A DNA stretch of 23,073 nucleotides from a virus. Within the stretch, counting starts at the first letter, position 1. Every line of letters begins with the position of its first letter. The stretch covers positions 1 through 23,073 of IMG/VR virus record IMGVR_UViG_3300008107_001259; one strand, given 5' to 3'. The notes beneath the pieces were generated by a model, which was not told the DNA's origin, did not search any database, and saw only the letters and a program-made list of their open reading frames with translations. The translations under genes were made by a program, and so were the position numbers. Positions 1 through 23,073 of the stretch are shown in pieces.

Positions 1-79
1 TACGCTGCTTGGCTAGTTCCTTGATCTTGTCGTGATACTCCACGGGTAAATAGACGCTGTAAGGGATTAGTTTCTTCAT
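1..79 (-). CDS. Ribbon-helix-helix-like protein, N-terminal fragment
   Basis: This is the first 26 codons of a leftward gene that runs off the left edge. The visible peptide begins MKKLIPYSVYLPVEYHDKIK and continues into ELAKQR. A short beta-strand with alternating hydrophobics followed by a helix is the usual N-terminus of ribbon-helix-helix (CopG/Arc type) DNA-binding proteins. The start is well supported: GGAGG sits five to six bases upstream, and the ATG overlaps the upstream gene's TGA in an ATGA junction, so the two are probably translationally coupled. It is the last visible gene of the recombination operon and may be its regulator. The family assignment rests on a short stretch only. 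Confidence 0.6.
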   Translation of the reverse strand, partial: MKKLIPYSVYLPVEYHDKIKELAKQR

Positions 80-498
80 GCTTTCCTCCAAGCTTCGAAG
101 CTGGTTCGCAATTGGTTAAATAAATGGCGGGCTTCTTCGTTGGTTTTAAGCTCTTTGCGGGACTCTATGTCCAAGTAGGATGCGATCCAACTGGCACAAG
201 CCTTCTCATTCTTTTCCATTAGCCACTCTTTCTGGTGTAGCCACTCCCAAAAGTCTGGATCACGGCACAGAATGCCGGCCATCTTCACCGCATGATCACC
301 GGGAAACTCATTCTCTCGGTTCATTGGTTGTTCGTCATCACCCAGCCGCACCATGACAACAACGTAGCGCGAGCCTACAAAGTCGCGCATGAGGTCGTTG
401 TGGAGCTCGTCAGGGTGAACAGCCAAAGACAGCATATAGCCGTCCTTAGACTGCTTCAGGCCCGTCTTGATCGCTTCAAACTGGATTGGATCGGACAA
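76..498 (-). CDS. Hypothetical phage protein (140 aa)
   Basis: I do not recognise a characterised family. The protein is soluble, with no membrane segment or signal peptide. It is a mixed alpha/beta sequence with a hydrophobic strand near residues 44-51 (RYVVVMVR) and a Trp- and charge-rich helical C-terminal half. The start chosen is TTG at 498, with GGAG seven bases upstream; the next in-frame ATG (residue 22) would cut into the fold. Its first 23 bases overlap the end of the coiled-coil gene, and its last bases overlap the start of the ribbon-helix-helix gene. Membership of an ERF/nuclease operon suggests an accessory role in recombination or replication, but that is context only. Confidence 0.8.
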   Translation of the reverse strand: MSDPIQFEAIKTGLKQSKDGYMLSLAVHPDELHNDLMRDFVGSRYVVVMVRLGDDEQPMNRENEFPGDHAVKMAGILCRDPDFWEWLHQKEWLMEKNEKACASWIASYLDIESRKELKTNEEARHLFNQLRTSFEAWRKA

Positions 499-685
499 TT
501 TGTAACTCCAAGTACTTGATCACGCCTACGGACATGGTCAGCTGCTCTTCAAGTTTTAAAAGCTGTTTCTCAAGATGCTCAATGTCATCGTTCAACTCGT
601 CTTCGTGTTTCATTGCTGACTGAAGAGCAGCGTTCAAGTTGTTGCAGACTTTCTGCCAGTCTTTGATTGTTTTAGGCTTAGTCAT
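476..685 (-). CDS. Small coiled-coil protein (69 aa)
   Basis: The start is the ATG at 685 (MTKPKTIKDWQK), which overlaps the TAA of the SSB-like gene in an ATGACTAA junction. An upstream extension to 739 would read through most of the neighbour's C-terminus and is rejected. Residues 20-60 form a strongly charged heptad-like helix (DDIEHLEKQLLKLEEQL), so a dimeric coiled coil is likely. No enzyme motif is seen. It lies between the SSB-like gene and the 140-residue gene in the leftward recombination operon. Its function is unknown; a bridging or oligomerising subunit is possible. Confidence 0.75.
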   Translation of the reverse strand: MTKPKTIKDWQKVCNNLNAALQSAMKHEDELNDDIEHLEKQLLKLEEQLTMSVGVIKYLELQIVRSNPV

Positions 686-941
686 CCCATGGATCCTTTG
701 CGCTAGAGGCCGCAGGGGCTGCCGGTTTAAGATTGTCAAGCTTCAGGCTGACCTTGCGGTTGCCGTCCTTATCCTTGCCCAGCCATGCGCCCAGCTTGAT
801 AACAACGTGGTCTGACTCTGCTGTTTCCAACAATTCTTTAAATAGATCCAGCTCGATCTTGAGGTCGCCCTTCATGTCTGGCTGTGCTTCTGTTTTCTTG
901 TAGCCGTTCGTCCACAAGGTTCCGCGATTTGGATAGTCCAT
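678..941 (-). CDS. Small SSB-like protein with acidic tail (87 aa)
   Basis: The protein starts MDYPNRGTLWTNGYKK and carries a beta-rich core (GDLKIELDLF, then GAWLGKDKDGNRKVSLKLD). The core pattern recalls small OB-like or DUF736-like phage proteins. It ends in an Ala/Pro linker and an acidic tip, KDPWDD, reminiscent of the acidic partner-binding tails of single-stranded-DNA-binding proteins. AAGGAG precedes the ATG at normal spacing. Its place immediately after the ERF gene fits a single-strand-binding helper of annealing. The tail and context are seen; the OB-fold and SSB role are inferred. Alternative: an unrelated DUF736-type protein. Confidence 0.75.
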   Translation of the reverse strand: MDYPNRGTLWTNGYKKTEAQPDMKGDLKIELDLFKELLETAESDHVVIKLGAWLGKDKDGNRKVSLKLDNLKPAAPAASSAKDPWDD

Positions 942-951
942 TAGTTACTCC

Positions 952-1662
952 TTAAAAAAATGATTTCTTTGCTGCTGAAAAGTTGTCAATGACGTCAGCA
1001 TAGACGGATGGGTTAAGCGTTTTAAGCTTGTCGTACAGGGGTTTGTTAACCTGGAACATCTCCTTGAGCTCGTCTGCGCTCTTGGCCAAGCTGATCTTTA
1101 GGTTGTTGGCTGCAACCATCATGTCAACCCATGCTTCTGCATCATCGGGTGCGTCAACAATGATTGTCCAAGCAGCTGGCTCAACGTGCTGGGGTGGGAT
1201 AGGGTCTGGGCGCTGTTTAACGGGCTTTACAGGCGGTTTTAACGGCTGGATGAGGGGTTGCTTGGGCTCTGGGGCTTTAACGGCTTCTACAGGCGGTGCC
1301 GAATCAATGGCGTCCCCTTCTACGAGCTCCATGGCTGCCATCCAGAGGTACCTCCGTTGATAAGACAAAACGGCGCCCAAATTTTGGATGGGGTGTGCTC
1401 CCTTGAGGTTAGCCTCTGCCATTGGCGTTGAAACAACAATGACTGTGCCGTCTTCCACATCGGTGATGGTCAGCTCTGCGTGACTGTGGGTGAATGACAC
1501 CACACCGCACAGGCCAAGGTCGTTGAAGATGGTCTGAACGTGGGGGATGAAGTCACCCAGCTCAAAGTATGAGTAGCCGGCGAACTTGTTCTGGCCAGAC
1601 TTCTTCATGTCTACTGACAGAAGCTTGACCCTCGCTTGCATAAGTTTCTTATGGACTGACAT
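952..1662 (-). CDS. erf: ERF-family single-strand annealing recombinase
   Basis: ERF proteins are Rad52-like ring-forming annealers that pair complementary single strands and help circularise or recombine phage genomes. The N-terminal domain (about residues 1-120) has the family features: KSGQNKFAGYSYFELGDF at 21-38 and GAVLSYQRRYLWM at 96-108, ending in a GDAID-like motif. A Pro/Lys-rich linker (about 125-165) leads to a separate helical C-terminal domain with a Lys- and Phe-rich end. Length (236 aa) is normal. The ATG at 1662 follows AAGGAA and overlaps the last 14 bases of the nuclease gene. An exonuclease partner directly upstream and an SSB-like gene directly downstream make a standard phage recombination set. 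Confidence 0.92.
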   Translation of the reverse strand: MSVHKKLMQARVKLLSVDMKKSGQNKFAGYSYFELGDFIPHVQTIFNDLGLCGVVSFTHSHAELTITDVEDGTVIVVSTPMAEANLKGAHPIQNLGAVLSYQRRYLWMAAMELVEGDAIDSAPPVEAVKAPEPKQPLIQPLKPPVKPVKQRPDPIPPQHVEPAAWTIIVDAPDDAEAWVDMMVAANNLKISLAKSADELKEMFQVNKPLYDKLKTLNPSVYADVIDNFSAAKKSFF

Positions 1663-2542
1663 TTGTTTCCTTTGTTGATAAATATTCTTGGTATTGGTTA
1701 CAAAACCTATTGACAGAGCAGAACTCGGCGCAGCGCGTCCTCTCCCCTGGCCTAACTATGATTTCGTAATCCTTTCCATACTCAGCCACCTTGGCTTGAG
1801 CTTCTTCATCGGTATTGCAAACATTACGTGCTTTGACATTACCAATCTTTTTCACTGCGTATGTTGTAGGCTTCTCCCAAGTCTGGTCGGGCGTACAAAA
1901 CGGCAGTTCATCTCCTGTCTCCAAGTCAAATAAAGCATTGGAGTGTTCTTTGATTCGTTCCTGAATGAAGGCTTCGCGGTCTTCCATTGGCCACAGCTGG
2001 ATAGGAATCACCTTGATCGGGGCGTTAGGGTAGTTGGGCTTGAGAGCTGCGTCCCGGCGTGACCAGTCCCTGATGATAGCCACGATCTCCAGCTTGGAAA
2101 CCTTGGTGCCCTTAACTTTTTCTACAAGCCAAGCGTAAATGTTGAGCTGATACTCCCAGTCAATCTTCTCATTCATCACAGACCATGCGCCCGTAGTCTT
2201 GTAATCGTTGATCGTCAGAGTGCCGTCTTCGTTGACGATCTGTAAGTCAATGGCGCCAGAGATAGACCAACCGTCAATCTTGGCGTGGAGGCGCTCCTCA
2301 ATCAGGTGGTTCTCATCCTTGCCATGCTCAAGGACGCCGTGGATGGCCGTCCCAAAGATAGACCAGACCATCTCTGTAACGTCAGTCTCGATCTTGTCTT
2401 CGTGTAGCTTGCGTAGCTGGACAATGCGTGGTGAGTTGATCAGCTCGGTGGCTGAGATGTTGGCCTTACCCTTGGAGTAGGTAGGCCGCTTCATGATGTT
2501 CACGAAGGTTTGTGGTAAGTTGTATTTGTTTGTGATGATCAC
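1649..2542 (-). CDS. PD-(D/E)XK exonuclease, Cas4/RecB-like with Fe-S cysteines
   Basis: This is a 297-residue nuclease of the RecB/Cas4-like superfamily, probably the 5'-3' exonuclease that makes single strands for the ERF annealer. Visible motifs in order are GTAIHGVLE (64-72), the active-site Asp in SGAIDL (D99), INDYKT with D113 and K115, and the QxxxY motif Q132-Y136. Near the end are C271, C275 and C281, plus an earlier C216, a layout like the four-cysteine Fe-S site of Cas4/AddB nucleases. C242 is an extra cysteine. The start is GTG at 2542 with AGGAG upstream. It is the first gene of the leftward operon. Substrate polarity and the cluster are inferred. Confidence 0.9.
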   Translation of the reverse strand: MIITNKYNLPQTFVNIMKRPTYSKGKANISATELINSPRIVQLRKLHEDKIETDVTEMVWSIFGTAIHGVLEHGKDENHLIEERLHAKIDGWSISGAIDLQIVNEDGTLTINDYKTTGAWSVMNEKIDWEYQLNIYAWLVEKVKGTKVSKLEIVAIIRDWSRRDAALKPNYPNAPIKVIPIQLWPMEDREAFIQERIKEHSNALFDLETGDELPFCTPDQTWEKPTTYAVKKIGNVKARNVCNTDEEAQAKVAEYGKDYEIIVRPGERTRCAEFCSVNRFCNQYQEYLSTKETNVSP

Positions 2543-2543
2543 A
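2531..2543. promoter_or_regulatory. Inverted repeat spanning the nuclease start codon
   Basis: TGTGAT-G-ATCACA has perfect 6-base arms around one central base and contains the GTG start codon of the leftward nuclease gene (2540-2542). Such a site could be a dimeric repressor operator or a weak hairpin hiding the start. The arm separation is too short for a CRP site. No binding protein is identified. Confidence 0.3.
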
Positions 2544-2569
2544 ATTTACTCCTGTATAATCGGCAACAC

Positions 2570-2599
2570 ATTGTACCCACATACTTTCATGTCTTGCAA
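2570..2599 (-). promoter_or_regulatory. Candidate promoter for the leftward recombination operon
   Basis: Read leftward, TTGCAA (2594-2599) and TACAAT (2570-2575) are separated by 18 bases, close to the sigma-70 consensus. They lie between the divergent nuclease and resolvase genes. Transcription would start around 2563, just upstream of the nuclease ribosome-binding site. A perfect TATAAT also occurs on the plus strand at 2555-2560, but its -35 partner is poor. Confidence 0.45.
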
Positions 2600-2618
2600 T
2601 ATATTTTGAAAGAAAATT

Positions 2619-3080
2619 ATGATTAAGATTGGAATAGACCCCGGCCTGTCTGGTGCCATCGTCATTATGGAAAGTAACTCTCCGATTGAGTGGCAACGGA
2701 TGCCAACAATGAAGACGGGCTCGGCCAATCGGGTGAACGCGCCAGCTCTGGCTGCCATGATCAAGCCGTATCTGTACCTTGATAAACCACTTCATGCGTA
2801 TGTCGAGCTGGTGAGCAGTATGCCCGGCCAAGGTGTAGCTTCGATGTTCTCATTCGGTCACTCGGCAGGCGTGATCCAAGGTGTGCTCGGTGCGTTTGAG
2901 ATACCTGTGACGATGGTGACGCCCAGTCAATGGAAGAAGCGCGCGGGTCTTACTGGTCAGGACAAGGATGCTTCGAGGACATTGGCCATCCAGATGTGGC
3001 CGTTCTGGCGTGAGCTGGACAAGAAGGGCGCCGGCCAAGCTTATGCTGATGCGGCATTCATTGCACTCTACGGAGATTGA
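2619..3080 (+). CDS. RuvC-like Holliday junction resolvase
   Basis: This 153-residue protein has the RNase H-fold layout of RuvC-type resolvases, metal-dependent nucleases that cut four-way junctions during recombination or before packaging. The first acidic residue is D7 in MIKIGIDPGLSGA, the second is E63 in AYVELV, and the third site is D144 in the C-terminal helix (AYADAAFIALY). SQWKKRAGLTG with a following DKDASR is typical of phage and bacterial RuvC relatives. Length matches the family. The upstream A-rich leader (GAAAGAAAATT) gives only a weak ribosome-binding site. It diverges from the recombination operon and is closed by the terminator at 3135, so it is probably a one-gene transcript. 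Confidence 0.88.
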   Translation: MIKIGIDPGLSGAIVIMESNSPIEWQRMPTMKTGSANRVNAPALAAMIKPYLYLDKPLHAYVELVSSMPGQGVASMFSFGHSAGVIQGVLGAFEIPVTMVTPSQWKKRAGLTGQDKDASRTLAIQMWPFWRELDKKGAGQAYADAAFIALYGD

Positions 3081-3134
3081 TGTAGAATAAATTCCGGCAA
3101 GCAGTTGCCACTCTCCTTTGTTGGGTTTGCTTTG

Positions 3135-3164
3135 CCCCCGGGCTAATCACTCGGGGGTTTTTTT
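3135..3164 (+). terminator. Rho-independent terminator after the resolvase gene
   Basis: CCCCCG (3135-3140) pairs with CGGGGG (3152-3157), with an 11-base loop, and is followed at once by seven T residues. It ends the rightward resolvase transcript 54 bases after its stop codon. Confidence 0.88.
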
Positions 3165-3165
3165 A

Positions 3166-3180
3166 ATTAACAGTGTTAAT
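3166..3180. promoter_or_regulatory. 15-base perfect inverted repeat, copy 1
   Basis: ATTAACA-G-TGTTAAT is a perfect inverted repeat with one central base. The same sequence recurs at 15877 and 15921, and with T as the central base at 11251. It lies just after the resolvase terminator, at the left border of the RNA-like region. A dimeric regulator's operator is the simplest reading. Confidence 0.6.
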
Positions 3181-3192
3181 ATCAATACGCAT

Positions 3193-3210
3193 GGGGATTG
3201 ATCAGTCCCC
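3193..3210 (+). other. Small hairpin before structured element 1
   Basis: GGGGA (3193-3197) pairs with TCCCC (3206-3210) around an 8-base loop, TTGATCAG, which itself contains the palindrome TGATCA. It ends six bases before the closing stem of the first structured element, so it may be part of the same RNA. No T run follows. Confidence 0.45.
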
Positions 3211-3216
3211 AGCCGT

Positions 3217-3302
3217 GTTGGTGGAAAGCGGGTTAGCGCCGCTTGTTTTTCCTTTTCGGTTTTTACACAAACACTGCTTCATGTGCCCACCAACTTTTTT
3301 TT
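3217..3302 (+). ncRNA. Structured RNA-like element, copy 1, with terminal T run
   Basis: An 8-base closing stem (GTTGGTGG 3217-3224, CCACCAAC 3287-3294) encloses a 6-base hairpin with the 7-base loop GTTAGCG (3226-3244). A variable T-rich stretch follows, then the block AAACACTGCTTCATGTG (3269-3285). Eight T residues follow the closing stem, so it would also end transcription as an intrinsic terminator. A second element at 3471-3564 repeats the loop region and the 17-base block inside an unrelated closing stem. I know no named RNA family with these blocks. A folded DNA element is the main alternative. Confidence 0.6.
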
Positions 3303-3311
3303 CGTAGGGGC

Positions 3312-3342
3312 TTGACAAACCCAAATCGTTTCAGTTTATAAT
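3312..3342 (+). promoter_or_regulatory. Promoter for the putative small RNA
   Basis: A perfect TTGACA (3312-3317) and a perfect TATAAT (3337-3342) are 19 bases apart. TTTATA at 3335 gives 17-base spacing. It is among the best sigma-70-like sequences in the window and has no protein gene directly downstream. Transcription would begin near 3349. Confidence 0.65.
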
Positions 3343-3348
3343 TCGTTC

Positions 3349-3466
3349 AGCTAGGTGTGAGAACCAATGCGATAGAGCCGTTAATGAAATCCCGACCCCT
3401 TTGGGGTAGCGCGTCAGCCACAAGCTGGGGTGTTCTCTCACCGGGGTTTCATTAACGGCTTTTTTG
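3349..3466 (+). ncRNA. Putative phage small RNA with long closing stem and pseudoknot potential
   Basis: This stretch runs from the promoter to an intrinsic terminator and has no credible reading frame. AGCCGTTAATGAAA (3376-3389) pairs perfectly with 3447-3460. The stem continues inward through one T-G wobble and CCCG/CGGG, about 19 pairs in all, and T residues follow. Inside are two small hairpins, ACCCC-TTT-GGGGT (3395-3407) and CAGC-CACAA-GCTG (3415-3427). A 5' hairpin (GGT/ACC, 3354-3365) presents the loop GTGAGA, which is fully complementary to TCTCAC at 3436-3441 inside the long stem, so a pseudoknot can form. No known family is recognised; an antisense or regulatory RNA is likely. Confidence 0.62.
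3376..3465 (+). terminator. Intrinsic terminator formed by the small RNA's closing stem
   Basis: The long stem (arms 3376-3394 and 3442-3460) is followed by T residues at 3460-3465, then G and four more T residues. It both closes the RNA and should end transcription. The stem is much longer than a terminator needs, which suggests the fold itself matters. Confidence 0.65.
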
Positions 3467-3470
3467 TTTT

Positions 3471-3564
3471 TGAGACTGGGATTGTTTGTCGGGTTAGCGC
3501 CGGCATCTCCTAAACGGACGAAATGTTTTGAAAACACTGCTTCATGTGGTCAGTCCCAGTCTCA
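3471..3564 (+). ncRNA. Structured RNA-like element, copy 2
   Basis: An 11-base perfect closing stem (TGAGACTGGGA 3471-3481, TCCCAGTCTCA 3554-3564) encloses a 6-pair hairpin with the loop GTTAGCG (3487-3505) and the block AAACACTGCTTCATGTG (3532-3548). The block and the 13-base hairpin core match copy 1 exactly, but the closing stem is unrelated in sequence. The hairpin stem here contains one pair (3489/3503) that is T-G on the plus strand and A-C on the minus strand, so plus-strand RNA is favoured. Unlike copy 1, no T run follows. Confidence 0.6.
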
Positions 3565-3823
3565 TCTCTCACACGCAGCCGTCAGAGCGCGTTAGCTAAT
3601 GGCCTGTATGGGCTGAACTCAAGAAACACAGAACCTCGGCGTGACCCGCGCCTCCAAGTAGAGTAATCGAACGGAATAAACAAGGATGTCGAAAGACAAA
3701 TACCCTAGTACGCTGGGAGTTGATCGTTAAGGATGGTGCAAACTGACCTTATCGGGATCTCAGGGGAGGGCGGCTTGGCTGGCCGGTAGCTCACTTAACA
3801 ACTGGGCAAAGCTAGGAGGTAAT
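3565..3823 (+). other. Leader region before the early operon, no gene recognised
   Basis: About 260 bases between structured element 2 and the first early gene. It contains a third TCTCAC (3567-3572) that could also pair with the small RNA's GTGAGA loop. It also has a fragment resembling the hairpin loop (GCGTTAGCT near 3586) and a 14-codon reading frame at 3686. I see no clear promoter, tRNA or terminator. It is most likely the untranslated leader of the rightward early operon. Confidence 0.4.
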
Positions 3824-3991
3824 ATGGAAAATGATACAACAAAGCGTTTCCCACGCACGATGCACGAAGCGTTTAACTGCGATAGTGATCCCATCAGTGG
3901 GCCATATGGTAAGCAGCCGTTCTGGCCGGTGTATGCGATCTTCTTCATTGTGATCATTGCTGGGATCGTTGTGTTCTGGAGTCGCGTATGA
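3824..3991 (+). CDS. Small single-span membrane protein (55 aa)
   Basis: The gene opens the rightward early operon with an excellent ribosome-binding site, AGGAGG, at good spacing. The first 35 residues are polar (MENDTTKRFPRTMHEAFNCD, then SDPISGPYGK). The rest is one strongly hydrophobic helix, about residues 36-53 (FWPVYAIFFIVIIAGIVVFW), ending SRV. The N-terminus is probably in the cytoplasm or periplasm depending on host topology rules; I cannot decide. Its TGA overlaps the next gene's ATG (ATGA). Function is unknown. Small phage membrane proteins can act in superinfection exclusion or host takeover, but nothing specific is visible. Confidence 0.75.
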   Translation: MENDTTKRFPRTMHEAFNCDSDPISGPYGKQPFWPVYAIFFIVIIAGIVVFWSRV

Positions 3992-4233
3992 CCCAAGATG
4001 AAATATTTGAAATGGCCAAACAATCCGATCTTGGATTTTTGCTTGGCGACAGTTGGCTAATGCACCATGAAATTGAATACTTTGCCAAGCTAGTGGCCGA
4101 AGCGGAGCGCAAGAAGTTACAGGGGCAGATCGAAACTTTACACGCCATGTACGAACTAGCAAGCAAGCAACGAGATGTTTTGATGGATGAACAGCGGGCA
4201 CAGGTTGAGGCCATGCGCGGGAGGATCCAATGA
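3988..4233 (+). CDS. Hypothetical helical protein (81 aa)
   Basis: It begins MTQDEIFEMAKQSDLGFLLG and is almost entirely helical, with a long charged segment from about residue 30 (EYFAKLVAEAERKKLQGQIE) likely to form a coiled coil. The pattern, an N-terminal short domain followed by an EYFAKLVAEAER-type helix, recurs in small early proteins of many phages and prophages of Betaproteobacteria as I recall them, none with a known function. It is coupled by ATGA overlaps to the membrane protein before it and the 76-residue protein after it. Confidence 0.8.
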   Translation: MTQDEIFEMAKQSDLGFLLGDSWLMHHEIEYFAKLVAEAERKKLQGQIETLHAMYELASKQRDVLMDEQRAQVEAMRGRIQ

Positions 4234-4460
4234 AATACAACGCAGAGCAAGTAGCCTTTATGTTGCATGAGGCAATAGACCAAAACCGCGAGTACCAGTC
4301 ATGGCACTGTAGCACTCAGCACCTGATGACCCTTGTTGAGAGGGTTGTTGCCGAGGAGCGTGAGGCGTGTGCCAATACGGCTGGTCTTGCATTACTTGGC
4401 GCAGATAAAGCACTAAGTGACCGAGTTTTGAAAGCCATCCGAGCGAGGGGACAAGCATGA
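4230..4460 (+). CDS. Hypothetical small early protein (76 aa)
   Basis: A mostly helical protein containing the segment VVAEEREACANTA and ending KAIRARGQA. The EEREAC...A..IRARG pattern is common in small phage and prophage proteins of unassigned function. No catalytic or metal-binding set is visible; two cysteines (in WHCST and EACAN) are isolated. Both ends are ATGA overlaps, so translation is probably coupled along the operon. Confidence 0.8.
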   Translation: MKYNAEQVAFMLHEAIDQNREYQSWHCSTQHLMTLVERVVAEEREACANTAGLALLGADKALSDRVLKAIRARGQA

Positions 4461-4675
4461 AAGCATTTCCAACACCCACATTCAGCATCAACGATGAAGC
4501 GCGTGTCACAGCTGTAGGCGGTGAAGGTGGTATGGATCTGCGGGACTACTTTGCGGCCTTGGCAATTCAAGGTATGTTTGCAAGTGGCAATCTTCCAAAG
4601 TCAGTTCAGGATGATGAGCTTGCTTCTGTCGCCTACCAGTTTGCAGACGCAATGATGAAGGCGAGGAAAGCATGA
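4457..4675 (+). CDS. Hypothetical protein of the 'GMDLRDYFAA' type (72 aa)
   Basis: The core GGMDLRDYFAALAIQGMFAS followed by a helix with AYQFADAMMKARK is a widespread small phage protein pattern (usually GMTLRDYFAA...A..ADAM). I know of no experimental function. The conserved helix-turn-helix-like shape is suggestive, but it lacks a clear recognition helix, so I do not call it DNA-binding. It lies between ATGA overlaps in the early operon. Confidence 0.82.
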   Translation: MKAFPTPTFSINDEARVTAVGGEGGMDLRDYFAALAIQGMFASGNLPKSVQDDELASVAYQFADAMMKARKA

Positions 4676-4971
4676 AGCCCGGACAAGAAGCTTGCCTGCG
4701 AATGGCGCAGTACCAATACAGCTGCCGCAATCAAGACATGATGTGGCGTTGGTTGTTTACTTGGGCAGCATGGTCTGACAATGTTGACTTCTTCTCAGAT
4801 CCAAGGATGCCCGTATTTAAGCCAAAGAAGCCTAAGAGGCGCTGGAAGCACCTGACCAATGCCGAGACTCTGGGAATCATTAAGCAGCTCCCCAACTGGC
4901 AGACCGATCACTTAAACACATTCATTTTTAAGGTGCTGGTCGAGGACAAACTGAAGGAGAAAAACGCATGA
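4672..4971 (+). CDS. Hypothetical protein with C-terminal KLKEKN domain (99 aa)
   Basis: The N-terminal half is Trp- and aromatic-rich (MMWRWLFTWAAWSDNVDFF) and is followed by a Lys-rich linker (PKKPKRRWK). The C-terminal 40 residues (LTNAETLGIIKQLPNWQTDH, ending VEDKLKEKNA) are related to the C-termini of the next two genes. That domain looks like a small helical module, and its last codons include the AAGGAGA that serves the next gene's ribosome-binding site. The function is unknown. The N-terminal half looks unrelated to the neighbours, as if the module were appended to different partners. Confidence 0.78.
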   Translation: MKPGQEACLRMAQYQYSCRNQDMMWRWLFTWAAWSDNVDFFSDPRMPVFKPKKPKRRWKHLTNAETLGIIKQLPNWQTDHLNTFIFKVLVEDKLKEKNA

Positions 4972-5135
4972 AAGACGATGACGATATTCAAGACTATGTT
5001 CGCCCTTGGGTTGGGCTGACTGAGTTAGAGAAGGCAGAGATTGTGAACCTCAAGTGGTGGGACTGGGAAGACACTTTTGATATTGATGGATTTGTTAGAG
5101 CCATCGAAGCCAAGCTTAAGGAGAAGAACTCATGA
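4968..5135 (+). CDS. Stand-alone KLKEKN-domain protein (55 aa)
   Basis: This short gene is nearly only the shared domain: an acidic start (MKDDDDIQDYVRPW), then GLTELEKAEIVNLKWWDWED and FVRAIEAKLKEKNS. It starts at an ATG overlapping the previous stop (ATGA), preceded by AAGGAGA, and ends in the ATGA of the Zn-ribbon-like gene. The same pattern in three consecutive genes supports real coding. Such small LT.xE...iEAKLKEKN proteins occur in many phages; function unknown. Confidence 0.75.
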   Translation: MKDDDDIQDYVRPWVGLTELEKAEIVNLKWWDWEDTFDIDGFVRAIEAKLKEKNS

Positions 5136-5428
5136 TCGAAGGCTTTGACCATGTTGGCACAGACCATGTGTGCAGCGTTTGCTCTTGTGATTTCACAGAT
5201 GACGAGGGCGGCATTCAGGGTTACATCGGGATTATTCCGGTGGCCTTTTGCCCTACTTGCTATTCCGGCATCTGCGATATGGTGGAGCAGCTCGATGGCC
5301 GAGAGTGGGAGGGCCTAACCACAGAAGATAAAAACGAAATTCTGGTAGATGCAGTCCGGCACAACTGGAATGACAAAGTAATAGTGGAGCAAATCGAAGC
5401 CAAACTTAAGGAGAAAAATGCATGGTAG
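5132..5428 (+). CDS. Cys-rich zinc-ribbon-like protein with KLKEKN domain (98 aa)
   Basis: The N-terminal half carries HVCSVCSCDF and, about 24 residues later, AFCPTCYSGIC, two CxxC knuckles spaced as in a zinc ribbon. The C-terminal half (GLTTEDKNEILVDAVRHNWN, then VEQIEAKLKEKNAW) is the module shared with the two preceding genes. A ribbon joined to this module suggests a nucleic-acid or protein-binding adaptor, which is inference. The last seven bases, ATGGTAG, overlap the start of the 388-residue gene, and AAGGAG inside the KLKEKN codons serves that gene. Confidence 0.8.
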   Translation: MIEGFDHVGTDHVCSVCSCDFTDDEGGIQGYIGIIPVAFCPTCYSGICDMVEQLDGREWEGLTTEDKNEILVDAVRHNWNDKVIVEQIEAKLKEKNAW

Positions 5429-6588
5429 CCCTAGCACATTCACTTGCAGACAAGGTTCGGTATTTTGTAAACAAACTGTTTACATACTTCAGAACTACCA
5501 GTGTTAAGACCACTCCAGATGTAGTGCCAGAGGAAAAGCCAGAGCCGCGCAAGCCCCGCAAGTACAACAAAGAGAAGCGCCAAGACTTCTCAAGCCTGCT
5601 GGATCAGCTTGAGCACACATTTAACATTGTTAAATTACCAACAATGACCGCATCTTGGCTTGCAAAAGACTCGATCATTGGCCTAAAGAAGCTTGGCGCC
5701 CATGTGCCAAATCCGTTTTTAATGACTTGGGATGATCAGAAGAGGTTTATTGATGTGACCAAGCCATTGCCGGCCCTGATGTGCATTTCTATATCTTCTG
5801 TAGATACCATCAACACCAGTAAAAAGTTCTACGCAAAGTTTGTTTTTGCGATCAAACTAAAAAAGCTGCCTTGGTGTGTGTCAAAGGAAACGGGCGTTCC
5901 GTATCAGTTTGGAATGTCTTTTGATGTGGACGGCAAGTTGTTCTGGGTCAATATGTACATCACAGTAAACAGAAGGACGGGGGCTATAACTTTTTGCGAT
6001 GAACTAAAAACCACAGCCCATACCATTCCAGCCAAGAGTTCAAACTCGCGCAAGGCAAATGGGAAATCTACTGTTTTTTATACAAAATCCTGGGCCACAG
6101 CAGAATATCTTGAGGATGGTGAACGATCTGTTGATGAGTGCAAGATCATTGCTCAGAACTATTTTGTTGCGATGCATGACTGGTGGTCAGAGCGCGATAA
6201 CCGCTGGAATGTGGTTGTTAAAAAGAATGGTGAGCGCGTGACCTTTGGCGTTAACAACGACCAGACGCCATACTATTTCAAGGACAGAGACAAAACCATC
6301 AAGACGCCAACTGGCCAAGCAAAGAAGATTGTTCACTATGTCAAGGAGCACGAAAGAAAGTACGGCGACAAGATCACGGTGGTCAAAGAGCACATTCGCG
6401 GCCTGCAAGAGTTTGAGTGGGCCGGCTATCAATGCAATGTTATTTCACCAAAGCTTCAGGCAAAAACAGCAGCCGGCTTTACTGCCCCATCAATAGATGA
6501 TGAGGGCGATGAAGACACGGGCAATGTTGTTTACCTTAGTAAGCTGGGCAAAGTGTTAGCAGATTCTGAAGAAAGGCGGTCAGCATGA
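5422..6588 (+). CDS. Large hypothetical early protein (388 aa)
   Basis: I do not recognise it. Residues 1-25 are amphipathic, and 26-55 form a Pro/Lys-rich linker (PEPRKPRKYNKEKRQ). Residues 55-270 form a mixed alpha/beta region with many aromatics (LKKLPWCVSKETGVPYQFGM, FWVNMYITVNRRTGAI). Near 300-365 is a basic segment, GQAKKIVHYVKEHERKYGDK, followed by HIRGLQEFEWAGYQ. The C-terminus is acidic (DDEGDEDTG). No nuclease, polymerase or ATPase motif is visible. The basic segment and its place before the ParB-like and helicase genes hint at DNA binding in replication. The core of the 15-base inverted repeat motif (TTAACATTGTTAA) happens to lie inside it at 5621. Confidence 0.8.
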   Translation: MVALAHSLADKVRYFVNKLFTYFRTTSVKTTPDVVPEEKPEPRKPRKYNKEKRQDFSSLLDQLEHTFNIVKLPTMTASWLAKDSIIGLKKLGAHVPNPFLMTWDDQKRFIDVTKPLPALMCISISSVDTINTSKKFYAKFVFAIKLKKLPWCVSKETGVPYQFGMSFDVDGKLFWVNMYITVNRRTGAITFCDELKTTAHTIPAKSSNSRKANGKSTVFYTKSWATAEYLEDGERSVDECKIIAQNYFVAMHDWWSERDNRWNVVVKKNGERVTFGVNNDQTPYYFKDRDKTIKTPTGQAKKIVHYVKEHERKYGDKITVVKEHIRGLQEFEWAGYQCNVISPKLQAKTAAGFTAPSIDDEGDEDTGNVVYLSKLGKVLADSEERRSA

Positions 6589-6788
6589 ATGAACCAGAAT
6601 TAAACATATGGGAGAAGGCCATGGGCTGGCGCAAACGGCAGATGGTGAAGTCGCAGATCAACGAGGTATCTCAGAAGATACGCAACGACACAATCGAAGA
6701 GGTCGCCAAAGAAATAGAGAAAATGACGGCCTTTGGTCAGGTCACAATAGACAGTTTCACGGTTTACATAAGGAGTATGAAGCGATGA
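6585..6788 (+). CDS. Hypothetical small early protein (67 aa)
   Basis: A charged N-terminal helix is followed by the phrase EEVAKEIEKMTAFGQVTIDS and FTVYIRSMKR. The EVA.EIEKM..FG.dTi.Sf..yIR.MK pattern recurs in small early proteins of many Gram-negative phages and is usually annotated as hypothetical. Start and stop are both ATGA overlaps. No motif beyond that pattern is visible. Confidence 0.8.
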   Translation: MNEPELNIWEKAMGWRKRQMVKSQINEVSQKIRNDTIEEVAKEIEKMTAFGQVTIDSFTVYIRSMKR

Positions 6789-6940
6789 GGCCTTTGAGTG
6801 AAACCACTGCAAGACAGACGATTGCCATGATGCGTTCGATTGCAAGCCACAAACCGATCACGCCTTTTCATTTAATGGCAGCAGATCAGATGGAACAACT
6901 CTTAGAAGAAGTTTTGAAATACAGGAAAGGAAAGAAATGA
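6785..6940 (+). CDS. Hypothetical small helical protein (51 aa)
   Basis: The start taken is the ATG at 6785 in an ATGA overlap; an open frame extends upstream to 6608 but only through the neighbour's sequence. The product, beginning MRPLSETTARQTIAMMRSIA and ending KYRKGKK, is helical with a basic tail. Unknown function. It sits in the same coupled chain as the genes on both sides. Confidence 0.7.
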   Translation: MRPLSETTARQTIAMMRSIASHKPITPFHLMAADQMEQLLEEVLKYRKGKK

Positions 6941-7128
6941 ATGGGTTTGCCAAACAACAATTATCAATCGGCAGTAAGCAGCCGGTACATCAACACAAGG
7001 AGTGCAATAACTGCAATGAAATGAAGCCGCCAGAGGGTGGCATTCAACTTAACCATACAAAATGGCACTGCGCCGCCTGCTGGGCAAACAGAGCCTCAAA
7101 AAGAGCATCAACAAAAGGAAAACAATGA
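6937..7128 (+). CDS. Small zinc-finger-like protein (63 aa)
   Basis: Two CxxC pairs, KECNNCNEMK and WHCAACWANR, are separated by 20-odd residues with a Gly-containing turn, as in treble-clef or zinc-ribbon folds. The C-terminus is very basic (RASKRASTKGKQ). A small nucleic-acid-binding protein is likely; no target is visible. Both ends are ATGA overlaps, the second with the ParB-like gene. Confidence 0.78.
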   Translation: MNGFAKQQLSIGSKQPVHQHKECNNCNEMKPPEGGIQLNHTKWHCAACWANRASKRASTKGKQ

Positions 7129-7949
7129 CCGAAAGAATCAAACTACAAAAGATCCGCCTTGATGGCGGTACTCAGCCCCGTAAAGAGATTGACGAGCCCT
7201 TAGTCCAGCACTACACCGAGGTATTGCTCGAGGGTAAAGACCAGTTCCCGCCTATCGAACTTTGGTTTGACGGCAAGTCATATTGGCCTAGCGATGGCTT
7301 CCATAGATTCCACGCACACAAGCGCGCAGGGTTCTTGGACATTGAGGCCGTAGTCAACCAAGGCACCAAGCGCGATGCATTCTTGGCCTGCCTGAAGGCT
7401 AATGGGAAGCATGGCAAGCCACGCACCCCCGAAGAGCGCCGCTATGTGGTTCAGATGGCCTTAGAAGACATTGAGCTGGGCGAGAAGACCGATGTTGAGA
7501 TCGCTGCAATCTGTGATGTATCGTCAATGACTGTTGGCCGTGTACGCAAGGCCATGGGTCTGGAAAAATCTAATCGTGTTAATCAAGAGGGCAAGAGCGT
7601 TAACATTGCAGGCCGAGGCCCCAAGCCAGCGCCCGAACCCGAACCAGAGTACACCGAAGACGATAAGATGCATGAGCTGGCCATCGAGCACACAGCATTA
7701 TCAGAAGAGAATACCAAGCTCAAAGATATGCTGGCCATCCGAACATTGCCCGTGTCTGAGAAGGCCAGGACGGAAGTTCAGGAAACTATTGAGTCGCTGC
7801 GGGCCGAGGTCAAAGACCTTGAGTTCAAGCTGCGTACCATGACCCAATCACGCAATGAATTCCAAAGTAAGAATGCTGAAATGATCAAGCAATTAAACTA
7901 TTGGAAGAAGCGCGTTGAGAGGGCAGAAAAGGCACTAGAATCTAAATAA
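7125..7949 (+). CDS. ParB/Srx-fold protein with HTH and coiled coil
   Basis: This 274-residue protein has a ParB/sulfiredoxin-type N-terminal domain. The start of the fold is KIRLDGGTQPRKEID, and the nucleotide-binding motif is DGFHR (57-61) within YWPSDGFHRFHAHKRAG, matching the GxxRxxA-like ParB signature. A helix-turn-helix follows (about 121-145, DVEIAAICDVSSMTVGRVRK), then a Pro/Glu linker and a long coiled coil to the end. The family includes partition proteins, nucleases and phage transcription or replication factors. No ParA or centromere repeats are seen here, so partition is not implied. The ATG at 7125 overlaps the previous stop (ATGA); an open frame to 7062 is rejected. Confidence 0.85.
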   Translation: MTERIKLQKIRLDGGTQPRKEIDEPLVQHYTEVLLEGKDQFPPIELWFDGKSYWPSDGFHRFHAHKRAGFLDIEAVVNQGTKRDAFLACLKANGKHGKPRTPEERRYVVQMALEDIELGEKTDVEIAAICDVSSMTVGRVRKAMGLEKSNRVNQEGKSVNIAGRGPKPAPEPEPEYTEDDKMHELAIEHTALSEENTKLKDMLAIRTLPVSEKARTEVQETIESLRAEVKDLEFKLRTMTQSRNEFQSKNAEMIKQLNYWKKRVERAEKALESK

Positions 7950-7955
7950 ACCGAA

Positions 7956-7973
7956 GCTGGGCGGTATCCCAGC
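7956..7973 (+). promoter_or_regulatory. Hairpin directly before the helicase ribosome-binding site
   Basis: GCTGGG (7956-7961) pairs perfectly with CCCAGC (7968-7973) around a 6-base loop. The helicase SD, GGAG at 7975-7978, begins two bases after the stem. There is no T run, so it is not a terminator. It may block 3' decay, be a processing site, or tune helicase translation. It occupies the only real gap inside the early operon. Confidence 0.5.
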
Positions 7974-7985
7974 AGGAGAAATCAA

Positions 7986-9458
7986 ATGCTTAGTTTAAGA
8001 CCGCATCAATCAGATGTTGTGGAGAAGCTCGCACAGGGCTTCAAAGATGGCCACAGAAGCCAGTTGCTATATGCCCCCACGGGGTTTGGCAAAACAGAGG
8101 TGGCCATGGCCATCATGTTAGAACAGGCCAAGCAGCTTAAGAATGTAGCGATGGTGCTAGACCGCATCGTGTTGGTCAATCAAACCAGCACCCGCCTTGG
8201 GAACTATGGAATTAACCATGGTGTTCTGCAGGCGGATCATTGGCGCTACAGGCCTTATGAAAAGATCCAAGTATGCAGCGCGCAGACACTAGAAAGCAGG
8301 GATAACTTCCCTGATGTGTCTATGCTCATCATTGATGAGTGCCATGTGCAGCGCAAGCAAATCATTCAGTTCATCAAAGACAGGCCCGAGATGAAGGTGA
8401 TCGGCCTCACGGCTACGCCTTTTACCAACGGGCTGGGTGATACCTACACCAATGTAGTTGGCGCCAAGCCTACAGGTGACCTGATCGAGGACAAGTGGCT
8501 GACCCCGCTGAAGATCTACATTGCCAAAGAAATCGACATGACCGGCGCCAAGAAAGTTGCAGGCGAATGGTCATCCGATGATGTATCTGAGCGCGGCATG
8601 AAGATCACAGGCGACATTGTCGAGGAGTGGATCAACAAAACAAATGAAGTGTTCGGCGGCCCTCGCAAGACAGTTGTATTTGCATCCGGTGTTGAGCATG
8701 GCCGCGACCTTGTGCGCCAGTTTAATGAGCGCGGTTATAACTTTGTGTCGATCAGTTACAAAGAGGATGACGAGTTCAAAGCCGAGACAATCGAGGATTT
8801 CAGCAGGCCTGACACGAAAATCAACGGACTAATTGCCACAGACATACTGACTAGGGGATTTGACGTCCCTGATGTGATGATTGGCGTGTCTGCGCGCCCG
8901 TTTTCCAAGTCATTTAGCAGCCATGTCCAGCAGATGGGCCGGATCATGCGGCCTTATGACGGCAAAGATTACGGGTTGTGGCTGGATCACTCGGGTAATT
9001 ACCTCCGGTTCAGGAAAGAATGGGATAAGTTGTTTGATGAGGGCGTGACCGAGCTTGAGAACGGCGCCGAGACAGCGAAGAAAGAACCCACAGAGAAAGA
9101 AAAGACCGAGGCCAAGTGCCCGGCCTGCAAGACTTTGTGGGTCTGGCCTGATCGGGTCTGCGGTGAGTGCGGGTTTGAGAAACCCTTAAAGCAAGTCCTG
9201 AATGTCCCAGGTCAATTAACAGAGTTAGAAACAACCAAGCGCGAGCTGGTTACGGAGAATCAAAAGTTTTATTCTGAGCTGATCTTTTTTGCCAAAGCGC
9301 GCGGGTACAAGGAAGGCTGGGCCGCACATAAGTACAAAGAAAAGTATGGCACCTACCCTCGCGGCCTGCACACCAGCCCATTAACAACAAGCTATAAAAC
9401 CAGCGCATGGATCAAGTCGCGCAATATCGCTTGGGCAAAATCAAAGGCGCGCGTATGA
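7986..9458 (+). CDS. SF2 DEAD/DEAH-type helicase with zinc ribbon
   Basis: An ATP-dependent superfamily 2 helicase (490 aa), probably unwinding phage DNA for replication. Motifs in order are the Walker A APTGFGKT (30-37), the DECH box in LIIDECH (117-120), motif III-like LTATPF (141-146), the motif V region ATDILTRGFDVP (284-295), and motif VI QQMGRIMRP (315-323). A four-cysteine zinc ribbon follows (C378, C381, C392, C395), then a helical C-terminal domain with aromatic and basic residues (YKEGWAAHKYKEKYGTYPRG). GGAG lies seven bases before the ATG. It is followed by the primase gene with a 4-base overlap, so the pair is likely a coupled replicative unit. Confidence 0.92.
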   Translation: MLSLRPHQSDVVEKLAQGFKDGHRSQLLYAPTGFGKTEVAMAIMLEQAKQLKNVAMVLDRIVLVNQTSTRLGNYGINHGVLQADHWRYRPYEKIQVCSAQTLESRDNFPDVSMLIIDECHVQRKQIIQFIKDRPEMKVIGLTATPFTNGLGDTYTNVVGAKPTGDLIEDKWLTPLKIYIAKEIDMTGAKKVAGEWSSDDVSERGMKITGDIVEEWINKTNEVFGGPRKTVVFASGVEHGRDLVRQFNERGYNFVSISYKEDDEFKAETIEDFSRPDTKINGLIATDILTRGFDVPDVMIGVSARPFSKSFSSHVQQMGRIMRPYDGKDYGLWLDHSGNYLRFRKEWDKLFDEGVTELENGAETAKKEPTEKEKTEAKCPACKTLWVWPDRVCGECGFEKPLKQVLNVPGQLTELETTKRELVTENQKFYSELIFFAKARGYKEGWAAHKYKEKYGTYPRGLHTSPLTTSYKTSAWIKSRNIAWAKSKARV

Positions 9459-10240
9459 CCTTTGAAGAGTTTGCAAGGGATCATGGCCTCATGATTAAAG
9501 ACCTGATCTTGGATCGTTGGGTGCGTGTTGGGACTGAGGATCACCCTCGGAAACAGAACGGCGCCTACATCTTTGATGGCCACAAGGGGGCAATCATTAA
9601 CTTCGCTGTACATGATCGGCACATACTTTACAAATCCAGCGAGCCGTTCGTGCCCGATCCTAATGCTGCGGCCAAGCGCGAGGCGGCCAAGCAAGAGCAC
9701 CAGCTGCGCCAGCGTAAGGCAGCAGACAAGGCCGCATTCATTCTGAATAACTCCGTTAAACAGCAGCACCCCTACTTGATTCGCAAGGGTTTCCCTGACA
9801 AAGGATTGGTTTGGAATAGCCTGCTTGTCCTACCGATGAGGATCGGCCAGAACTTAGTTGGCTGCCAACTCATTCAGGAAGACGGCACAAAGCGCTTTTT
9901 GTCAGGGCAGCAGACCAAAGGGGCTAGTCTGGTGATTGACAACAAAGGCCGCAATATCCTGTGCGAGGGGTTTGCCACGGGAATGTCTGTGCGTAGGGCC
10001 ATGAAGCATTTGCGCGAGCGCTATACGATTCATGTGTGTTTCTCTGCGGGGAATATGTTAGAAATCGCAAAGAACCTGCGTGACCCGCTGGTGATTGCTG
10101 ACAATGATGCTATGGGGGTTGCGACAGCCAAAAAAATAGCCTCGTTCTATTGGCTAGGCGAGGCTGGAGAGGACTTCAATGACACCGAGCAGAGGATTGG
10201 CACCCAGTTGGCTGCCGAATCCCTGCGCGGGTTTCTGTAG
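9455..10240 (+). CDS. Toprim-domain primase-like protein
   Basis: This 261-residue protein begins at the ATG (MTFEEFARDHG) overlapping the helicase stop; the longer frame from 9407 lies in the helicase's coding sequence. Residues about 165-235 form a Toprim domain: the Glu motif ILCEGFATGMS (E171) and the DxD-like motif VIADNDAMG (D216, D218) are clear. The N-terminal region lacks an obvious zinc-finger set, and the family (P4-like or phage Toprim primases) varies here. It probably makes primers for the linked helicase. Its stop codon abuts the convergent leftward gene with no gap. A 24-base piece of its 3' end recurs at 11270. Confidence 0.88.
   Translation: MTFEEFARDHGLMIKDLILDRWVRVGTEDHPRKQNGAYIFDGHKGAIINFAVHDRHILYKSSEPFVPDPNAAAKREAAKQEHQLRQRKAADKAAFILNNSVKQQHPYLIRKGFPDKGLVWNSLLVLPMRIGQNLVGCQLIQEDGTKRFLSGQQTKGASLVIDNKGRNILCEGFATGMSVRRAMKHLRERYTIHVCFSAGNMLEIAKNLRDPLVIADNDAMGVATAKKIASFYWLGEAGEDFNDTEQRIGTQLAAESLRGFL
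10134..10157 (+). repeat. Primase-end repeat, copy 1 (inside the primase)
   Basis: AAATAGCCTCGTTCTATTGG and the next four bases encode part of IASFYWL of the primase. A 22-of-24 match lies at 11270-11293. The two differences are both synonymous in this reading frame. The repeats lie in the same orientation and bracket the leftward three-gene cassette. Confidence 0.6.
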
Positions 10241-10441
10241 TTATTTGCGAATGCCGGGGTCTAGCTCTCCATCCATGACCATAAAAATCACGCGCTTGGC
10301 GTCATTGATGGCCTCGTTTGCTTGGGCGCTGGCGCCCATAGAGAGCAGCTCTTGCGCGTCAGACATAAGGCCGGCGGCCATCATCAGGGCACCGGTCACT
10401 TTGTAAGTGATCGAGTCTTCAACATCTTCCTTGGTGATCAT
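10241..10441 (-). CDS. Hypothetical helical protein (66 aa)
   Basis: Last gene of the leftward three-gene cassette. It is fully helical with a Met/Ala-rich stretch (TGALMMAAGLMSDAQELLSM) and ends in MDGELDPGIRK. The ATG at 10441 has GGAG eight bases upstream. Its stop codon directly abuts the primase stop from the other strand, with no room for a terminator. No family recognised. Confidence 0.75.
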   Translation of the reverse strand: MITKEDVEDSITYKVTGALMMAAGLMSDAQELLSMGASAQANEAINDAKRVIFMVMDGELDPGIRK

Positions 10442-10445
10442 GGTT

Positions 10446-10631
10446 TTACTCCGTCAAAGAAATTTCAATTTCAGCCATCTTTTGCTTTTGCTCAATGATG
10501 AATTCTTGCAAGTTGTCAAATTCGTCAAAGTCTTCAAGCTTGATTGCTGCACAGTCCAGCTTCTCCAATAGGTCGCTCAAATCGAAATAAACGCATTGGA
10601 TTTGTTCGATGATCATTTTTGATACAGTCAT
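10446..10631 (-). CDS. Hypothetical acidic helical protein (61 aa)
   Basis: A short acidic protein (FDLSDLLEKLDCAAIKLEDF, then DEFDNLQEFIIEQKQKMAEI) with a heptad-like C-terminal helix. A strong AGGAGG six bases before the ATG supports it. It lies two bases after the Api92-like gene's stop, so it shares that transcript. Function unknown; an acidic helical protein could be a protein-binding inhibitor or DNA mimic, but this is a guess. Confidence 0.75.
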   Translation of the reverse strand: MTVSKMIIEQIQCVYFDLSDLLEKLDCAAIKLEDFDEFDNLQEFIIEQKQKMAEIEISLTE

Positions 10632-10633
10632 GA

Positions 10634-11224
10634 TTAACCTCCTAAGTTTGATGGTGAGTGATCGAAGCCGCGCGCCTGAAAATAGTTATCTATTTGCTGA
10701 TAGCTTTCGGGCTCGTCAATTGTGCTGAATTGCTCAAAGTCTTCTGTTGTGTCGGTGCCAGCTTTGTAATAGCCCACAAAACCCATGCCGCACTCTATGT
10801 AGGTGGCCTCTACTTCAAAGCCCATAGCTTCGAGCGCGTGATAAATTGGTACCGGCGGGCTCCAAGCTGTGTCAAACCAAACAGTAAGAACGTGGCCGTT
10901 TAAATCAAATGGCACGTTCTCGTCCAGCCGGGGCTCCCACTTAGTGCCCCATTCACCGATACAGAAATCGTACCAATTTTTGTATCCGTAGAGTTTAAGG
11001 TTCAATTGCTGGGCGGCCTCAAGCTTGGCCTGTTCTTCGCCTTTGCCAACCCAGCCGGCCACAATTTGCAGCGGCTGGGGTATTGGTTTGATCTTGTCAA
11101 AAATCTGCGGCACCTCATCTGCTGCATGAGCGCGGCCAAGTTCGCGCACCAGCTCGGCCAATTTAGCCTCGGATGTTGCGCTCTTTGCTGTAAGTTTTAA
11201 TGAATTTGCTGTCCAATTTGGCAT
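10634..11224 (-). CDS. Api92-like ferredoxin-fold protein (DUF1281 type)
   Basis: Begins MPNWTANSLKLTAK and contains LYGYKNWYDFCIGEWGTKWE, the signature phrases of the Api92/YubB-like family (N-terminal MPNW.xN.l and GYkNWYdWcv..WGTKWd). These proteins occur on plasmids, phages and in integrative elements. The fold is ferredoxin-like and I know no established activity. Length (196 aa) is normal. GGAG precedes the ATG. It is the first gene of the leftward cassette, 26 bases downstream of the 11251 inverted repeat, which may regulate it. Confidence 0.85.
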   Translation of the reverse strand: MPNWTANSLKLTAKSATSEAKLAELVRELGRAHAADEVPQIFDKIKPIPQPLQIVAGWVGKGEEQAKLEAAQQLNLKLYGYKNWYDFCIGEWGTKWEPRLDENVPFDLNGHVLTVWFDTAWSPPVPIYHALEAMGFEVEATYIECGMGFVGYYKAGTDTTEDFEQFSTIDEPESYQQIDNYFQARGFDHSPSNLGG

Positions 11225-11250
11225 TTAAAAATCTCCGTTTTGTTGGGTTA

Positions 11251-11265
11251 ATTAACATTGTTAAT
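11251..11265. promoter_or_regulatory. 15-base perfect inverted repeat, copy 2
   Basis: ATTAACA-T-TGTTAAT differs from the other three copies only at the central base. It sits in the gap before the Api92-like gene, at the border between the leftward cassette and the GC-rich block. Outside the arms TTA and TAG follow, so part of the flank is also symmetrical. Confidence 0.6.
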
Positions 11266-11269
11266 TAGG

Positions 11270-11293
11270 AAATAGCCTCGTTCTACTGGCTGG
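11270..11293 (+). repeat. Primase-end repeat, copy 2
   Basis: This copy starts AAATAGCCTCGTTCTACTGG and matches 22 of 24 bases of 10134-10157 in the primase gene. In the primase frame it reads IASFYWL followed by Glu and a stop. A third, 13-base partial copy (AAATAGCCTCGTT) lies at 11305-11317. It is probably a relic of a recombination or insertion event. Confidence 0.6.
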
Positions 11294-11390
11294 AATAAGT
11301 CTATAAATAGCCTCGTTTTGCCAGCTTGTATGCTGGTCTTGCGGGCTGCCTGTCCGGCCCGGGGGCCGGTGCGTGGTGGGCGGTGGCTGG

Positions 11391-11579
11391 TTATCGCTGG
11401 GCCTCGTTATAACCCAGCGCGTAGAGTCTGCGGGCCTCGGCCCGATCGGCCTCCGATTCAAGGGCCAGCAGAAAATTAAAGTTTTGCATTGCAGCCCGGG
11501 CGCGCGCTGCGTTGCCGGTCAGAATGGCCCGGGCCACTTTGTGGCCGGCTTCGGTGTAGGTGTGCTCAGTTTGTTTCAT
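11391..11579 (-). CDS. Hypothetical Ala/Arg-rich protein (62 aa)
   Basis: The last gene of the GC-rich leftward block. The product (MKQTEHTYTEAGHKVARAIL, then ARARAAMQNFNFLLALESEA, ending GYNEAQR) is helical. The ATG follows CTGAAGG, a variant of the ribosome-binding cassette used across this block. It overlaps the preceding gene by 14 bases. Function unknown. Confidence 0.7.
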   Translation of the reverse strand: MKQTEHTYTEAGHKVARAILTGNAARARAAMQNFNFLLALESEADRAEARRLYALGYNEAQR

Positions 11580-11733
11580 TGTGAACCTTCAGGGCCTCGC
11601 GGGCCAGCTCAATTGATACGGCTAAATTTTCCACGCGCGCCGTGTCGGGCATATCGGGCCCGGCTTGCTCGGCGTAGAAAATAAGCGACTCGAGCGCTTC
11701 GCGGATTGTTTCGGGTTTTGTGTGCCAATTCAT
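11566..11733 (-). CDS. Hypothetical small protein (55 aa)
   Basis: Begins MNWHTKPETIREALESLIFY and ends with a helix to HNETN. The ATG at 11733 overlaps the preceding gene's stop by one base (TAATG), with GGAG six bases upstream. The pattern of an N-terminal tip followed by a helical hairpin is common in small phage proteins. No function is visible. Confidence 0.68.
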   Translation of the reverse strand: MNWHTKPETIREALESLIFYAEQAGPDMPDTARVENLAVSIELAREALKVHNETN

Positions 11734-11942
11734 TATTTACTCCATGCGGAAAGCAGCGGGCCGGCGTTGTAGGCCGGTGCTGCTGGGTTTGAGAATAGGC
11801 CCGGGCCGTGGGTACGGCGGCCCCATGCGTCACGGGCTGCAAGGTTCACCAGCTGCCCCCGTTTAACTGCGTTGTAAACTTGATCGCGCGTGTATCCATC
11901 GGCCAGCAGCTGGGCCATGGTGCGCGGCGTGGTGCAGTTCAT
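11733..11942 (-). CDS. Small winged-helix-like protein (69 aa)
   Basis: Start taken at the ATG at 11942 (MNCTTPRTMAQLLADGYTRD), in an ATGA overlap with the previous stop. Residues 8-36 (TMAQLLADGYTRDQVYNAVK, then RGQLVNL) read like an AcrA- or DpnI-type winged helix: a helix-turn-helix followed by a short hairpin. A small DNA-binding regulator is a reasonable guess. The remainder is Gly/Pro-rich and may be unstructured. Confidence 0.65.
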   Translation of the reverse strand: MNCTTPRTMAQLLADGYTRDQVYNAVKRGQLVNLAARDAWGRRTHGPGLFSNPAAPAYNAGPLLSAWSK

Positions 11943-12190
11943 ATCGTGCAGCAGCCACAGCACGGCGCGTCAAGGCACCGGCCTTTTTTGTTGCGGTAGA
12001 ACTCGCGGCCCGAAAAGTTGAAAACATCGCTCACGCGCGGGCTGGTGCTGGTGAATTGGATTGTGTCGGCGTCCGGCTCGAGCTGGGCCGTCCGGGTGTC
12101 GGTGTCGTAAATGATGAAATCCCCGGGGTTTATCCGGGCGCCTGATAGGCTGCATTTGCCGGGGTATTTAGCGCGCATTGTTTTAAGCAT
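11939..12190 (-). CDS. Cys-containing protein with 'KYPGKCSLSG' motif (83 aa)
   Basis: The N-terminus, MRAKYPGKCSLSGARINPGD preceded by MLKT, resembles small domains in which A.ypG.C..tG..I..Gd begins a zinc- or RNA-binding fold. The C-terminus has the cluster RCLDAPCCGCCTI. The cysteines suggest metal binding, but the first knuckle has one Cys only. The ATG at 12190 has AAAGG before it, in the block's usual leader. Function unknown. Confidence 0.7.
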   Translation of the reverse strand: MLKTMRAKYPGKCSLSGARINPGDFIIYDTDTRTAQLEPDADTIQFTSTSPRVSDVFNFSGREFYRNKKGRCLDAPCCGCCTI

Positions 12191-12192
12191 GG

Positions 12193-12885
12193 TTAACCTT
12201 TCAGAATTGGAATAATTTTGCGGGCCAGCTGGTCGGTCTGCTTGGCCTTCGATCCATGGGCCCGGAACCCGACAATAAAATCACGATCGGCCCGGCTGCA
12301 CCATGGTTCGAAATTCCCGCAACTTTCGCAAGTTATTTCCTCGCGGGTTTGGGCCTCACAGATCACGATTAGGCGCCCGGCTGGGGTGTGGCTGACTTTG
12401 GGGGTGTCCATGGGCACCACAGCGGCCACAGGGCCGGCGCCGGTGGCTGCCAGCTGGTCGGCGTGGCCGGCGTTATCTGCTGACAAATTAACAGTAAACC
12501 CCCAGCTGTTGGCGTGTTTAATCCACTTGAGCGCTTCGGGCTGGTGTTTGTGGGTGTAGGTGAACCCGCGCCGGCCCCGGTTGGCCTTCACGATTAGGCC
12601 CAGCGCGTGAGCGTCTACAGCTTCACCCTTACCGGGCAGATCACCCACTACAGCAAAGCGCCAGACCTGACCGGGCGGCAAGCTTTGAATGTGGCCGGCC
12701 AGCTGCTGCACCGGGGCGCCGCGCTGGGGTACCTTGTCCCAGCTCATGCGGGTGTGGAAGTCTTCACCATAGCAGCCGGCCCGATACAAGGCGCAGCCGG
12801 GCGGGCACGTGTCCCGGAGGTTGTAAGTAACAGGCAGCGGGCCGGTTTTGCGGTTTCCGCTGTTTCTGATGAATGTGTAAAGCAT
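12193..12885 (-). CDS. DUF7227-like phage protein (230 aa)
   Basis: Begins MLYTFIRNSGNRKTGPLPVT and has a Cys-rich motif, DTCPPGCALYRAGCYGE, near residues 25-41. Then come WRFAVVGDLPG, ANRGRRGFTYTH, GFTVNLSADN, and late cysteines ITCESCGNFEPWC followed by IVGFRAHG. I recall this layout from a widespread phage family annotated as DUF7227, but not any known function. The two Cys clusters could hold a metal or Fe-S site. ATG at 12885 with CTGAAAGG upstream. Length is normal for the family. Confidence 0.75.
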   Translation of the reverse strand: MLYTFIRNSGNRKTGPLPVTYNLRDTCPPGCALYRAGCYGEDFHTRMSWDKVPQRGAPVQQLAGHIQSLPPGQVWRFAVVGDLPGKGEAVDAHALGLIVKANRGRRGFTYTHKHQPEALKWIKHANSWGFTVNLSADNAGHADQLAATGAGPVAAVVPMDTPKVSHTPAGRLIVICEAQTREEITCESCGNFEPWCSRADRDFIVGFRAHGSKAKQTDQLARKIIPILKG

Positions 12886-12895
12886 TGCGGGCCTT

Positions 12896-13294
12896 TCAGT
12901 TAAATGCGGGCGCGCTGGCCGTAATAATTTCGGCTATTGCGGCGGTTTTGGCTGGGTTTATCTCTTCGCTGCGCGGCTTATAAAAGCGCTCGACAATTGT
13001 TAAATCATGGCCCAGCAAATAGGTTCCGTTATCGCCGTTGTCGCGGTCGGCGCCGGCGTAGTGCAGCCTATAAACTGTCATTCCAACATTGCACCGGAAA
13101 TAATGCCGGGCCAATAGTTCGGCCAGCTGGTCGAGCGCTTCGGTCTGTGCTGCAGCTGTAGGCGCGTGGCGCAGGCCCAGCGCCCGGGCGGCGTCAATGA
13201 AACCTTGAACGCTCGCGCGGCCTCCGTTCCAATGTAGGTATATGGCCGGCGCGTTGTCGGCGGTGTCGAATGTGATTACTGCTCTGTTTCCCAT
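12896..13294 (-). CDS. Conserved phage protein 'MGNRAVITF' (132 aa)
   Basis: Begins MGNRAVITFDTADNAPAIYL and HWNGGRASV, then LDQLAELLARHYF and a DNGDNGTYLL segment. This pattern is common in phage and plasmid accessory regions, with no function I can name. AAGGGG precedes the ATG at 13294. The stop TGA is fused to the next gene's ribosome-binding site as TGAAAGG. Confidence 0.78.
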   Translation of the reverse strand: MGNRAVITFDTADNAPAIYLHWNGGRASVQGFIDAARALGLRHAPTAAAQTEALDQLAELLARHYFRCNVGMTVYRLHYAGADRDNGDNGTYLLGHDLTIVERFYKPRSEEINPAKTAAIAEIITASAPAFN

Positions 13295-13296
13295 GA

Positions 13297-13455
13297 TTAG
13301 AACCCCTTTGTAAAAATGTCGAAGTAAAAAAGGGCGCCCACAGTAAGGGCGCCGGCCACTATCAAAACGGCGAGAAAATCAAAACCAGCAGCGGCCCGGG
13401 CTTCGGCGCGCTCTGCTGCTGGGCTGTAGTGCTGGCGGTGTCTGTGGTGTTTCAT
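13297..13455 (-). CDS. Small membrane protein (52 aa)
   Basis: A His/Arg-rich start (MKHHRHRQHYSPAAERAEAR) leads to one hydrophobic helix, about residues 25-45 (FDFLAVLIVAGALTVGALFY), and a short tail. The ATG overlaps the previous gene's TGA (ATGA). The neighbouring gene upstream also encodes a membrane protein, so the two may act together, as in spanin- or antiholin-like pairs, but nothing specific supports that. Confidence 0.65.
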   Translation of the reverse strand: MKHHRHRQHYSPAAERAEARAAAGFDFLAVLIVAGALTVGALFYFDIFTKGF

Positions 13456-13658
13456 TGCTTGCATTTTTCGGCTTTGTAAATGTAGAGGGCGCAGCTGGCA
13501 GCAGCTGCAGAAAAGAAAATAACAGCAGCACCGGCCAGCCAGCTAAACGGCGCGGGCAGATAGGCCCAGCAGGCCAGCTCTACAATGGCGCCGGCGGCCA
13601 TCAAAACCCCGGTGCTGGCTTCGCTGTAAATGAAGAAAATGCGGTCTAGTTTTTTCAT
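13452..13658 (-). CDS. Two-span membrane protein (68 aa)
   Basis: Start chosen at the ATG at 13658 (MKKLDRIFFIYSEAS), seven to eight bases after GAAAGG; a TTG five codons upstream would overlap that ribosome-binding site. Two hydrophobic helices follow (about residues 14-32 and 36-58), then a Lys- and Cys-containing tail, KAEKCKQ. A small inner-membrane protein; a holin-like role is possible by shape only. It overlaps the next small membrane gene by 4 bases. Confidence 0.68.
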   Translation of the reverse strand: MKKLDRIFFIYSEASTGVLMAAGAIVELACWAYLPAPFSWLAGAAVIFFSAAAASCALYIYKAEKCKQ

Positions 13659-13669
13659 GGTCGGGCCTT

Positions 13670-14008
13670 TCAATAGTTGTATGACACGCGAAGGTGTACG
13701 CTGTACTCGCGCGCGCTGGTGCGTTTAACGCTGGCGCTGGTGCTCGGGCACCCGCAACAGTCGTGCTCATGCCTGCAGCTGCTGCCCCCCATAGTCGCGG
13801 CTATGGCCCGGGATAGGTCGCGGCCCTTTAGGCTGCTGGGGGCTATGACCTTGGCAAGATAGGCGCCGCCGTCATCGTACCCTTCAGGCTCGCGCGTCAT
13901 GCGCTGCTGTAGCAGCTTGGCGGTGCCAATGTGGGCCCAGCTGTCAAGGTGTGACCAGCCGTCCCGGTAGGTGCTGGTTTCGCGTTCGAATAATTCAAGC
14001 TTGGACAT
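13670..14008 (-). CDS. Cys-rich conserved phage protein (112 aa)
   Basis: Start at the ATG at 14008 (MSKLELFERETSTYRDGWSH), preceded by TTGAAAGGGCC. The C-terminal third has SCRHEHDCCGC, a compact Cys/His cluster likely to bind metal, followed by Ser/Thr-rich strands ending VSYNY. I have an impression of related phage proteins with the same CRHEHDCCGC segment but know no function. The stop TGA merges with the next gene's ribosome-binding site. Confidence 0.75.
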   Translation of the reverse strand: MSKLELFERETSTYRDGWSHLDSWAHIGTAKLLQQRMTREPEGYDDGGAYLAKVIAPSSLKGRDLSRAIAATMGGSSCRHEHDCCGCPSTSASVKRTSAREYSVHLRVSYNY

Positions 14009-14201
14009 TGTCGGCCCTTTCAAGTTGTTCATTGAGTTGCTGCAGCACAGCTGCGCGGGTTCCGGTGAACCCTTCTTTTTTAAGGATTGCGTAAGCGCTG
14101 GGGCCGCGCTTTTTCATACCGGCAATTTCCAGCTTAAGCGCTGCGCGTAGAGTGGCCAGCCGGTAGCGGGCTATTTGGTCGGGTGTAGTGAGTGCGGTCA
14201 T
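13995..14201 (-). CDS. Hypothetical helical protein (68 aa)
   Basis: The core ATLRAALKLEIAGMKKRGPS followed by AYAILKKEGFTG is typical of a recurring small phage protein (LkLEi.GMk..G.saykilKke). ATG at 14201 with GAAAGG upstream. It overlaps the next gene by 14 bases, and its last codons carry that gene's ribosome-binding site. Function unknown. Confidence 0.78.
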   Translation of the reverse strand: MTALTTPDQIARYRLATLRAALKLEIAGMKKRGPSAYAILKKEGFTGTRAAVLQQLNEQLERADNVQA

Positions 14202-14225
14202 TGTTGCCTTTCGGTTGGTTGGGGG

Positions 14226-14849
14226 TTATGCATCATCAAGCAGCAGCGCGGTGCGCTGGTCGTAATCGGCCCGGGCTTCGCGCTCGAGCTCGCGCCGGCC
14301 TTCGTGGTCAAGGTCGTGCAGCTGGTCGCGTATCTTTCCTAATCTCACACGTGCCAGCTGTACAGCGCCCCGGCCAATATCCCAGCCGGCGTTAAATGCA
14401 GCGCGGTAATCGGCCTCTTCGGCCCGATAGTCGGCTAGGGCCAGCTCTTCGAGCGCTTCCAGCTCTTTAACTGTAGTGTTTAGGTTCTTAAGCGCTGCCA
14501 GCTGTTGGCCGATTCCCAGCCCGGCCAGCGGGCGCGATACGTTAGGCCAGCTCTCTACTGCAGCGGCGTAGTGTTTACCGGCCAGCACAGTTATAGCGCG
14601 GCCCTTGTGCTGCTGCAGCTGCTGCTCTGTCATTGCAGCCCAGACCCGGCGCTGGTGTGTGCTCATGTCTGTAAGGGCGCGATTGTAGGGCTGCAGCTGG
14701 CGCGTGGGGCTCACGGCGCCGTGTAGGGCTGAGAGAATGATCACATCAGCGCCGGCGCGCTCTGCTGCTGCCATGGCCAGCCTGAAAGCTTGGCCGGTGT
14801 ACAGCTGTGCAGCTGGTGCAATACGGCCCAGCTTGGCGCCGCTGCACAT
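14226..14849 (-). CDS. DUF6884-like protein (207 aa)
   Basis: First gene of the GC-rich block. The start of the fold, CSGAKLGRIAPAAQLYTGQA, then ADVIILSALHGAVSPT and LQPYNRALTDM, match a family I recall as DUF6884, whose members keep CS..K...PA..LYtG and ILSA.hGl. That family shares its overall pattern with domains fused to transglycosylases, but I cannot claim an activity. The C-terminal half is a long charged helix. The start is unclear: ATG at 14849 has no clear ribosome-binding site, and TTG at 14864 gives five more residues. The expected hydrophobic first strand is missing, so the N-terminus may be shortened. Confidence 0.72.
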   Translation of the reverse strand: MCSGAKLGRIAPAAQLYTGQAFRLAMAAAERAGADVIILSALHGAVSPTRQLQPYNRALTDMSTHQRRVWAAMTEQQLQQHKGRAITVLAGKHYAAAVESWPNVSRPLAGLGIGQQLAALKNLNTTVKELEALEELALADYRAEEADYRAAFNAGWDIGRGAVQLARVRLGKIRDQLHDLDHEGRRELEREARADYDQRTALLLDDA

Positions 14850-14852
14850 GTG

Positions 14853-14864
14853 TTGACTTGTCAA
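14853..14864. promoter_or_regulatory. Inverted repeat at the start of the GC-rich operon
   Basis: TTGAC-TT-GTCAA lies three bases upstream of the ATG at 14849 and covers the alternative TTG start. Its position at the head of the leftward GC-rich operon suits an operator. Read leftward it also supplies a TTGACA hexamer, but no -10 partner is in place for the first gene. Confidence 0.35.
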
Positions 14865-15080
14865 GGGGTTTTTTTACAGTTAACGCAAAATATTTTCGCG
14901 GGCGTTGCGTATAGGCTGCAGCTACTGGGTGAGAGCATCGACCAGGGGGCAAAGCAGCGCGTTTTTTTGGGTCGGTTTTTGTGGCCGGTTTAGTGCCTGG
15001 TTGTTTGTGCCGGGTCAATTGATCGGTGCAGCAGCTGTTCAACCGATAGGGCCAGCAGCGGCCCAGCTGGTGCAAGTGCG

Positions 15081-15109
15081 TTGCATTGCTTCGCGCGTTT
15101 TGTTATCTT
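15081..15109 (+). promoter_or_regulatory. Weak candidate promoter for the packaging module
   Basis: TTGCAT (15081-15086) and TATCTT (15104-15109) are 17 bases apart. Each matches the sigma-70 consensus in three or four positions only. A start near 15116 would give a short leader to the ATG at 15144, which lacks a clear Shine-Dalgarno. Confidence 0.3.
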
Positions 15110-15143
15110 CGGGTCATTCTTATTTTGTACCCACAAAAACACC

Positions 15144-15740
15144 ATGCCACAGAAACTCACTCGCGCGCAGATCCGGGCCGGATTAGATCAGGTTCCTATT
15201 GAATCGTTGTTAAGCAGCGGAGAGGGTAAGAAACCCCAGCTCACGCATAAGCAGCGGGAGTTTGCCCGGGCTATTGCACTCGGCCAGAGTAAGGCTAGCG
15301 CATACAGGGTGAGCCATAAAGCAAAGCCAGCACAGAGCACAATCACAACAGAGCCCTATAAGCTTGCCCGTGACCCTCGCATTGCTCGAGAGGTCGAAGC
15401 GTATAAGCTGGCAATAGAAGCGGAGAAACATCGAACACCCGCACAATTGAAGGCGCTGCTGGTGCAACAGCTGGTGCAGCACACGTTAGACCCTGAGTTC
15501 CCGCCGGCCCAGCGTATGAAAGCGCTGCAGCTGATCGGCCAGCTGTTCGAGGTTGGCGCCTTCCTCGAGCGCAAAGAGTCGGTGATCATTCACAAAAGCG
15601 CTGACATCAGGGCCCGGCTGCTCGATAGGCTGCAGCAGCGAGCGCCCAGCGCTGGCCCGGCCACAGACCCGGGGCCCCGCCTGCAGGCCCCCGCGCGCCG
15701 GGCGCCCTATCACATACTGTTTCTGACATTCAATCGCTAG
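15144..15740 (+). CDS. terS: Putative small terminase subunit
   Basis: This 198-residue protein contains LTHKQREFARAIALGQSKAS and AYRVSH..., the opening helix-turn-helix of Terminase_2-type small subunits. KLARDPRIAREVEAYKLAIE is the usual LL..p.v...i helix, and a central oligomerisation-like helical region follows. The small subunit binds phage DNA and loads it on the large terminase. The C-terminus is Pro/Ala-rich and probably disordered. The ATG at 15144 is preferred over upstream TTG at 15081. It shares the high-GC, CAGCTG-rich composition of the leftward block rather than that of terL. The gene between it and terL is unusual for a terminase pair. Confidence 0.68.
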   Translation: MPQKLTRAQIRAGLDQVPIESLLSSGEGKKPQLTHKQREFARAIALGQSKASAYRVSHKAKPAQSTITTEPYKLARDPRIAREVEAYKLAIEAEKHRTPAQLKALLVQQLVQHTLDPEFPPAQRMKALQLIGQLFEVGAFLERKESVIIHKSADIRARLLDRLQQRAPSAGPATDPGPRLQAPARRAPYHILFLTFNR

Positions 15741-15763
15741 ACTCTGGCGTTTCTGACATTCAA
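15719..15763 (+). repeat. Two copies of GTTTCTGACATTCAA
   Basis: Two identical 15-base copies at 15719-15733 and 15749-15763, 30 bases apart (about three helical turns). The first overlaps the end of the putative terS gene, so it is coding there (LFLTFNR). The 30-base spacing would put bound proteins on the same face of the DNA. It is a possible binding site for the packaging protein or a regulator. Confidence 0.55.
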
Positions 15764-15780
15764 ATACTAGAAAAAAAAGA

Positions 15781-15875
15781 GGGTGGGGGGGTGCAAAAAA
15801 ATCCTGACACCGTCCTCGACTTTGATAAAGAATGACCCCCCTATGTGTTTCGTATACAAAAAAGGGTGGGGGGGT
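15781..15875 (+). repeat. Duplicated G-rich motif GGGTGGGGGGGT
   Basis: The 12-base motif occurs at 15781-15792 and 15864-15875, each after an A run of at least six bases, apart from the GA that precedes the first copy. A C-rich stretch (ACCCCCC) lies between them near 15835. Together they could form a G-rich structure or a hairpin with the C stretch. No gene lies here. It is a candidate part of a packaging or control site. Confidence 0.5.
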
Positions 15876-15876
15876 A

Positions 15877-15891
15877 ATTAACAGTGTTAAT
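15877..15891. promoter_or_regulatory. 15-base perfect inverted repeat, copy 3
   Basis: ATTAACA-G-TGTTAAT, identical to copies 1 and 4, directly after the second G-rich motif and 44 bases (centre to centre) from copy 4. The distance is about four helical turns, allowing two bound dimers on one face. Confidence 0.6.
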
Positions 15892-15920
15892 TCGAACCTT
15901 GCATGAAACTTACAAAGCTA

Positions 15921-15935
15921 ATTAACAGTGTTAAT
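15921..15935. promoter_or_regulatory. 15-base perfect inverted repeat, copy 4, over a promoter -35
   Basis: ATTAACA-G-TGTTAAT, identical to copies 1 and 3. It overlaps the -35 position of the candidate promoter at 15931-15960, so a bound dimer would block polymerase. This is the classic layout of a repressor operator. Confidence 0.6.
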
Positions 15936-15960
15936 TAAAACCTTACCAATTACTTACAAT
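15931..15960 (+). promoter_or_regulatory. Candidate promoter for the LexA-like gene and terL
   Basis: TACAAT (15955-15960) is a good -10. TTAATT (15931-15936), 18 bases away, is a weak -35 and overlaps the inverted repeat. Transcription would begin near 15967, which places the ATG at 15959 outside the message and favours the internal start at 15998. Confidence 0.45.
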
Positions 15961-15997
15961 GATTCAACAAACATTAGAAGCGTGTATAGGGGCGTGT

Positions 15998-16222
15998 ATG
16001 ACTGAAAAGCAGAGGACTGTGTTCCTTGTGATAGATGAGTATTGGAGGAACTATGGGTATGGGCCTTCTATAGATGACATCATGTTTCATACTGGGGACA
16101 AGGGGCGCGGGAATGTTCATCGTGTGGTGAAGAAGTTGTGTGACTTAGGGATATGCCGCAGGGCTAAGAATTCGGCACGTAGTGTGCGCCCGTCTTACTT
16201 GAAGTTGAGAAACCTTGAATAA
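15998..16222 (+). CDS. LexA-type winged-helix DNA-binding protein (74 aa)
   Basis: The sequence MTEKQRTVFLVIDEYWRNYG, then YGPSIDDIMFHTG and NVHRVVKKLCDLGICRRAKN with SARSVRPS, is the N-terminal DNA-binding domain of LexA-like repressors. It has three helices with PSIxDI and the wing motif RxxxSARS. There is no Ser-Lys peptidase domain, so it cannot self-cleave. The start at 15998 has AGGGG five bases upstream and begins where the LexA fold begins; the ATG at 15959 is less likely. It lies between the putative terS and terL, overlapping terL by 8 bases, and sits beside two copies of the inverted repeat. Autoregulation through them is plausible. A small-terminase role is the alternative. Confidence 0.78.
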   Translation: MTEKQRTVFLVIDEYWRNYGYGPSIDDIMFHTGDKGRGNVHRVVKKLCDLGICRRAKNSARSVRPSYLKLRNLE

Positions 16223-17798
16223 AAAACAATTATTAGAGATGCAAGAGGAGCGCGACCTGTTTATCAGGAGGGTGATGTTTGCTTTAAATCTTCCGAAGAA
16301 CGAAGCAGAAGAGGCCGCCGTTACTTTCTTTGCGATGCCTTCTAACGAACAAGCCGCTTACCTTGATGACCTTGACGCATTAGAAGCCAGCCAACAACGA
16401 GAAGAAGCCTTTGATGATTTCAATAAATTTGCCCATGCGATGTGGCCGGGGTTTATTGACGGGAGACATCATAAGGTCATGGCTAAGAAGTTCGAAGAGA
16501 TTGCTACTGGGAAAATTAAGAGGCTGATCATCAATATGCCTCCCCGACATACGAAGTCTGAGTTTGCATCCTATATGCTGCCGGCTTGGTTCTTAGGACG
16601 GGATCCTAGTAAGAAGATCATCCAGTGCTCGAACACCGCCGAGTTGGCCGTTGGTTTCGGACGTAAGGTTCGTAACTTAGTAGCCAGTGAACCCTTCTCT
16701 AAGATATTCCCCAATGTTAATTTGCGGTCTGACAGCAAAGCCGCCGGACGCTGGTCTACTAATAAAAACGGAGAGTATTTTGCGATTGGTGTAGGCGGTA
16801 CGGTAACTGGTAAAGGTGCGGATTTATTGATCATTGACGATCCCCATTCTGAACAAGAAGCTGCCCTTGCCGCTGGAGATCCTACTGTTTTTGATAAAGT
16901 CTACGAGTGGTACACCTCTGGGCCGCGCCAGCGTCTCCAGCCGGGTGGGGCGATCATTGTCGTGATGACGCGCTGGGCTAAGAGAGACTTGACGGGCAGG
17001 ATCCTTCAGTCTGCGATGGACAAGGACGGGAATGACGATTGGGAAGTGATTGACTTCCCTGCGATCCTTCCGAGTGGAAACCCCCTATGGCCAGAGTTCT
17101 GGAGCCTAGAAGAACTTCACGCCCTACAGTCTGAACTGCCTGCTTCTAAATGGAACGCCCAGTATCAACAAAGCCCTACCAGTGAACAAGGCGCGATTGT
17201 TAAGCGCGAGTGGTGGAAAGAATGGACAGCAGAAGACCCGCCTAAGTGTGAGTTTGTGATCCAGTCTTGGGATACGGCGTTTACAAAGAATGAGCGCTCT
17301 GACTATTCGGCCTGTACGACTTGGGGGGTTTTCTATTTGAATGAGAACCAGAATGATGCAAATATTATTCTGCTCGATGCGTTTAAAAAGAGGATGGAAT
17401 TCCCAGAGTTAAAAGAAAAAGCCTTCAACCACTATAAGGAGTGGGAGCCAGATGCGTTTATTGTTGAGGCCAAGGCGTCCGGAGCGCCATTGATTTATGA
17501 ATTAAGGGCGATGGGGATACCTGTTCAAGAGTTTACGCCATCTAGGGGTAATGATAAGATGGTGAGGATCAATTCTGTATCTGATTTGTTTGCCAGTGGT
17601 AAGGTTTGGGCGCCAGCTACGCGCTGGGCTGATGAGTTGATGGAAGAGATGGCTGCATTCCCCAACTCAGACCACGATGACTTAGTTGACTCATCTACAC
17701 AGGCTCTGATAAGGTTCAGAAAAGGCGGGTTTATACGCTTGCAGACGGACGAAGAAGACGAAGTTCGTTCGTTTAGACGCAAAGTTTCTTACTATTAA
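16215..17798 (+). CDS. terL: Terminase large subunit
   Basis: The ATPase-nuclease motor that packages phage DNA (527 aa, normal length). Visible motifs: the Walker A variant MPPRHTKS (108-115), Walker B LLIIDDP (204-210), the coupling-type TRW (252-254), then the RNase H-like nuclease with D353 in QSWDTAF, E418 in FIVEAKASG and the Asp pair in HDDLVDS (488-489). The N-terminal 70 residues are a helical extension. The start is a TTG overlapping the upstream stop by 8 bases, with a weak ribosome-binding site; translation may depend on coupling to the LexA-like gene. The portal gene begins eight bases after its stop. Subfamily: Terminase_6-like. Confidence 0.95.
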   Translation: MNKKQLLEMQEERDLFIRRVMFALNLPKNEAEEAAVTFFAMPSNEQAAYLDDLDALEASQQREEAFDDFNKFAHAMWPGFIDGRHHKVMAKKFEEIATGKIKRLIINMPPRHTKSEFASYMLPAWFLGRDPSKKIIQCSNTAELAVGFGRKVRNLVASEPFSKIFPNVNLRSDSKAAGRWSTNKNGEYFAIGVGGTVTGKGADLLIIDDPHSEQEAALAAGDPTVFDKVYEWYTSGPRQRLQPGGAIIVVMTRWAKRDLTGRILQSAMDKDGNDDWEVIDFPAILPSGNPLWPEFWSLEELHALQSELPASKWNAQYQQSPTSEQGAIVKREWWKEWTAEDPPKCEFVIQSWDTAFTKNERSDYSACTTWGVFYLNENQNDANIILLDAFKKRMEFPELKEKAFNHYKEWEPDAFIVEAKASGAPLIYELRAMGIPVQEFTPSRGNDKMVRINSVSDLFASGKVWAPATRWADELMEEMAAFPNSDHDDLVDSSTQALIRFRKGGFIRLQTDEEDEVRSFRRKVSYY

Positions 17799-17806
17799 GG
17801 ATACAT

Positions 17807-20233
17807 ATGTCCATTGAAAAATCACTTTACGCCGCACCAGAGGGACTAGAAGCCCTGATGCCTGAATCAGAAGACAATCAAGGTATCGAAATTGAGATTG
17901 TTGACCCTGAAGAGGTAACAATTAACGTTGGTGGCATGGAAATTAAGATTGACGGCAGTGAAGAAGACGATTTTGACGCCAACTTAGTGGACTATCTCCC
18001 CGAATCAGTGGTGACTGGCATCGTAACTGACCTGATTGGTGACTATGACGATGACGTCAACTCCCGCAAAGACTGGATGCAGACCTATGTAGACGGTTTA
18101 GAGCTCCTCGGCATGAAGATTGAAGAGAGAGCAGACCCTTGGATTGGTGCTTGCGGTGTTTACCACCCCCTCCTGTCAGAAGCTTTGGTCAAATTCCAAG
18201 CTGAAATCATGATGAGCACGTTTCCCGCCGCTGGGCCGGTGAAGACTCAGATCATTGGCAAGGAAACACCCGAGAAAAAAGACGCTGCCACCCGTGTACA
18301 GGACGATATGAATTATCAACTGACGGATGTAATGACGGAGTTCCGCCCAGAGCACGAAAGAATGGTCTGGGGTCTTGGCCTTTCAGGTAACGCCTTTAAG
18401 AAAGTCTACTTTGATCCAAGTTTTGACAGACAAACATCAATATTCGTCCCGGCTGAAGATCTGGTTGTGCCTTACGGCGCGTCCGACATTCAAACGTCCC
18501 CTCGCGTTACGCACGTTATGCGAAAAACGGAGAATGAATTACGTAAGCTACAGGTTGCTGGATTCTATGCCGACATTGACCTTGGAGAGCCCAACAACAC
18601 GTTGGATGAGGTAGAGAAAAAGATTGCAGAAAAGATGGGATTCCGCGCTTTGTCGGATGACCGCTACAAAATCCTTGAGATGAACGTGGAGCTTGACCTT
18701 GAAGGCTACGAGCACACCGATAAAGACGGCGAACCTACTGGAATTGCTTTACCTTACATTGTGACTGTCGAACACGGAAGCATGAAGTGTCTGGCTATCC
18801 GCAGAAACTGGAAGCAAGGCGACAAACTCCACACTAAGCGCCAGCACTACGTCCACTATGGCTACGTTCCAGGTTTTGGCTTCTACTGTTTTGGTCTAAT
18901 TCACCTTGTTGGCGCATTTGCCAAGTCTGGTACGTCTATTCTGCGTCAGTTGGTGGATGCAGGGACACTGGCCAACCTACCCGGTGGCTTTAAGACCCGA
19001 GGACTGCGGGTTAAAGGTGACGATACCCCAATCGGCCCAGCTGAGTGGCGCGATGTGGACGTTCCGAGTGGATCTATTGCAGAGAACATCATGCCTCTGC
19101 CATACAAAGAGCCATCACAGGTTCTGGCCGCGCTTCTTGATAAGATTGTCGAAGAAGGCCGCAAGTTTGCTTCTGCAGCTGACATCCAAGTTGCCGATAT
19201 GTCTGCCAACTCTCCCGTTGGTACGACACTGGCCATCCTAGAGAGACAGCTTAAGGTAATGACTGCCGTTCAAGCGCGCATTCACTATTCCTTTAAACAA
19301 GAGCTGGCTCTTCTACGCGACATTATCAGAGACTACACACCCGCTGAGTATTCCTACCAACCCGAAGAAGGATCCCGCAAGGCTAAACAGTCTGACTATG
19401 ACTTAGTCGATGTGATCCCTGTGAGCGATCCCAATGCGGCCACGATGGCGCAGAAGATTGTCCAGTATCAGGCGGTGATCCAGCTGTCACAACAAGCTCC
19501 CCAGATCTATGACTTGCCTCAGTTACATAGACAGATGCTTGATGTACTCGGTATTAAGAACGCACAGAAGCTGGTTCCTTTACCAGACGATGAAATGCCA
19601 AAAGACCCAGTCAGCGAGAACATGGCCGCACTGAAAGGTATGCCAATGAAGGCGTTTATCTATCAAGATCAACAAGCCCACATTGCTACACACCAGACAT
19701 TTATGCAAGACCCATTGATCATGAAGACCATAGGCCAGAACCCACAGGCCAATATGATCATGGCTTCTATGCAAGCTCACATTGCCGATCACTTAGGTTT
19801 CCACTATCGCCAGTTGATAGAAAAGCAAATGGGTGTGCCTTTGCCCGGCCCCAACGAGAAGTTGCCAGAAGATGTGGAAGTCCAGCTGTCACAGCTTATC
19901 GCGCAGGCAAGTGCCCAGTTACTGCAGGCCAATACCGCACAAGCCCAACAGGCTCAAGCGGCGGCTATGCAACAAGATCCTCTGATCCAGATGCAACAAC
20001 AAGAGTTGGCGCTCAAGGGTCAAGAGGTACAGCGTAAGGCTCAGAAGGATGCGACTGATGCCCAGCTCAAACAATCGCAGCAGCAGATCGAACGTGATCG
20101 TATCGCTACCCAAAAGGATATTGATATGGCGCGCTTGCAAGCTACGATACAAAAAGATCAGATGGAACTAGCCCAAGACGCTCAGTCAGAGAAGAACAAA
20201 CTCATGGCTGAAATGATGAGGAATAAGCAATGA
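17807..20233 (+). CDS. Portal protein (808 aa)
   Basis: The portal ring is the entry and exit channel for DNA in the head. The N-terminus is acidic. From about residue 111 there is PWIGACGVYHPLLSEA, then GPVKTQIIGKETPEKKDAAT, RPEHERMVWGLGLSGNAFKK, VPAEDLVVPYGASD and RVTHVMRKTENELRKL. These strings are typical of a large portal family in short-tailed and metagenomic phages. The C-terminal 130 residues are Gln-rich helical repeats with many QQ and AQ pairs, a probable coiled-coil barrel. AAGGA precedes the ATG at 17807. Its length, more than 700 residues, is typical of podovirus-type portals. Its end overlaps the next gene in an ATGA junction. Confidence 0.9.
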   Translation: MSIEKSLYAAPEGLEALMPESEDNQGIEIEIVDPEEVTINVGGMEIKIDGSEEDDFDANLVDYLPESVVTGIVTDLIGDYDDDVNSRKDWMQTYVDGLELLGMKIEERADPWIGACGVYHPLLSEALVKFQAEIMMSTFPAAGPVKTQIIGKETPEKKDAATRVQDDMNYQLTDVMTEFRPEHERMVWGLGLSGNAFKKVYFDPSFDRQTSIFVPAEDLVVPYGASDIQTSPRVTHVMRKTENELRKLQVAGFYADIDLGEPNNTLDEVEKKIAEKMGFRALSDDRYKILEMNVELDLEGYEHTDKDGEPTGIALPYIVTVEHGSMKCLAIRRNWKQGDKLHTKRQHYVHYGYVPGFGFYCFGLIHLVGAFAKSGTSILRQLVDAGTLANLPGGFKTRGLRVKGDDTPIGPAEWRDVDVPSGSIAENIMPLPYKEPSQVLAALLDKIVEEGRKFASAADIQVADMSANSPVGTTLAILERQLKVMTAVQARIHYSFKQELALLRDIIRDYTPAEYSYQPEEGSRKAKQSDYDLVDVIPVSDPNAATMAQKIVQYQAVIQLSQQAPQIYDLPQLHRQMLDVLGIKNAQKLVPLPDDEMPKDPVSENMAALKGMPMKAFIYQDQQAHIATHQTFMQDPLIMKTIGQNPQANMIMASMQAHIADHLGFHYRQLIEKQMGVPLPGPNEKLPEDVEVQLSQLIAQASAQLLQANTAQAQQAQAAAMQQDPLIQMQQQELALKGQEVQRKAQKDATDAQLKQSQQQIERDRIATQKDIDMARLQATIQKDQMELAQDAQSEKNKLMAEMMRNKQ

Positions 20234-20430
20234 TCGACAAATATCTAAAACTTCTAGCTTCAAAAATAGATGACAAAGTATCCCAACTCCAAATGTCAAT
20301 AGCCGATGGCAAGGCTGAAGATTTTCCGGAGTACAAGAGAATGTGTGGAGAGGTGAAAGGTCTACTCACTGCACGTTTATACATCATAGACCTACAGGAA
20401 AGAGTAACAAACGATGACGATGACGAGTGA
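20230..20430 (+). CDS. Hypothetical helical protein (66 aa)
   Basis: Begins MIDKYLKLLASKIDDKVSQL and contains EYKRMCGEVKGLLTARLYII before an acidic tail (TNDDDDE). A pattern of EYk..cG...GL..a...i.dL followed by an acidic end occurs downstream of portal genes in related phages, as I recall. It is coupled to the portal by an ATGA overlap and overlaps the GroES-like gene by 17 bases. It may be a portal- or scaffold-associated factor; this is context only. Confidence 0.78.
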   Translation: MIDKYLKLLASKIDDKVSQLQMSIADGKAEDFPEYKRMCGEVKGLLTARLYIIDLQERVTNDDDDE

Positions 20431-20836
20431 GATTTCGAATCTCGACATTACCAAGGCCGTGGATTTATCCAAGATCTTGAACACAAAGCCAGAGGAGAAG
20501 GCTAAACAACTTCCCCGCCCATCTGGTTACAGAATTCTTTGTGCCATACCCGATATGGAAAAAGAATACGGAGACTCCGGACTCATTAAAGCGGAAGAAA
20601 CTCTCATGATTGAGGAAACCCTGACCACTGTGTTATTTGTAGTGGACATGGGCCCAGATTGCTACAAGGACGAAAGCCGATTCCCATCTGGCCCGTATTG
20701 CAAGAAGGGTGACTTTATCTTGATTAGACCCAACTCAGGAACGCGACTGGTCATCCACGGCAAGGAATTCCGTGTGATCAATGACGATTCTGTCGAGGGC
20801 GTAGTAGACGATCCACGTGGCATCCGCCGCAAATAA
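20414..20836 (+). CDS. GroES-like co-chaperonin
   Basis: From about residue 34 the protein is a Cpn10-type beta barrel: LPRPSGYRILCAIPDMEKEY, then GLIKAEETLM, TVLFVVDMGPDCYKD, GPYCKKGDFILIRPNSGTRL and VIHGKEFRVINDDSVEG. The GD(F/Y)(V/I)L and hydrophobic strand pattern is characteristic. Phage versions replace host GroES on GroEL to help fold the capsid protein. The mobile loop (about 50-60) lacks the exact GroES tripeptide pattern. The N-terminal 30 residues are extra. It lies among portal, scaffold and capsid genes. Start ATG 20414 has a weak ribosome-binding site; a second ATG two codons later is possible. Confidence 0.82.
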   Translation: MTMTSEISNLDITKAVDLSKILNTKPEEKAKQLPRPSGYRILCAIPDMEKEYGDSGLIKAEETLMIEETLTTVLFVVDMGPDCYKDESRFPSGPYCKKGDFILIRPNSGTRLVIHGKEFRVINDDSVEGVVDDPRGIRRK

Positions 20837-20844
20837 GGAACGAC

Positions 20845-21732
20845 ATGGCTGAAACTTTTAAATTCCCAGATGAACAGGAAGACGTAAAAGTCACGACTGA
20901 AGACGATCAAACTGATGAACAGATCATCATTGACGTAGAAGACAACACGCCTACAGAGGATCGCGGCAAGCCCCCTCTGCCGGACAATGTGAAGGAAGAG
21001 CTTTATAACGATGAGCTGGAAGACTATTCTAGTAAGGTCAAAAAGAAGCTAATTCAGATGAAGAAGCTGGCTCACGATGAACGCCGTGAGAAAGAAAACG
21101 CCTTGCGCGAGCAACAAGAGGCTATTGCCTTTGCTCAAAAGGTGATGCAAGAGAACCAACGGCTCAAGTCAAACCTAAATAACAGCGAGAAGAACGTGCT
21201 TATGAGCGTTCAGAAAGCTGTGGCCATGGAGATGGAAGCGGCCAAGCGCGCCTATCGTGAAGCCTATGACTCTGGCGACACTGATAAGGTCATGGAAGCG
21301 CAGGAACGTCTTACCCAAGCAACTCTCAAAACCGAAAAAGTAAAGAATTTTCGGCCACCGGCTTTACAAGAGGAAGAAACTCCTGTACAAATGCAATCAC
21401 AGCCGGCACCACAGTTCCGTCCTGACCCCAGCGCGCAAGCATGGCAACAGGAAAATCCGTGGTTCGGAGAAGATGAAGAGATGACCAGTTTGGCTCTAGG
21501 CCTCCATGAGAGACTCAAGCGCGAAGGTGTTCAGGTTTCATCACAAGAGTATTATCGTAAGATAGACGCAACTATCCGCAAGCGTTTCCCCGAGAAATTC
21601 GAGGAAGAAGCGGAACAAAATGAGCGCCCAGTCGCTCGAAGAAGCTCGGTCGTAGCACCGGCTACAAGGTCAACTTCTCCTAAGAGGGTTCGTTTGAATC
21701 CGTCTGAAATGAGCTTGGCCAAAAAAAGCTGA
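20845..21732 (+). CDS. Scaffold-like protein (295 aa)
   Basis: The N-terminus is acidic (PDEQEDVKVTTEDDQTDEQI), a long helical region from about 50 to 170 follows (KKLIQMKKLAHDERREKENA and on), then a Pro/Gln-rich linker, the phrase ENPWFGEDEEMTSLALGLHE, and a basic end (KRVRLNPSEMSLAKKS). This layout is typical of phage capsid scaffolds. AAGGA precedes the ATG. It lies two genes after the portal. The end is odd: the last codons contain seven consecutive A residues, and shifting the frame there by +1 opens into the next frame (see 21721). The scaffold call is by context and composition. Confidence 0.75.
   Translation: MAETFKFPDEQEDVKVTTEDDQTDEQIIIDVEDNTPTEDRGKPPLPDNVKEELYNDELEDYSSKVKKKLIQMKKLAHDERREKENALREQQEAIAFAQKVMQENQRLKSNLNNSEKNVLMSVQKAVAMEMEAAKRAYREAYDSGDTDKVMEAQERLTQATLKTEKVKNFRPPALQEEETPVQMQSQPAPQFRPDPSAQAWQQENPWFGEDEEMTSLALGLHERLKREGVQVSSQEYYRKIDATIRKRFPEKFEEEAEQNERPVARRSSVVAPATRSTSPKRVRLNPSEMSLAKKS
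21721..21727 (+). other. A7 run: candidate +1 frameshift or slippage site
   Basis: In the scaffold frame the run reads AAA AAA A then GC TGA (stop). Omitting one A, or a +1 slip of the Lys tRNA, reads AAA AAA GCT GAC and continues without a stop to 22030. The joined product would have 294 scaffold residues plus 100 more, 394 in all. The frame that continues has no ATG, and the first usable alternative start is TTG 21755 with no ribosome-binding site. Confidence 0.55.
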
Positions 21733-21754
21733 CCCTCGTAACCTTTCAAGCAAA

Positions 21755-22030
21755 TTGCGTGAAGGCTGGGAGCCAGTTACTTTAGAAGAGCAACCAAAAT
21801 TTAGACTGTTAGCCGATCCAGCTAGTCGATACAAAGACAATGTTGAAATTGGCGGGTTGTTACTTTGCAAAACTCCAAAAGAGTTTGTTGATCAACGAAA
21901 TGCACACTTTGCTAAGTTGACACAATCTCAAACTGAAGCTGTAGACAACAACCTTATGCGTCAAAGTGATGCGCGGATGCCACTCTTCAAAGAGAATAAG
22001 TCCTCGTCTAGCTTTGGTAAAGGTACTTAA
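21755..22030 (+). CDS. Small conserved head-region protein or frameshifted scaffold extension
   Basis: From a TTG the frame gives 91 residues (LREGWEPVTLEEQPKFRLLA, then DNVEIGGLLLCKTPKEFVDQ, ending SFGKGT). Upstream in the same frame the codons read KKADPRNLSSK up to the A7 run. I recall a family whose members begin M...KADPRNLS.KLREGW.PV and continue GGLLLCK.PKE, as an independent small protein after the scaffold. Here the ATG needed for that N-terminus (21709, MSLAKK) is in the scaffold frame. Translation therefore either uses the poor TTG, or comes from frameshifting at the A7 run, or the sequence has an indel there. Function unknown. Confidence 0.6.
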   Translation: MREGWEPVTLEEQPKFRLLADPASRYKDNVEIGGLLLCKTPKEFVDQRNAHFAKLTQSQTEAVDNNLMRQSDARMPLFKENKSSSSFGKGT

Positions 22031-22049
22031 ATTTAAATAGGAGTCTTTT

Positions 22050-22874
22050 ATGGCTTATCCGGTTGTTGACGCCCCTTATGGGCTAAAACCGATCAATTTG
22101 ATCGGAGGTCAGGTATTTGCGGGTTCTACTCGTGAATATCCGATTACTAACGGTTACTCTACAAACATTTTCTACGGTGATTATGTAGGATTGTCTCGTG
22201 GTGAAATCGTGCGTCTGTCTGTATCTACTGGTACAGCAGGCAATCAAACAGGTATCTTTTTGGGATGCCGTTACACAAACCCTGTTACTAAACAGTTGAC
22301 CTTCTCGCAATATTGGCCCGCATCAACTGCGGCTGGTGATGCGGTTGCTATTGTTAGTGATGACCCTGATGCGGTCTTTAAAGCTGTGGTTTGCTCATCT
22401 GGAACTACTGTTGCTTCCGGTGCCCGTGCAATGATTGGTCAAAATTTGGCTATGATTAATAACACAGGTAGCACTGCAACTGGCAATTCCAAAAATGCAG
22501 CGTTGGCTCCTAGCGATACGCCCGCTACCACATCATCCTTGCCCGTTCGTGTGCTTGGTTTGGTGCCTGATACGGCTGTTTCACTTGGAACTGTAACCTA
22601 TACTAGCATTTCTACCGCCACTGTAACTTGCTCGGCCTTGCCGTTTGCGTTACCCGTTGGTACAGATGTTGGTTCGTTGGACTCAAATGGAAACTATGTT
22701 TCTTCGGGTTCTTTCGTTGACACCGCTGCATCCGCCGGTGCTACATCGTTTATTTTGAATCAAGCTCCTGTTGCTACATTGAACACTACTATTGTGTTGA
22801 TGCAGTACCCAGAGATTCTGGTCAAGATCAACTTTGGTCAGCATCAGTATTATGCTGGCACCAGCATTGCTTAA
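22050..22874 (+). CDS. Putative capsid-associated (decoration-type) structural protein
   Basis: The N-terminus, PYGLKPINLIGGQVFAGSTR, then EYPITNGYSTNIFYGDYVGL, is a pattern I know from phage structural proteins encoded just before the major capsid gene. The rest is a Ser/Thr/Gly/Ala-rich beta-sandwich-like sequence with few charged residues and only two cysteines of note, ending in LMQYPEILVKINFGQHQYYA. AGGAG precedes the ATG at 22050. The composition fits a capsid-decorating protein or minor capsid component. It is not the major capsid protein, which follows. Confidence 0.72.
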   Translation: MAYPVVDAPYGLKPINLIGGQVFAGSTREYPITNGYSTNIFYGDYVGLSRGEIVRLSVSTGTAGNQTGIFLGCRYTNPVTKQLTFSQYWPASTAAGDAVAIVSDDPDAVFKAVVCSSGTTVASGARAMIGQNLAMINNTGSTATGNSKNAALAPSDTPATTSSLPVRVLGLVPDTAVSLGTVTYTSISTATVTCSALPFALPVGTDVGSLDSNGNYVSSGSFVDTAASAGATSFILNQAPVATLNTTIVLMQYPEILVKINFGQHQYYAGTSIA

Positions 22875-22887
22875 GGAGTAACTTAAA

Positions 22888-23073
22888 ATGGCTATTTCAC
22901 GCGCACAACTGCTTAAAGAGTTGCTCCCCGGTCTGAACGCTTTGTTCGGTCTGCAGTACGCTACTTATGATCAAGAGCACAAAGAGATCTACGAAACTGA
23001 GACATCAGAGCGTAGCTTCGAAGAAGAGACTAAACTCTCTGGCTTCTCTGCCGCACCAGTCAAAAATGAAGGC
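22888..23073 (+). CDS. Major capsid protein, N-terminal fragment
   Basis: The first 62 codons of a gene that runs off the right edge. The peptide begins MAISRAQLLKELLPGLNALF and continues with YETETSERSFEEETKLSGFS. This N-terminal arm is, as I recall it, characteristic of major capsid proteins in the phages that carry this type of portal. AAGGAG precedes the ATG at good spacing, and the gene follows the decoration-type gene by 13 bases. Cleavage or fold cannot be judged from this fragment. Confidence 0.78.
   Translation, partial: MAISRAQLLKELLPGLNALFGLQYATYDQEHKEIYETETSERSFEEETKLSGFSAAPVKNEG

Follow-up and report, generated by a model that had tools for sequence, protein, structure and literature searches.

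Two related elements in a viral DNA stretch of 23,073 nucleotides (IMG/VR record IMGVR_UViG_3300008107_001259, the whole of which is called the window here) were confirmed by comparative sequence analysis as members of a large structured-RNA family. Covariation between aligned relatives was decisive for a structured RNA. The best reading of the element is a cis-acting 5′-leader RNA that is recognised by a host gene-expression factor.

Two structured elements in the window

A sequence-only reading of the window had proposed two elements sharing a 13-base hairpin core and a 17-base block. Both were located again: the blocks CGGGTTAGCGCCG and AAACACTGCTTCATGTG lie at 3229-3241 and 3269-3285 in copy 1 (spacing 27 nt) and at 3490-3502 and 3532-3548 in copy 2 (spacing 29 nt). 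The parts of the two copies are as follows.

3217-3294, + strand: element copy 1, whole (P1 to P1′), 64 bits with covariance model R1
3217-3224, + strand: copy 1, P1 5′ strand GTTGGTGG, 8 of 8 pairs with 3287-3294
3226-3244, + strand: copy 1, P2 hairpin AAGCGG-GTTAGCG-CCGCTT, 6 bp, arms 3226-3231 and 3239-3244, conserved loop 3232-3238
3245-3270, + strand: copy 1, variable stretch from P2 to the conserved 3′ block
3272-3285, + strand: copy 1, P4 hairpin CAC-TGCTTCAT-GTG, with P4 covariation at the family level
3287-3294, + strand: copy 1, P1 3′ strand CCACCAAC, T8 immediately 3′
3471-3564, + strand: element copy 2, whole, 70 bits with model R1
3471-3484, + strand: copy 2, P1 5′ strand TGAGACTGGGATTG, 14 pairs with 3551-3564, G-U included
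3487-3505, + strand: copy 2, P2 hairpin TGTCGG-GTTAGCG-CCGGCA, loop 3493-3499
3535-3548, + strand: copy 2, P4 hairpin CAC-TGCTTCAT-GTG
3551-3564, + strand: copy 2, P1 3′ strand

The closing stems had been described as unrelated in sequence and as 8 and 11 pairs long. The unrelated sequences and the 8 pairs of copy 1 stood, but the stem of copy 2 has 14 pairs with G-U counted, not 11. Model R1, whose training alignment included both window copies, scored 10.8 bits at its next best site in the window. Folded as single sequences, copy 2 scored well (z -3.5) and copy 1 poorly (z -1.1); the case for structure is carried by the comparative evidence. Coding potential across the elements had been named as a point against an RNA. 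No + strand ORF of at least 60 aa spans either element, the only frame there being a spurious one of 68 aa on the - strand.

Relatives in phage genomes

With any 15-45 nt allowed between its blocks, the exact pattern was present in 63 further IMG/VR viral contigs; the closing stems were paired in nearly all of them, and many had an unrelated stem sequence. A relaxed pattern matched at least 120 stretches, with CACTGCTTTATGTG as the commoner form among the matches listed. At least 120 stretches also matched a pattern that excluded A at the central P4 position and set no constraint on the opposite base. A pattern with altered P2 loop closing matched 113, few of which passed the structural filters. 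Together, the patterns matched several hundred IMG/VR contigs at least. Among the matches listed, 241 distinct elements passed the structural filters, 125 of them non-redundant.

The carriers are hundreds of phage sequences, mostly from freshwater, and these phages probably infect freshwater Betaproteobacteria. When 48 phage records, which may be fragments, were searched with the model, each gave one strong match or two neighbouring ones; the lowest true score was 47 bits and the next 19 bits, with an empty gap between. In bacteria and archaea (84,980 species) the pattern was found in only five contigs, from Pseudorhodoferax (two), Achromobacter dolens, Variovorax and one Armatimonadetes MAG. 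The covariance model, run with stricter filters, matched 2 of 399 Burkholderiales genomes, one being the centre genome itself. An AlpA-like protein, a DUF2514 protein and a family A DNA polymerase are encoded beside some of the bacterial matches, which is consistent with prophages but is not proof. A blastn search of GenBank phages and plasmids with the region and the consensus element did not find the element. At the sequence level, these searches showed an RNA family confined for the most part to phages and a small number of probable prophages.

Fold and covariation of the family

The family fold consists of the variable closing stem P1, a junction 'GUG', the 6-bp hairpin P2 with its GUUAGCG loop, a variable stretch of 11-50 nt, the P4 hairpin CNC-UGCUNNAU-GNG and P1′. 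In 71 aligned sequences, 86.5% of the pairs of the P1-P2-P4 structure were standard, and the covariation score was 0.390, compared with a mean of 0.130 after shuffling and at most 0.147 after sliding. Both sides changed in 16 of 24 pairs, including all nine outer pairs of P1 and four of the six pairs of P2; the 24 also count four pairs that would join the two loops, and these, being invariant, are uninformative about such a contact either way. This contact would be a kissing of the P2 and P4 loops through AGC/GCU, whose bases are invariant in the alignment and so give no covariation signal for or against it.

The clearest compensation was seen at the middle pair of P4, whose partner base had been left free in the scan pattern. 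Among the 241 distinct elements from the matches listed, this pair was A-T in 161, G-C in 38, T-A in 31 and C-G in 8, with zero breaks. In 17 of the 241 the loop-closing nucleotides of P2 switched jointly from G.G to U.U. The 125 non-redundant elements among the matches listed contained 91 distinct P1 strands; J1/2 was mostly GUG, J4/1 mostly AG or AA, and the stretch between P2 and P4 (J2/3) was without conservation. The invariance of the loops is in part a product of the search patterns, and GGGTTAGCGCC was retained even in second copies recovered with mismatches permitted.

Conserved loops on replaced but still paired stems had been taken in the sequence-only reading as the mark of a structural RNA. 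The family bears this out: P1, P2 and P4 covary far above the shuffled and slid controls, and the homologues keep their closing stems paired. That reading had also favoured plus-strand transcription from a single T-G pair in copy 2. Across the family, G-U pairs outnumbered A-C pairs by 35 to 5 within the helices, indicating selection on the RNA of the + strand, and promoters are aligned to the 5′ end of P1.

Surroundings of the two copies

The following features surround the copies in the window.

2619-3080, + strand: gene for a RuvC-like Holliday junction resolvase (phrog_1770, E 6.6e-36), upstream of copy 1
3134-3158, + strand: intrinsic terminator of the RuvC-like gene, followed by a T run
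3184-3221, + strand: array-arm remnant hairpin, a = AATACGCATGGGGATTG (3184-3200) and a′ = CAGTCCCCAGCCGTGTTGG (3203-3221), only 'AT' between them
3312-3342, + strand: sigma-70-like promoter TTGACA-19-TATAAT, between the copies
3349-3468, + strand: putative small RNA ending in an intrinsic-terminator-like hairpin (arms 3376-3394 and 3442-3460, T run)

The a′ arm runs into the 5′ strand of P1 in copy 1. In relatives (L137, L070, L126, L087, L095, L150), the element is surrounded by arrays in which inverted arms alternate (AACACGCATGGGGATTG / CAGTCCCCAGCCGTGTTGG and variants). The arms enclose differing structured inserts, some of them shared between phages, and the element is one such insert. 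These arrays look recombinogenic, and together with the U run at the end of copy 1 they could point to a DNA-level element, acting as single-stranded DNA in recombination or replication, or to a trans-acting small RNA. We consider this quite improbable, because the excess of G-U over A-C pairs reflects selection on the transcribed strand as RNA, the element is placed at start sites, and most copies lack a U run directly past P1′.

The promoter at 3312-3342 was read from the sequence, its 19-nt spacer being outside the range of the promoter scan; relatives carry a promoter at the same location with spacers of 17-19 nt. The hairpin that follows it is very stable (-54.5 kcal/mol, z -8.0), and the promoter-hairpin module recurs between element copies in relatives. 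There, the 5′ segment of the small RNA forms a pseudoknot with sequence inside the hairpin, and the two sides covary (GTCGGAG/CTCCGAC, GTTGCGA/TCGCAAC, GTGGAAG/CTTCCAC, GTCGTGT/ACACGAC and more). No Rfam match was obtained for this pseudoknotted RNA of 3312-3468, and from these comparisons the module looks like a second new RNA family.

On the 3′ side of copy 2, about 260 nt (3565-3825) are noncoding ahead of the first gene. Positions 3576-3629 are 83% identical over 54 bp to Caudoviricetes sp. MW202484.1, and the segment is thus probably another conserved part of the leader. Elsewhere in the window, the palindrome TAATTAACAGTGTTAAT occurs at four intergenic sites (3164-3180, 11249-11265, 15875-15891 and 15919-15935) and is a candidate phage operator or promoter element. 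Between 11000 and 15000, where the genes form a - strand block, the GC content rises from about 0.49 to 0.57-0.59; this block may have been acquired as an accessory module. Two further recurring candidate RNAs with varying closing stems were noticed near the element in relatives: an intergenic motif AAAGCGGATGC(TG) ... CGCAGCGAGTACC (L045, L048, L078, L079, L086, L095, L150) and a block GTTAAGCCAGC.TTCGAGGATG ... TTTTCTGGCTTTC ... TTGAAG.CC.AATCGAGCCC (L040, L075, L126).

Predicted transcription start at the closing stem

All start sites given here were predicted from sequence. A -10 box with at least 5/6 matches ended 5-7 nt 5′ of P1 in 50 of 225 elements, and exactly 6 nt before it in 34, compared with a background of 0.42 per position farther upstream. 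Many start-site elements have a perfect TTGACA-16-TATAAT. Given this placement of the sigma-70 -10 box, P1 would start at +1. In at least a fifth of cases, then, the element was shown to begin at a predicted transcription start, and the 5′-terminal bases of the transcript would therefore be paired in P1. Both window copies lack a -10 box at P1.

The fetched contigs contained 268 strong promoters, 25 near an element and 243 others. A stem of at least 9 pairs starting 5-7 nt past the -10 box was found at about 22 of the 25 and at 4 of the 243. The idea of a 5′ stem at every promoter of these phages was thus rejected, the stem being specific to the element. Start sites at the array arms 'a' were also looked for, and no enrichment was seen. 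Among the 125 non-redundant elements, 31 are start-site copies; 11 have a weaker -10 box, 25 lie in arrays, 12 directly follow a T run and 46 lie elsewhere.

5′-terminal stems stabilise bacterial mRNA, as in ompA. P1 at +1 could likewise shield the message from pyrophosphate removal and 5′-dependent RNase E, and the conserved loops may compact the domain or bind a shielding protein. Copies away from start sites would become 5′ ends by cleavage, for example in the U run before copy 2. The many loci with P1 at the predicted +1 and the 12 copies directly after a T run agree with such a role in stability or processing. However, a plain stem would suffice for it, leaving the strict conservation of loops and junction unexplained; other strong promoters rarely begin with a stem, and the element occurs only once or twice per record. 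This explanation is possible but doubtful.

A ribosome-binding site and start codon lie within 160 nt downstream in 22 of the 31 start-site copies, and within 30 nt in 19, indicating that the element is the whole 5′ UTR in those 19. A cis-regulatory site through which a host or phage regulator controls translation of the next gene would fit this spacing. It seems unlikely, since the next genes differ among phages and other copies, copy 2 included, are 60-250 nt or more from a gene. Moreover, there is no anti-Shine-Dalgarno signal. A switch of this kind through the variable stretch was tried and rejected: CTCC/TCCT was present in 14 of 44 copies near a ribosome-binding site and in 31 of 81 others, and the Shine-Dalgarno sequence of the element's own locus fitted no better than a swapped one.

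The next robust gene is on the strand of the element in 77 of 97 loci. The following genes vary (DNA helicase, primase, terminase small and large subunits), and RuvC-like resolvase genes are also neighbours. In one record (G045) the element lies between divergent genes, and the same-strand genes that it leads extend over at least 21 kb. In two others (G034, G041) it is followed by only some three genes, so a long operon is not general. Terminator-like sites were found downstream at 21 of 105 loci, compared with 6% of random windows, and upstream at 31 of 105. Within 1.5 kb downstream they had no clear strand preference (15 same and 12 opposite in the class with predicted starts). Because of the upstream sites and the unclear strand bias, this enrichment was not counted in favour of antitermination.

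Comparison with known RNAs

That the element belongs to no named RNA family had already been suspected. Rfam 15 (4227 models) at the gathering score gave zero matches in the window and none on the element in 28 relatives, in agreement with this. At E up to 10, Rfam gave only chance-like matches, none of them spanning the element in its own fold, and string and topic searches of the open-licence literature did not find the element. In relative L086, the Betaproteobacteria-1 RNA (RF02932, 101 bits) was found at 1481-1598 on the - strand, directly past a terminator-like hairpin. It is a separate RNA, about 0.6 kb downstream of the element, and its family matches neither the element nor any part of the window.

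The purine-type riboswitch is a three-way junction in which P1 varies and each of two hairpins has a conserved loop. The element shares this layout, with conserved loops of 7-8 nt that may kiss. In purine-type riboswitches the ligand-binding junction, J2/3 included, is conserved, whereas J2/3 of the element is 11-50 nt and unconserved. Also unlike these riboswitches, the element is phage-restricted and is not beside metabolic genes. A metabolite sensor with such a three-helix junction would agree with the layout, and P1 and T8 of copy 1 could serve as a terminator stem. It is nevertheless very improbable, given the near absence of the element from bacterial genomes, the missing association with metabolic genes, the unconserved J2/3 and the lack of an Rfam riboswitch match. 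Small ribozymes occur in phages, and a compact junction carrying conserved nucleotides could suggest self-cleavage. The conserved bases, however, lie chiefly in hairpin loops, no Rfam ribozyme matches, and P1 at +1 leaves no 5′ part to be removed, making a ribozyme very improbable.

EAR RNA is a processive antiterminator of Bacillales. It resembles the element, as proposed, in being a leader RNA that promotes read-through of an operon; it differs in its hosts, and it has no sensible Rfam match on the element. The nearest working counterpart is the put RNA of phage HK022, which suppresses pausing and termination through the zinc-binding domain of the RNA polymerase β′ subunit. Its putL site lies just 3′ of a promoter and requires no phage protein, and the two stem-loops of put are arranged in a V, with an RNA triplex in stem I (PMC9378689). 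Like put (PMC9378689), the element is a phage cis-element of about 70-100 nt with two related copies per genome, and it shares the promoter-proximal position in the 50 of 225 elements with P1 at a predicted +1. Its fold is not the two-stem-loop triplex of put, being a P1-closed junction with P2, P4 and other conserved sequence. Model R1 scored at best 8.6 bits (E about 1) in the 26.5-31.0 kb region of HK022, where the positions of putL and putR were not pinned down, and a block search there was negative. A resemblance of UGCUUUA to boxA was noticed and judged unconvincing.

Proposed mode of action

Each element would form one domain of a phage mRNA leader, through which the phages probably govern the handling of the message by the host machinery. 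Because phages with different neighbour genes share both loop sequences, the partner is more likely to be host-encoded than a phage protein. Judging from these varied neighbourhoods, RNA polymerase or its elongation factors, the ribosome or the RNase machinery are the likelier partners.

Antitermination, by an RNA like put with a different fold, is the likeliest single mechanism, with a probability of roughly one in three. The nascent element would fold on leaving RNA polymerase, with P1 and the junction displaying both conserved loops, which are perhaps in contact through AGC/GCU. The folded element would then bind the elongation complex, which would resist pausing and terminating as it makes that transcript. 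Copy 1 would act on transcripts arriving from upstream, and copy 2 on transcripts begun near 3349 that have read through the hairpin terminator. Copy 2 sits 3′ of this local terminator rather than 5′ of it, which counts against antitermination, as do the short gene runs behind some elements and the many elements, both window copies included, that lack a -10 box at P1. Since the fold also differs from that of put and the downstream terminators are not clearly strand-biased, antitermination is a leading guess only.

Tentatively, the element may represent a further, independent class of RNA-only transcription modifiers. A 5′-terminal three-helix RNA would on its own reprogram the host elongation complex from within the first 80-100 nucleotides, and its closing stem could be exchanged freely because it doubles as an array arm among structured RNA modules.

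This is a new RNA family, one with no Rfam entry and no name in the open-licence literature searched. In function it is most likely one of the cis-acting phage leader RNAs, a broad kind that is already known. An abundant RNA family at predicted starts of phage mRNAs has thus gone unnamed, and the covariance model eases its annotation in viromes and prophages. Loop mutants and P1 swaps offer a handle on how phages take over host gene expression, and the family may lengthen the very short list of protein-free RNA modifiers of RNA polymerase.

Follow-up and report, generated by a model that had tools for sequence, protein, structure and literature searches.

A locus of 743 bases, bounded by an ORF that ends at 3080 and by a 55-aa ORF at 3824 of the window (the whole analysed stretch of viral DNA, 23,073 nt), harbors a predicted pseudoknotted RNA module, which we call D1. 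Its anatomy, i.e., the structure on the plus strand, the pseudoknot, the promoter-like boxes, and the U tract, as well as the succession D1-(HK)-D3, is near certain from sequence comparisons. We favor the reading that D1 is the sigma70-driven 5' module of a multi-domain non-coding phage RNA, and we would give this an even chance of being correct. The first-pass annotation had proposed a promoter-driven small RNA with pseudoknot potential. The promoter and the fold are indeed kept among homologues, but instead of being a unit of its own, D1 appears to form the 5' part of a non-coding region that extends well beyond it.

Anatomy of the D1 module and its locus

The ORF that ends at 3080 presumably encodes a RuvC-like protein, as judged by eye. 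Left of the locus the genes run mostly leftward, and right of it they run rightward. The closest match of the terminase among named phages was that of Pelagibacter phage HTVC027P, with an identity of only 57%, and the window is thus far from any named phage. When the whole region was compared with named phages by distant blastn, MW202484 was the sole match beyond chance, and two other D1-D3 loci yielded no match. No tRNA or tmRNA gene was found in 21 related loci. The assertion that about 115 bases lack a credible reading frame held: all three plus-strand frames over 3349-3466 contain stops. One frame is open on the minus strand (ORF 3331-3537, 68 aa), but the length differences among homologues are not multiples of three. 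The features of the locus are compiled in Table 1.

Table 1. Coordinates of the features of the locus in the window
Feature	Position	Strand	Basis and remarks
HK-A, first HK copy	3217-3294	+	repeats, alignment; eight T follow
HK-A P1	3217-3224/3287-3294	+	
HK-A P2	3226-3231/3239-3244	+	loop GUUAGCG 3232-3238
HK-A P3 CAC/GUG	3272-3274/3283-3285	+	loop UGCUUCAU 3275-3282
-35 box TTGACA	3312-3317	+	sequence; promoter kept among D1 homologues
-10 box TATAAT	3337-3342	+	sequence; 19-nt spacer from -35 box
D1, predicted pseudoknotted RNA module	3350-3464	+	fold z -6.4; 40-sequence alignment; model R2
H1, 5' hairpin GGU/ACC	3354-3365	+	fold and alignment; pseudoknot side is loop GTGAGA 3357-3362
P2 long stem, 5' arm	3376-3394	+	fold, repeat analysis, covariation
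D1 inner hairpin ACCCC-UUU-GGGGU	3395-3407	+	fold
PK1, TCTCAC, H1-loop partner directly before P2 3' arm	3436-3441	+	homologue pairing, covariation
P2 long stem, 3' arm	3442-3460	+	fold, repeat analysis, covariation
U tract, terminator-like, after long stem	3460-3465, then GTTTTT	+	sequence
HK-B, second HK copy	3471-3564	+	repeats, model match, fold z -3.95
HK-B P1	3471-3484/3551-3564	+	
HK-B loop GUUAGCG	3493-3499	+	
HK-B P3	3535-3548	+	
PK2, second TCTCAC, complementary to H1 loop	3567-3572	+	second partner enriched among homologues
D3, downstream non-coding domain	3573-3810	+	comparison with related locus L030

The 122-nt RNA was predicted to fold with an energy of -59.5 kcal/mol (z = -6.4), and no shuffled sequence was as good. 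The covariance model R2, the alignment of which includes the window itself, matched 3351-3464 with 75.6 bits. The two arms of the long stem P2 comprise 19 nt each and are 95% complementary; they form 18 Watson-Crick pairs and one G.U pair, in agreement with the 19-pair stem and T run of the first-pass annotation. The inner part of D1 varies in length and sequence among homologues. The pseudoknot of the window consists of six out of seven pairs between the H1 loop and PK1, with A.C at the seventh position.

The promoter-like pair that had been noted at 3312 and 3337 is present and is retained in homologues. Transcription would start at about 3349-3350, as judged from the boxes. Because of its 19-nt spacer, this promoter was not listed by a promoter scan that was set to 16-18 nt. 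However, spacers of 18-19 nt are usual for D1, as they occurred in 58 of the 65 D1 promoters with TTGAC. The -10 box was found in 158 of 180 D1 homologues, compared with a background of 14.6%, among the matches listed from a set selected by stem sequence only. The promoter spacer was also inspected for an inverted repeat of the operator type, an idea that was dropped, as the mean arm length was 3.35 versus an expectation of 3.07.

At its 3' end, D1 has the sequence hallmarks of an intrinsic (Rho-independent) terminator, i.e., a stable GC-closed stem (19 pairs) directly followed by at least five U (six T). The U tract is conserved: among the matches listed, 160 of 185 homologues, which had been picked without regard to the U tract, had, within 24 nt, a window of 8 nt with six or more T. 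Unlike an intrinsic terminator, D1 has 16-19 pairs, a large inner domain, a pseudoknot to an upstream hairpin, and further non-coding sequence behind it.

Covariation of the pseudoknot among homologues

Relatives of D1 were found first upstream of HK-B, next by stem plus hairpin, and then by two pattern scans that relied on the conserved stem sequence alone (at least 120 stretches each). This yielded at least 216 distinct copies in at least 213 loci of uncultured phages, the letters of which differ while the fold stays the same. The parse of the 216 copies demanded a pseudoknot and a T run, and therefore its own counts of these two features are not evidence. In the set selected by stem sequence only, an H1-type loop-to-stem pseudoknot was present in 180 of the 181 copies listed, and it comprised at least 7 bp in 174 of these 181, compared with 0.05% at random places of the same contigs. 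In an alignment of 40 D1 sequences, 39 form all seven pseudoknot pairs, and the window with its six pairs is the exception; there, the automatic search chose a wrong partner, and the six pairs are those of the pairing noted in the first-pass annotation. Since the aligner shifted some rows by three columns at the pseudoknot, its own pairing value of 88.6% is an underestimate.

The paired positions also covary. Within the same alignment, five of the seven pseudoknot pairs were changed on both sides, and at two positions all four Watson-Crick types were seen. For the whole structure, 18 of 28 pairs were changed on both sides, and all three helices covary. The covariation value of D1 was 0.475, versus 0.177 after shuffling and at most 0.12 when the partner was slid by 1-3 columns. 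Thus, the H1 loop and its downstream partner are shown by covariation to form an H-type pseudoknot, and the GTGAGA/TCTCAC pairing that had been noticed in the window was borne out far beyond chance. Homologous phages devoid of both promoter and paired arms, but with other bases preserved, had been named as a refutation. The reverse was observed: both features persist, and it is the bases that change. Although each piece alone could be ordinary, the notion that the promoter is ordinary, the terminator merely over-long, and the loop complementarity a coincidence is refuted by the near-universal, covarying pseudoknot, and we assign it next to no probability.

At least 36 different H1 loop sequences were found among the matches listed, and each is matched by a partner inside the same molecule. 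This bears on the proposal that the RNA regulates phage or host messages in an antisense manner, by pairing through an exposed H1 loop. Its size, promoter, and U tail resemble those of trans-acting sRNAs, and a hairpin loop of 6-7 nt could serve as a seed. However, the loop pairs within its own molecule and its variants are compensated, so that no conserved seed is left; a loop that served to recognise a conserved outside target would not covary with an internal partner. We consider the antisense reading quite improbable, and this suggestion of the first-pass annotation was not sustained.

The helices of D1 contained 76 G.U cells versus 10 A.C cells, which points to an RNA of the plus strand. 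A DNA-level element, e.g., an origin of replication whose single strands can fold, could account for a single HK/D1 locus per phage contig and for its position near the point of transcription divergence in the window. This explanation appears very improbable indeed in view of the promoter at a fixed distance, the U tract, and the excess of G.U over A.C on the transcribed strand of D1.

Two observations concern the distribution of D1. In MW202484 (L001 7890-8271), D1 adjoins D3 without HK, and the existing annotation places a hypothetical protein, UOF77725.1, over this RNA. In 300 genomes of the Curvibacter order, a search that was run without a positive control found no D1.

The HK motif and the downstream domain D3

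The repeats at 3229/3490 and 3269/3532 of the window represent two copies of HK, a separate conserved three-stem RNA motif of about 80 nt; these copies are the two elements on either side of D1. Model R1 matched HK-A at 3216-3295 with 67.8 bits; the minimum free energy of HK-A alone was not better than that of shuffled sequences, so that covariation is the support for its fold. A search for the 17-mer AAACACTGCTTCATGTG yielded 77 viral stretches, most of them with the same neighborhood. A looser pattern was also scanned, and at least 190 HK copies were parsed, at least 158 of them distinct. In the 158 distinct copies listed, the loop of P2 was GUUAGCG in 153 and that of P3 was UGCUUYAU in 155, although the search patterns in part predetermined both values. 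Alignment of 73 copies showed pairing in 85% of the cells; 15 of 17 pairs were changed on both sides, and the covariation value was 0.460 versus 0.142 after shuffling.

All of 25 phage contigs carried one HK locus, which consisted of a single copy or of two copies side by side, and the search of these contigs yielded one additional weak match (E = 0.02). Ten of the 25 had no D1 match, and thus D1 and HK are separable parts. HK is often situated directly behind a -10 box or immediately in front of a start codon (L061, L064, L071). An antiterminator RNA such as put of HK022, which binds RNA polymerase and suppresses termination, was considered for HK; the position behind a -10 box is the one observation that bears on it. 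An attC site, a hammerhead, boxA, and an anticodon-loop mimic were considered as well, and none of them is put forward here. Distant blastn matches of HK in rIIB of KVP40 and others lie inside genes and were judged to be due to chance.

HK was also observed in bacterial contigs. In the Curvibacter order it was found in one of 300 genomes, namely the genome that was used as the center. A chromosomal contig of Curvibacter carries an HK copy (L189 3266-3351, minus strand) that is flanked by a gyrA-like ORF and by a divergent ORF of 781 aa, without an obvious phage region around it. Achromobacter dolens contains a tandem pair (L190 3712-3897, minus strand), and in one of the two copies CCC/GGG replaces CAC/GUG in P3, a compensatory change. 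Contigs of cattle and sheep metagenome-assembled genomes that were assigned to other phyla (L185, L187) are identical around HK to a Vreelandella contig (L186), which is likely due to contamination or misbinning.

Beyond the U tract, or beyond HK-B, a second partner of the H1 loop is enriched. The mean paired run with the own loop was 4.20, versus 3.48 +/- 0.10 when loops were swapped; the difference amounts to about 7 standard deviations, and none of 300 permutations was as high. For this comparison 36 distinct loops were used and loci were averaged per loop; shared descent was only partly controlled. By locus, a 4-mer match was found in 45% versus 20% with swapped loops, and a 6-mer match in 11% versus 4%. 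The window has an exact six-base second copy, the TCTCAC that had been pointed out at 3567, and MW202545 has an exact second partner of 9 nt (L440 2479-2487, loop at 2366-2374). Where HK-B is present, it separates the U tract from the second copy, which therefore belongs to the start of D3. The second partner is above chance across homologues, but not universal; because it is good in a minority of loci, a switch between partners may not be general.

The order of the unit is D1, U tract, sometimes HK, and then D3. From D1 to the next SD-preceded ORF of at least 60 aa the median distance was 366 nt (quartiles 283 and 492). Several types of D3 exist among D1 loci. One of them is the Rfam family RF02932 (Betaproteobacteria-1 RNA), which follows directly after D1 in L146, L095, and MW202545. 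At the gathering score of 49.4 bits, L146, L095, L440, and L439 matched RF02932, while neither the window nor L030 did. Bacterial genomes and Acidovorax phage AP1 contain RF02932 but no D1, and hence D1 is not needed for D3. The fold energies of several D3 types were not consistently better than those of shuffled sequences, so that the case for a D3 structure rests on RF02932, a single type. Compared with L030, D3 of the window misses the final approximately 120 nt and the next promoter-like pair, at 3808-3823, immediately ahead of the ribosome-binding site that serves the 55-aa ORF; this gap may be a deletion or an assembly joint.

In MW202545 (L440 1745-2612), five tRNA genes and a sub-threshold tRNA-Sec-like match directly precede D1 and RF02932, and this array lies upstream of the D1 promoter. 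The small ORFs UOF78434.1 and UOF78433.1, which are annotated over the MW202545 RNA, are probably not real genes. Acidovorax phage AP1 (L439 2461-2584), the host of which is named, contains an unannotated RF02932 of 93 bits after a primase gene, without a D1 match. One genome of the Curvibacter order has three RF02932 matches, one of them below the cut-off (L431, L437, L438), and in these the conserved part seems to run past the 3' end of the Rfam model (GACGCTGGCTCCG...). A literature search for RF02932 returned nothing.

Between D1 and D3 no promoter was seen by eye, and D3 thus seems to depend on read-through. A rival reading is an attenuator, in which D1 would be a leader terminator that sets transcription of the downstream operon, with D3 and HK as further leader elements. 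A promoter, a structured leader, a terminator-like hairpin, and genes in the same direction follow one another, and a competing partner strand lies just past the U tract. However, a competing strand behind the U tract cannot block formation of the hairpin in the usual way. Furthermore, in L030 a separate TTGACT...TATATT pair is situated between D3 and the first gene, and L013 has a stem and a T run after D3. We therefore regard an attenuator as possible but somewhat unlikely.

Comparison with known RNAs and a possible mode of action

Among the 4,227 families of Rfam 15, no match was found for D1 or HK. With the window and L030 as queries, the gathering score and E-values up to 10 revealed only sub-threshold vertebrate-miRNA-like stems and terminator-like sRNAs, which were taken as chance matches. 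A literature search for the motif strings also yielded chance matches only, and the Rfam covariance models of ROOL, GOLLD, and OLE did not match D1, HK, or D3 of the window. RF02932 covers only 120 nt of D3, and D1 and HK fall outside of it. D1 and HK thus appear as two RNA classes in many uncultured phages, although other surveys of phage RNAs may include them. The absence of D1 and HK from Rfam, and of any matching decoy family, speaks against the suggestion that the RNA serves, through its shape, as a decoy for a host factor of defence or RNA processing. A decoy would be compatible with a phage-borne sequence that changes fast while its fold stays constant and that has no known partner, but on balance we consider it unlikely.

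Some known RNAs share single traits with D1. In the Pistol ribozyme, a 5' hairpin loop pairs with a strand of an internal loop; the resemblance is one of topology only, as D1 also uses its 5' loop for pairing, but the partner lies 3', before the closing arm. In the packaging RNA of phi29, loop pairings differ from phage to phage, whereas in D1 the pairing is within one molecule and no link to packaging was seen. ROOL and GOLLD are structured phage-encoded RNAs without known function that are often found near tRNA islands (PMC12286853). The tRNA array just upstream of D1 in MW202545 is reminiscent of them; in contrast, the D1 unit is shorter and has a different 5' module.

For D1 as the 5' module of a longer RNA, we propose a model with a short and a long transcript, to which we give about even odds. 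RNA polymerase with the host sigma70 would start at around 3349, as the boxes suggest. In the nascent RNA, H1 would fold first and the long hairpin thereafter. The H1 loop would then pair with the bases that immediately precede the 3' arm, as the covariation shows, and the second stem of this H-type pseudoknot would be the terminator-like hairpin. Given the U tract and the lack of a visible promoter before the next domain, some transcripts would end and others would read on. The former would constitute a stable RNA of roughly 115 nt; the latter would continue via HK-B into D3. In the long form, the second partner strand, located where D3 begins, would become available to the loop, which may swap partners, and for this reason the short and the long RNA could differ in fold. 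The fast but compensated change of the loop suggests that the RNA works by shape and not by base-pairing with outside targets.

Each phage may also have a private loop code, with partners in D1 and D3, such that the second pairing occurs between molecules and restricts assembly to RNAs of the same phage. We regard this as a rather unlikely extension; if true, the intermolecular second pairing would lead to a phage-specific RNA particle or scaffold. In phages, RF02932, an RNA family of unknown function, acquires in D1 a 5' partner that carries a promoter. From the covariation, the precise mutations, each with its compensation, can be read off with which direct functional tests are possible.
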